A stretch of DNA of 42,898 bases from contig CANRGB010000011.1 in NCBI GenBank assembly GCA_947630005.1, positions 1-42,898 on the forward strand, given 5' to 3'. The notes beneath the pieces are model-generated. The model was not told the origin of the DNA and searched no databases. It saw only the letters and a list, made by a program, of their open reading frames with translations. This document shows, in pieces, positions 1 to 42,898 of the stretch. The position numbers and the translations under genes are program-made. The stretch's first letter is position 1. Every line of letters starts with the position of its first letter. Origin of the DNA: an uncultured Lachnospiraceae bacterium (GTDB lineage Bacteria > Bacillota > Clostridia > Lachnospirales > Lachnospiraceae).

Positions 1-77
1 CCCGCTTTCGCGGCGATCTCTGTGATCGGAGACATCACTGTTTCCTGAGCGATCTCAATGTCTGATTTGAATCCCAT
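1..77 (-). CDS. fhs: formate-tetrahydrofolate ligase, N-terminal fragment
   Basis: Only the first 25 codons are inside the window and the gene runs off the left edge. The translated start, MGFKSDIEIAQ followed by a PITEIAAKAG-like stretch, matches the start of formate-tetrahydrofolate ligase, which makes 10-formyl-THF from formate, THF and ATP in one-carbon metabolism. A clear AGGAGG site lies 10 nt upstream of the ATG. The long leader carries a ZTP-type riboswitch and terminator, a regulatory arrangement known for this gene family. The call rests on the N-terminus alone plus the riboswitch. Confidence 0.85.
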   Translation of the reverse strand, partial: MGFKSDIEIAQETVMSPITEIAAKA

Positions 78-243
78 AGTTAATTTTCCTCCTTTTCTGG
101 GGTGATTTTATGCGCCGTCCGTCCGCGGTATCCTCAGGTCCGCCGCGCCGGATGGCCGCCGTATCCTAAACTGTTTTGAAAAAACAGAAAAAACCAGGTA
201 TAACAGCCCGTCCGCCTCTGCTTTGAGACTGGACTTATACAGT

Positions 244-277
244 AAAAAAGGACAACACTTGAAAACAAATGCTGTCC
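244..277 (-). terminator. Intrinsic terminator in the fhs leader
   Basis: On the minus strand an 11-bp hairpin (arms 267-277 and 250-260, with two G-U pairs) is followed by six T (plus-strand A 244-249). Its 5' arm overlaps the conserved 3' half of the riboswitch, so ligand binding can compete with terminator formation. Confidence 0.8.
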
Positions 278-342
278 AGACGGCCGACAAAATTATTATT
301 TTGATTACCCCGTGGTACTCCACTTAAATCCGTCAGCAATCA
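271..342 (-). promoter_or_regulatory. ZTP (pfl motif) riboswitch upstream of fhs
   Basis: Seen on the minus strand: a P1-like UGAUU/AAUCA pairing encloses a GCUGACGG internal loop and a GUGG-AGUA-CCAC hairpin followed by CGGGG. About 25 nt later comes CCGUCUGGACA, close to the conserved 3' element CCGCCUGGGCA of the pfl motif. It ends in an overlapping terminator. Riboswitches of this class sense ZMP/ZTP, the signal of 10-formyl-THF shortage, and are known upstream of fhs, folD, glyA and purH. The remaining leader (80-243) shows only minor hairpins, for example GTATAA/TTATAC at about 201-240. Confidence 0.75.
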
Positions 343-361
343 AAATCTCCTGTTTGCGGTT

Positions 362-390
362 ATGATACCAGATTCTCTTTCTTTTGTCAA
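362..390 (-). promoter_or_regulatory. Sigma-A promoter of fhs
   Basis: On the minus strand TTGACA (385-390), a 17-bp spacer and TATCAT (362-367). It predicts a leader of about 280 nt that holds the riboswitch. Confidence 0.8.
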
Positions 391-416
391 GCTATTTATG
401 TGCGAAATCCACAATT

Positions 417-1187
417 TTACCTCCCAAAGTTTTCGCGTTCATGTATAAATTGCGAAAACCGGTGTACAGAAAGCGCAAAGACCTCACGGACAATATAGTG
501 CGGCTGCATCCACGGATCCGAGTGCGCCGGGATCCCGGAAACCTTTGTATAACCGGCTTCCCGGGCCAGGATCAGCGCGCGGCAGATATGGAAATTATTG
601 GAAAGAACCCCTGTCCGGGCATTCTCCGGATGATACAGTTCACGGCTGAATTCCAGGTTTTCCTTTGTCGTCGTCGAGCGGTCCTCAGGCAGAAGCCGGT
701 CCGGCGAAATACCCATCTCCTCCAGACAGCGCCGCATGCACTCCGCCTCCGTGATCTCCTCGCCGCTGCCCTGCCCTCCGGAGAGGATCAGCCTGGTCCG
801 GGGATTCTGAACCGCGTACTCATAAGCGCGGTCAATCCGCTTGCGGAGCGCCCGCGACGGCGTCTCCCCCTTCACCTGTGCGCCAAGCACGATCACATAG
901 TCAAGATCCGGTTCCGCCTTCCGGAGCATCCCGCCGGCAACCTGCGCGGCCTGGATCAGAAATACTGCGGCCCCGGCAGCCAGCAGCGCCAGCCCTGTCC
1001 GCAGAAGCCACGCGGGAATCCGATCCGGATGCGCGCCCGCAATCCGGAGGATCTGCCAGAGTCCGGTCAGAAGCAGCGCGAAAAAGATCCAGATCCACGC
1101 GAAATCAGCCGTAATGCCCGCGTAAAGTACGATCACAAGATAATACAGCAGGCACAAAACCGCGCCTGCCGCACATAATTTTTCCAA
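417..1187 (-). CDS. YdcF/SanA-like (DUF218) membrane-anchored protein
   Basis: About 256 residues. The N-terminus has three hydrophobic segments (roughly residues 3-22, 28-45 and 60-80). A DUF218 domain follows, with YVIVLGAQV, an LILSGGQGSGEE-type motif, and later acidic and His residues (SNNFHICRA). Members of this family act at the envelope, and SanA/ElyC-type relatives affect cell-wall precursor metabolism; the exact reaction is not settled. I chose a TTG start at 1187 because GGGAGG sits 6 nt upstream. A GTG at 1217 would overlap the preceding gene by 16 bp without a ribosome site. It follows the SEC-C gene by 14 bp, so the two are probably cotranscribed. Confidence 0.8.
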   Translation of the reverse strand: MEKLCAAGAVLCLLYYLVIVLYAGITADFAWIWIFFALLLTGLWQILRIAGAHPDRIPAWLLRTGLALLAAGAAVFLIQAAQVAGGMLRKAEPDLDYVIVLGAQVKGETPSRALRKRIDRAYEYAVQNPRTRLILSGGQGSGEEITEAECMRRCLEEMGISPDRLLPEDRSTTTKENLEFSRELYHPENARTGVLSNNFHICRALILAREAGYTKVSGIPAHSDPWMQPHYIVREVFALSVHRFSQFIHERENFGR

Positions 1188-1201
1188 TCTGATCCTCCCG
1201 T

Positions 1202-1702
1202 TTATCTTCCGCAGCACTTTTTATACTTCTTCCCGCTTCCGCACGGACACGGATCATTGCGTCCGATTTTTTTCCCTTTTACGACCGTATTCATTTTCTT
1301 CGCCTCGCGGTAAAGCTCTTTTCTCTTCTCCTCATCGAAGATCTCTTCCCACGCCGGAAGATTATAGAGCCAGTCCGCTTTCGCGTCGACCATGTTCTTA
1401 TAAAGACGTTCCTTGTCAAAAGCAAGGCTCACGACCGTATTCTCATCCATCTCCTCGATCGGATTCGGCTGCTTCAGACTGTCGTTGATCCCGTCAAGGA
1501 AGCCTGCCATCGTCAGAACCGCAATGTCATATTTTTCGGCAAGCTCTTTTACTGTCCCGGAGACCTCCTCCTCCGGCGCGGCGAGCAGCTGCTCATAAAT
1601 TCCTTTCTCGGTCAGGAAATAATCCGACCAGAATTTTTCAAGCACTTTCTTGTCTGTCTCCTGAGAGTACGCCACGTCTCTCCATTCCTGCAATAAACTC
1701 AT
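1202..1702 (-). CDS. SEC-C zinc-motif protein
   Basis: 166 residues. The first 140 or so are acidic and helical with no domain I recognise. The C-terminus is a textbook SEC-C motif, [16 protein letters not shown], which binds zinc in SecA and in many small stand-alone proteins. By analogy it may contact SecB, ribosomes or other partners, but the role of this stand-alone form is unknown. The start is supported by GGAG 7 nt upstream, and the promoter at 1782-1809 lies just ahead. It is the first gene of a two-gene unit with the YdcF-like protein. Confidence 0.85.
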
Positions 1703-1781
1703 CTCAATACTCCATTCTCTGATTTAGTATGTTTCGCATCCGCGGATGGTCCGCGCAGGGATCCCGCAGAACACTATTGTG

Positions 1782-1809
1782 ATTATACAACACTTTTCTA
1801 TTTTTTCAA
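1782..1809 (-). promoter_or_regulatory. Sigma-A promoter of the SEC-C/YdcF unit
   Basis: On the minus strand TTGAAA (1804-1809), a 16-bp spacer and TATAAT (1782-1787). Confidence 0.7.
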
Positions 1810-1902
1810 CTGTTTAATGCTTAAAAAGGACGCGCCGTATTCCATGTCCGATAATTTTTCCGGATCCGTGAATAATCCCGGCCATATCGGTTATAATAAC
1901 AT

Positions 1903-1946
1903 CAATCCCTCAGGAGAACCGCAGCGAAGCGGCTCCTTTGGGATTG
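1903..1946. repeat. Long imperfect palindrome
   Basis: CAATCCC (1903-1909) pairs with GGGATTG (1940-1946). Inside, AGGAG pairs with CTCCT and CCGC with GCGG, closing on an AGCGAA loop. There is no T run on either side, so it is not an ordinary terminator. It overlaps a 17-codon ORF on the minus strand. Confidence 0.7.
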
Positions 1947-1963
1947 GCGATTGCTCTTATCAT
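1910..1963 (-). CDS. Possible 17-residue leader-type peptide
   Basis: An ATG at 1961-1963 is preceded 5 nt away by a very strong ribosome site (GGAGGGGG on the minus strand, plus-strand positions 1969-1976). The frame encodes MIRAIANPKGAASLRFS and stops at 1910. Most of the coding part lies inside the palindrome at 1903-1946, so translation and folding would interfere with each other. No promoter is obvious and I recognise no family. The strong ribosome site is the main reason for listing it; chance is possible in a G-rich stretch. Confidence 0.35.
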   Translation of the reverse strand: MIRAIANPKGAASLRFS

Positions 1964-2066
1964 TGGAACCCCCTCCGATGGTAACTACAAAAGATAAGGA
2001 ATACTTATCCTCCCCTTGCCCCGCGGGCACGCCGGAAAGCGCGTATCCGCGGGGCTTTTCAGCGGA

Positions 2067-2158
2067 TTCCCGCAAAAGACGCGACGCGTTTCGGCAGGCT
2101 CTCGCAAAAGACGCAAAACATTTCGGCAGGTTCCCGCAAAAGACGCGAAGCGTTTCCG
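2067..2158. repeat. 32-bp tandem repeat, three copies
   Basis: CGCAAAAGACGC begins at 2071, 2103 and 2135, exactly 32 bp apart. Copies share the framework CGCAAAAGACGC..A/GCGTTTCGGCAGG with a few substitutions. It lies downstream of the membrane-protein gene (2181-2774) in otherwise non-coding DNA (1810-2180), where I find no convincing normal-size gene. Confidence 0.85.
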
Positions 2159-2180
2159 AAAGCGGATCCTACATGCGGTT

Positions 2181-2774
2181 TTAACGTGATCCTCTTATCC
2201 GGGCGGCCACATACAGCAGCAGAGACAGCAGGCAGATCAGCGCCAGCAGAACAACGCAGCACCAGAAGCCTTCCATTAAAAAGGAAGTCATATTTTCCTG
2301 CAGAAAATCCGCGAACTGCGTATCCGTGGCCTTCTCGAACATCCAGGATATCGTTCCGCCCGCCAGCTTGTCCGCATAGACACTCAGGACATCCGGCAGT
2401 TTCACGATCATCCCATAGGCCAGTTCAAAAACCGAAAGCGCCGAAAGGACAGCCGTGACCACATATTTCCATCTTCCCCGCGCCCATACCAGGATGGCTG
2501 AGATCAGGGAGCAGGCATACGGAAGCGCGGTCAGTCCGATCAGAAGATACAGTTCCTTCGCCGGTTTTCCTATCAGAGACCAGTCATATTCCAGAGAAAG
2601 GAGTCCGCGAAACAGCCGATACACGGAAAAGGTGAGCACCCCGCCTCCGAGTCCCGCTCCTTTCAGCAGCCCGCTGCCCTCAGGCAGAGAAATCCGGACA
2701 AATCTTAAAAACGCGCTGACCAGCACGAGCAGACACAAAAAACTTATCAGCATATCCCATTTTCTTTTTTTCAT
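2181..2774 (-). CDS. Four-helix membrane protein of unknown function
   Basis: 197 residues with a basic N-terminus (MKKRKW) and about four hydrophobic segments near residues 8-25, 75-95, 104-124 and 172-192. I recognise no family. The start at 2774 was chosen because AGGAGG lies 6 nt upstream; a frame opening at 2852 would read through the terminator of the hyp operon. The loop between helices three and four is long and predicted to be outside or soluble. It stands alone between the hyp operon terminator and a repeat-rich intergenic region. Confidence 0.6.
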   Translation of the reverse strand: MKKRKWDMLISFLCLLVLVSAFLRFVRISLPEGSGLLKGAGLGGGVLTFSVYRLFRGLLSLEYDWSLIGKPAKELYLLIGLTALPYACSLISAILVWARGRWKYVVTAVLSALSVFELAYGMIVKLPDVLSVYADKLAGGTISWMFEKATDTQFADFLQENMTSFLMEGFWCCVVLLALICLLSLLLYVAARIRGSR

Positions 2775-2815
2775 TTTCATCCTCCTGTACTGCGCAGGTT
2801 TCCTGCCCTTCTTAC

Positions 2816-2850
2816 AAAAAGACCGCTCCCGCACACTGCGGAAAACGGTC
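2816..2850 (-). terminator. Terminator of the nitrogenase-like/hyp operon
   Basis: On the minus strand GACCG...CCGC-AGTGT-GCGG...CGGTC is followed by five T (plus-strand A 2816-2820). It lies 27 bp after the hypE stop codon and closes the long minus-strand operon. Confidence 0.8.
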
Positions 2851-2876
2851 ATTTAATTTTTACTCCCAACAGGTTC

Positions 2877-3884
2877 TCAGCAGATTCTCGGCAGAAGCTC
2901 TCCGCCCGGCTGCGGAAGCAGCGTCTGCGCCCCGATCTCCGTCGTCATAACGACCTTCCCGGAATTCTCTTCTGTCACTTCCCCGATCACTGCCGCTTTC
3001 GCGGAATATTTTCCTTTATGGAGAGTCTCAAGAAGGACTTCCGCTTTGTCTTTCGGGGCAATCACGACCAGCGTGCCTTCGTTGGCCAGATACAGCGGAT
3101 CGAGGCCGAGCATCCCGCAGACGCCGCGGACCGCGCCGCTCACAGGAAGCGCCTGCGCATCCAGAGAAATTCCGACGCCGCTCTCCGCGGCGATCTCATA
3201 GAGAACCGTTCCAACGCCGCCTCTGGTCGCGTCCCGGATCACATGAATCTCTTTTGTCGCCGCCAGCATGGATTCCACGGTCCCCCACAGCGGCGCGCAG
3301 TCGCTCTGAATATCCGCCTCGATGCCGAGATCCTCTCTTTCCAGCAGGATGGTGCAGCCATGCCGCCCGATATCCCCGGTGACGATCACCACATCGCCCG
3401 GCTTTGCAAAGGCGCCGGAAGTACACACGCCTTCCTCGATCCTGCCGATGCCCGCGGTCGTGATAAAGATATGATCCGCCTGTCCTTTTCCTGCGACTTT
3501 CGTGTCTCCGGCCACAATCCTCACGCCGGCTTCCTTTGCCGTTTTCTCCATGGACGCCGCGATCATCTCCAGCTTGTCCATCGGAAATCCTTCTTCTATA
3601 ATAAAGGAACAGGTCATATACAGCGGCTTCGCCCCCATACAGGCCAGGTCGTTCACCGTCCCGCAGATGCTGAGCTTGCCGATGTTTCCGCCGTTAAATT
3701 CATACGGCGATACAATAAAACCGTCCGTCGTCATGGCAATCCGCCCTTTTTCCACCGACAGTACCGCCGCGTCGTCCGCCGTAAATTCCGGATTGGAAAA
3801 ATGCGCCTGAAAAACTTCCCGGATCAGCTCCGCGGTCTGTCTGCCGCCGGCTCCATGGGCCAGCGTTACTTTCTTTTCTGACAT
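2877..3884 (-). CDS. hypE: HypE, carbamoyl dehydratase of Fe-cyanide ligand synthesis
   Basis: 335 residues, full length for HypE. It starts MSEKKVTLAHGAGGRQT and ends in the hallmark PRIC tail. The C-terminal Cys receives a carbamoyl group from HypF, and HypE then dehydrates it with ATP to a thiocyanate that donates CN to iron on HypCD. The PurM-like ATP-binding fold is visible (DDAAVLS, GGNIGKLSICGTVNDLACMG, GDTKV, DATRGGVG). The start at 3884 has a GAGG ribosome site. It is the last gene of the operon, 85 bp after hypD and just before the terminator at 2816-2850. All expected landmark residues appear present. Confidence 0.95.
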   Translation of the reverse strand: MSEKKVTLAHGAGGRQTAELIREVFQAHFSNPEFTADDAAVLSVEKGRIAMTTDGFIVSPYEFNGGNIGKLSICGTVNDLACMGAKPLYMTCSFIIEEGFPMDKLEMIAASMEKTAKEAGVRIVAGDTKVAGKGQADHIFITTAGIGRIEEGVCTSGAFAKPGDVVIVTGDIGRHGCTILLEREDLGIEADIQSDCAPLWGTVESMLAATKEIHVIRDATRGGVGTVLYEIAAESGVGISLDAQALPVSGAVRGVCGMLGLDPLYLANEGTLVVIAPKDKAEVLLETLHKGKYSAKAAVIGEVTEENSGKVVMTTEIGAQTLLPQPGGELLPRIC

Positions 3885-3969
3885 AAATCTCTTCCTCTTT
3901 TCCACTGTGAAAGCCCGGCGTCAAAACACGCCGAAAGCTCAGATCAAACTTCTTCCATTTATGGTGCCG

Positions 3970-5016
3970 CTACAGCTGATACTGATAATACGCGGAACAG
4001 GTTCCTTCGTTGGACACCATGCAGGCCCCGACCGGATGCTGCGGCGTACAGCCTTTTCCAAACACCTTGCAGTCGGACGGCAGGCATTTCCCCTGCAGCA
4101 CCTCGCCGCACCGGCAGGCCGGATTGGCTCTCCCTTCTATCTTTGGCAGCGCAAATTTTATCCGGGCGTCGTAATCCCGGTAAGCCGCCTTCAGCCGCAT
4201 GCCGGACATCGGAATAACACCCAGTCCGCGCCATTCCGTGTCACATTCTTCCATCACTTCTTTCATCAATTCGCGGCCGGCCGGATTCCCTTCGGGCCGC
4301 ACGACACGCGGGTAACAGTTGACGAAAAAGGACTTTCCCGTCCGCGATTTTTCAATGATCACTGCCAGCGCCGTCAGGATTTCCTTTGCGGTAAACCCGG
4401 CGATAACGCCGGAAATGCCTTCCTCCAGGGCCAGCCTGCGGCATTCTTCCTCTCCGGTGATGGCGTTTACATGCCCCGGATAAAGAAACGCGTCGGCGCT
4501 CCCTTTCAGCGCATGGTAAGCGTTCGGCATCGTCTTGTTGGCCGTCAGAATAGAGAAATTCGCAAGTCCCTGCTCCTTTGCCTTTTTGACTGCCAGACAG
4601 GCGCCGGGTGTCGTCGTCTCAAAGCCTACCGCCAGAAAGACCACCTGTTCTTCCGGATGAGCCGCGGCATAATCCACCGCGTCCAGAGGCGTGTAGACGA
4701 TCTTCACCTGACCTCCTTCCGCGCGTGCTCCGCCCAGGCTCATCTTCGTCCCCGGAACCCGGATCAGATCCCCGAATGTACAGACTGCCGCCTGTTTCTC
4801 CAGGGCCAGCATGACCGCCTCATCGATAAAAGATACCGGCGTCACGCACACCGGACAGCCCGGCCCGGAGATCAGCTCGATATTCTCCGGCAGAATCTTC
4901 CGGATTCCCAGGCGGAAAATCTCATGCGTGTGGGTTCCGCACACTTCCATGATCCTCAGCTTCGGCCCGTCATACGATTCAATGATTTCTTTCGCTGTTT
5001 TTTTCTTCTCTTCCAT
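3970..5016 (-). CDS. hypD: HypD, Fe-(CN)2(CO) assembly scaffold
   Basis: 348 residues. HypD carries a [4Fe-4S] cluster and, with HypC, holds the iron while two CN and one CO are attached. Family motifs are intact: MEVCGTHTHEI near the N-terminus, SGPGCPVCVTP, GFETTTP, and a C-terminal Cys-rich region with CRCGEVLQGKC, PSDCKVFGKGCTP and GACMVSNEG. The start at 5016 has an AGGA ribosome site; a longer upstream reading would run into repeat DNA. The 210-bp gap to hypC is filled by a 67-bp direct repeat, which is unusual inside a hyp operon. Confidence 0.95.
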   Translation of the reverse strand: MEEKKKTAKEIIESYDGPKLRIMEVCGTHTHEIFRLGIRKILPENIELISGPGCPVCVTPVSFIDEAVMLALEKQAAVCTFGDLIRVPGTKMSLGGARAEGGQVKIVYTPLDAVDYAAAHPEEQVVFLAVGFETTTPGACLAVKKAKEQGLANFSILTANKTMPNAYHALKGSADAFLYPGHVNAITGEEECRRLALEEGISGVIAGFTAKEILTALAVIIEKSRTGKSFFVNCYPRVVRPEGNPAGRELMKEVMEECDTEWRGLGVIPMSGMRLKAAYRDYDARIKFALPKIEGRANPACRCGEVLQGKCLPSDCKVFGKGCTPQHPVGACMVSNEGTCSAYYQYQL

Positions 5017-5035
5017 ATATTTCCTGTCCCCCGAA

Positions 5036-5191
5036 AAAATTTCACATTCCGCACGCAAAGCGCCGCGCAATCGAAGCGCATCCGATCAGCACATGCCCGT
5101 CAAAATTTTTGCATTCCGCGTGCAAAGCACCGTGCGGGCGAAGCACATCTGATCAGCACATGCTCATCAAAATTTTTACATTCCGCGCGCA
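5036..5191. repeat. 67-bp direct repeat between hypC and hypD
   Basis: CATTCCGC occurs at 5045, 5112 and 5179, exactly 67 bp apart, each preceded by an A/T-rich AAAATTTTT-like box. Two full copies and a third partial copy differ by scattered transitions. Each copy contains GATCAGCACATG. The repeat occupies nearly the whole intergenic gap and would be transcribed as part of the operon. Confidence 0.9.
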
Positions 5192-5226
5192 AAACGCCTC
5201 CCAGTTTAAGAGTCGGCCGCTTTGTC

Positions 5227-5436
5227 TCAGGAAAGCATCTCCAGCAGGTCGTCCGTCTCGCTCTCATCGTCCTGCGTTATTTTCGCGATGGCGACGCCTG
5301 CGTGAACCATCACGTAATCTCCCGGCTCCAGCTCATCCAGAAGCTCGGCCGATACTTCCCGCTTCGCGCCGGACGCGTCCACCACAGCCATACCGTTTTT
5401 CACTCCGACAACCTTTGCAGCCAGTCCTACACACAT
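5227..5436 (-). CDS. hypC: HypC/HupF-type chaperone
   Basis: 69 residues, the usual size. It starts MCVG, placing the essential Cys at position 2, and has the conserved LEPGDYVMVHAGVAI stretch with its His. HypC partners HypD, carries the Fe(CN)2(CO) unit and normally delivers it to a hydrogenase large subunit. An AGGAGG site precedes the start. The C-terminus is acidic (DDESETDDLLEML), as in many family members. No hydrogenase large subunit is encoded in this window, so the acceptor protein is an open question. Confidence 0.95.
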   Translation of the reverse strand: MCVGLAAKVVGVKNGMAVVDASGAKREVSAELLDELEPGDYVMVHAGVAIAKITQDDESETDDLLEMLS

Positions 5437-5594
5437 TTTACAAATCCTCCTCCTGTTTTTGATTCTGTCCGCCGCGTCCTTTGCTTTCTCATAAAAGAGC
5501 GCGTCTCTTCTGTTTTTATCATTTACTCCGTTTTTGTTCCTAATCCAAGCGCGGTATCCCGCCAGGCGCTCTCCGGCCCGTCTTCCGGAAAATC

Positions 5595-8090
5595 CTATTT
5601 TTTATCCGCCAGCGCGCACATGGCCGCCAGCGCCTGCCCGAGCGCAATCCCGCCATCGTTCGGCGGCAGAAGCCGGTGACGCAGTACCCGGAAGCCTTCC
5701 TGCGTCAGGCCTTCGTCGCACAGACGAAGCAGCAGCAGATTCTGAAATACGCCCCCGCTTAACGCGCAGACCCGAAGGCCTGTCTCCCGGGCCGCTCGCC
5801 GGCATCCTTCCAGAATCTGATCCGCCAGCAGCACATGAAACCAGAACGCCAGACGCTCCGGCGTCTCCCCTTCCAGCCGCTTTTCGATGAGCAGACGCAC
5901 CAGACGATCAGTCGGAAGCACCCACTGCGCGCTTCCCTGCTCCGACTGATGCGCTCTTTCGCCGGATTTGTGGTCCGTTTCCTTCGAGCCCACGCAGGAT
6001 ACGTATTCTGTTCCTGTTCGGCTCCCCGCAGATTCACGGCCCGTTTCCTCCGAGCCCCCGCAGGGCTCTCCGTCTTGTTCCAGCCGTTCAAGCTGCTCCC
6101 GCGCCTCCCGGCGTTCTCCCCGGAACGCTTCTTCTGTAAGGGAGGACGCGTACCGCTCCGCCCGGAACTGAAGAACCGTGGCCGCCTCTCCTTCAAAGGT
6201 CGAAGCTTTTCGGATCCCGAGAATGGCGCTCACCGCGTCAAAGAGCCGCCCGGCGCTGGTTGAGATCACGCAGTTCACATGCCGGCGGGCCATCTGCGCG
6301 TATACCTTCCGTGTCTTCTCGTCACAGAGATCCAGCCGGCCGACAATATCCGAAGCCTGTTCTTTGCAGAGCTCATTGATCAGAGAAACCGCGATCCTCC
6401 ATCCTTCCCTGGCGGAGGCGTCGCCGCCGATCTGGTCAAATGGCCGGATGCTTCCCAGCCGCCGGAATCCTTTCACCGAAGCCTCAAGAATCTCGCCGCC
6501 CCAGATCGTCCCGTCCGTTCCGTATCCTGTCCCGTCAAAGGAGACGCCGATCACCGGTTCCAGATAATCGTTTTCCGCCATGCAGGAAAGTATATGCGCG
6601 TAATGGTGCTGTACCTCGAGCACCGGAAGTCCCATCTCATGAGCTGCCGCCGTCGTATTATAGTTCGGATGCATGTCGCACGCGACAATTTCCGGTTCCG
6701 TCTCAAGGAGCTCCGACATTCTCCGGACCGATTCCCGAAGTGCCTGAACCGTCCGGAGGTCTTCCATATCTCCGACATACGGCGACGGATAGAACAGCTG
6801 ATTTTTCGCGATACAGAATGTGTTTTTCAGCTCTCCGCCGATGGCCGCCGCCTGCCCCTTAAACTCCCTGCTCATCATAAAGGGAAGCGGCGCATAGCCT
6901 CTCGAGCGCCGGATCATGTACGGCTCGCCCTTGTAAAAATCCATCACCGAATCGTCCGCTCTCAGACGGATCTTCCGATTGTGCGACAGAATCAGATCGC
7001 AGAAAGATGCGATCTCCTTCCCGGCATCCTCATCCGTCCGGCAGATCGGCGCCCCGGACACATTGCCGCTGGTCATGACAAACATGTCGGTCGTCATCCT
7101 CAGCCCGTCGTTGTAATCAAAAAGAAGCATCTGTACCGGCGCGTAAGGCAGCATCACGCCCACCTTCGGATTGTCCGGCGCTATGGAAGGCGCCAGGCGG
7201 CTTCCGTCCTTTCTGGGCAGCAGAATGATCGGCTTCTGATGGCCGCACAGCACTTCCTCCTGTTCCGGTCCGATCTCACATTCCGCTTCTGCCGTCTCCA
7301 GATTCCGCATCATCACGGCAAAAGGCTTCGCCGGCCTGTTTTTCAGTTTCCGCAGCCTCGCGACGGCCGTCTCGTTCGTCGCGTCGCAGCATAAATGGAA
7401 CCCGCCGATTCCTTTAACGGCCACGATCTTCCCGTCTATAATTGCCCGGCGCGCGGCCGTGATCGCCTCCCGTCCTCTCTCCGGCCGGCCAAGCAGATAC
7501 ACCTCCGGCCCGCAGTCGTTGCAGCAGACCGGCTGTGCGTCATAGCGTCTGGTCTCGGAATGGGTGTACTCCCATTCGCACTGCGGGCACATGGGAAACT
7601 CTCCCATGCTGGTACGCTCCCGGTCATAGGGCATCGCGTCCAGGATCGTCACCCGCGGACCGCAGGCGGTACAGTTGATAAACGGATGCATATACCGCCG
7701 GTTTTTCGGGTCATAAAGTTCTCTCGCGCAGTTTGGACAGGTGGCAATATCCGGCGACACGAAGATATCGCCCTCCTCTTTCTCACTCTCGATGATTTCA
7801 AACCGCTCGAAGGAGACGGACGGATCTTTGCAGTCCGCCACATCGATCTTCAGAACGGCGGAGCGCTCCGGCGGTCTTTCCCGCAAATCCTTCATAAACT
7901 GCTGCCGGCCGGCCTCGCTGCCCTGAAGGAAGATCTCCACATAGGAGCCCTTGTTCGCCACGCTGCCCGTCACATGGGCCGCGTCCGCGATGCGGCTCAC
8001 GAAAGGACGGAAGCCCACGCCCTGAACAATGCCGTAGACCCGCACGATCTGTGTTTTTTTCTTCTCTGTTTTCATATACGGGTTCTCCAT
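5595..8090 (-). CDS. hypF: HypF carbamoyltransferase
   Basis: 831 residues, slightly long for HypF, which uses carbamoyl phosphate and ATP to carbamoylate HypE. Domains in order: acylphosphatase-like (GIVQGVGFRPFV, about 18-105), two C-x2-C...C-x2-C zinc fingers (CPNC..CTAC and CPQC..CNDC, about 118-190), a YrdC-like domain (KGIGGFHLCCDA) and a Kae1-like C-terminal domain (HHYAHILSCM, FDGTGYGTDG, ALSGGVFQN). A low-complexity insertion rich in E, G, S and R lies near residues 655-710, encoded by imperfectly repeated DNA. Two starts are possible (8090 or 8075). It begins 24 bp after the preceding nitrogenase-like gene. Confidence 0.95.
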   Translation of the reverse strand: MENPYMKTEKKKTQIVRVYGIVQGVGFRPFVSRIADAAHVTGSVANKGSYVEIFLQGSEAGRQQFMKDLRERPPERSAVLKIDVADCKDPSVSFERFEIIESEKEEGDIFVSPDIATCPNCARELYDPKNRRYMHPFINCTACGPRVTILDAMPYDRERTSMGEFPMCPQCEWEYTHSETRRYDAQPVCCNDCGPEVYLLGRPERGREAITAARRAIIDGKIVAVKGIGGFHLCCDATNETAVARLRKLKNRPAKPFAVMMRNLETAEAECEIGPEQEEVLCGHQKPIILLPRKDGSRLAPSIAPDNPKVGVMLPYAPVQMLLFDYNDGLRMTTDMFVMTSGNVSGAPICRTDEDAGKEIASFCDLILSHNRKIRLRADDSVMDFYKGEPYMIRRSRGYAPLPFMMSREFKGQAAAIGGELKNTFCIAKNQLFYPSPYVGDMEDLRTVQALRESVRRMSELLETEPEIVACDMHPNYNTTAAAHEMGLPVLEVQHHYAHILSCMAENDYLEPVIGVSFDGTGYGTDGTIWGGEILEASVKGFRRLGSIRPFDQIGGDASAREGWRIAVSLINELCKEQASDIVGRLDLCDEKTRKVYAQMARRHVNCVISTSAGRLFDAVSAILGIRKASTFEGEAATVLQFRAERYASSLTEEAFRGERREAREQLERLEQDGEPCGGSEETGRESAGSRTGTEYVSCVGSKETDHKSGERAHQSEQGSAQWVLPTDRLVRLLIEKRLEGETPERLAFWFHVLLADQILEGCRRAARETGLRVCALSGGVFQNLLLLRLCDEGLTQEGFRVLRHRLLPPNDGGIALGQALAAMCALADKK

Positions 8091-8114
8091 TTATTTCTTT
8101 CCTGTCATGCTTCT

Positions 8115-9293
8115 TCAGACTTTATCCCCGGCCGCGTTCTCCGCCTCAAGCTCCCCGCTGACCGCGAAATGCGGCACATGCAGCCACATCCCTTTATAAT
8201 CCTTAAGAGCCCTTTTCAGCATCCGGTCTCCGACGATCAGGTCGTACTGCCCCTCCGCCACAAATTCCGCAAAGCTCTCCTCCGTGGTCAGATGCGCATC
8301 CTGCGGCTCCTGGAACTCCTCATCCAGAAGGAACCAGGTTCCCACCGTGATCTCGGCCTCTGACGTTTTCCGGATCTCTCCGCGTATCTCGTTGGCCGCA
8401 GCCTGCTGATGGACGACCAGGATCTTTTTTCCTTCGACCGTGCGAAGTTTTTCCGTTAAGGCTTCGTCAAGAAACGGATAGGCCATCCGGTAAGGCGTCC
8501 CGAACCGCTGTTCCAGATAGCGGGCCGCTTTCAGACCTGAAGGCGACACGACCAGATTCCAGGCGGCTTCTCCGGCCTTCCGGACCGTCTCCAGACCGTC
8601 CCGCATACCGTAGCAGAAAACCGGTCCGCAGCCCTTTCCGGCCAGCTTCTCCCGGACCATCCCGGCCGCGTCGAGACGGCTCAGATTCAGAGGCGTCATG
8701 CCGATCACGCCGACAGGATCTTTTGTCCGCTGTTTTTCATTTTCAGGCACATCGGAACGCTCCGGCCCGCCGTCTGTCCTCTTTTCCGTTCTGTTTCCGC
8801 CGGCCGCAAAGTTTTCTCTTTCCGTTTTGCTCCTGTCGGCCGTATCATCTTCCGCAAATTTCTGAAACAGGCCAAGCCAGGTGTCCGCCTCTCCCTCGTC
8901 GTAAAGCCGGGTCCCGGTACACTCGACCGTCAGCACCGGGAGTCCGCATTTCTTTTCCGCCATACGGGCCAGCGCCCTGAAATCTGTCGCGATCACCGCC
9001 GGCACAGGCGTTCCGATCAGGGCCGCGAAACCGGCGTCCAGCTTTTGGGCCGCGCTTTGAATCTTCTCCACCATGCGGTCGTCTCTCCCGAGGATCGCGT
9101 CCATATCCCGGAGCCCGGCGCTGAAAACCGCGCTTTTCCGGAGAAACCACCGCGGCTCGTCGAAACCGCAGATATTGCCGGTACACCCTCCGGCGTCGCA
9201 GATGATCGTCAGCCCGCCCATGTCATAGAGGACGGAAGCCGCGCCGGACTGATCCGGTGCAAACGGCGATAAATATTTCAGCAGTCCTTTCAT
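8115..9293 (-). CDS. Nitrogenase component 1-like protein, short subunit, set 2
   Basis: 392 residues, related to the short subunit of set 1 (11513-12703): both have LYxxGG near residue 22, a DAxGC motif at Cys37 and DEPRW near residue 45. The fold class is the nitrogenase D/K/E/N type of oxidoreductase. Unlike set 1 it lacks a Cys at position 19 but has Cys32 and Cys42 flanking Cys37. The third family Cys position reads GTPVPAVIATD, without Cys. A hydrophilic insertion of roughly 35-40 residues rich in E, R, D and G lies near residues 148-190. Its ATG overlaps the preceding stop by 4 bp, with GGGAGG 6 nt upstream. It probably forms a dimer with the 9290-10684 product. Confidence 0.8.
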   Translation of the reverse strand: MKGLLKYLSPFAPDQSGAASVLYDMGGLTIICDAGGCTGNICGFDEPRWFLRKSAVFSAGLRDMDAILGRDDRMVEKIQSAAQKLDAGFAALIGTPVPAVIATDFRALARMAEKKCGLPVLTVECTGTRLYDEGEADTWLGLFQKFAEDDTADRSKTERENFAAGGNRTEKRTDGGPERSDVPENEKQRTKDPVGVIGMTPLNLSRLDAAGMVREKLAGKGCGPVFCYGMRDGLETVRKAGEAAWNLVVSPSGLKAARYLEQRFGTPYRMAYPFLDEALTEKLRTVEGKKILVVHQQAAANEIRGEIRKTSEAEITVGTWFLLDEEFQEPQDAHLTTEESFAEFVAEGQYDLIVGDRMLKRALKDYKGMWLHVPHFAVSGELEAENAAGDKV

Positions 9294-10684
9294 ACGCTTC
9301 CTCCCGGAATCTTTTTCTCCCGCCGCTCCTTCTCTCCGGAAATCCCGTCCGGCTGGTCTGCGGCCGTTTTTCCTCTTCCCTGGGGTTCTCCTGGTTCCTG
9401 ACCGCCGCGCGCGGCCAGAAGCGCCTCAAACAGACGGCCAAGCCCCGCGTAGCCGAAGGGCTGCTCCTCCTGGTTCCACGGCACGTTCGGACAGCCCGGA
9501 TGGTAGAAAGCCGCATCCTGCCCGATCGTAACATCCACTTCAGAATCCCCGCGGTCATAGTTCAGCATGGTGGGCGACAGGTTGGAGTAAATGCGCGTAT
9601 TCGGACTTTTCTCCGCAATCTTCCGGATATAGACGAACTGGTCCGGTGTGACCGTCCCGTACATCTCCGTCACCTGATAGCCGTACCGAAGCAGAGCCAG
9701 AGACAGTTCAAACGCGTTTCCGTTCTGCCATTCCCCCACGGCGAACCGGGTATTCGGATACGCCGCCTTGAACGCCTCCACTTTTTCCCATGCCGCCTGG
9801 TACCAGGGGCTGTCGTCGATCATGGTTCCCAGCGCCCCTCCCAGCAGCTCATACTGCCGGTGTATCTTATCAATCTGGTAAAGTCTCGTCAGCTCTATGG
9901 AAGGAATTCCCAGACGCCTGCGGATATCCTCCGCCGCCGGGCGGCATTCCGGATTCAGCACGATATTGAAATTCGCCTCGGCCATGGACAGATATTCCTC
10001 AAAATCCCGGCACCGGGAAATCTCCCGGATCTCCTTTACGCCAAGTCCCCGCAGGATGGCATAAAGCTCCATATCCTCCATAAAAGGGGAAAACTCGCCG
10101 AGAAGATTGACCGCCGTCCGTTTCCTCGGCCTCTTTTCCAGAAGCTCGTACACGGTTTTGCGGACATGCACCATCGGGGGCATCCGCCCTTCTCTGGTCA
10201 GCGCGTACATATAGCAGGGCCGTACCGGGACGCCGGCCGCGTCCGCCGCTTTCCTGCAGACCCGCTCCATATCCGTCCCCAGCAGAGCGTCCACGCAGGT
10301 AATGCAGATCATCACCACCGTCGGCTTTTCCTCAAGGGAATCCACCACCTCGCGGACCGCCTGACTGATCTTGTTCAGATGCCGTCCGGTCACGATGTCC
10401 GTATCGTCCAGCAAAAGATAAAAGAAACGTTCCCGGTATCCCAGAGCGTTAAGCGCCGCCGTATTCCGGCCGCAGCAGCCCGGGGCCACCAGAAGCATCA
10501 CCGAACCCGGAACCGCGAGTCCGGCGCGTTTTACGCCAAAGCCCTGGGCTCCCGGCGAATTGAAGGCCAGGGTAGCCGGAGAGCTGTAGATCAGATGCCG
10601 GGATGACTGAAAAATATCCGGGATCCGTTCTTTTCCAAGGGCCGCCAGCTCGCCGGCGGTCATGCTGTCAACTGCTCTTTTCAT
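9290..10684 (-). CDS. Nitrogenase component 1-like protein, long subunit, set 2
   Basis: 464 residues. Landmarks: SSPATLAFNSPGAQ near residue 34 where NifD-type proteins have a cluster Cys, APGCCGRNTA at Cys70-71, ICITCVDALLGTD at Cys127/130 (the counterpart of the nitrogenase C-x4-IGDD motif), and NPECRPAAEDI later. The C-terminus ends in a basic, Gly-rich tail after about residue 430. It starts 37 bp after the second NifH-like gene with GGAGG 6 nt upstream, and its stop overlaps the short subunit start (ATGA). The pairing of long and short subunits resembles NifDK or NifEN. I cannot assign a substrate. Confidence 0.8.
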   Translation of the reverse strand: MKRAVDSMTAGELAALGKERIPDIFQSSRHLIYSSPATLAFNSPGAQGFGVKRAGLAVPGSVMLLVAPGCCGRNTAALNALGYRERFFYLLLDDTDIVTGRHLNKISQAVREVVDSLEEKPTVVMICITCVDALLGTDMERVCRKAADAAGVPVRPCYMYALTREGRMPPMVHVRKTVYELLEKRPRKRTAVNLLGEFSPFMEDMELYAILRGLGVKEIREISRCRDFEEYLSMAEANFNIVLNPECRPAAEDIRRRLGIPSIELTRLYQIDKIHRQYELLGGALGTMIDDSPWYQAAWEKVEAFKAAYPNTRFAVGEWQNGNAFELSLALLRYGYQVTEMYGTVTPDQFVYIRKIAEKSPNTRIYSNLSPTMLNYDRGDSEVDVTIGQDAAFYHPGCPNVPWNQEEQPFGYAGLGRLFEALLAARGGQEPGEPQGRGKTAADQPDGISGEKERREKKIPGGSV

Positions 10685-10721
10685 TTATTTCCTCCAAACA
10701 GCCGTCATTCCGGCTTTCCGT

Positions 10722-11519
10722 TCACTGTCTCTTTCCGAGGACTTTTTCCCCTGCTTCCGGCCTTTGCCCGTCTTCTTCCAGCAGCTTTTCTGCCAGCTCC
10801 AGATATTTCCGGCTCACCGGAAGATTCCGGTCTCCTTCGATCACCGTCTTTCCCTCATCCTCATACCGGATAATGTCCGGGCTTCTCGGGATATCCGCGA
10901 TGATCTCCAGATGATTCTCCTGCGCGAAGGCGCTGACTTTCTCCCACTCGTTTTCCACATTCCGCCGGTTCAGGATGATTCCCCGGACCGAAGCGTAGCC
11001 CCTGTCCTCAAAATTCAGAACCGCCGTATTGATGTTTTTCGCCGCGTACAGAGCCATCTTCTCCCCGGAAGTCACGATCAGGACCTGGCTTGCATAGCCC
11101 TCCCGGATCGGCGCCGCGAAGCCGCCGCAGACCACGTCCCCCAGCACATCGTAGAGCACCACGTCCGGCCGGTACGTCTCGAAAAGCTCCAGATCCTCAA
11201 GCAGACTGAACGTTGTGATGATTCCCCGGCCCGCGCAGCCAAGTCCCGGCGTGGGCCCCCCGGTCTCAATGCAGAGCACGTCTCCGAACCCTTTCGCCGC
11301 GATCTGCTCGATCTTCTCCGGCTCCTCGTCATATTCCCTCAGATAATTCATCACCGGCTTTACCGGATGTCCGCCCAGAAGATTGATCGTGGAGTCCGCT
11401 TTCGGATCGCAGCCGATCTGAATCACCTTTTTCCCGAGAACCGCAAAGGCCGCCGCCAGATTGCTGGTCGTGGTGGACTTGCCGATGCCGCCCTTTCCGT
11501 ACAGCGCAAGCTTTAACAT
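10722..11519 (-). CDS. NifH-like Fe-protein ATPase, set 2
   Basis: 265 residues, the size of NifH. It has the P-loop GKGGIGKST at residues 9-17, GCDPKADST, the cluster-ligand motifs GLGCAGRGI and DVVCGGF, and the NifH-type stretch LNRRNV. NifH-family dimers bind one [4Fe-4S] between two such Cys pairs and transfer electrons to a component-1 partner on ATP hydrolysis. It overlaps the preceding short subunit by 7 bp and has GGAGG 7 nt upstream. The neighbour set makes nitrogenase reductase of a diazotroph unlikely. Cfb, Bch/Chl or Mar reductases are alternatives, but none has this layout. Confidence 0.85.
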
Positions 11520-12703
11520 AATGAAACCTCCAGTTTTCTGTTGATAAGATTCGGATTCACCCGGTCATAGATGCGTCCGGAAAAGGCCTCGTGTGGCAGA
11601 GAAAAGAACCTCTGCCTCTCCCCGCACAGAACCCGGTACATCGGATCCGCGGCGACAAGCTCCGTCTCCGGGATGCGCGCCATCAGATCGTCCTCCTCCG
11701 GCGTCTGCAGATCGCCTTCCCGAAGCAGCAGATCCTCCGTATCCAGCGGACACAGCACGCGGGCGGATATCCCGCGGTCAAGCTCGACCGCCGCCGCCAG
11801 GGACGCGGAAAAGACGCTCTCCCCGATAAGGGAAAGCCGGGGAGAATCCGGATTTTTCCTGTCCAAAGGGCTGTCCGCCCGGCAGCGCTCCCGGTCTCTT
11901 CCGACGCGCCGGTAACTCACCAGATCCTGTCCGGAAGCCGCCGCCTCTCTCAGCATCCCTGCCAGCGCCTGCGAAAATTTTTCCCCGAAAGGCACTCCCA
12001 CGACATAAGGAATCCTGTAACGCTCTTTCAGACAGCGGGCCGCCGCCAGTCCTCCGTAGGAGACGACCAGGTTCACATGCGCACGTCCGGCCTGCGCGAT
12101 GTCCTCCAGCGTGCTCCCCATCGCCAGGCAGGCACCCGGCACCATGCCGTTCTCCCGGAGCCAGTCCTTTATGGAATCCACGCTTCCGTTCAGTGAGAAG
12201 TCAAGCGGGGTCGCGCCGAGAACGTTCACCGACAGGATCTCCGTCCGCTTTGCCGGGCCGGTGCAGAACCGGCGGACAACGGCTTCCAGCGCCATGGATA
12301 TGCCCTTCGTGTAATAATTCATGCCGTTGGCCCCACACCCCATGCAGGGAATCCCGGTCGCCTGTTCCGTCATGGCGGCGATCGCCGGGAGATCCGTCCC
12401 GATCATGTAGGGGATCGGCGCTCCCACGACGGCCACAAATTTCGGCTTCATCTCCAGCGCGGTCTCCGTCAGATCCCGGATCAGCTTCTCATCATCCCCC
12501 ATGATGGCCTCCATCTCGGAGATCGCCGATATATAGATCATACTGTCCATATCATACCAGCGCGGCTCGTCATGGGTCGTGTAGGTGGAGTTGCAGCCGG
12601 AAGCGTCATGCATGACCACCATCCCTCCCAGCTCGTAGAGGGCGGAACAAATACCGAATTCATCGGAGGAATACGTTGAAATCAATCCTGCTACCTGTCT
12701 CAT
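11513..12703 (-). CDS. Nitrogenase component 1-like protein, short subunit, set 1
   Basis: 396 residues. The N-terminus has FGICSALY with Cys19, DASGC with Cys37 and a DEPRW motif shared with the set 2 short subunit. The position where nitrogenase proteins carry their third cluster Cys reads [13 protein letters not shown], without Cys. A CMGCG motif lies near residue 124. A charged stretch near residues 265-300 is absent from typical family members. Its start overlaps the long-subunit stop by 4 bp (ATGA), indicating coupled translation and a heteromeric complex. The function is unknown; a catalytic or scaffold role are both possible. Confidence 0.8.
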
Positions 12704-14028
12704 ATACAGCTCTCACATCCCAATCCTTTTCTCTGAATCACTGTTTTCCGGTCTTTCCTGTGCAGAAACGCCTCCTGCATCAGACCGGCAAGCTGAACGA
12801 CGCCGTCATACCCGTAGAGACCGCCGCTCTCCACAATGTTGACAAAATAATCTGTACCGGTAAAGTAAGCCGCTTTCTGTCCCAGCGCCAGCACCTTTTC
12901 TTCCCGCTCCCGTTCCTGAAAACGCATCCACGGGCGGACGCAGGAGCTGATGCGGATCTCCGGAAAATTCTCCCGGATCCACAGAAAATCTTCCTTCTCC
13001 TCCGGCAGAAACGTGTCCGCGTAAATCTCGGTCACACGGAATCCGTAAGTCAGCAGAAGCCTCACAAGGCTCAGGATGCGGAAGGTCAGCGTGTAATCCA
13101 CCGCAATCGGCGTCTCCTTGATCAGCGCGCGGGCCGCCAGAAGCGCCTCCCTTTTCTGTTTTCTCAGCGGTTCCTCGTCCATCTCCGGAAGATGAAGCAT
13201 CCCGGCCAGCTTTCGGTAGGCTCCGGAGAGCTCTTCGTCGTCAAATGTAAACGGCAGATAGAGATAGGGCTGATGAAGCCGCTTCTCAAGATCTTCCGCC
13301 GCGATCCGGGCAAGGGGTTCATAGAAAAGATTCATGCCGGCCTGTCCCATCGCCAGATAGTCCTCAAATGTACGACAGTCGTGAATACTCTGAAATACGT
13401 AGCCTCCGCTTTCCAGCATGCGGACCAGCTCGCAGCTTCTGCTGACTGGCAGGTTGCTCCCGATCAGATTGATCTTCCGGGAATCTTTCGGCCCGTCCTC
13501 CAGCATGCTGTAAAGCTGCATCCGCATTTTCTGGTCCGGCGTCAGACCGCTTTTGCGGAGCGTCGGTATCATATAACAGTCCGTAAAACGGATATCCGGA
13601 AAACGTTCCCTCAGCGCCGCAAACACCTGATTCTGATCGTAAGCCAGGAAAAAATGCTGACAGCTGATAAAAAGAAGCACCGCCCGCGGCCTGTAGGGAA
13701 GTTTCTCAAGCACATCCGTCACTCCCCCGATCATAAGCTCTTCCATCGTGCCGTCCAGCACGTTTTCCTCCCGGATGATGACCGATGAATAGCGGTCCAT
13801 CGCGTTCATCTCCGCCGCCGTCAGCACGACGCCGCGCAGACAGCCCAGCGCGCAGACAAAGATCTGATGGGACTCAGGAATCAGCATTCCTGTATGAACA
13901 ATATTCCAGGTCCCTCTGGCAGGCGAACTGTACTCCAGCCCTTCCTGAAAAGGCGCCGGCCAGGAGGCCTCGCGGATCTTTACGACAGCGCCGGGGTGAT
14001 CCGTCTCCCGTTGTATTCGTTTCAGCAT
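12700..14028 (-). CDS. Nitrogenase component 1-like protein, long subunit, set 1
   Basis: 442 residues. Landmarks: YSSPARGTW near residue 33, FVCALGCLRG (Cys59, Cys63), LLFISCQHFF (Cys123) in the position of the third family Cys, and a C-terminal SGGLYGYDG that matches the nitrogenase alpha-subunit region around SGPYHGFDG but without its cofactor-ligand His. The last residues, GLGCESCI, add two more Cys. GGAG lies 9 nt upstream of the ATG. It follows the first NifH-like gene across an 89-bp gap containing a strong hairpin. Distinct from the set 2 long subunit, so the two sets are diverged paralogues rather than a recent duplication. Confidence 0.8.
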   Translation of the reverse strand: MLKRIQRETDHPGAVVKIREASWPAPFQEGLEYSSPARGTWNIVHTGMLIPESHQIFVCALGCLRGVVLTAAEMNAMDRYSSVIIREENVLDGTMEELMIGGVTDVLEKLPYRPRAVLLFISCQHFFLAYDQNQVFAALRERFPDIRFTDCYMIPTLRKSGLTPDQKMRMQLYSMLEDGPKDSRKINLIGSNLPVSRSCELVRMLESGGYVFQSIHDCRTFEDYLAMGQAGMNLFYEPLARIAAEDLEKRLHQPYLYLPFTFDDEELSGAYRKLAGMLHLPEMDEEPLRKQKREALLAARALIKETPIAVDYTLTFRILSLVRLLLTYGFRVTEIYADTFLPEEKEDFLWIRENFPEIRISSCVRPWMRFQEREREEKVLALGQKAAYFTGTDYFVNIVESGGLYGYDGVVQLAGLMQEAFLHRKDRKTVIQRKGLGCESCI

Positions 14029-14051
14029 TTTCCCATCTCCATATTCTGACT

Positions 14052-14106
14052 GATGCCAAAGCCAGAAGGCCTTTCGCTCCCTGATGCGCTGCGGCCTTCC
14101 GGCATC
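14052..14106 (-). promoter_or_regulatory. Intercistronic hairpin between NifH-like and long subunit genes
   Basis: GATGCC (14052-14057) pairs with GGCATC (14101-14106), and inside it GAAGGCC pairs with GGCCTTC. There is no T run, so it is more likely an RNA-stability or processing element than a terminator. It would favour a higher level of the upstream NifH-like message, as is known for nifH relative to nifDK. Confidence 0.6.
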
Positions 14107-14117
14107 CTGTTCTTATC

Positions 14118-14885
14118 TTAAGATTCATCCGCCGCGTGCTGCCGCGAAACCACGGTGTCCGCCAGCTCCCGGAAAACCGCCGCCATTTCGCTGTCCGGGA
14201 AAGCCTCCATAACCGTTTTCTTCATGGTTTCCGCGTCCGTCACCAGCTCGCTCCGGTCAATCATTCCGACGATCGAGGTCTGAAGGTCCCCGCACAGCGT
14301 CTGCACCTTCGCCTCTTCCTCCTTCACGTTCCGCCGGTTCAGGATCAGTCCGCCTAGCCTGGCGTAACCCCGCCCCTTAAAATTCTCAATCGCCATCGCG
14401 ATATTCGCCGCCGCGTAAATCGACATATTTTCCCCTGACGTCACGATCAGCACTTCCTCGGCATAGCCGCTGCGCATGGGCATGGAAAATCCCCCGCAGA
14501 CTACGTCCCCAAGGACGTCGTAAAACACCACATCCGGCTGAAAAGTCTCATACGCGCCTTTCGCGGCGAGCTTCTCCAGCGCGGTGATAATTCCTCTCCC
14601 GGCGCAGCCCAGCCCCGGAACCGGTCCGCCTGCCTCCGCGCAGATCACGCCGCCGTAGCCGGAACAGGTGATCTCCTCCAGCGCAAACGCGTCCTTTTTT
14701 CTGCGCACCGTTTCCAGTATCGTCGGCAGAGGTTCCCCGTGCCGCAGCGCCAGCGTGGAATCCGCCTTCGGATCGCAGCCGATCTGCATCACCCGAAGCC
14801 CCCGCTCTGCCAGCGCCGCGGACAGATTGGAGACGATCGTGGACTTGCCGATTCCGCCTTTTCCGTAAACCGCAATTTTTTTCAT
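14118..14885 (-). CDS. NifH-like Fe-protein ATPase, set 1
   Basis: 255 residues starting [16 protein letters not shown], with [18 protein letters not shown] and DVVCGGF carrying the two cluster Cys, followed by [10 protein letters not shown] as in NifH. The start at 14885 was chosen because the P-loop then begins at its normal place and GAGGAAG lies 5 nt upstream, overlapping the stop of the regulator gene 10 bp away. It presumably reduces the 12700-14028 / 11513-12703 pair, although exchange with the second NifH-like protein is possible. The C-terminus is short and ends in an acidic tail. Confidence 0.87.
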
Positions 14886-14895
14886 ACGTACTTCC

Positions 14896-15141
14896 TCATA
14901 TCTTTGAATAGATCGTTTTTGAACTGACACCCTTTACCCGGCCGATCTTTCCGCCCAGCGCGTTGATGATATCGTTCGGCGCGTCCAGTACAATACTGAT
15001 GATGTTCACGTTCCGCTCCCGGTATGGAATTCCCATCCTTCCGATCACATACATGCCATAATCATGCAGGATATCATTGATCTCACCCGTAGCGTCGATA
15101 TCCTCCACGATAATTCCGATGATCGCAATCCTTGTATCCAT
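14896..15141 (-). CDS. TM1266-like hydrogenase-system regulator (ACT/NikR-like fold)
   Basis: 81 residues, starting [14 protein letters not shown] and containing [20 protein letters not shown] and [22 protein letters not shown]. This matches the small iron-only hydrogenase system regulator family (TM1266), a ferredoxin-like domain related to the NikR C-terminal region and usually found beside [FeFe]-hydrogenase maturation genes. AGGAGG lies 7 nt upstream. Here it is the first gene of an operon that encodes no [FeFe]-hydrogenase, which suggests that it senses a metal or cofactor state for the nitrogenase-like system. The regulatory role is known only by family association. Confidence 0.8.
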
Positions 15142-15257
15142 CTTCCGTCCTCCTGTATCCGTGTTCAAAACAGAACGTTTCGTCTGCGTGCAGTCCGGAA
15201 ACATTCCGCTTCCTTTCGGCGTCATTCTCCTCCTGTCAATTCAGGGCGGAGCGCGCA

Positions 15258-15425
15258 GCACCCGCCGGAGGCTTTTTGTCGCAGGACGAAATTTCCTGCG
15301 AGAATAAAGAATGTGCCTTTGGCACATTCTCGCGCCGAGCGCGGCTGCGAAAGCAGCATTTTCCATGCACGCGCTCGTGCGCACCCGCCGGAGGCTTTTT
15401 GTCGCAGGAAGAAATTTCCTGCGAC
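15258..15425. repeat. Duplicated hairpin-bearing repeat upstream of the regulator
   Basis: A segment of about 44 bp (GCACCCGCCGGAGG..., with a CGCAGGA...TCCTGCG palindrome) occurs at 15258-15301 and again at 15381-15424. Between the copies are a GAATGTGCC-TTT-GGCACATTC hairpin and a GCTGC-GAAA-GCAGC hairpin. The palindromes have T on the 5' side and A on the 3' side, so they are not terminators. It sits in the transcribed leader of the nitrogenase-like operon. Confidence 0.85.
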
Positions 15426-15450
15426 AAAAAAAGCGCATCAAAAGATGCGC
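15426..15450 (-). terminator. Leader terminator (possible attenuator) of the nitrogenase-like operon
   Basis: On the minus strand GCGCATC-TTTT-GATGCGC is followed by seven T. It lies about 80 nt downstream of the predicted start site and about 285 nt before the first gene. Upstream leader bases 15492-15498 (AGATGCG on the minus strand) can pair with the 5' arm and would prevent the hairpin. A 7-codon frame MADRRIF (15438-15461) runs into the hairpin, with AGGTGG 13 nt upstream. Confidence 0.75.
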
Positions 15451-15535
15451 CTGTCTGCCATAAAAGTATAGAATCCACCTAAATCAATACACGCATCTTC
15501 AATCTCAATACGGAATTTCAATCTCAGATGTTTTT

Positions 15536-15564
15536 ATCATACCACAAAAAAAGTCCCTGTACAA
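15536..15564 (-). promoter_or_regulatory. Predicted promoter of the nitrogenase-like/hyp operon
   Basis: On the minus strand TTGTAC (15559-15564), a 17-bp spacer and TATGAT (15536-15541). The leader to the first start codon is roughly 390 nt. Apart from this promoter, the leader and the repeat, the 15142-15710 gap holds no gene I can support. Confidence 0.65.
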
Positions 15565-15710
15565 GAGTTAAAATTGGGATACAGTTCACGTTACAGTTCA
15601 CACGCCCGCGAGGTGATTTCCGGACAGAGAATTTTATGTCCCGGGGCCGCCTTTCATAAATTGGCCGCACCGCTCATATAGTTTTATAACATTTCCGATC
15701 CGGTGAATTT

Positions 15711-16631
15711 ATGAACAGCAGAAAATCCTTCTCATTTTTAATCCGAAACCTGACCCTGCGCTTCAGCCCGTTTTCTTCCCCCCGCCGCTTCCGGCGCGCC
15801 GTCATGCTCCTTGCCCTGTTTCTTTTTTCCTATTTTGCGGGCCAGGGCATACACCGGTTTGCCGACCGGAAACAGGCGGACGAATCCGCGTCCCCCTCAT
15901 CCTCCGGCCGCATCCTTTCCTCCGCGGAAGGGAACTGGGGACTGAGCTTTCAGCAGGAAGGAGCGGCTCCCGTCGGCAACGCGTCGCCGGAAGAACTGAA
16001 ACAGTATAAAGCCGCCTATATCGATTCCACCGAGGAAAAAGTGCTCTATCTGACCTTTGACGCCGGATATGAGAACGGCAATACGCCGCAGATCTTAAGC
16101 GCGCTGAAAAAGCACAGCGCCCCGGCCACTTTTTTTGTCGTCGGAAATTTTCTTGAAACCAGCCCTGAGCTCGCGAAACAGATCCTCGCCGAGGGTCACA
16201 CCGTCGGCAACCACACCTATCATCACCCGGATATGTCGCAGATCTCATCGATGGAAGCCTTCCGGAAAGAGCTCGAGGACAACGACGCCCTGTTTCGGCA
16301 GATCACCGGCCAGCCCCTGAACCGCTATTACCGGCCGCCCCAGGGCAAATACAGCGTCTCCAACCTTAAGATGGCGCAGGAACTGGGATATACCACTTTT
16401 TTCTGGAGCCTGGCCTACGTAGACTGGATCCAGGACGACCAGCCCACAAAGGAGGAGGCATTCTCAAAACTGCTGACCCGCGTGCATCCCGGCGCCGTCG
16501 TCCTGCTGCACAGCACCTCTTCCACCAATGCGCAGATCCTCGACGAGCTTCTGACCAAATGGGAGGAGATGGGATACCGCTTCGCGCCGCTTGAGGAGCT
16601 TGCACAGAAAGTACGGGCAGACGAATCATAG
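15711..16631 (+). CDS. pdaA: PdaA-type polysaccharide deacetylase
   Basis: 306 residues. An N-terminal hydrophobic segment (about residues 29-47) suggests export or membrane anchoring. The NodB domain has LTFDAGYENGNTP, which replaces the usual TFDDG as in delta-lactam-forming de-N-acetylases, then NHTYHHPDMS (the metal-binding His pair), YYRPPQGKYS and VVLLHS. PdaA removes the acetyl group from muramic acid residues of the spore cortex so that muramic delta-lactam can form. A GGTGA site lies 5 nt upstream. It is divergent from the nitrogenase-like operon and followed by a strong terminator. Confidence 0.88.
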   Translation: MNSRKSFSFLIRNLTLRFSPFSSPRRFRRAVMLLALFLFSYFAGQGIHRFADRKQADESASPSSSGRILSSAEGNWGLSFQQEGAAPVGNASPEELKQYKAAYIDSTEEKVLYLTFDAGYENGNTPQILSALKKHSAPATFFVVGNFLETSPELAKQILAEGHTVGNHTYHHPDMSQISSMEAFRKELEDNDALFRQITGQPLNRYYRPPQGKYSVSNLKMAQELGYTTFFWSLAYVDWIQDDQPTKEEAFSKLLTRVHPGAVVLLHSTSSTNAQILDELLTKWEEMGYRFAPLEELAQKVRADES

Positions 16632-16643
16632 AATAACCTGATC

Positions 16644-16680
16644 GGGCAGGAGGTTTCTTCCCTCCTGCCCTCACTTTTCT
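16644..16680 (+). terminator. Terminator after pdaA
   Basis: GGGCAGGAGG pairs with CCTCCTGCCC (16644-16670), followed by TCACTTTTCT. The same GCAGGAGG/CCTCCTGC hairpin core recurs at 31309-31336 and, with a shorter stem, at 37168-37197. Confidence 0.75.
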
Positions 16681-16727
16681 TAACATATCGGAAAACTCTG
16701 CCACGGTTTTGGACAGGAAAATATCGG

Positions 16728-18008
16728 TCATACCTTCCCTTTTACGTCTATTATGACAAATTCTGATCTGCAGCCCGTCTTAAATTTGATCGCCCAGTCG
16801 GATATTCCGGAGGTGACAATAAAATTCGTATCTCCCTTTTTTGTATATCCGTAGGTCCTGTCATTTATCCGTGTCCACTCACCCAGATTATTGATCGGAA
16901 AAAACTGCCCCGCATGCGTGTGCCCTGAAAGAACCAGATCCGCGTGCGCCGCCTCCTGCGCCGCATAATCCTGCGGCTGATGATCCATCACAATGGAAAA
17001 TTTCTCCGGATCCAGCTCACGCATCAGCTCCTCCATGGACGCGCGGGAACTTCCATGCCGTTCCTCCGAGCGGTCCTGCCTCCCGATCAGGTAAAAATCA
17101 TCACCCAGCGTCACTGTTTCGTCCTGCAGAACGCGCACCCCGTTTTTCTCAAGCTCCTCCACCAGATCCGCGCCGCTGTAGCCGCGGTATTCGTTTCCAT
17201 AATAGCCTTTGTCATGATTCCCAAACGCAAAGTATACGCCGTACGTGGTCTGTAAGGTTCCCAGCGCCGCGCAGCTTTCCTCCATGTCCTCCTTCGTGGT
17301 ATCGTCGTCGACATAATCTCCCACGATCAGCACCACATCCGGATTCGTCTCCTGTATCCGGGCAATCTCCCGCGCAAAGCCGTCTCCGTGAAATGTCGTC
17401 CCGACATGAGAATCCGCGAACATCGCGATACGCAGATCATCCACATCCTTTTCCGCGGCGATCACGTAATCCTTCTCCCATACGTGGTGCGCCAGATACC
17501 AGCCGCATCCGAGATATACCGCCGTAATTCCAAGCGCCAGAATCCCCGCGTAATAACAGCCGTTCCTGTTTCCGGCTGCGTGTCCCAGGCAGCGGCTTCC
17601 CTCGTTTTCAGTCCCGCTCTCCGGACTTCTGATTTCCCGCTCTCCGGTTTCGCGCCCGAAACAACTGCCGTCCCTGTTTCCGCTCTCACGCTCCGGAGTT
17701 CTGGTTTCCCGCTCATCGGTTTCCGGACGGCGGCCGCTTCCGCGCCCTGCCAGATAGCAAAGTCCGTCGCAGACCGCCCAGATAACTCCAAGATGCACAA
17801 GGATGATCACCATGTTGATCGTATCAAATAAAAGCCAGAAAGCTGCCGTCATACCGGCCGTCAGCAGCGCAGATACCAGAATCCGCAGCCACTTTCTGTC
17901 CCCAGCAATGCGGTTCACAAAAGCAAATCTGCCAAACCGGCTGACCAGAAAGATCAGGACGGCCAGAGCCGCCACAGCCATGCCCACAAAAATAAAAAAC
18001 CACATCAT
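16728..18008 (-). CDS. Membrane-anchored YaeI-like metallophosphoesterase
   Basis: 426 residues. Three hydrophobic segments (about 3-25, 42-62 and 65-88) are followed by a hydrophilic linker of roughly 60 residues, a fourth segment and a calcineurin-like phosphoesterase domain with DSHVG, GDYVDDD, GNHDKG and SGHTHAGQ, the full set of metal ligands. Relatives hydrolyse lipid-linked or other phosphodiesters at the membrane; the substrate here is not evident. The linker is Arg/Glu/Gly/Ser-rich and is encoded by imperfectly repeated DNA (about 17570-17750), like insertions in HypF and a nitrogenase-like subunit. The ATG follows an AGAGG site. Confidence 0.85.
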   Translation of the reverse strand: MMWFFIFVGMAVAALAVLIFLVSRFGRFAFVNRIAGDRKWLRILVSALLTAGMTAAFWLLFDTINMVIILVHLGVIWAVCDGLCYLAGRGSGRRPETDERETRTPERESGNRDGSCFGRETGEREIRSPESGTENEGSRCLGHAAGNRNGCYYAGILALGITAVYLGCGWYLAHHVWEKDYVIAAEKDVDDLRIAMFADSHVGTTFHGDGFAREIARIQETNPDVVLIVGDYVDDDTTKEDMEESCAALGTLQTTYGVYFAFGNHDKGYYGNEYRGYSGADLVEELEKNGVRVLQDETVTLGDDFYLIGRQDRSEERHGSSRASMEELMRELDPEKFSIVMDHQPQDYAAQEAAHADLVLSGHTHAGQFFPINNLGEWTRINDRTYGYTKKGDTNFIVTSGISDWAIKFKTGCRSEFVIIDVKGKV

Positions 18009-18108
18009 CAGCCTCTGAATCCTCCTTTTTCCGGTACGAAATTCAACTCCCGGTTAAAACCATTCTTTCCTCTCAGTTTTCTTCAGCTTTCTGCCGAAAG
18101 AAAAATCA

Positions 18109-18336
18109 TCACCGACCTTTCATTTCAGCTTTCCGCAGCTTTCCTTCCGCAAAAAACACCTCATCGCCTTCCCCGATCTCCTGCCCGTACATCCAGGCAT
18201 CCGGCTGCTTTACAGAACATTCTTCTCCTTCGCGTGTCCGCATCGTTACGATTACCATAGGTTCATAATCGCTGCTTCTTTCCTCACACCCAAAATCGTC
18301 TTCATATATTCCAGTTATTGTATATTTCTCCTGCAT
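18109..18336 (-). CDS. Small acidic protein of unknown function
   Basis: 75 residues starting MQEKYTITGIYEDDFG, with VIVTMRTREGEECSV and GDEVFFAEGKL; it looks like a small beta-rich domain. I recognise no family. The start at 18336 is preceded by a purine-rich GAAGGG site. A near-consensus promoter lies 70 bp upstream, so it is probably its own transcription unit. Confidence 0.6.
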   Translation of the reverse strand: MQEKYTITGIYEDDFGCEERSSDYEPMVIVTMRTREGEECSVKQPDAWMYGQEIGEGDEVFFAEGKLRKAEMKGR

Positions 18337-18406
18337 TCTTTTCCCTTCTGTTTCAGCGGACATCCCAGAACGAATCATGCGAATGTCTCCCGGCCTTTTG
18401 AACAAA

Positions 18407-18435
18407 ACTTTATCATTTCCGCTTATACCTGTCAA
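18407..18435 (-). promoter_or_regulatory. Promoter of the small protein gene
   Basis: On the minus strand TTGACA (18430-18435), a 17-bp spacer and TAAAGT (18407-18412). Confidence 0.7.
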
Positions 18436-18489
18436 CCTGCTCTTTTGAGCTGCCCCTCAGCAAAAAACGCGATTATTGAAAATCCTCTT

Positions 18490-19683
18490 CTAATATCTTT
18501 GATATATCTTAAAGCCTGCGGTCAGCAGCAATCCCACCATTCCCAGATACAGGACAGGGACAAACTGCGTGTTTGTGAGATACGTTCCCGCAAAGGGTAC
18601 CAGCCGACAGTCAAATATATTCCACAGGGAAAGAAACACGCTGGGAAGATAATTCCAGATCTGCGCCAGCACTCGAAGATGAACCGGTATGTTCACAAAC
18701 ATGGACAGAATGATGACGCCGCTGATCACCGCAAGCGTTCCGACCGCGTTCTTCAGAATTTCCGACAGAACCATGACAAAAGCTCCCGCAAGAACCGCCG
18801 CAGCCAGCAGCAGCCCATAACTGATCAGAACAGCCTGCCCGACGCTTATGGAACCCGAATAATCCGGATAGATCAGCTGTAACGCCGCTCCAAAGCCATC
18901 ACAGCCGTAAACCGCCAGAGCCAGAATGGCAGCCGCAGCCGTATAAAGCAGTGAAATGCCCGCGGCAAAACTGATCCCGGCAAGTATCTTGGCCAGATAA
19001 AGCGTTCTTTTTCCGTAGCGGCTGCTGAAAATCAGCTGATCCGTCTTCCTGGCACGCTCCACCGGAAAAACTCCGGAAAGGCAGATGGCAATCGTCAGCA
19101 AAGTCATAATCCCGATTGTGTAAAGACCGTCGAGCAGCATCCACCAGCCTTCTTTATACGCATACACAAAAGGAGTTTCAACCGACAGCTCCTGCTGCCG
19201 CCAGTATTCCTTTTCCCCTTCTGTGAGGTAAGCGCTGTTCCAGAGATCCTCCAGCATGTCCTGTCGTCCGGCATACAGTTCTGTCTCATCCGGTTCCCGG
19301 TTCAGAGCTTCCGCCGCATCCATATCGCAGGCATTTGTCACAAACCCGAAAATCGCGCTGTAGGGAAAGGCGTATGTCCAGTACTCCTTCGTCCCGGCAT
19401 AATGCTCTGATGCGGCCGGTATCTTCCCATAGGCGTCCCACATTTCCTCCAGCAGCCGCTGATCGACCGGCCGCCCGCTCAAAGCCTTCTCGTACGTTCT
19501 GCTTCTCTGAAATATCGCGTAATTCGAATCCACCTTTTCTCTGTCAATATAATACGTGCCAAGCAGCTGGCTGCAGACTGTCGTCGCGGTCAGAATCAGC
19601 ATGATCCCAACCGTTATCCATGTAATTTTTCTGCCGAAAATTTTTTTCAATTCAAACTGATACAATGTCTTTAAATTCTTCAT
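18490..19683 (-). CDS. ABC-2-type transporter permease
   Basis: 397 residues. One membrane segment near residues 20-40, a large extracytoplasmic region of about 130 residues, then five or six segments from about residue 170 to the C-terminus (for example TIGIMTLLTIAICLSG and VGTLAVISGVIILSMF). This is the usual plan of Bacillota ABC-2 permeases. It lies 31 bp after the ATPase gene in the same orientation. The start at 19683 has GGAGG 7 nt upstream. It is the last gene of a sigma factor / membrane protein / ATPase / permease operon. The transported compound cannot be read from the sequence. Confidence 0.8.
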   Translation of the reverse strand: MKNLKTLYQFELKKIFGRKITWITVGIMLILTATTVCSQLLGTYYIDREKVDSNYAIFQRSRTYEKALSGRPVDQRLLEEMWDAYGKIPAASEHYAGTKEYWTYAFPYSAIFGFVTNACDMDAAEALNREPDETELYAGRQDMLEDLWNSAYLTEGEKEYWRQQELSVETPFVYAYKEGWWMLLDGLYTIGIMTLLTIAICLSGVFPVERARKTDQLIFSSRYGKRTLYLAKILAGISFAAGISLLYTAAAAILALAVYGCDGFGAALQLIYPDYSGSISVGQAVLISYGLLLAAAVLAGAFVMVLSEILKNAVGTLAVISGVIILSMFVNIPVHLRVLAQIWNYLPSVFLSLWNIFDCRLVPFAGTYLTNTQFVPVLYLGMVGLLLTAGFKIYQRY

Positions 19684-19714
19684 CTTCCTTCCTCCCCAGA
19701 CTGATACGACATTT

Positions 19715-20425
19715 TCAAATTCTTCCTCTTCCCTCTTCCTCAAACTGTCGCAGGTAAAAGTCCTCCAGATCCTCTGCTCCGCCCTCCCACTTTCCCTGCC
19801 AGATCATCTGTCCGTCTTTCATCATCAGCACCGTATCCGCGATATGCTCAATGTCGGAGACAATGTGAGTGGAAAGCAGAACAATCCTGGACTTCCCCAG
19901 CTCCCCGATCAGGTTCCGGAACCGTACGCGCTCCTTCGGATCGAGGCCGGCTGTCGGCTCGTCCAGAACAAGAAGCTTCGGATCGTTCAGCAAGGCCTGC
20001 GCAATACCAAGACGCTGTTTCATGCCCCCGGAATACGTTTTGATCTTTCGTTTCCCGTCATTCTCCAGAGAAACCAGTTCCAGCATCTCCAGCACCTTCT
20101 GTCTGGCCTGCTGCTTTGTCAGTCCCTTCAAAGCAGCCATATAAAGCAGAAAATCCGTTCCTTTAAATTCCGGATAATAGCCAAAATCCTGAGGAAGGTA
20201 ACCCAGAACCGCGCGGTATTCTTCCGTTGACACATCCATGTGGTTAAAAGCGATTGTTCCGCTGGTCGGCTTTAATATTCCGCAGATCATACGCATCAGG
20301 GTCGTCTTTCCCGCTCCGTTCGCTCCCAGCAGGCCGTACACACCTGTCTGTAACCTGAGGGAAACACGGTCCACGGCAATCTTATTCCGATATTGTTTCG
20401 AGACTCTGTCTATACTAAGTTCCAT
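19715..20425 (-). CDS. ABC transporter ATP-binding protein
   Basis: 236 residues with Walker A GANGAGKTT, Q-loop (LPQDFGYYP), signature YSGGMKQRLGI, Walker B LLVLDEPTAGLD and the H-loop STH. Sequence style is that of ABC-2 exporter ATPases. The start at 20425 was chosen for its GGAGG site 10 nt upstream; a TTG at 20446 is less likely. The ribosome-site/start region resembles the unit of the 49-bp tandem repeat just upstream. Together with the 18490-19683 permease it forms an exporter, probably under control of the ECF sigma factor encoded first in the operon. Confidence 0.9.
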   Translation of the reverse strand: MELSIDRVSKQYRNKIAVDRVSLRLQTGVYGLLGANGAGKTTLMRMICGILKPTSGTIAFNHMDVSTEEYRAVLGYLPQDFGYYPEFKGTDFLLYMAALKGLTKQQARQKVLEMLELVSLENDGKRKIKTYSGGMKQRLGIAQALLNDPKLLVLDEPTAGLDPKERVRFRNLIGELGKSRIVLLSTHIVSDIEHIADTVLMMKDGQMIWQGKWEGGAEDLEDFYLRQFEEEGRGRI

Positions 20426-20487
20426 CTTATTAATTCCTCCGTCCAATGCATCTCCTGCTATTTCCTGTTCTCCGCATTGTTTTTTCC

Positions 20488-20683
20488 TATGATAAGTTCT
20501 ATTCTGACTCCTTTGTCTGCTACATCATTTTTACCCTGCAATAAGTTCCATCCTAATCCCTCTGTCCGCCGTGTCTGCTTCTGATCATGGCAGGCTCCAT
20601 CTCAGCTCATCTGTCTGCCATGCCAGTTTCCGCTCATGGCAAACTCCATCTCAGTTCCTCCGTCTGCCTCACCATTTTCTTCA
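20488..20683 (-). repeat. 49-bp tandem repeat, four copies
   Basis: Core units begin at 20497, 20546, 20595 and 20644, exactly 49 bp apart. The copy at 20644 lies in the last codons of the membrane-protein gene and the others fill the gap to the ATPase gene. Read on the minus strand, copies carry a purine-rich ribosome-site-like stretch and, in three of them, GATGGA with an ATG. The ATPase start region (GGACGGAGGAATT then GATGGAACTTA) looks like a fifth diverged copy. Confidence 0.9.
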
Positions 20684-21350
20684 TTTCCGACACACAGAGA
20701 ATCAGCAAAATAACCAGCAGCACAACCGCCCACGCAAAACCGCTCCTGTACAGCAGCCTGACCAGCCGTACCTGCAGCAGAGAATAGAAACTGCTGATAC
20801 AGACCGCCGCGCCTATACAGGCATACAGGCCTTCTTTTCCACGCAGATTCCTCAGAATCCATAATCCCGTCACATCAGCCAGCAGATAGGAAATCAGCAG
20901 ATACACGCCGGTCTGCGCAACCGTAAAGATACTGTGGACGCAGGCGAGCGGCATCAGCAGACACAACAAAACCAGATGCAGCGCCCCCAGAATTCCCATC
21001 CGTGCCAGCACAACGCTTTTCAGAGAAAATCGGGCTGACATTTCCAGTTCCTCCATCCCATAAACCGCGGAGCGGAAATTCTCCGTCACCGCTGACAGTG
21101 CAAGAAACGGCATAAAAGCAGAAATAATCCACATCATATCAAAATCCAGAACACAGGCTCCCGCCAATGACAGCAGAACCGGAAACAGCGATATCACAAA
21201 CACCCGTTTTCGGATATATCCCGCCTGCGACAGCATAAAAGAAATCAGATTTACCCTCTCCTGCGGAATATTCTCGAAAAAATCCTGTCTGTGCGCGGGA
21301 GCCGGCGCTTCAAACGCCACCTGCAGCGCTTCTTTCATTTTCCTGTTCAT
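20634..21350 (-). CDS. Membrane protein cotranscribed with ECF sigma factor
   Basis: 238 residues. A cytoplasmic N-terminus of about 45 residues (ending FMLSQAGYIRKR) is followed by about six hydrophobic segments. Its start overlaps the sigma-factor stop by 4 bp (ATGA), so the two are translationally coupled. This position next to an ECF sigma gene is where an anti-sigma factor or ABC membrane subunit usually sits. I see no anti-sigma zinc motif (H-x3-C-x2-C), so a transporter-associated membrane subunit is equally likely. The last codons belong to a 49-bp repeat unit. Confidence 0.65.
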   Translation of the reverse strand: MNRKMKEALQVAFEAPAPAHRQDFFENIPQERVNLISFMLSQAGYIRKRVFVISLFPVLLSLAGACVLDFDMMWIISAFMPFLALSAVTENFRSAVYGMEELEMSARFSLKSVVLARMGILGALHLVLLCLLMPLACVHSIFTVAQTGVYLLISYLLADVTGLWILRNLRGKEGLYACIGAAVCISSFYSLLQVRLVRLLYRSGFAWAVVLLVILLILCVSEMKKMVRQTEELRWSLP

Positions 21351-21868
21351 TCAAATCCCTCCTCCCTCAGCTGCTCTTTCAACTGTTTTCGCGCGTTTTT
21401 TATTTTCCGGTACACCGCAAACCTTGAAATCCCCATCATACTGCAGATCACAGAGACAGGCACCTCATTCACATAGCGCAGAAGCAGCAGTTCCTGGCTT
21501 TCCCCATCCAGCCTGCGCAAGGCTCTTTTTATGGATATGCGGGTAAGCGTCTCATCTTCCATAGCCACGTCATCCGGCATATCCGATGCCTGCACGGCCG
21601 CGTCATTCTGCACTTCTGATTTCTGTACGGCCGCATTATTCCATATTTCCGCTGTCTGCGATGATCGTCTCCGAAATTCATCGATACAGAGATTACGGGC
21701 AATCGTGTAGAGATATTCCAGAGATTTTCCCCGTTCCAGGTACCGGGCGCTGTCAAAATACCGCAGAAACGTCTCCTGGGTGACATCTTCCGCCGTTTCC
21801 CTATGGTTCAGTCTGAAATAGCAGTAGCGGTAGATTTTATCGTACTGCTCACGTAAATCCATGGCCAC
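21347..21868 (-). CDS. ECF-type RNA polymerase sigma factor
   Basis: About 173 residues. Region 2 is visible in YRYCYFRLNHRETAEDVTQ and YTIARNLCIDEFRR; region 4 in LRRLDGESQELLLLRYVNE and ICSMMGISRFAVYRKIKNA. The linker between them is longer than usual and contains duplicated AAVQ and ASD/SEV elements. A GTG at 21868 lies 10 nt after AGGAGG; the ATG at 21862 is the alternative start. It heads a four-gene operon and probably activates it, although no ECF-type promoter is clear upstream. Confidence 0.88.
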   Translation of the reverse strand: MAMDLREQYDKIYRYCYFRLNHRETAEDVTQETFLRYFDSARYLERGKSLEYLYTIARNLCIDEFRRRSSQTAEIWNNAAVQKSEVQNDAAVQASDMPDDVAMEDETLTRISIKRALRRLDGESQELLLLRYVNEVPVSVICSMMGISRFAVYRKIKNARKQLKEQLREEGFE

Positions 21869-21958
21869 CTGGCTGAAACCTCCTTTCACTCTGTTTAACG
21901 ATCCGACACAGCCGGATGTGCGGCCTCCTGTAAAATTTTAATCATAATCAGAAATTTT

Positions 21959-21991
21959 AAAAGGGAGACGCTCTTTTTTGGAGCATCTCCC
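21959..21991 (-). terminator. Terminator after the ATP-binding-protein remnant
   Basis: On the minus strand GGGAGATGCTC pairs with GAGCGTCTCCC (21963-21991), followed by TTTT. It separates the reductase region from the sigma-factor operon. Confidence 0.75.
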
Positions 21992-22003
21992 TCTCGCTTT
22001 CCG

Positions 22004-22345
22004 TCAATTTATACTATTGTCTGAATTGTCTGAGATCAACTCTATAATCTTTTCCGCCAAACCGACATCTAAACCGACATCCTTTCCGACATTCTGTCGG
22101 TTTGGAGTTTCAGGCTGACCTATGAGGGCACTCTTGAGTGCCGGAAAATACACTCTGATACCAGTTCCCAGTATCTCGTATCTGGGAAACTCTGCACCCA
22201 GCGCTATGCATTCATCACATATCTTCTGAATCCCCTGTCCCCAGGTTTCTATATATCCCGCTCTGTAAAATACGTTGGCAATGTCAGGATTGTACGGTAT
22301 GGAATCATGTGGCTGCATCAAGGTCAACAGCCCCTTCCAAAATTT
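22004..22345 (-). pseudogene. C-terminal remnant of an AlbA/HATPase-type ATP-binding protein
   Basis: The frame NPDIANVFYRAGYIETWGQG and IQKICDECIALG is typical of the C-terminal HATPase-like part of the long RecG-related, AlbA_2-type putative DNA-binding proteins, which normally exceed 350 residues. Here an in-frame TAA (22346-22348) precedes the conserved part and no start with a ribosome site is present, so only about 113 codons survive. The tail repeats VGKDVGLDVGL, as in that family. It lies between the reductase gene and a terminator and is probably a decayed gene read through from upstream. Confidence 0.65.
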
Positions 22346-22419
22346 TTACAACAATTTTCTTTCATCCATGGAAATGTCCACAGAATGGGCACGGAAATTT
22401 ACCCTATACGCGGTGCAGA

Positions 22420-24510
22420 TCAGACTCCCTGAATCGCGTTCTTTGCCGCCACATAACCATAATACATGGCCATGGAATGAGAGACTCCCTTCAGGGTGAT
22501 CGGGTATTCCGCCGCAAAGCGGCTGCCCTGAATGTTGCCCGCCACATAGAGACCTGGTATCACATTTCGATTGGCATCAAAGGTATGGCAGTCTTCATCT
22601 GACTCAAGGCCGCTCGTGATGACAAGCAGCAGCGCACACTCGAATTTATCCGCATAGTACGGCGCCTTGTTCAGAGGCCACAGGCGGGAAGATACTTTTC
22701 CGAAATCTTCATCCACACCCTTCTCCGCAAGCTCATTATAGCGCTGGATAGAGGCAAGCGCCGTCTTCTGCGCCTGTTCATCGTCCGGATAAATCTTCTC
22801 CACAAGTTCTTCAAGCGTATCCGCCTTGATACAGCGGCCATCCGCGATTGCAGCCTCAAGCTGATATGGACTCTTGTAATTCCGGTAAGTCTGGTTATTC
22901 GCCGGACCTTCCTCAGCGCTTGCGTAATCCTCAAAATAGCAGGCTCCGCCGTGTGCGGCCGGCATATACGGAAGCTGTTCCGGCCAGTTCGCGTCGAAAA
23001 TCTGCCAGGACTGACGTCCTTTCTGGAGCTCAATCTGATTCTCGACCTGCTGCCCCGGAAGATCTTCGTTCATAAAGCGGCGCCCGTTCAGGTCAAGATT
23101 CAGGAATCCCGCATTACCCATAACGCCGACGCCTTCAAGATCCGCGCCACCGCCCATGTGGTGGATCATCGGCGCATGATCCTGCTGTACCTGCGCTCCG
23201 ACCCACATGCCAAGCTTGATTCCGTCGCCCTGATTCGTCATGTTGCCTTCCACATCCACGTTTGTGAACATGCGGACGATACCATTTTCAATGACATCCG
23301 GGCAGAAATGGCGGACCATCGCCTCATTCTGGGAATAATCGCCGGTAGCCATGATCACGCCTTTGGCCGCCGTGATCTTCAGATAAGAGCCTGTCTCGGC
23401 GTTGCGCACATACGCGCCCACACAGCGCCCGTCTTCCATAATCAGTTTCTCCGCAAAGTGTCCGTAACGCGCATCCACGTTTCCGGTAGCAATCGCCGCC
23501 TCCATATTCGCGTTGAACGTCACCGCCTGGCTCGGCTTGAATTCAACGGAAGTCGGATAGCAGGGGAACATCTCTTTTGTCCAGTCGTAATGCTCCGGAA
23601 GCGGATGGAAGATCGGAATCAGGAAGTCGTCCGCATTCTCATCCGGTATCGGGGAACGCGTCTCCTCCGCATAGTACAGATGGTCATCCGCTTCTACCCA
23701 CCAGTCGAAGACTTCTCCGATATTGTTCGCCCATTTGCTGATGATCGCACGTTTTACTTTGTAGCAAGATTCTTTCATATGGAAATCAACCATCTCATTA
23801 ATCTGTTCCGGCGTCCATGTATCACGTCCCCACCTCGCCTGCACTTTTCCGTTGATGACCGCATACTCACCGCTGCGGCACTGCGGGCCGGAAGCCTTAT
23901 CGATCGCGATGACTGACGCGCCCTCCTCCGCGGCGCTCCTGCAGGCTGCCACACCGGCTACTCCGCAGCCGATCACAAGAATATCTGCTATAAGCTCTTC
24001 TTCCACCATATCATCCGTAATTTCCGGTTCCGTGCCAAGCCAGTCTTCTTCAGAAGCGGCTGCTTCCGTTTCTCCTGCGGGCGCAGCGGCAGCCTCGCCC
24101 TTTGCCTGTGCGATACAGTCCGCGGCAGCTTCTCTGACTGCCTTTGTCGTGATGCTCGCCCCGGATACGCCGTCAATCTCCGCAGACTGCGCGTCAAGAA
24201 TCATCTGCTTCAGTTCGTCCGCCGCGGCCTGCCCGATATCGGGCGTCTCGTTCGACACATCAAGAACGACATCCGTGATGCTTGTCTCGTCGAAAGTCAT
24301 CGTCACAGTCACTTCACCCATGCCAGCCGCGGTGGCAGTATATGTACCGGGAGTGTAGACCGCTTCCGCAGCGTGTGCGACAGACGCACTGCTTCCGCCG
24401 GGAATCCCAAAGACACTCGCCGCGGCTATGCCAAGCGCGCCCGCCGCGGTTCCTTTCAGGAAATCACGCCGGGAAATCCCAGGCATTGCTTCACTTGTTT
24501 TCTTACTCAT
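22420..24510 (-). CDS. Tat-exported flavinylated FAD/FMN reductase (fumarate/urocanate reductase family)
   Basis: 696 residues. The twin-arginine signal SRRDFLKG at 13-20 is followed by a hydrophobic stretch, so the enzyme is exported. Residues about 50-135 form an FMN-binding domain with DGVSGASI (113-120), the motif flavinylated by ApbE. An acidic Ala-rich linker leads to an FAD Rossmann motif (GCGVAGVAACRSA, about 181-193) and a fumarate reductase-like flavoprotein domain ending GLYVAGNIQGSRFAAEYP. Relatives use host or dietary compounds such as urocanate, cinnamates or fumarate as extracellular electron acceptors. The substrate here is unknown. It is divergent from a MarR regulator. Confidence 0.9.
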   Translation of the reverse strand: MSKKTSEAMPGISRRDFLKGTAAGALGIAAASVFGIPGGSSASVAHAAEAVYTPGTYTATAAGMGEVTVTMTFDETSITDVVLDVSNETPDIGQAAADELKQMILDAQSAEIDGVSGASITTKAVREAAADCIAQAKGEAAAAPAGETEAAASEEDWLGTEPEITDDMVEEELIADILVIGCGVAGVAACRSAAEEGASVIAIDKASGPQCRSGEYAVINGKVQARWGRDTWTPEQINEMVDFHMKESCYKVKRAIISKWANNIGEVFDWWVEADDHLYYAEETRSPIPDENADDFLIPIFHPLPEHYDWTKEMFPCYPTSVEFKPSQAVTFNANMEAAIATGNVDARYGHFAEKLIMEDGRCVGAYVRNAETGSYLKITAAKGVIMATGDYSQNEAMVRHFCPDVIENGIVRMFTNVDVEGNMTNQGDGIKLGMWVGAQVQQDHAPMIHHMGGGADLEGVGVMGNAGFLNLDLNGRRFMNEDLPGQQVENQIELQKGRQSWQIFDANWPEQLPYMPAAHGGACYFEDYASAEEGPANNQTYRNYKSPYQLEAAIADGRCIKADTLEELVEKIYPDDEQAQKTALASIQRYNELAEKGVDEDFGKVSSRLWPLNKAPYYADKFECALLLVITSGLESDEDCHTFDANRNVIPGLYVAGNIQGSRFAAEYPITLKGVSHSMAMYYGYVAAKNAIQGV

Positions 24511-24604
24511 AAAAATCTCCTTTCATTTATTATAAAAGCCCAGTCTCCATGCATAACCGTGAGCTTTTATTCATGGTGCTGCCGGGCATGCCCGGTATGA
24601 AAGT

Positions 24605-24620
24605 TTAGTTTACTAAGTAA
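24605..24620. promoter_or_regulatory. Candidate MarR operator at the reductase start site
   Basis: Two overlapping palindromes, TTAGT-TT-ACTAA (24605-24616) and TTACT-A-AGTAA (24610-24620), lie just downstream of the reductase -10 box, where a bound repressor would block transcription. TTAG..CTAA half-sites are typical of MarR-family operators. Confidence 0.6.
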
Positions 24621-24624
24621 TTTT

Positions 24625-24653
24625 ATAATATCTTTACCTTTCAGGAATGTCAA
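24625..24653 (-). promoter_or_regulatory. Promoter of the exported reductase gene
   Basis: On the minus strand TTGACA (24648-24653), a 17-bp spacer and TATTAT (24625-24630). The leader is about 100 nt and ends in an AAAGGAGA ribosome site. Confidence 0.82.
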
Positions 24654-24669
24654 GGAAATTAAAAGAGAA

Positions 24670-24698
24670 TTGACATTTTTTTGAATCCTCTATACAAT
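24670..24698 (+). promoter_or_regulatory. Promoter of the marR gene
   Basis: TTGACA (24670-24675), a 17-bp spacer and TACAAT (24693-24698), back to back with the reductase promoter, with 16 bp between the -35 boxes. The 120-nt leader (24705-24824) contains a GCCCGC-GCT-GCGGGC hairpin and a larger GAAAGC/GCTTTC stem but no other gene. Confidence 0.82.
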
Positions 24699-24824
24699 GA
24701 TTTTCACTGTAAACGACCATGCCCGCGCTGCGGGCAACATCATGAATGAAAGCTCTTCGGATCGCTCCGTGCCTTTGGCACTCCCACGGTCCTTGCTTTC
24801 ATAGCAGAATGGAGATGTGCTGTA

Positions 24825-25277
24825 ATGACTACAACTCATAAAATCAATTTATCTGATTCCGCAGGCCGCTATATCAGCAAACTGTCCAATCTGATCCGCA
24901 GACGTCTGATCTATGCCACTGCCAGTCATGACATTACCGCAAAAGAAGGCCTTGCGCTCCTGTTCCTTATCTCCCAGTACTCTGAGGGCCGCAATGTCTA
25001 CCAGAAGGATATCGAAAATGAATACAGCATCCGTCCTTCGACCGCCACACAGCTCTTAAAACGGATGGAGAAAAACGGGCTGGTTCAGAGGGTTCCTGAC
25101 CCTTCCGACAGCCGGCTGAAAAAAATTATTGTCGCCGATAAGGCGCTCGCCTGTCAGAATGAACTGCAAAGAGAACTGATTGCGGCAGAAGAAAAACTGA
25201 TCGATCAGATACCTCAGGAAAAACTGGATATTTTTATCGAAGTTATACAGCAGATGCTGAAAAACATGAGCCGGTAA
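24825..25277 (+). CDS. MarR-family transcriptional regulator
   Basis: 150 residues with the MarR winged-helix layout: helical N-terminus, a recognition region around IRPSTATQLLKRMEKNGLV and the wing DPSDSRLKKII. It is divergent from the Tat-exported reductase and very likely controls it through the palindrome at 24605-24620. An aromatic or carboxylic substrate of the reductase would be a natural ligand, but that is inference. A GGAG site lies upstream. No obvious autoregulatory palindrome overlaps its own -35/-10 boxes. Confidence 0.9.
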   Translation: MTTTHKINLSDSAGRYISKLSNLIRRRLIYATASHDITAKEGLALLFLISQYSEGRNVYQKDIENEYSIRPSTATQLLKRMEKNGLVQRVPDPSDSRLKKIIVADKALACQNELQRELIAAEEKLIDQIPQEKLDIFIEVIQQMLKNMSR

Positions 25278-25337
25278 TCTTAATCGCCGTTGTTCACTCC
25301 AGGCTGTGCACACAGGAACGCTTCGCAGTACAAAATC

Positions 25338-25397
25338 GTCTGCGCGGCCCACATGCTGCGTCAGCCGCTGACTTTCTTACACGGGCCTGCGCACAAA
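25338..25397 (+). repeat. Dispersed intergenic repeat, copy A
   Basis: The segment beginning CGTCTGCGCGGCC and ending near GGGCCTGCGCA is clearly related to the reverse complement of 31248-31309 and, in its first part, to 37197-37238. Confidence 0.75.
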
Positions 25398-25403
25398 CAG
25401 AAA

Positions 25404-25438
25404 CATGCCCCACAAATGCGGAGCATGCCTGTCTTTTT
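25404..25438 (+). terminator. Probable terminator after marR
   Basis: CATGCCCC pairs with GGAGCATG with one mismatch (25404-25427), followed by CCTGTCTTTTT. Confidence 0.55.
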
Positions 25439-25528
25439 CATTTGAAAGCAATCATCTGCTGTTTTATAAAAGCTTCCCGCTTCAGCGCCAGGCGCATGAA
25501 AATACGGCCGCGAAGGCGGGCATGAGGG

Positions 25529-25678
25529 CTACTGCTGTATATTTGTCTCCGTCTCCCAGACAAGCTCCTGCGCTGCCTCCTGCGCGGCTCTGTGCTGGGC
25601 TGTCGCAAAGACGAAGAAAAAGAAAATCGTGACCACACACGCCAGAATTCCAACGATTTTAAATCCAATACCTTTCAT
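25529..25678 (-). CDS. 49-residue single-span membrane protein
   Basis: A small frame with GGAG 11 nt upstream of its ATG. It starts MKGIGFKIVGILACVVTIFF, forms one membrane helix to about residue 26 and ends in a helical hydrophilic segment (QHRAAQEAAQELVWETE). It lies 76 bp downstream of copA in the same direction, so it is probably the last gene of the copper operon. I do not recognise its family. Metal-binding residues are scarce (one Cys, one His). Confidence 0.6.
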   Translation of the reverse strand: MKGIGFKIVGILACVVTIFFFFVFATAQHRAAQEAAQELVWETETNIQQ

Positions 25679-25754
25679 CTGCGTTTATTCTCCTTCGGAT
25701 TATGACCGGAAGCAGCGCTTCACACAATGCACAGAAAAGTCTCAGATCAGCCGC

Positions 25755-25964
25755 TTACGCGACTTCTTTCACCTTGTAATCCTTGTCCTCGACCGCTTTT
25801 ACAAGCACCGCGTCGTCAACGGCCTTCGCAAGCTTTACAACCGCCGTACCCGCCGTATGGCTCACAACTGCCTCCGTAACCCCGTCAACTGCCTCAAGCG
25901 CTTTCTTTACTGCCATCTCGCAGTGTCCGCACATCATGCCTTCAATTTTCATTGTCTTTTCCAT
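25755..25964 (-). CDS. Possible separately translated CopZ-like chaperone inside copA
   Basis: An in-frame ATG at 25964 within copA is preceded 9 nt away by AAGGAG (plus-strand 25974-25979). Translation from it would give a 69-residue HMA domain with GMMCGHC, the size of the copper chaperone CopZ, while the longer product carries the same domain as a C-terminal extension. The preceding Lys-rich linker (KKSKKKKESK) looks like a former intergenic region. Whether one or both products are made cannot be told from sequence. Confidence 0.45.
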   Translation of the reverse strand: MEKTMKIEGMMCGHCEMAVKKALEAVDGVTEAVVSHTAGTAVVKLAKAVDDAVLVKAVEDKDYKVKEVA

Positions 25965-28283
25965 TGTCTTGCTCTCCTTTTTCTTTTTTGATTTTTTTAC
26001 AGCTTTATCATATTTTGTGCTACGAATGTCAAACAGATTCAGACGCAGCGCATTGCTGACCACACAAAAACTCGACAGTCCCATCGCCGCCGCTCCGAAC
26101 ATCGGATTCAGCTTCCATCCGAATATCGGAATCCAGATGCCTGCCGCCAGCGGTATGCCGATTGTATTGTAGATAAACGCCCAGAACAAATTTTCGTGAA
26201 TGTTTCTCAGAACCGCGCGGCTTAGGCGGATCGCCGCCGGGACATCCGCCAGACTGCTCTTCATAAGAACGACATCCGCCGCGTCCACCGCGACGTCCGT
26301 ACCGGCTCCGATTGCGATTCCGATATCGGCCCGCGTCAGCGCGGGGGCGTCGTTGATGCCGTCTCCGACCATGATCACCTTTCCCTGCTCTTTCAGACGG
26401 CGGATCTGTTCTTCCTTGCCGGACGGGAGTACATTCGCGATAATTTCGTCAACTCCGGCCTGCGCGCCGATCGCCCGCGCCGTCTTCTCATGGTCGCCGG
26501 TCAGCATGACCACATGGATTCCCATTTTCTTCAGCTCGCTGATTGCCTGCGGACTGTCCTCCTTGATCACATCCGCCACGGCGATGCAGCCAAGCAGCGA
26601 GTCTCCCTCCGTAAAGTACAGAGGAGTCTTTCCCTCACCGGCAAGCTGTTCCGCCTGCCGCTGCATCTGAGCCGATATCACGGCAGAGCCGCGGATAAAT
26701 TCCGCCTTGCCTCCGGCGATCCTTTTCCCGTCCAGAACAGCGGAAAGTCCGTTGCCCGGCACCGCCTGGAACTCTTCCGTCTCACGAATGCGCACCTGCC
26801 GGTCCGCCGCGCAGGCAATCACCGCCTTTGCGAGCGGGTGTTCGCTCTTTCCTTCCAATGCCGCCGCGACAGAGAGCAGCCGCTCTTCCGTCACGCCTTC
26901 GGCCGGCAGCAGATCTGTCACCTTCGGCTCACCCTGCGTGATCGTCCCCGTCTTGTCAAAGACGACGATCTCCGCCTTGCCGGTCTCCTCAAGCGAAACC
27001 GCATTCTTAAAGAGAATACCGTTCTTCGCGCCCATCCCGTTTCCTACCATGATGGCAACCGGCGTCGCAAGTCCGAGCGCACACGGACAGCTGATCACGA
27101 GCACGGAGATGCCGCGCGCCAGCGCAAACGCAAAGCTCTCGCCGGCAAGCAGCCAGCAGGCCGCGGCGATCACGGCGATCGTGATGACGACCGGCACGAA
27201 CACGCCGGATACCTTATCGGCGACTTTCGCGATCGGGGCTTTTGTAGCCGCCGCGTCGCTGACCATCTGGATGATCTGGGAAAGCGTCGTGTCCTCGCCC
27301 ACGCGCAGCGCCTCACAGGTAAGAAACCCCTCCTGGTTGATCGTCGCCGCGGACACCTGATCGCCCTCGGTCTTGTCGACCGGGATGCTTTCGCCGGTCA
27401 GAGCCGCCTCATTCACCGCGCCGCTCCCCTTTACCACAATACCGTCCACCGGTATATTCTCACCGGGACGCACCACAAAGAGATCGCCCTTTTTGACCTG
27501 CTCGATCGGCACAACCTGTTCCTGTCCGTCAATCAGAAGCGTCGCGTTCTTCGGCGCGAGCTTCATCAGACTCTTCAGCGCATCCGTCGTGCGTCCCTTG
27601 GAGTAAGCCTCCAGCGTCTTTCCGACTGTGATCAAAGCGAGGATCACTGCCGCCGACTCAAAATACAGATCATGCAGATACTGGTGCACCAGCTCCATAT
27701 CCCCGTTCGTCTGAGCGCCCGTCATCCGGAACAGAATCACCGTGCTGTAGGCGAAAGCCGCGCCCGAGCCGAGCGACACCAGCGTATCCATATTCGGGGC
27801 GCGGTGGATCAGCCCGCGGAACCCGCTGATAAAAAACTTCTGATTGATCACCATCACCGTGATTGCAAGAAGCATCTGCGCAAGCGCAAGCGCCATCATA
27901 TTTCCCGCAAAAAACGAGGGAAGCGGCCAGCCCCACATCATATGTCCCATCGAAATGTACATCAGAGCCGCGGAAAATACGACCGAAAAGATCAGTCTCC
28001 GGATCATCTTCGGAGTCTCGTGGTCTTCCAGATCCTCCGCGCTCCCGGCGCTTCCTGCTTTCCCCGCGGCAGATCCGGCGTTTTCGCCTTTTCTGGCCGC
28101 GTGATATCCCGCTTTTTCCACAGCGCTGATGATCTCCGCCGCGGAAGCGGTTCCTTCCACGCCCATCGAATTCGTCAGCAGGCTGACGGAAACTGAAGTC
28201 ACCCCCGGCACATGCGAGACTGCCTTTTCCACGCGCGCGCTGCACGCCGCGCAGCTCATACCTGTTACCTGATACTGTTCCAC
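25755..28283 (-). CDS. copA: Copper-exporting P1B-type ATPase with N- and C-terminal metal-binding domains
   Basis: 842 residues from a GTG start at 28283, chosen because AAGGGA lies 6 nt upstream and the first domain begins correctly. Order: N-terminal HMA domain with GMSCAACS, a Gly/Ala/Ser linker, transmembrane region with the CPC ion motif (SCPCALGLATP), phosphorylation site DKTGT, TGD and GDGINDAP motifs, and a C-terminal HMA domain (about 774-842) with GMMCGHC. A C-terminal HMA is unusual. It follows csoR by 96 bp and shares its Cu-responsive promoter. It exports Cu(I) across the membrane. Confidence 0.95.
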   Translation of the reverse strand: MEQYQVTGMSCAACSARVEKAVSHVPGVTSVSVSLLTNSMGVEGTASAAEIISAVEKAGYHAARKGENAGSAAGKAGSAGSAEDLEDHETPKMIRRLIFSVVFSAALMYISMGHMMWGWPLPSFFAGNMMALALAQMLLAITVMVINQKFFISGFRGLIHRAPNMDTLVSLGSGAAFAYSTVILFRMTGAQTNGDMELVHQYLHDLYFESAAVILALITVGKTLEAYSKGRTTDALKSLMKLAPKNATLLIDGQEQVVPIEQVKKGDLFVVRPGENIPVDGIVVKGSGAVNEAALTGESIPVDKTEGDQVSAATINQEGFLTCEALRVGEDTTLSQIIQMVSDAAATKAPIAKVADKVSGVFVPVVITIAVIAAACWLLAGESFAFALARGISVLVISCPCALGLATPVAIMVGNGMGAKNGILFKNAVSLEETGKAEIVVFDKTGTITQGEPKVTDLLPAEGVTEERLLSVAAALEGKSEHPLAKAVIACAADRQVRIRETEEFQAVPGNGLSAVLDGKRIAGGKAEFIRGSAVISAQMQRQAEQLAGEGKTPLYFTEGDSLLGCIAVADVIKEDSPQAISELKKMGIHVVMLTGDHEKTARAIGAQAGVDEIIANVLPSGKEEQIRRLKEQGKVIMVGDGINDAPALTRADIGIAIGAGTDVAVDAADVVLMKSSLADVPAAIRLSRAVLRNIHENLFWAFIYNTIGIPLAAGIWIPIFGWKLNPMFGAAAMGLSSFCVVSNALRLNLFDIRSTKYDKAVKKSKKKKESKTMEKTMKIEGMMCGHCEMAVKKALEAVDGVTEAVVSHTAGTAVVKLAKAVDDAVLVKAVEDKDYKVKEVA

Positions 28284-28379
28284 AATTTTTCCCTTCTTTC
28301 CATAAACATCCGCTCCCGCACAGAATCCGGAAACGGGTCTGCCACATGCGGAGGCATTTTTTCCTATCAAATGACAACT

Positions 28380-28751
28380 TCACTTCATCAGCTTCATCAT
28401 CGTCCGGACCAACTCGTCGATAACCTCATCCTTCCCCGCGCGGATATCCTCCGCCACGCAGGTGCGGATATGGTTTGCCAGCAGAATCTTATTGAAACTG
28501 TTCAGCGCCGCCTGGATCGCGGACACCTGGATCAGAATATCCGGGCAGTAGGCGTCCTCATCCACCATCCGCCTGATCCCCCGTACCTGTCCCTCGATCC
28601 GGTTCAGACGGTGCATCATATCTTTGTATTCTTCCTCCGTCCTCTTCTTCTTCCTCCCGCACCCGCAGCAGCCTGCTTCTCCTCCGGAGCAGGCAGGACA
28701 GTCATCCAAAGTTTCCTCTCTGATCTTCTCTGTGTCCGCGTCCCTATCCAT
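28380..28751 (-). CDS. csoR: CsoR-family copper-sensing repressor
   Basis: 123 residues. The core (HRLNRIEGQVRGIRRMV, then AYCPDIL and NHIRTC) has the Cys...His-x3-Cys Cu(I) site of CsoR. An N-terminal extension of about 35 residues carries five Cys (CPAC, CCGC) before a KKKR run, which is unusual. The start at 28751 has a GGGGAAGG site. It is the first gene of the copper operon, and a perfect palindrome lies in its promoter spacer, so it should repress itself and copA until Cu(I) binds. Confidence 0.93.
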   Translation of the reverse strand: MDRDADTEKIREETLDDCPACSGGEAGCCGCGRKKKRTEEEYKDMMHRLNRIEGQVRGIRRMVDEDAYCPDILIQVSAIQAALNSFNKILLANHIRTCVAEDIRAGKDEVIDELVRTMMKLMK

Positions 28752-28776
28752 AGCCTTCCCCTTTTCGTTTTTCTTG

Positions 28777-28805
28777 ATTATATACCCCACAGGGGTATAT
28801 GTCAA
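28777..28805 (-). promoter_or_regulatory. Consensus promoter of csoR-copA
   Basis: On the minus strand TTGACA (28800-28805), exactly 17 bp, then TATAAT (28777-28782): a full sigma-A consensus. Confidence 0.9.
28780..28800. promoter_or_regulatory. CsoR operator
   Basis: Perfect palindrome ATATACCCC-ACA-GGGGTATAT filling the promoter spacer. ACCCC/GGGGT half-sites are the known CsoR recognition pattern. Confidence 0.88.
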
Positions 28806-28902
28806 GAGGCGGACAAAAAGTTATGCGCAGAACAGCAAACGCGGGAATTACAGCCGCACAGCCGCCAATTTTTTTTAAAAATAAAAAACTTAAAAAAAGT
28901 GC

Positions 28903-28931
28903 TTGACTTTTTCTGACAAATGAGATATAGT
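28903..28931 (+). promoter_or_regulatory. Promoter of tRNA-Glu
   Basis: TTGACT (28903-28908), 17-bp spacer, TATAGT (28926-28931), ending 11 bp before the tRNA. Confidence 0.8.
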
Positions 28932-28942
28932 ATCGAGCGTAA

Positions 28943-29014
28943 GGTTCGTTGGTCAAGGGGTTAAGACGCCGCCCTCTCACGGCGGAAACACGAGTTCGAT
29001 TCTCGTACGAACTG
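28943..29014 (+). tRNA. tRNA-Glu, anticodon CTC
   Basis: 72 nt forming a complete cloverleaf: acceptor GGTTCGT/ACGAACT (first pair G-U), anticodon stem CCGCC/GGCGG with loop CTCTCAC reading GAG codons, and T-arm ACGAG-TTCGATT-CTCGT. The CCA end is not encoded. It stands alone between its own promoter and terminator. Confidence 0.93.
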
Positions 29015-29020
29015 CTTTTT

Positions 29021-29062
29021 AACTGTTCTGTCGCTGAGCAATCAGCCACAGAGCAGTTTTTT
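29021..29062 (+). terminator. Terminator after tRNA-Glu
   Basis: AACTGTTCTGT pairs with ACAGAGCAGTT over 11 bp (29021-29031 with 29048-29058), followed by a T run. Confidence 0.85.
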
Positions 29063-29117
29063 GTTTTGCAGTTTTTTGTTTTTCAATTTTTTATTTTGCA
29101 CGACGGGAGGAATCATT

Positions 29118-30083
29118 ATGTCTCTGGTCGATCTCCATGTCCATTCCAGCAAGTCGGACGGCACATTAAGCCCTTCCGCTCTGACGGCCCACGCGGCCGC
29201 GGCCGGACTTCGCGCCTACGCCCTCACTGACCACGACAACACGGACGGACTTGAAGAAGCGCTGTCCGCTGCCGCCCGGTACGGGATCGAGGTAGTTCCC
29301 GGCATCGAATTTTCCACAGAATACTTTGGCAGAGATATTCATATTATCGGCCTTGACGCCGATTTTAAACATCCTGATTTCGCGGCTCAGATCCGTTTTT
29401 ACCGCGAAGAGCGCTTCCGCAGAAATCTCAGGATGATACGGAAGATGGCGGAGGACGGAATCGACATTTCTTATGAGCAGATGACTGCCTCCTTCGGGAA
29501 AACGGTATGGACGAGAGCCCACTTTGCCCGCTATCTGGCAGAGCACGGCTATGTCTCCGGCATAGAGGAGGCTTTTTTGACCTTCATCGGGGACGACTGC
29601 AGATATTTCGTCCCGCGGGACAAGGTCAGCCCGTTTGCGGTCACGAGGCTGCTCCGCCGGTATCACGGCATTCCGATCCTCGCCCACCCATTGCTGTACC
29701 ATCTTTCCGACAGGGAGCTCCGCCTGCTGATCATACGCCTGAAAGCGGAGGGCCTGATCGGGATTGAGGTCTACTACTCGCTTCATACAAAGGAACAGGA
29801 AGACTATCTCCTGTCCATTGCCGATGAATATGACCTGCTCCCGGGGGGAGGTTCTGATTTTCACGGTTCCAACAAGCCGGATATCCGCATCGGCGCCGGA
29901 CATGGGAATCTGCACATTCCCTATTCCGTTCTCGAAAATCTGCGCGCGGAAGCATCACGCGGCGATGATTCTCCGGTTCCTGATACCCGCCGCGAAAGCA
30001 TCCGGCTTCCTGATGTTGCGCATGACACCGCAGACTGCCCCGCCCTGCGGGATATTATTATGGAAGAAAGGAGTTCCTCATGA
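29118..30083 (+). CDS. PHP-domain phosphoesterase (YciV/RNase AM-like)
   Basis: 321 residues with the PHP metal-binding motifs DLHVHSSKSDG, LTDHDNTDG, VPGIEFS, AHPLLYH and GSDFHG. Proteins of this subfamily hydrolyse 3',5'-nucleotide bisphosphates such as pAp or trim 5' ends of RNA. GGGAGG lies 7 nt upstream of the ATG. The C-terminal 40 residues are hydrophilic and low in conservation. The stop overlaps the next start by 4 bp, linking it to a small acidic protein and probably to the HAD gene downstream. Confidence 0.88.
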   Translation: MSLVDLHVHSSKSDGTLSPSALTAHAAAAGLRAYALTDHDNTDGLEEALSAAARYGIEVVPGIEFSTEYFGRDIHIIGLDADFKHPDFAAQIRFYREERFRRNLRMIRKMAEDGIDISYEQMTASFGKTVWTRAHFARYLAEHGYVSGIEEAFLTFIGDDCRYFVPRDKVSPFAVTRLLRRYHGIPILAHPLLYHLSDRELRLLIIRLKAEGLIGIEVYYSLHTKEQEDYLLSIADEYDLLPGGGSDFHGSNKPDIRIGAGHGNLHIPYSVLENLRAEASRGDDSPVPDTRRESIRLPDVAHDTADCPALRDIIMEERSSS

Positions 30084-30277
30084 CATTCCGCGAACGATTT
30101 ATGAGGCATGAAACTGAATTTGACGAGATTTTTGATCTGACCGACAAGTGGGGATTCAGCGACGATCCGCGCACTCTCCGCGAATACCTCGGGCTCACCG
30201 CCGAGGAGGAGGACGTATGGATCAGTGAAAGTGACGAGGCTCTTGAAGAGCTTCTGGTAAAGGAACGCGGTTCTTAA
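30080..30277 (+). CDS. Small acidic protein coupled to the PHP phosphoesterase
   Basis: 65 residues, strongly acidic (EEEDVWISESDEALEELL), starting at an ATGA overlap with the PHP gene and preceded by AAGGAG. The N-terminal half (RERFMRHETEFDEIFDLTD) is predicted helical. I recognise no family. The tight coupling suggests it acts with the phosphoesterase or is made in a fixed ratio to it. Confidence 0.7.
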   Translation: MTFRERFMRHETEFDEIFDLTDKWGFSDDPRTLREYLGLTAEEEDVWISESDEALEELLVKERGS

Positions 30278-30327
30278 GCCAAAGGACCGCCCTTATAATT
30301 TTTGAAAATACGAAAGGAACAGCTGAC

Positions 30328-31143
30328 ATGAACACCCGAATTTTATTTACCGATCTTGACGGGACTCTCTTATGTGACGACAATACCATTTCCCGCGGAA
30401 ACCGGGAAGCTATCGATGCAGCTCTTGCCGCCGGCCATAAGATTGTGGCCGCCACCGGACGGCCTCTTCCGAGCGCCCGGATACAGACGGAGCGGCTGGG
30501 ACTGAACCGCAGCGGCTGCTACGCGATCACGTACAACGGCGGTCTGATCTATGATCTGTACCGGCAGGAAACCATCTATGAAAAAACCGTCTCCATAGAA
30601 ACGGCGCTGGTTCTGCTCAAAGAAGCTTCCGGGAGGAATCTTCATATCCAGACCTACTCCGGCACACATGTGCTCTCCTGTCATGAGACGCCGGAACTGC
30701 AGAAATATTCCGCTCATGCCCTGCTTCCTTATAAAATCCTGCATGATCCTTCGGCAGAACTGCGGGACGCTCCCCACAAGCTGCTCGCGATCGATTACAA
30801 TGACCATGACAGGCTTCTCACGTACCAGAGTGAAGTCATTGAAAAATATTCCGACGAACTGACCAGCTTTTTCTCCAATGATCATTTTCTTGAGATCGTT
30901 CCGCGCGGCATCGACAAAGGTTTTGCCGTCAGATGGCTCTGTGATTTCCTCGGCATCCCGGTCGAGCGGTCGGTTGCGGCCGGCGATGCCCAGAACGATA
31001 TTGCCATGCTGGAAGCCGCCCATATCGGAGCCGTCATGTGCAATGCTTTTCCGGGAATCCGGGAGCATGGAAATTATGTCACGGAAGCGGACAATAATCA
31101 CGACGGCGTCGCCGAGATCATCCGGAAATTTATCCTTTGCTGA
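30328..31143 (+). CDS. Cof-type HAD-superfamily phosphatase
   Basis: 271 residues. HAD motifs are in order: DLDGTLL (nucleophile Asp), AATGRP, a Lys after IVPRGIDKG, and AGDAQNDIAML. The IIB cap lies between motifs II and III, the pattern of Cof/YidA-like sugar-phosphate or pyridoxal-phosphate phosphatases. An AAGGA site precedes the ATG. It is 50 bp downstream of the small acidic gene and probably the last gene of that unit, with a long hairpin about 70 bp after its stop. Confidence 0.9.
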   Translation: MNTRILFTDLDGTLLCDDNTISRGNREAIDAALAAGHKIVAATGRPLPSARIQTERLGLNRSGCYAITYNGGLIYDLYRQETIYEKTVSIETALVLLKEASGRNLHIQTYSGTHVLSCHETPELQKYSAHALLPYKILHDPSAELRDAPHKLLAIDYNDHDRLLTYQSEVIEKYSDELTSFFSNDHFLEIVPRGIDKGFAVRWLCDFLGIPVERSVAAGDAQNDIAMLEAAHIGAVMCNAFPGIREHGNYVTEADNNHDGVAEIIRKFILC

Positions 31144-31211
31144 ACCGGTCCGAAACATAAAAAGAAAATCCGCAATTCAAACGCCGCCCGGCGCAAAACA
31201 CTGATACGGCA

Positions 31212-31252
31212 TACAGGCCGGCTCTGAATCTGACAGAGTCGGCCTGTATTTA
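31212..31252 (+). terminator. Long hairpin after the HAD gene
   Basis: A 15-bp stem (31212-31226 with 31234-31248, one G-U pair) with a 7-nt loop, then TTTA. The T run is poor, so it may be a weak terminator; the GCGAT-TCA-ATCGC hairpin followed by TTTTT at 31347-31364 is a second candidate. I see no gene in 31144-31549. Confidence 0.6.
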
Positions 31253-31336
31253 TGCACAGGCCCGCATAAGGAAATCAGCTGCTGCTGCCGCATACGGACC
31301 GCGCAGACGAGCAGGAGGAAAAAATGCCTCCTGCTC
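31248..31336 (-). repeat. Dispersed intergenic repeat, copy B with hairpin
   Basis: 31248-31309 reads, on the minus strand, like copy A at 25338-25397. It adjoins the hairpin GAGCAGGAGG/CCTCCTGCTC (31309-31336), as copy C adjoins the hairpin at 37168-37197. Confidence 0.75.
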
Positions 31337-31549
31337 AATTGCCTTTGCGATTCAATCGCTTTTTCTATATAGAAATACTCCCATATATCGCAATGCGCAG
31401 GAAGGGAAAACAGCCGGAATCCCTTTAGGATCCGCGTCCCTTATGCGCAGAGCTTTTACGTTTGACGCCGCGGTTCATGAGCCGCGGGAACCTTCCGCGC
31501 CGCAGTCCGCAGAAAATATCGGCGCGGACAGGATTTTGCGCAGCCGTTA

Positions 31550-34500
31550 TTACCGGCGGCGCCGTCTTCTCAAAAACAGAACCAGCAGGACGATAAATAC
31601 CAGTCCGGAGGCAATCAGAACTCCCACGACCAGCTCGATCGGCGTCTCATCGCCTGTCTCCACGCTCGTCCTTCCGCTGTTCACCCGGAATGTCACAGAT
31701 TTCGTATCCACCGTTCCGTCAGCATTCCAGCTGCTTCCCGTGTATACGTCCTTATTATAAATGACTTTCAGCGTATACTCACCTGCCGCGTTGATCGCCA
31801 TCGAAGCCGAGTACGGAGAACCCTGCCAGGTCCCGGTCACGTTTCCGATCTGATAACTGGCGGGACGATACCGGTAATCTCCCGGATTCGGGTTCGTATT
31901 ATCCATCCCGACGCCCGAAGCGGTAAATTCAATCGTATCTCCCGTGTAATACTGTCCTCCCGGGGTGATATTCTGGATCGTATTGCCGTCAGGCGAGGGG
32001 CCGTCCGTGTACGCAGCTTTCACTACCACATTGGACGCCGGCATCGTAAACGTCGTCTGCCATCTGCCGCTGTCGGCGAAGTTCACATTTCCGCTGTCGG
32101 AAACCCATTTGTCGAACACTCTTCCGCTTGCCGGATAGCTGGAAGAAACCGTAACCTGATCGCCCATATAGTAATACTGGGCGTCGCTCGTTCCGTTCTC
32201 AACAGCGACCTGGTACTGGATCCTGCGGTAATACGCGCTCACCTCAACGTCCTCCGCCGGCATCACAAAAGTCGTCTGACTCTGCGCGGAATCCGCAAAC
32301 GAAATATTTCCCGTGTCCGCCTCCCAATGGTCAAACAGCATGCCCGCCGGCGCCTCATCCGCCCGGAGCGTCACCGTCGTCCCCTGCGTGCAGGTACTGT
32401 AATCGCTGGTTCCGTCGTTGACCGTTACCTTATATTCAATCCCTTCATAGACCGCCAGGAAATCCATATCCTCCGTCACAGAAACCGTAATGGTGTTGCT
32501 GTACGTCTGATCTCCCAGATCCAGTTTCCCTTTATTGACTTCCCATCTGGAGAACTTCTGTCCTTCCGGCCCCGGATTCGCGGCAACCGTAACAGTGTCG
32601 CCTTCCATACAGTCCATTTCCGTATAAGCGCCGTTGAGCAGTCCGTTTGAGACCGTCACATGGTACAGAGTGGGAATCGGCACATAACTGGCGGATATCG
32701 TCACTTCGCCTTCCGGCATGACGAAAGTCGTCACTGCCGACGTCGGATCGGCAAACTTAAGCGCCACGGCCGTCCCCGCGATCACCTGCGTTCCTTCCCA
32801 GTGATCAAACTGGAGATTTTCCGATTCTCTGTCCAGAGCAGTTACCGTCACGGTATCTCCCGGAGCGTATGTGTTCTCCGTCGGAACGCCGTTTCCGTAA
32901 TCCAGCGTGACCTTATACTGAGCCGTTACATAATCCGCGGCAACCGTCACGTCCTCCGCCGGCATCACAAGCGTAGTCACCATCTCCGCCGGGCTGCTGA
33001 TCACAGCCTTGTCATTGTAGGAAACCCATCCGGCAAACGTCATGCCGTCCCGCTCTTTTGCCTCGATCGCCACAACCGCGCCGGCCTCATACTCTCCGCT
33101 CCCCTCTCCGTTTTCAACCGTAAGTCTGTAGACCTGCGGCTCCGTGGAAGTTTCCGACTCTGTCTCCGGCTCCTTTGTTTCTGTCTGGTTCTCTGTCTCC
33201 GACTCGGACGATGTCTCCGAAGGCAGTTCTGTCTGCGGCGTTCCCTCTGACATTTCCGTCCCCTGCGTCTCATTTTCCGCAGGCATTGTATCCGCCGCGG
33301 GCTCTCCTGTCTCCTGCGTCCCGTTTTCCGCAGGCAGCGTATCCGCCGCGGGCTCTCCTGTCTCCTGCGTCCCGTTTTCCGCAGGCAGCGTATCCGTCCC
33401 GGTTCCTCCTGCCGTGTCATAGACAGCCGAAACTGCGACATCTTCCGCAGGCATCACAAACGTCGTCGCCGAAGATGAGGGATCCTCGGGGCTGGCATTC
33501 AGGCTCGATACAAACCACCAGCTGAATGTCTCCCCTTCCCCCGTCCGGTCCTCAGCGGTTATCGTCACGAGTTCTCCGGGCGCATAGGTTCCGGTACCTT
33601 CTCCGGATTCCACCGTCACCTGATATGTCTCCGTCTGCTCCGAAGCCGGGTCTCCAATCCAGATCTCTGAAACAGTACTCCCGTTTTCCGGAGGCTGTGA
33701 ATTTTCCCCGAGATCCAGTGAAAATTCACCATCAAAATTCTGAGAATTCCCGTCCGCAGGATCTGATTGGCCGTCATTTCCGTCTCCGATCGCCAGTCCC
33801 ATGTTCGGATCCTGGGAATTTCCATTCGCAGGATCTGTCTGACCATCGGCTCCATCTCCGATCGTCAGTCCCATGTTCGGATCCTGGGAATTCCCGTCCG
33901 CAGGATCTGTCTGCCCGTCGGCTCCGTCTCCGATCGTCAGGCCCATGTTTGGATCCTGGGAATTCCCGTCCGCAGGATCTTCCTGGCTGTCGGCTCCGTC
34001 TCCGATTGTCAGTCCCATGTTCGGATCCTGGGAATTCCCGTCCGCAGGATCTTCCTGGCTGTCGGCTCCGTTTCCGATCATCAGTCCCATGTTCGGATCC
34101 TGAGAATTCCCATCCACAGGATCTGGCTGGCTGTCAGCTCCGGCCTCGGACTCCGGACCGCTGACCGCCTGGGTATATCCGGCGGTGAGAACTACTGCCT
34201 CCTCCGGCATCGTGATTGTCAGTTCGGACTGGGTCGGATCATCCAGGCTCAGACCTGAGGCCTCCACCGTCCAGCCTGAAAACTGCATTCCTTCCTCCGG
34301 GCTGCCGGCTGTGACCACGACCTGATCCCCCGCCTTATAGCAGGCGACATCCGCGTCTCCCCCTTCGGAAGCGGAAGACTGATGGCTCTCCGAGGAAGAT
34401 CCGTCTCCGCTCCGGGAAGAACCTCCTTTCACCGTGAGCGTATATCCGCAGGCCGTAAGGACACAGCTGCCCGCCTCGTCTGCCGCCACGGAATATACCC

Positions 34501-34723
34501 GTCCGCTCTCATTGTTCGTCCATATGCCTTCCGGCGCGTCAGCCAAAACGCCGTCAACCGTCAGCGTTCCGGACGCGATGCCGCTCAGGCTCTCGCCCGG
34601 AAACAATACGTCGGGAAAAGTCCCCTGGGCAAAATCATACGATTCCGCCGCCGTCTCCATTCCCGGCAGCAGCAGCACACAGACCAGAAGAATACTCAAA
34701 ATTTTCCGCATACTTCTTTTCAT
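31550..34723 (-). CDS. Large cell-surface protein with bacterial (InlB B-like) repeats
   Basis: 1057 residues. A signal peptide (MKRSMRKILSILLVCVLLL) is followed by several 60-80-residue repeat modules of the bacterial-repeat type, each with a Y.xGD.VTV...F..W..G core and a TTFVMPAEDV-like end. The middle holds five or six 24-residue repeats (DGNSQDPNMGL; DNA 33745-34150, period 72 bp) and three 17-residue repeats (LPAENGTQETGEPAA; about 33285-33400), then a Thr/Glu/Ser-rich stretch. The C-terminus has VETGDETP, one membrane helix and six Arg, a sortase-like or membrane anchor. The start at 34723 has AGAAGGGA 6 nt upstream. Probably an adhesin-like surface protein. Confidence 0.85.
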   Translation of the reverse strand: MKRSMRKILSILLVCVLLLPGMETAAESYDFAQGTFPDVLFPGESLSGIASGTLTVDGVLADAPEGIWTNNESGRVYSVAADEAGSCVLTACGYTLTVKGGSSRSGDGSSSESHQSSASEGGDADVACYKAGDQVVVTAGSPEEGMQFSGWTVEASGLSLDDPTQSELTITMPEEAVVLTAGYTQAVSGPESEAGADSQPDPVDGNSQDPNMGLMIGNGADSQEDPADGNSQDPNMGLTIGDGADSQEDPADGNSQDPNMGLTIGDGADGQTDPADGNSQDPNMGLTIGDGADGQTDPANGNSQDPNMGLAIGDGNDGQSDPADGNSQNFDGEFSLDLGENSQPPENGSTVSEIWIGDPASEQTETYQVTVESGEGTGTYAPGELVTITAEDRTGEGETFSWWFVSSLNASPEDPSSSATTFVMPAEDVAVSAVYDTAGGTGTDTLPAENGTQETGEPAADTLPAENGTQETGEPAADTMPAENETQGTEMSEGTPQTELPSETSSESETENQTETKEPETESETSTEPQVYRLTVENGEGSGEYEAGAVVAIEAKERDGMTFAGWVSYNDKAVISSPAEMVTTLVMPAEDVTVAADYVTAQYKVTLDYGNGVPTENTYAPGDTVTVTALDRESENLQFDHWEGTQVIAGTAVALKFADPTSAVTTFVMPEGEVTISASYVPIPTLYHVTVSNGLLNGAYTEMDCMEGDTVTVAANPGPEGQKFSRWEVNKGKLDLGDQTYSNTITVSVTEDMDFLAVYEGIEYKVTVNDGTSDYSTCTQGTTVTLRADEAPAGMLFDHWEADTGNISFADSAQSQTTFVMPAEDVEVSAYYRRIQYQVAVENGTSDAQYYYMGDQVTVSSSYPASGRVFDKWVSDSGNVNFADSGRWQTTFTMPASNVVVKAAYTDGPSPDGNTIQNITPGGQYYTGDTIEFTASGVGMDNTNPNPGDYRYRPASYQIGNVTGTWQGSPYSASMAINAAGEYTLKVIYNKDVYTGSSWNADGTVDTKSVTFRVNSGRTSVETGDETPIELVVGVLIASGLVFIVLLVLFLRRRRRR

Positions 34724-34848
34724 AAACATTCCCTTCTTTCCGCACATTTCTGCACATTCTCTGAACGCCTCTGCACAGACTCCGCAAACTTCCATGTCCC
34801 GCTCTGCACTGCGGAGCATTATCAGGCGCCACGTTTTATCGTAGAAGA

Positions 34849-34877
34849 ATTATAGCATATGAGATTTATAAAGACAA
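34849..34877 (-). promoter_or_regulatory. Promoter of the surface-protein gene
   Basis: On the minus strand TTGTCT (34872-34877), 17-bp spacer, TATAAT (34849-34854). The leader is about 120 nt. Confidence 0.75.
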
Positions 34878-34897
34878 ATAAGAGATACTGCTTACTT

Positions 34898-34928
34898 TTC
34901 TTAAGACATTATTAAGAACGGACGTTCT
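34898..34928. promoter_or_regulatory. Palindromes between divergent promoters, including a LexA-like box
   Basis: TTCTTAA-N7-TTAAGAA (34898-34918) partly overlaps AGAAC-GGAC-GTTCT (34915-34928). The second matches the Gram-positive LexA box CGAAC-N4-GTTCG except for the outer bases. It lies upstream of the -35 of the surface-protein gene and upstream of the racemase-like promoter. Confidence 0.4.
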
Positions 34929-34984
34929 GAAAATTCTTTGTCTCAGAAAACGGGAATCTTTTGGCTGACAGCCGAAGGAACCGG

Positions 34985-35013
34985 TTGCCATTTTGCCCGG
35001 AATATCCTAAAAT
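34985..35013 (+). promoter_or_regulatory. Promoter of the racemase-like gene
   Basis: TTGCCA (34985-34990), 17-bp spacer, TAAAAT (35008-35013). Confidence 0.6.
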
Positions 35014-35077
35014 AACAGGAAATCCGAATCTCACCACTATTTTGGCCGCCGGTTCGGCGGCGGAACGGAGAATATCT

Positions 35078-36277
35078 ATGGAACAGACAGAACAGACAGC
35101 CTCGCACAAAGAGACCTATCCCGTCCTGGAGATCCATCTCGGCCGGCTGGAACATAATCTCCGGGAAATTCTCGGGCGCTGCGCCGCTTCCGGAATCGAG
35201 GTCGCCGGAGTCGTCAAGGGCTTTACCGCCCATCCGGAAATGGTAAAACTGTACGAAACCTGCGGCTGCCGCTACATCGCCTCTTCCCGGATCGAACAGC
35301 TTGCCCGCATCCGAAAAGCCGGAATCCGGACACCGTTAATGCTGCTCCGCATTCCCATGCTCTCTGAGCTGGAGGAGACGGCGGCGCTCGCCGACATCAG
35401 TCTGCAGAGCGAGCGGGAAGTTCTGGCCGCGCTGAATGAAGCGGCCGGACATGTTTTTGACAGACAGACTTCTGCCTGCAAAGAAGAGAGCCCCGTCAGA
35501 AATCCGGGAGCCAGGGGCGGAAATTTCCGTTCCGGAATTCTGCCGTACCAAAAACGCCACCGCGTGATCCTGATGGCCGACCTGGGCGATCTGCGCGAAG
35601 GCTTCTGGGACAGACAGGAACTGATCGATACCGCGCTCTGGATGGAACACGAACTGCCGCACCTTGAACTGGCCGGCATCGGGACAAATCTGACCTGCTA
35701 CGGCTCCGTAAAAGCAACTCCCGAAAAAATGCGGTCCCTCCTGTCCCTGGCCGCGGAGACGGAGGCCTCGCTCGGGCGGAAGCTGGAATACGTCTGCGGC
35801 GGCGCTTCTTCCTCCCTGCACATGGTAATGGAACATACCATGCCTGCCGGCATTAATCTGCTGCGGCTGGGAGAGAGCATTCTGCTCGGGCATTTCGCCG
35901 GCTGCGAGATGGATTTTGCCTGCAGGGACGTCTTTACGCTCAAAGCCGAGGTGATCGAAGTAAAGGATAAACCGAGCTTTCCCGTGGGAGAGCTCACAGC
36001 GGATGCCTTCGGCCGGATACAGACCTACACGGACCGCGGCGTCCGCCGCAGAGCACTGGCCGCAATCGGCAGAGCGGACTGCGGCGATCCGTCAGATCTG
36101 AAGCCGCGCATGGCAGGAATCGAAGTGATCGGAGCTTCCTCCGACCACATGGTTCTGGATGTGGAGGCCGTGAAAAACCAGATCCGCGTCGGCAGCATCC
36201 TGGAGTTCGATCTGACCTACGCTTCCATGGTCTATCTGACAAACACGGAGAGCGTCCGGATCCGCTATATCCGATAA
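35078..36277 (+). CDS. Alanine/ornithine racemase-like PLP enzyme
   Basis: 399 residues with an alanine-racemase N-terminal barrel: LEIHLGRLEHNLREI and GVVKGFTAHPE (PLP Lys), then VILMADLGDLREGF, GIGTNLTCYG and LRLGESILLG. The pattern fits the alanine/ornithine racemase family (ornithine racemase, YhfX-like) rather than housekeeping Alr. A charged insertion (about 136-155) sits before VILMADLG. The start at 35078 has GGAG 7 nt upstream and a promoter about 65 bp ahead. It is monocistronic and followed by a strong hairpin. The substrate is uncertain. Confidence 0.82.
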   Translation: MEQTEQTASHKETYPVLEIHLGRLEHNLREILGRCAASGIEVAGVVKGFTAHPEMVKLYETCGCRYIASSRIEQLARIRKAGIRTPLMLLRIPMLSELEETAALADISLQSEREVLAALNEAAGHVFDRQTSACKEESPVRNPGARGGNFRSGILPYQKRHRVILMADLGDLREGFWDRQELIDTALWMEHELPHLELAGIGTNLTCYGSVKATPEKMRSLLSLAAETEASLGRKLEYVCGGASSSLHMVMEHTMPAGINLLRLGESILLGHFAGCEMDFACRDVFTLKAEVIEVKDKPSFPVGELTADAFGRIQTYTDRGVRRRALAAIGRADCGDPSDLKPRMAGIEVIGASSDHMVLDVEAVKNQIRVGSILEFDLTYASMVYLTNTESVRIRYIR

Positions 36278-36298
36278 ACAGGGATTCCCGCGCACACG

Positions 36299-36335
36299 GG
36301 GAGGCGGAAGACCCCTGTTCTTCCGCCTCCCTTGA
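36299..36335 (+). terminator. Terminator-like hairpin between convergent genes
   Basis: GGGAGGCGGAAGA (36299-36311) pairs perfectly with TCTTCCGCCTCCC (36319-36331) around a 7-nt loop. T content downstream is modest. It probably ends the racemase-like transcript. Confidence 0.65.
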
Positions 36336-36345
36336 ATTCGATGTT

Positions 36346-36969
36346 TTAATCTGCCGGATGCTCTTTTTTCAGCGTCCGTTCGTATACGTTCGCCTTGTAC
36401 CGGAACGTAGAGAGCGGCATCCTGCACAGACGGGCCGCCGCGACTCCCGTGATGTTATCCGCCTTCCACTGCTTGTACGCCCACTCAAAGACATCCGGAA
36501 GCGGACTGGCCGGCCTTCCGAACTGTACGCCTCTGGCCTTTGCCGCGGAAATCCCTTCCGCCTGTCTCTGACGGATGTTTGTCCTCTCATTTTCCGCCAC
36601 AAAGGACAGGATCTGCAGCACGATATCACTCAGAAAAGTCCCCATCAGATCCTTCCCCCGTCTCGTATCGAGGAGCGGCATATCCAGCACCACGATGTCG
36701 ACTCCTTTTTCTTTTGTGAGGATTCTCCACTGTTCCAGGATCTCCTCGTAATTTCGTCCCAGCCGGTCGATGCTCTTGACATACAGCAGATCATCCTTTT
36801 TCATTTTCCGCAGCATCTTCTGATAGGAAGGCCTCTTAAAATCTTTGCCTGACTGCTTGTCCACGTAGATGTTCTTCTCGACAGGGACGACCTCCCGGAG
36901 CGCGATCCACTGCCTGTCCTCGTTCTGTTCCTTCGTGCTGACACGGATGTAACCGTATACTGTTTCCAT
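36346..36969 (-). CDS. Serine recombinase (resolvase/invertase family)
   Basis: 207 residues. The catalytic domain starts METVYGYIRVSTKEQ with the nucleophile Ser at residue 11, followed by DRLGRN and TFLSDIVLQILSFVAENERTN-type helices, and a C-terminal helix-turn-helix (GVAAARLCRMPLSTFRYK). Length and layout match small resolvases and invertases rather than large integrases. AAAGGAG lies 6 nt upstream of the ATG. No transposase, insertion-sequence ends or resistance genes surround it, so it may be a chromosomal remnant of a mobile element or a local inverter. A palindrome lies 29 bp upstream. Confidence 0.9.
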   Translation of the reverse strand: METVYGYIRVSTKEQNEDRQWIALREVVPVEKNIYVDKQSGKDFKRPSYQKMLRKMKKDDLLYVKSIDRLGRNYEEILEQWRILTKEKGVDIVVLDMPLLDTRRGKDLMGTFLSDIVLQILSFVAENERTNIRQRQAEGISAAKARGVQFGRPASPLPDVFEWAYKQWKADNITGVAAARLCRMPLSTFRYKANVYERTLKKEHPAD

Positions 36970-36997
36970 GTTTTTCTCCTTTCGTGATTTTGCGGTG

Positions 36998-37016
36998 TGC
37001 AAATTTTTAATTTGCA
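36998..37016. promoter_or_regulatory. Perfect palindrome upstream of the recombinase
   Basis: TGCAAATT-TTT-AATTTGCA, 29 bp upstream of the start codon. It could be an autoregulatory operator or half of a res-like site. The rest of 37017-37167 is A+T-rich and holds no gene. Confidence 0.5.
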
Positions 37017-37167
37017 GACCAGATTTTTGTTCTACGGTTACTACTTTATATTTCTTGTGTTGATTAAAAAGAAAAATATGGAATATCAATATTATGTTAT
37101 TTTTATTGTTTATAAACTGATGTGTTCCACGCATAAAAAACAGCAGAAATCGGCCTTTTTGCATAAT

Positions 37168-37238
37168 CGGGCAGGAAACGCTTTTCCCTCCTGCCCGCCG
37201 CGCGGTCCAGATGCTGCGTCAGCAGCTGGTTTGTTACT
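37168..37238 (+). repeat. Dispersed intergenic repeat, copy C with hairpin
   Basis: The hairpin CGGGCAGGA.../...TCCTGCCCG (37168-37197) is followed by GCGCGGTCCAGATGCTGCG and CAGCAGCTGG, matching copy B on the opposite strand and the start of copy A. Confidence 0.75.
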
Positions 37239-37268
37239 GTTCACTCCCTTGCAGGTCGTGAACGCGTC

Positions 37269-37310
37269 AAAAAAACCGCCGTGAAAGCTTTTCCTGTGCT
37301 TCACGGCAGT
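37269..37310 (-). terminator. Terminator of the cotJ operon
   Basis: On the minus strand CTGCCGTGAAGC pairs with GCTTTCACGGCGG, followed by seven T. It lies about 120 bp after the cotJC stop. Confidence 0.85.
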
Positions 37311-37429
37311 TTTATAAAATTCAAAGTGTTTTTGTAAAATTTTCTGTCTTCTTAAAAATCCCCGGAAGATCCTCCAAAAATGTCCGTCCGGCTTTCCGTT
37401 TGCCGTCTGCTTTCTCTTCGAGCGCGCGG

Positions 37430-38029
37430 TCAGAACCTGTCCATCGCAGGATTAAAATAGTAATAATTTTCTCTGTTCATTTTATCTTTTGTCAGTTCCA
37501 TCGCCTCGCCGAATCTCTGAAAATGCACGACTTCCCTTGCGCGCAGAAATTTAATCGGATCCCTGACTTCAGGATCTGTCACCACGCGGAGGATATTATC
37601 ATAGGTAGTTCTCGCTTTCTGTTCCGCCGCCATATCCTCGGCGAGATCGGTGAGGGCATCGCCTTTGGACTGAAATTCGCAGGCGTTGAACGGCACGCCT
37701 GCCGCCGCCGCGGGCCAAATCCCCTTTGTGTGATCAATATAATAGGCGTCGAAGCCGGCCGTCTTCGCTTCCTCCGGCGTCAGATTTCTCGTGAGCTGAT
37801 AAACAATCGCGCAGATAATCTCCATGTGCGCCAGCTCTTCCGTTCCGATATCCGTGAGAAGACCGCTCACCTGCTTGTATGGCATCGAGTACCGCTGCGA
37901 CAGATAACGCATGGAGGCTGCCATCTCCCCGTCCGGTCCTCCGTACTGGCTCATGATATACTGTGCCGTCTTTGGACATGTTTTTGTGATCTTTACCGGG
38001 TACTGTAATCTCTGCTCATAAGTCCACAT
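37430..38029 (-). CDS. cotJC: CotJC, manganese-catalase-like spore coat protein
   Basis: 199 residues, starting MWTYEQRLQYPVKITK. It has the CotJC / Mn-catalase signature QYGGPDGEMAASMRYLSQRY, a TEELAHMEI metal-ligand helix, EQKARTTYDNIL and REVVHFQRFGEAME with Glu and His ligands. CotJC is an inner spore coat component. AGG-rich GGAGG lies about 9 nt upstream. The ATG overlaps the stop of the CotJA-CotJB gene (TGATG), indicating translational coupling, and the unit ends with a strong terminator. Confidence 0.93.
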   Translation of the reverse strand: MWTYEQRLQYPVKITKTCPKTAQYIMSQYGGPDGEMAASMRYLSQRYSMPYKQVSGLLTDIGTEELAHMEIICAIVYQLTRNLTPEEAKTAGFDAYYIDHTKGIWPAAAAGVPFNACEFQSKGDALTDLAEDMAAEQKARTTYDNILRVVTDPEVRDPIKFLRAREVVHFQRFGEAMELTKDKMNRENYYYFNPAMDRF

Positions 38030-38403
38030 CAGCAATTCCCTCCTTCCCATACAACAGGCTTACTCTCCCAGTCGTAGTGCGCGGCACCGCAGCATCCGCA
38101 GTCCGCCTCCGCCATAAGTTCCTTTTTCTTTTTGAGACAATTTTCATAATATTCCCTGGCCTGCATATCACCCGGATGCGTATCCAGATACAGCAGGGCG
38201 TCAGCCGCCGCAAAGCAGATCTGTGAGAAAGCCGCCAGTTCTCCGCCCTGCGGGAGTGTGGTATTGCAGCCTTCCGGCGCCATATAAAAAGGCTTGTTCA
38301 GTTCCGGGAAGATGGTTCCCTCCGCAAGGGCCTGCGCGGTGTCATAAATCTGTCCCCACTGCTGCATGGGAATATATGGAATTGCAAGACCATGATTTTC
38401 CAT
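38029..38403 (-). CDS. CotJA-CotJB fusion spore coat protein
   Basis: 124 residues. Residues 1-45 resemble CotJA (LAIPYIPMQQWGQIYD, GTIFPELNKPFY). Residues about 50-124 resemble CotJB (YLDTHPGD near 73-80 and YDWE near the end). In Bacillus these are two genes upstream of cotJC; here they are one frame. The join region includes EGCNTTLPQGGE. An AAGGAG site lies 9 nt upstream. The C-terminal part carries CGCC. The order matches the cotJABC operon, so sporulation-specific expression is expected. Confidence 0.85.
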   Translation of the reverse strand: MENHGLAIPYIPMQQWGQIYDTAQALAEGTIFPELNKPFYMAPEGCNTTLPQGGELAAFSQICFAAADALLYLDTHPGDMQAREYYENCLKKKKELMAEADCGCCGAAHYDWESKPVVWEGGNC

Positions 38404-38511
38404 AAGTTAATGCTCCTTCTTTTGTTGATTGCCGCGGTTCGCGCCCCCTGCATAAACGTCAGGATTCCGCGCATAAGCCACGGCTGCCGGTTCTGTTTCT
38501 GAACCGGTATT

Positions 38512-38519
38512 AGTGTATG
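38512..38519 (-). promoter_or_regulatory. Possible SigE-type -10 element for cotJ
   Basis: CATACACT on the minus strand matches the SigE -10 consensus CATACAMT. A good -35 at the right distance is not evident, so this is tentative. A CCGGTTC/GAACCGG hairpin lies at 38487-38507. Confidence 0.3.
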
Positions 38520-38597
38520 AAAAAACGTGGGTTTTACTTTATGGAATTTATGGCTGCAGCCGGATTCTGCAGATTTTGCAGCTTTTTCTTAAAAATA

Positions 38598-38626
38598 TTG
38601 ATTTTTCACAAATTTCATGATAGAAT
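38598..38626 (+). promoter_or_regulatory. Promoter of the small-gene/PAP2 cluster
   Basis: TTGATT (38598-38603), 17-bp spacer, TAGAAT (38621-38626). Confidence 0.65.
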
Positions 38627-38677
38627 AAAACATCAAATGAGATAATTCTAATTATAAATAGAAACGGGATGATTCAA

Positions 38678-38857
38678 ATGAAAAAATACCCTGAATGTTT
38701 TCCGAAAAATTTTGAAACAGAAATCCTGCCCAAAGAAGCAAAAGAAGAAAACAAGCCTGTATACAGGGTTATTAAATATGGGGCTGTTAACAGGGAAAGT
38801 TTTATAAGCACTTATGAAGAAATACAGCGGGGATTAATTCCTCCCAAAAAAGGATGA
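38678..38857 (+). CDS. Small protein of unknown function, N-terminal part of a split gene
   Basis: 59 residues starting MKKYPECFPKNFETEILP and ending RGLIPPKKG at a TGA. The following frame at 38854 overlaps by 4 bp and continues with NLNDPGIYSTSC. The join falls on CCC followed by six A; one extra A would fuse both frames into a single protein of about 142 residues. The start at 38678 follows GGGA; an ATG at 38669 is too close to it. DNA is much more A+T-rich than neighbouring genes, suggesting acquired DNA. I recognise no family. Confidence 0.55.
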   Translation: MKKYPECFPKNFETEILPKEAKEENKPVYRVIKYGAVNRESFISTYEEIQRGLIPPKKG

Positions 38858-39105
38858 ACTTAAATGATCCCGGTATATACTCTACTTCCTGCAATATAGA
38901 ATTCTCGGAAGCTGAATATGTTTTGAATCTATTCATGAGGCATCATCCAAAAGTATTTATTGCAAAAGGTGAAACAGAAAAAACCTGTGGACCATGTCAG
39001 CTGACCTCAGAACGAGAAGAAAGAACTGATACACATGTAGACTGGTGGATATATAATGAATCCAGCCCCCAGATTTATTTTAAAGAGGTGGCAGAAAATG
39101 AATGA
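38854..39105 (+). CDS. Small protein of unknown function, C-terminal part of a split gene
   Basis: 83 residues: NLNDPGIYSTSC, then EAEYVLNLFMRHHPKVFIAKG, CGPCQL and DTHVDWWIYNESSP. It has no ribosome site of its own beyond the ATGA overlap with the preceding frame, so it is made by coupling, by slippage on the A run, or not at all. Its stop overlaps the start of the next gene. Function unknown. Confidence 0.55.
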   Translation: MNLNDPGIYSTSCNIEFSEAEYVLNLFMRHHPKVFIAKGETEKTCGPCQLTSEREERTDTHVDWWIYNESSPQIYFKEVAENE

Positions 39106-39574
39106 TTTATATTTTAATAATGTTGTACAGGTCGGAAAATTATACCTGGAACATATTTTTTATGATTTTGAAACAGAACCCATACTTTTTTCCTGCGTTG
39201 ATGAAAAAAAGAACTTGTACCTGTGTCTTTGTACAGATATTCGCTACGGTCAAAAATGGATTGTCACTCCTTGCAGTATAGCCGTACTAAGAGCCCTTCT
39301 TAATGAAGAAATGGATATTGCATCTGCATTTTTTAAATCATCCAGTGTGATCACTATAATCATGGATCTCCACGGAAACGAAAGCAGTTTTATAACCGAC
39401 ATTAATAAGATTGACCGGCTGGATTTGCCAAAAGAAGGAACTTTTATCAAATGTAACAAGATTAAAGCGGAAAATTATCTGCGAAGCAAAGAACGTGAAG
39501 TTTTTTCAAAACAGTTTTCTTCATCTGTAACTTGCCGTTTATTATCTTTGAAGACTAACCAGGTTCCTGGATAA
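39098..39574 (+). CDS. Protein of unknown function (possibly DUF6575-like)
   Basis: 158 residues starting MNDLYFNNVVQVGKLYLE, with PILFSCVDEKKNLYLCLC, KWIVTPCSIAVLRALLNEE and a hydrophilic C-terminus. The pattern of a short beta-rich domain that 'displays' a value and is followed by a leucine-rich helix resembles DUF6575-type proteins, but I am not certain. GAGGTG lies 7 nt upstream. It overlaps the preceding frame by 8 bp and shares its A+T-rich composition, forming a three-frame cassette. Confidence 0.6.
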   Translation: MNDLYFNNVVQVGKLYLEHIFYDFETEPILFSCVDEKKNLYLCLCTDIRYGQKWIVTPCSIAVLRALLNEEMDIASAFFKSSSVITIIMDLHGNESSFITDINKIDRLDLPKEGTFIKCNKIKAENYLRSKEREVFSKQFSSSVTCRLLSLKTNQVPG

Positions 39575-39586
39575 AGAGGTAATTTC

Positions 39587-40597
39587 ATGAATTTTCTACG
39601 TTTTCTGGAAAGTATGCGTACGCCTCTTGTGACGGCGTTCATGTCCCTGATCACTTACTGCGGCAGTGAAGTTTTCTTCATTGCTGTGGCAGTCACCATT
39701 TTCTGGTGCGTTTCCAAGCGCGACGGATACTACGTTATGATTGTCGGCTTCCTGGGGAGCACAATCAATCAGTTTTTGAAGCTCTGGTTTCGGATTCCAC
39801 GTCCCTGGATTCTCGACCCGGATTTTACCGTCGTAGAGAGCGCGCGTCCGGCAGCGACCGGCTATTCGTTCCCTTCCGGCCACACACAGAATATTGTTGG
39901 CACCACGGCCTGCGTCCTGCTGATGACCATATCAGGATTCTCAAGGCGAACTTCTTCCGCACCAGATAATTCTCTGCGGTCTGCGGCTGTACAGTCTGCC
40001 TCCCGGCGTTTTTCCGGAGTGCTCTGCGTGCGCATCGCCGCCGTCGCCTTGATGATCCTGGTTCCGTTTTCGCGCATGTATCTGGGCTGCCACACACCGC
40101 TGGACGTGAGCGTATCCTTTGTCATTGCCCTGTTTCTTGCGGTGACGATTCGTCCGCTTGTGCTGAAAAATGAGAAGAATCCATGGTTCCTGTGGATCGT
40201 TCTGGCCGTTTCCATGGCGATTGCCCTGCTCTACTGGGCTTTTGTCACGTTCTATCCGTTCCCGGCAGATGTCGATCTGGCGAATCTTTCCAGCGGAGTC
40301 AAAAACTCCTACAAACTGATCGGCTGTATTGCAGGACTTGCCGCGGCAAAAGCGCTGGACGACCGCTACATCCACTTTGAAGTGGAAGCTCCCTGGCAGG
40401 CACAGGTCCTCAAAACCGGCCTTGGACTGCTCTTTGTGCTCGCGATCATGACCGGACTCAAAGCACCGCTGCAGGCTGTTTTTCCGGTCTATATGGCGAC
40501 TACGATCCGGTATTCTCTGGTCGTCTTCTTTGCCGGGGCTGTGTGGCCGCTGACGTTTCCATGGTTTGCGGGACTAAACTGGGGCAGAAATAATTAA
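39587..40597 (+). CDS. PAP2-superfamily membrane phosphatase
   Basis: 336 residues with eight or nine hydrophobic segments. The three PAP2 motifs are present: KLWFRIPRP, PSGHTQN and SRMYLGCHTPLD, giving the catalytic His residues and phosphate-binding Arg. Such enzymes dephosphorylate lipid pyrophosphates or phosphatidate at the membrane. A hydrophilic insert of about 25 residues separates motifs 2 and 3. AGAGGT lies 6 nt upstream of the ATG. It is 12 bp after the small A+T-rich gene but has normal composition, so cotranscription may be incidental. Confidence 0.9.
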   Translation: MNFLRFLESMRTPLVTAFMSLITYCGSEVFFIAVAVTIFWCVSKRDGYYVMIVGFLGSTINQFLKLWFRIPRPWILDPDFTVVESARPAATGYSFPSGHTQNIVGTTACVLLMTISGFSRRTSSAPDNSLRSAAVQSASRRFSGVLCVRIAAVALMILVPFSRMYLGCHTPLDVSVSFVIALFLAVTIRPLVLKNEKNPWFLWIVLAVSMAIALLYWAFVTFYPFPADVDLANLSSGVKNSYKLIGCIAGLAAAKALDDRYIHFEVEAPWQAQVLKTGLGLLFVLAIMTGLKAPLQAVFPVYMATTIRYSLVVFFAGAVWPLTFPWFAGLNWGRNN

Positions 40598-40652
40598 TTA
40601 AGACAAAAAGAGACTTGAAGCTTCCTTTCAGATATGTTATAATAACAAAATC

Positions 40653-40742
40653 AACGAGCAAAATACGCTGCGCGAATTTCGCTCGTTATCGCGGCATTCG
40701 CCAAACGGACATGTAAACATGTCCATTGGCTCATTACCCGCG
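40653..40742. repeat. Palindrome-rich intergenic element
   Basis: AACGAGC/GCTCGTT (40653-40687) is followed by the nested palindrome GCCAA..GGACATGT-AA-ACATGTCC..TTGGC (40700-40730), the whole flanked by CGCGG and CCGCG. No coding potential is seen. It looks like a dispersed repeat module after the PAP2 gene. Confidence 0.7.
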
Positions 40743-40743
40743 T

Positions 40744-40944
40744 AAAAGAACAACCGCCCACAAGGAGTTGACCTTTAGATTAGCAGCAAAGCCACCCGTT
40801 CACCGGTCAAAGTATCAGGGTGGTTTTGCTATGTATAATCACTTACAAAACGTAAATACGAATGTAAGCAATGCTATGAGAAACAGGCCAAAAACCATGA
40901 TATAAGAATGAGGTCAACACACCCTGTAACACGGTTGTTCTTTT
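40744..40944 (-). other. Type I toxin-antitoxin locus, probably degenerate
   Basis: The element is bounded by perfect 13-bp inverted repeats AAAAGAACAACCG (40744-40756) and CGGTTGTTCTTTT (40932-40944). Inside are GTTGACCT/AGGTCAAC and a 13-bp hairpin AGCAAAGCCACCC/GGGTGGTTTTGCT (40785-40830). A tiny hydrophobic frame on the minus strand ends just before this hairpin. This architecture, a short membrane peptide convergent with an antisense RNA sharing a two-way terminator, is that of holin-like/Fst-type toxins. Confidence 0.5.
40839..40898 (-). CDS. Holin-like type I toxin peptide, short or truncated
   Basis: The frame encodes MVFGLFLIALLTFVFTFCK, a single hydrophobic helix with a C-terminal Lys, like the C-terminal two thirds of putative holin-like toxins. 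An in-frame stop lies five codons before the ATG and the ribosome site is poor, so the N-terminus appears lost. Confidence 0.45.
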   Translation of the reverse strand: MVFGLFLIALLTFVFTFCK

Positions 40945-40965
40945 GTTATTATCTTTGAAAAAAGA

Positions 40966-40987
40966 ATTGTGAATTTTTGTTCACAAT
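40966..40987. promoter_or_regulatory. Operator-like palindrome upstream of the ABC exporter
   Basis: ATTGTGAA-TTTTTG-TTCACAAT, a perfect 8-bp inverted repeat ending 2 bp before the -35 box. Confidence 0.6.
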
Positions 40988-40989
40988 GG

Positions 40990-41018
40990 TTGACTTCCAA
41001 AGTCTTTCGTAGTATGGT
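40990..41018 (+). promoter_or_regulatory. Promoter of the ABC exporter
   Basis: TTGACT (40990-40995), 17-bp spacer, TATGGT (41013-41018). Confidence 0.7.
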
Positions 41019-41048
41019 TAAGGAAGTAACATCAGTTACGCGATAAAC

Positions 41049-41105
41049 ATACCCCTAGCAGTAGTCCTCCCACTATAAGGGAAGAGACAAGGCTTGGGGT
41101 ATTTT
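41049..41105 (+). terminator. Leader hairpin, possible attenuator of the ABC exporter
   Basis: ATACCCC (41049-41055) pairs with GGGGTAT (41096-41102), followed by TTTT; an inner TCCC/GGGA pairing is possible. It lies about 25 nt after the predicted start site and 110 nt before the ATG. No gene is seen in 41106-41213 apart from the ribosome site. Confidence 0.5.
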
Positions 41106-41213
41106 GTGTGAAGAGAAATAGATGGGATACGAACACCTGTTATGAAATTTCAGGAATTAACTTTTCAGAAACAGGTTTCCGTATAAAACAAACACGAAAA
41201 AAGGAGGAAAAAC

Positions 41214-42898
41214 ATGGTTCGGACACTATTGAAGGAAGTCAAAGAATACAAATGGGCTTCCATTGCCACACCTTTGTTTATGCTGCTTGAAGTGGTCATG
41301 GAAATGTTGATCCCTCTTCTGATGGCGTCGATCATCGACGACGGTGTCAACGCCGGCGACATCGGGCACATCTACAAGGTGGGCGGTCTTATGCTCGTCG
41401 CCGCTGCCATCGGCCTGATCGGGGGACTGGGCGGCGCGCGCTATGGAGCGAAAGCCTCGGCGGGTTTTGCCCGAAATCTGCGCGAGACGATGTTCAATCA
41501 CATCCAGACATTCTCATTCGCCAATATCGACAAGTTCAGCACGGCAGGTCTTGTCACCCGTCTGACGACGGACGTAACCAACCTGCAGAACGCGTACCAG
41601 ATGGTGCTGCGCATGATGATGCGCTCGCCGGCCAGCATGCTCTGCGCGCTGTTCATGGCGTTCTCCATCAACGCGCGGCTGTCCTCGATCTATCTGGTTG
41701 CGGTCATCTTTCTCGGGATCATCCTGTTTTTTATCATCCGGCACGCAACCCGGTATTTCCGGATGGCTTTCCCGAAATATGATGAGCTGAACGCTTCCAT
41801 TCAGGAGAACGTCTCCGCAATCCGCGTCGTCAAAGCGTACGTGCGTGAGGATCACGAGACGGAGAAGTTCAAAACGGCAAGCCAGAATATCTACCACATT
41901 TTTGTAAAAGCGGAGCACAATGTCATTTTCAACGCGCCGCTGATGCAGTTCACGGTCTACACCTGCATCATCCTGATCAGCTGGATCGGCGCAAAGATGA
42001 TCGTCGTCGGCTCTCTCACAACCGGCGAGATGATGAGCCTTCTTGCTTACTGTATGAATATCCTGATGAGCCTGATGATGCTGTCGATGGTCTTCGTCAT
42101 GATTTCCATGAGTACGGCGAGCATCGAGCGTATCAGCGAAGTGCTCAACGAGACGAGCGACCTGCAGAATCCGGAGCATCCGCTCGAGGAAGTTGCGGAC
42201 GGAAGCATCGCGTTTAAGCATGTGAATTTTTCCTATCACAAGGACAGTCAGGAATATGTGCTGAAGGATATCAATCTCGACATCCATTCCGGTGAGACGA
42301 TCGGCATTATCGGCGGTACCGGAAGTGCAAAGACGAGCCTTGTCAACCTGATCAGCCGTCTCTACGATGTTTCCTCCGGGGAGATCCTGGTCGGCGGCCG
42401 CGATGTCCGCGATTACGACATGGAAGCGCTGCGCAACCAGGTGTCGGTCGTTCTGCAGAACAACGTTCTGTTTTCGGGCACGATCTATGACAACCTCCGC
42501 TGGGGCAATAAAGACGCCACGGACGAGGAATGTCAGGAGGCCTGCCGTCTTGCCTGCGCCGACGATTTCATCCGCGCGTTTCCGGACGGCTACAACACCT
42601 ACATAGAACAGGGCGGAAGCAATGTCTCCGGCGGCCAGAAGCAGCGTCTGTGCATTGCCCGCGCGCTCCTGAAAAAACCGAAGATCCTGATCCTCGACGA
42701 CAGCACGAGCGCCGTGGATACGGCGACAGATGCCAGGATCCGCAGAGCGTTCCGCGAGGACATCCCGAACACCACGAAGCTGATCATCGCGCAGCGTATC
42801 TCCAGCGTGCAGGATGCGGACCGCATCATTGTCATGGAGGAAGGCGAGATCCACGGCTTTGGAACCCACGACGAACTGCTTGCCTCGAATGAGATTTA
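41214..42898 (+). CDS. Multidrug-type ABC exporter half (membrane plus ATPase domain), partial
   Basis: The first 561 codons; the gene runs off the right edge. AAGGAGG lies 6 nt upstream. Residues 1-320 form a six-helix exporter domain. The ATPase domain has Walker A GGTGSAKTS, signature NVSGGQKQR and Walker B ILILDDSTSAVD. The catalytic Glu after Walker B is Asp and the H-loop His is Gln (IIAQRISS), the pattern of the degenerate site in heterodimeric exporters such as BmrCD or TM287/288. The partner gene is therefore expected just beyond the window. Upstream sit a palindrome, a promoter and a leader hairpin. Confidence 0.9.
   Translation, partial: MVRTLLKEVKEYKWASIATPLFMLLEVVMEMLIPLLMASIIDDGVNAGDIGHIYKVGGLMLVAAAIGLIGGLGGARYGAKASAGFARNLRETMFNHIQTFSFANIDKFSTAGLVTRLTTDVTNLQNAYQMVLRMMMRSPASMLCALFMAFSINARLSSIYLVAVIFLGIILFFIIRHATRYFRMAFPKYDELNASIQENVSAIRVVKAYVREDHETEKFKTASQNIYHIFVKAEHNVIFNAPLMQFTVYTCIILISWIGAKMIVVGSLTTGEMMSLLAYCMNILMSLMMLSMVFVMISMSTASIERISEVLNETSDLQNPEHPLEEVADGSIAFKHVNFSYHKDSQEYVLKDINLDIHSGETIGIIGGTGSAKTSLVNLISRLYDVSSGEILVGGRDVRDYDMEALRNQVSVVLQNNVLFSGTIYDNLRWGNKDATDEECQEACRLACADDFIRAFPDGYNTYIEQGGSNVSGGQKQRLCIARALLKKPKILILDDSTSAVDTATDARIRRAFREDIPNTTKLIIAQRISSVQDADRIIVMEEGEIHGFGTHDELLASNEI

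Follow-up and report, generated by a model that had tools for sequence, protein, structure and literature searches.

An operon that joins two nitrogenase-like gene sets to hypF, hypC, hypD and hypE probably replaces HydG in the maturation of [FeFe]-hydrogenase, furnishing a CO/CN-ligated iron precursor by a HydG-independent route. HydG is a radical-SAM enzyme that takes CO and CN from tyrosine; HydEFG is regarded as the pathway by which the H-cluster is made, and HydG is thought to be needed for the active site of iron-only hydrogenases. The direct basis of the proposal is the gene content of the operon, its co-inheritance, the near-absence of HydG from the genomes that carry it, the presence of HydE, HydF and HydA, intact Hyp and HydA motifs, and a little-changed HydE; the role of each nitrogenase-like pair and the source of CO we infer. 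If true, the proposal would assign a function to nitrogenase-like proteins that had been uncharacterised, point to an origin of CO and CN different from tyrosine, and add a second gene set for producing active [FeFe]-hydrogenase.

Composition of the operon

The operon lies in the window, i.e., the whole stretch of 42,898 nucleotides that was analysed. Open reading frames and profile matches in the window confirm the eleven co-directional minus-strand genes of the earlier note and their order, a TM1266-type regulator followed by H1-L1-S1, H2-L2-S2 and hypF-C-D-E (Table 1). As called, adjacent genes overlap by 4–35 bases or are separated by spacers of 24–158 bases; judging by the appearance of the alignments, the starts of H1, hypD and hypE are probably at about 14885, 5016 and 3884, respectively. 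The boundaries of one promoter and one terminator were not borne out: the scanned region holds 10 promoter-like sites vs. 6.5 (sd 3.2) in shuffles, and the terminator-like site (2844–2826) lies across the start called for the following ORF (2852–2181).

Table 1. Features of the operon in the window. The cut-off of PF00148 (Oxidored_nitro) is 28.6 bits; PF00142 is the Fer4_NifH profile, used for H1 and H2.
Feature	Position	Strand	Evidence
TM1266-type regulator of iron-only hydrogenase systems	14896..15225	-	TIGR03959 111.4 bits (cut-off 60.8)
NifH-like ATPase H1	14118..14930	-	PF00142 297.1 bits; under NifH, BchL, BchX and CfbC cut-offs
L1, nitrogenase component-1-like long subunit, 442 aa	12700..14028	-	PF00148 44.2 bits
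S1, nitrogenase component-1-like short subunit, 396 aa	11513..12703	-	PF00148 107 bits
NifH-like ATPase H2, 265 aa	10722..11519	-	PF00142 287.9 bits; under NifH, BchL, BchX and CfbC cut-offs
L2, nitrogenase component-1-like long subunit, 464 aa	9290..10684	-	PF00148 100.3 bits
S2, nitrogenase component-1-like short subunit, 392 aa	8115..9293	-	PF00148 53.2 bits
HypF, carbamoyltransferase (cyanide pathway)	5595..8090	-	TIGR00143 735.8 bits (cut-off 466.1)
HypC, Fe-CN/CO scaffold chaperone, start MCVGL	5227..5436	-	PF01455 80.1 bits (cut-off 28.5)
HypD, scaffold	3970..5070	-	TIGR00075 390.6 bits (cut-off 192.8)
HypE, carbamoyl dehydratase to thiocyanate, C-terminal R-I-C	2877..3905	-	TIGR02124 425.4 bits (cut-off 251.6)
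Promoter-like site, weak, upstream of operon	15536..15563	-	9/12 matches; does not exceed chance level in the region

HypF, HypD and HypE exceed their curated cut-offs and HypC matches PF01455, with the C-terminal motif of HypE, the cysteines of HypD and the MC start of HypC in place, which upholds the link to Fe-CN/CO chemistry drawn in the earlier note. The two ATPases, H1 and H2, fall below the cut-offs of NifH (TIGR01287, 322.9 and 298.8 vs. 394.35 bits), CfbC (NF033200, 320.1 and 288.1 vs. 402), BchL (189.3 and 201.1 vs. 345.15) and BchX (171 and 189.1 vs. 331.2). The component-1-like subunits belong to the nitrogenase component-1 superfamily by PF00148 and by fold, and score at most 57.6 bits against BchB (cut-off 490.35), 64.4 against NifE (505.1) and 33.1 against NifD (653.55). 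The proteins thus stand, as had been expected, outside the characterised nitrogenase-like families compared. NifEN is a nitrogenase-like cofactor scaffold and DPOR (BchNB/ChlNB) a tetrapyrrole reductase; identity to these is 9–18% in structural alignments, far below the family cut-offs, and the operon differs from both in its two paired copies, its hyp linkage and the missing cysteine at the FeMoco position.

The cysteines of the interface [4Fe-4S] site are retained in both pairs. L2 has the invariant C70, C71, C130 and C225, and the invariant C37 of S1 aligns with a NifN/NifK cysteine. The NifD column that we take to be the FeMo-cofactor cysteine is a gap in the aligned L1 and L2 rows. Because the interface cysteines are kept and that cysteine is missing, neither pair looks like a FeMoco-type catalyst. 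NifH serves both NifDK and NifEN. Within the locus neighbourhood, H1 is not near the locus in 4 of the 48 stretches having L1 and S1, and likewise at L045 and L052, which suggests that a single NifH-like protein can serve both pairs. It is possible that one pair is catalytic and the other a scaffold. Of the component-1 tree we use the subunit clades and not the deep order, as the tree has long branches and one sparsely filled row, S2_L127 (14% of columns), that is misplaced.

Conservation in relatives and the near-absence of HydG

Carriers of the operon are found in Clostridia, Coriobacteriia and Lentisphaeria, including many gut Lachnospiraceae and metagenome-assembled Coriobacteriaceae and Lentisphaeria. 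In the neighbourhood survey that had been proposed, hypCDEF turned out to co-occur with the homologues: hypF is near L2 at 80 of 81 loci with room, and all four hyp genes are together at 57 of 58. L1 and S1 are present in 48 and the TM1266 regulator in 30 of the 50 stretches with room. The arrangement is far beyond chance, since the core, in several gene orders, recurs on one strand in all 50. The distances of nitrogenase-like and Hyp proteins correlate with r of 0.47–0.88, vs. just 0.09–0.44 with HydE. This correlated evolution, together with the co-occurrence, agrees with the claim that the two protein groups form one system. Clustering of the neighbouring ORFs at the gathered loci gave ten families, each in 4 to 20 loci; in five, the example ORFs lie on the opposite strand at zero or nearly zero distance from the core and were provisionally read as antisense ORFs, and in four, one member each was assigned by Pfam to an ABC transporter, a cytidylate kinase-like protein, a MatE transporter and a LysR regulator. 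This clustering and Pfam turned up no further gene, such as one for a transporter or a substrate enzyme, that is widely conserved next to the core.

The carriers comprise 16 genomes of the order sample and 50 further ones (66 in all); no locus of one set recurs in the other at ≥94% identity. In 21 of 50 stretches HydE, HydF or both are encoded on the strand of the core, at most 2.5 kb from a core gene. At two loci, HydF scores 556.7 and 501.3 bits (NCBIfam cut-off 325.6) and HydE 561.6 and 545.7 bits (cut-off 254.6). HydG exceeds its cut-off in none of the 16 and in two of the 50 further carriers (2 of 66 in total), namely C. drakei and C. thailandense. HydE is present in 15 of 16 and 49 of 50 (64 of 66), HydF in 15 of the 16, and HydA is above cut-off in 12 of 16 and 48 of 50, the six exceptions being G000, G238, G281, G287, G296 and G334. 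Since HydE and HydF adjoin the core in many relatives and HydG is nearly absent, a role in H-cluster assembly is indicated.

The same two observations go against the claim of a free-standing enzyme with a cofactor of its own. A self-contained system of this kind, with a CN/CO-ligated iron cofactor, one scaffold and one catalytic pair and no relation to [FeFe]-hydrogenase, would fit the two paralogous pairs, which recall NifDK and NifEN, the near-constant hypFCDE and the scores below the family cut-offs compared. We consider it improbable, as the TM1266 regulator is frequent at the loci, HydG is near-excluded from carriers while HydE is near-constant, and a conserved gene for transport or substrate conversion is not seen beside the core.

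Of the HydE-positive genomes of the order, none of the 15 carriers has HydG, vs. 131 of the 141 non-carriers (p 1.1e-14 by Fisher's test, the genomes being related). The ten HydE-positive non-carriers without HydG, including four of one genus (g42; 85–99% complete), show that HydG can be lost without the operon. On HydE trees of 63 and 86 rows, the carrier label must have changed at least 9 and at least 13 times, respectively, i.e., the carrier state has switched repeatedly. Control for kinship, using starred branches only and a non-random choice of rows, leaves 7 independent pairs; on average, HydG runs against the carrier state in 5.3 of them and with it in 0.2. The median sign test gives p 0.06, which is in the right direction and not significant alone.

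The HydE proteins of 43 carriers and 20 HydG genomes have 77 near-invariant positions in common and no carrier-specific residue, which suggests that HydE in carriers probably receives the same substrate as in HydG genomes. The idea that HydE has diverged because it takes another substrate was therefore rejected; three positions conserved in HydG genomes vary conservatively in carriers. The three HydA motifs, which we scored as H-cluster motifs, are all kept in 20 of 20 HydA genes from 19 carriers. HydA was found in 218 and HydE in 156 of 295 genomes of the order, and because HydA is common without HydE there, its mere presence says little. In the window's own genome (82.8% complete) HydF is present, HydE was not found, and a weak HydA-like match stays below cut-off; the case for a HydG substitute is thus drawn from the relatives.

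The HydG profile, searched with E up to 1e-20, has no match in 12 of 50 carriers, including C. ljungdahlii and C. ragsdalei, and in 36 gives sub-cut-off matches only, none of which reaches its C-terminal end. These results, and the fact that the activity lost with HydG is exactly the cyanide-making known for HypEF, make it unlikely that the operon aids H-cluster assembly in some other way (for example, with the dithiomethylamine bridge or as a reductant for HydE) and that an unrelated enzyme does the job of HydG. In favour of such a division of labour are the ten non-carriers mentioned above and the atypical radical-SAM proteins proposed as HydG candidates of acetogens in passages of PMC9431212.

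Relation to [NiFe]-hydrogenase maturation

HypFCDE is the known machinery for the Fe(CN)2CO unit of [NiFe]-hydrogenases. The operon shares HypF, HypC, HypD and HypE with the HypABCDEF pathway, including the [NiFe]-type residues of HypD and HypE (system HypD keeps the cysteines common to [NiFe]-type HypD), but it has no HypA or HypB. The HypD tree parts the 72 rows of the system from the 21 of [NiFe] type without exception (support 1.0), and the system HypC rows inspected have a start signature of their own. PF00374, the [NiFe] large subunit, has no match in 8 of 16 sampled carriers, among them the window's own genome and the single-contig genome G269, vs. a match in every one of the 40 other HypD genomes examined. 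In the other 8 carriers the match is short (361–382 aa frame). Seven of these 8 show at most one HypD, so the Hyp proteins of some carriers may serve both hydrogenase types; the eighth, G238, has two, and its second HypD/HypE adjoins its own [NiFe] large-subunit gene.

It is highly unlikely that the operon serves a modified form of [NiFe]-hydrogenase maturation, with the nitrogenase-like proteins giving CO or electrons to HypCD. The known function of HypFCDE and the PF00374 matches in half of the sampled carriers speak for it, as does the group 1a [NiFe]-hydrogenase of eight acetogens in Table 1 of PMC9431212. It is opposed by the other half of the carriers, by HypA, which was not found in 7 of the 16 sampled, by the separate HypD clade and HypC signature, and by G238; moreover, it leaves the HydG pattern unexplained.

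A proposed HydG-independent route and the occurrence of the operon in acetogens

As a replacement of HydG, the operon would work as follows. HypF and HypE would convert carbamoyl phosphate to cyanide, and HypC-HypD would carry an iron ion and build the Fe-CN/CO unit, as in their known chemistry. The two nitrogenase-like complexes, powered by ATP via the NifH-like proteins and the interface [4Fe-4S] cluster, would perform low-potential reductions and remodelling, from which an Fe(CO)2(CN)-type synthon would result. Finally, HydE and HydF, whose genes lie next to the operon or at another site, would assemble the [2Fe] subcluster and place it in HydA. The classical HypCD product is Fe(CN)2CO, not Fe(CO)2CN; our guess is that the pairs reduce CO2 to CO on HypCD-derived iron or swap one cyanide for CO. 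A more far-reaching version, which we put forward tentatively and rather doubt, is a tyrosine-free route to the H-cluster in which ATP-driven electrons reduce CO2 (or a carbamoyl or cyanide carbon) to CO on HypCD-delivered iron, yielding Fe(CO)2(CN) for HydE; [NiFe], [FeFe] and nitrogenase-type machineries would here be merged, HydG having been replaced many times.

Compared with HydE/HydF/HydG maturation, the inferred product, a CO/CN-ligated iron for the H-cluster, is the same, HydE and HydF are kept in carriers and the TM1266 regulator is shared; the difference is that HydG is nearly always absent and would be replaced by HypFCDE together with two nitrogenase-like complexes. The operon was found in C. 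ljungdahlii, C. ragsdalei and C. carboxidivorans. According to passages of PMC9431212, hydG was not found by known motifs in these three and two other species, which was left unexplained. The same passages state that an [FeFe]-hydrogenase has been purified from C. autoethanogenum and characterised, list [NiFe]-hydrogenase in acetogens and ask whether unidentified ligand-insertion mechanisms exist there. The operon is a direct candidate answer to the missing hydG of these syngas acetogens. In open-access PubMed Central, mostly the starts of abstracts, no literature was found that links nitrogenase-like genes to HydG or hydrogenase maturation. PMC8003979 and PMC10418091 hold both kinds of terms but are unrelated (DPOR and a reference to methylthio-alkane reductase, respectively), and "nitrogenase" and "maturation" do not occur in the passages of PMC9004356, a transposon screen in C. 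autoethanogenum.

Spread of the operon by plasmids was considered and rejected: 116 plasmid records match L2, all at <60% identity, and the best, a Treponema plasmid at 28%, carries a transporter-type set. Single-set nitrogenase-like operons (L055–L062 and L232, the latter on Treponema saccharophilum plasmid pTS1) are related to H1-L1-S1, with an L1 identity of 27–32%. They differ from the operon in that hyp genes were not found in their 18–20 kb stretches (8 of 8), and transporter genes, mostly FecBCD-type, adjoin the set in 7 of 8 and on pTS1.

Distribution and composition of the operon

The operon comprises a TM1266-type regulator, hypF-C-D-E and two nitrogenase-like sets, H1-L1-S1 and H2-L2-S2 (NifH-like ATPase, long and short component-1-like subunits). 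It was searched for in an order sample of 295 genomes and in a species-level scan, each species being represented by one genome. In the order sample, 13 genomes besides the window's own encode L2 relatives at 54–62% identity. L2 of genome G084 is split in two pieces (54 and 69% identity), that of G238 has 44% identity, and in G151 L1 and S1 alone are visible, at a contig edge. The 16 order-sample carriers, the window's genome and G151 included, belong to three families. The scan revealed 477 stretches encoding an L2 relative, of which the best 80 were analysed; these 80 include Clostridium ljungdahlii, C. ragsdalei, C. carboxidivorans, C. drakei, C. luticellarii, Eubacterium ramulus, Faecalicatena contorta, an Anaerostipes and, all metagenome-assembled, Coriobacteriaceae, Atopobiaceae and Lentisphaeria. 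Locus counts rest on 95 L2 stretches (the window, 14 from the order sample and 80 from the scan). The scan loci add 50 further carriers, 66 in total; genomes reached through loci come without completeness figures. The 66 carriers are distinct: between the two carrier sets no locus is shared at an identity of 94% or above, and among the 80 scan loci no pair has 1 kb in common at 97%.

The gene hypF is present in 80 of the 81 L2 stretches with at least 2.5 kb downstream, and the complete hyp quartet in 57 of the 58 that have 8.5 kb or more. The two misses (loci L049 and L048, respectively) both fall in G238; hypF of this genome is encoded at another place on the contig, in L048. The G238 arrangement is a reduced, divergent form of the system. 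Fifty stretches have room for the remaining core genes: L1 and S1 are both found in 48, H1 in 44 and TM1266 in 30. The core genes occupy a single strand in all 50, and their order differs between loci. No H1 lies nearby at L045, L052, L106, L127, L142 and L145, an indication that a single NifH-like protein can work with both component-1-like pairs.

Hydrogenase maturation genes in carriers

In relatives of one family, HydF and HydE are encoded by the two genes preceding H1. HydE and/or HydF are present in 22 of the 50 stretches with room, in 21 of them on the same strand as the core, no more than 2.5 kb away from a core gene and with a score of 150 bits or higher. Because of this adjacency, the whole [FeFe]-hydrogenase maturation set was tested across genomes. 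In the order sample, HydG is above the cut-off in 134 of 295 genomes and in none of the 16 carriers, and HydE in 156, including 15 carriers. Among HydE-positive genomes, HydG occurs in 0/15 carriers vs. 131/141 others (Fisher p 1.1e-14, relatedness overstating the independence of the genomes); ten HydE-positive non-carriers also miss HydG. HydF was found in 15 of the 16 carriers, the window's own genome among them, and the hydrogenase HydA is above the cut-off in 12. Of the 50 further carriers, 2 have HydG above the cut-off, 49 HydE and 48 HydA. The two with HydG, C. drakei (L161) and C. thailandense (L133), would be useful for redundancy tests. The window's own genome (82.8% complete) yielded no HydG, no HydE and a weak HydA-like match only; its nearest relatives, L082–L084 (L2 89–90% identity), have HydE and no HydG match above the cut-off.

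HydA-like proteins without known maturases are common in the order sample: a HydA match without HydE occurs in at least 62 genomes (218 HydA vs. 156 HydE, n = 295), so that the presence of HydA is weak evidence. The H-cluster motifs are kept in 20/20 HydA genes read, from 19 carriers.

On HydE trees of 63 and 86 rows, the carrier label requires a minimum of 9 and 13 changes, respectively; the carrier switch therefore took place repeatedly. When a strict pair test was restricted to starred branches, 7 pairs resulted; on average, HydG changed in the opposite direction in 5.3 of them and in the same direction in 0.2 (median p 0.06). A comparison of HydE from 43 carriers with HydE from 20 HydG genomes found 77 near-invariant positions in common and no carrier-specific residue, as expected if HydE receives the same substrate from either source. 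Three positions conserved in HydG genomes vary conservatively in carriers.

In genus g42, TM1266, HydE and HydF are followed by a 580-aa protein; that of L076, the one scanned, is similar to B12-dependent radical SAM methyltransferases (a KedN5-like match of 97.8 bits, short of the cut-off). The order-sample profile and relative searches found no HydG, HypD or L2 relative in these genomes. The B12-type radical SAM-like gene is possibly a second HydG replacement.

Proposed ligand supply

HypF and HypE convert carbamoyl phosphate to thiocyanate on HypE, and HypCD carries Fe with CN and CO. HydG converts tyrosine to Fe(CO)2CN, and HydE and HydF complete the [2Fe] unit. PMC9431212 and abstracts of other papers back part of this chemistry. 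PMC9431212 describes experiments in which HydE and HydF weakly activated hydrogenase in the absence of HydG when CO/CN was added or present in traces, so a ligand source other than HydG is chemically plausible. We infer from genomes alone that the operon probably replaces HydG in carriers: CN and Fe would come from the Hyp branch, while reductions yielding CO ligands, or exchanging ligands, would come from the nitrogenase-like complexes, HydE thereby getting its usual substrate.

According to PMC9431212, HydE and HydF occur in all eight acetogens examined, hydG was not found by known motifs in five of the eight, and atypical radical-SAM genes were put forward as hydG candidates; HypCDEF occur in all eight and HypAB in three, with HypC/D/E in two copies in C. 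carboxidivorans. The parts of that paper examined draw no link to nitrogenase-like genes ("nitrogenase" appears once in its text), and no paper linking such genes to HydG or hydrogenase maturation was found in the accessible part of the open-access literature.

The Hyp proteins of the operon look dedicated to the system. No PF00374 match ([NiFe] large subunit) was found in 8 of the 16 carriers, including one single-contig genome, and HypA was not found in 7 of the 16; PF00374 matched in 40/40 other HypD genomes tested. The HypD tree separates system (72 rows) from [NiFe]-associated proteins (21 rows) without exception (support 1.0). HypC begins with MCVGL in the 11 system rows examined and with MC-V/L/I-A in 17 others. 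System HypD and HypE keep the residues common with the [NiFe] type. Measured against the host background, the cassette has largely evolved as one unit: over 30 genomes, the pairwise distances of the nitrogenase-like proteins and the Hyp proteins correlate at 0.47–0.88, and their correlation with HydE from these genomes is only 0.09–0.44, the HydE used lying in the operon's own stretch in 8 of the 30.

Invariant cysteines are C59, C63, C123 and C441 of L1 with C37 of S1, and C70, C71, C130 and C225 of L2 with C37 and C42 of S2. L1 C63/C123, L2 C71/C130 and C37 of S1 and S2 align with NifE and NifN/NifK cysteines, and L1 and L2 have a gap in the column that holds the FeMoco cysteine of NifD. Both pairs therefore resemble DPOR in appearing to be scaffolds that deliver electrons and have a putative open cavity; they do not look like FeMoco enzymes.

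Single-set relatives and minor features

Unlike the operon, the nitrogenase-like single-set loci L055–L062 lack hyp genes in their stretches (8/8). A periplasmic-binding-protein, FecCD permease and ATPase set adjoins seven of the eight (L056–L062, in Clostridia; Pfam names read for L056 and L061). The same type lies on a Treponema saccharophilum plasmid (L232), and no hyp genes were found in that stretch either. Further local features are collected below.

Coordinates of features in the window and in related loci
Feature	Location	Description
System HypD	window 3970-5070	clade-specific conserved cysteines C97, C158, C210, C276, C329, each in at most 10% of 21 [NiFe]-type rows
Direct repeat	window 5035-5210	three 42-nt copies, 67-nt period, around the hypC-hypD junction
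Upstream repeats	window 15258-15431	two repeats of 51 nt with 94% identity, ahead of the operon; one holds a perfect 15-bp inverted repeat
G238 L2 ORF	L049:7625-9403	L2 plus part of S2 fused, 592 aa
G238 L1 with hypD-C-F	L048:1668-6744	about 16-17 kb from the L2 ORF
g42 TM1266-HydE-HydF and 580-aa protein	L076:8046-12297	
g42 TM1266-HydE-HydF and 580-aa protein	L077:5948-10199	
g42 TM1266-HydE-HydF and 580-aa protein	L078:3623-8529	
T. saccharophilum transporter-type single set	L232:6001-12297	
Single set without transporter	L055:1423-5943	adjoins a cytochrome P450-like gene
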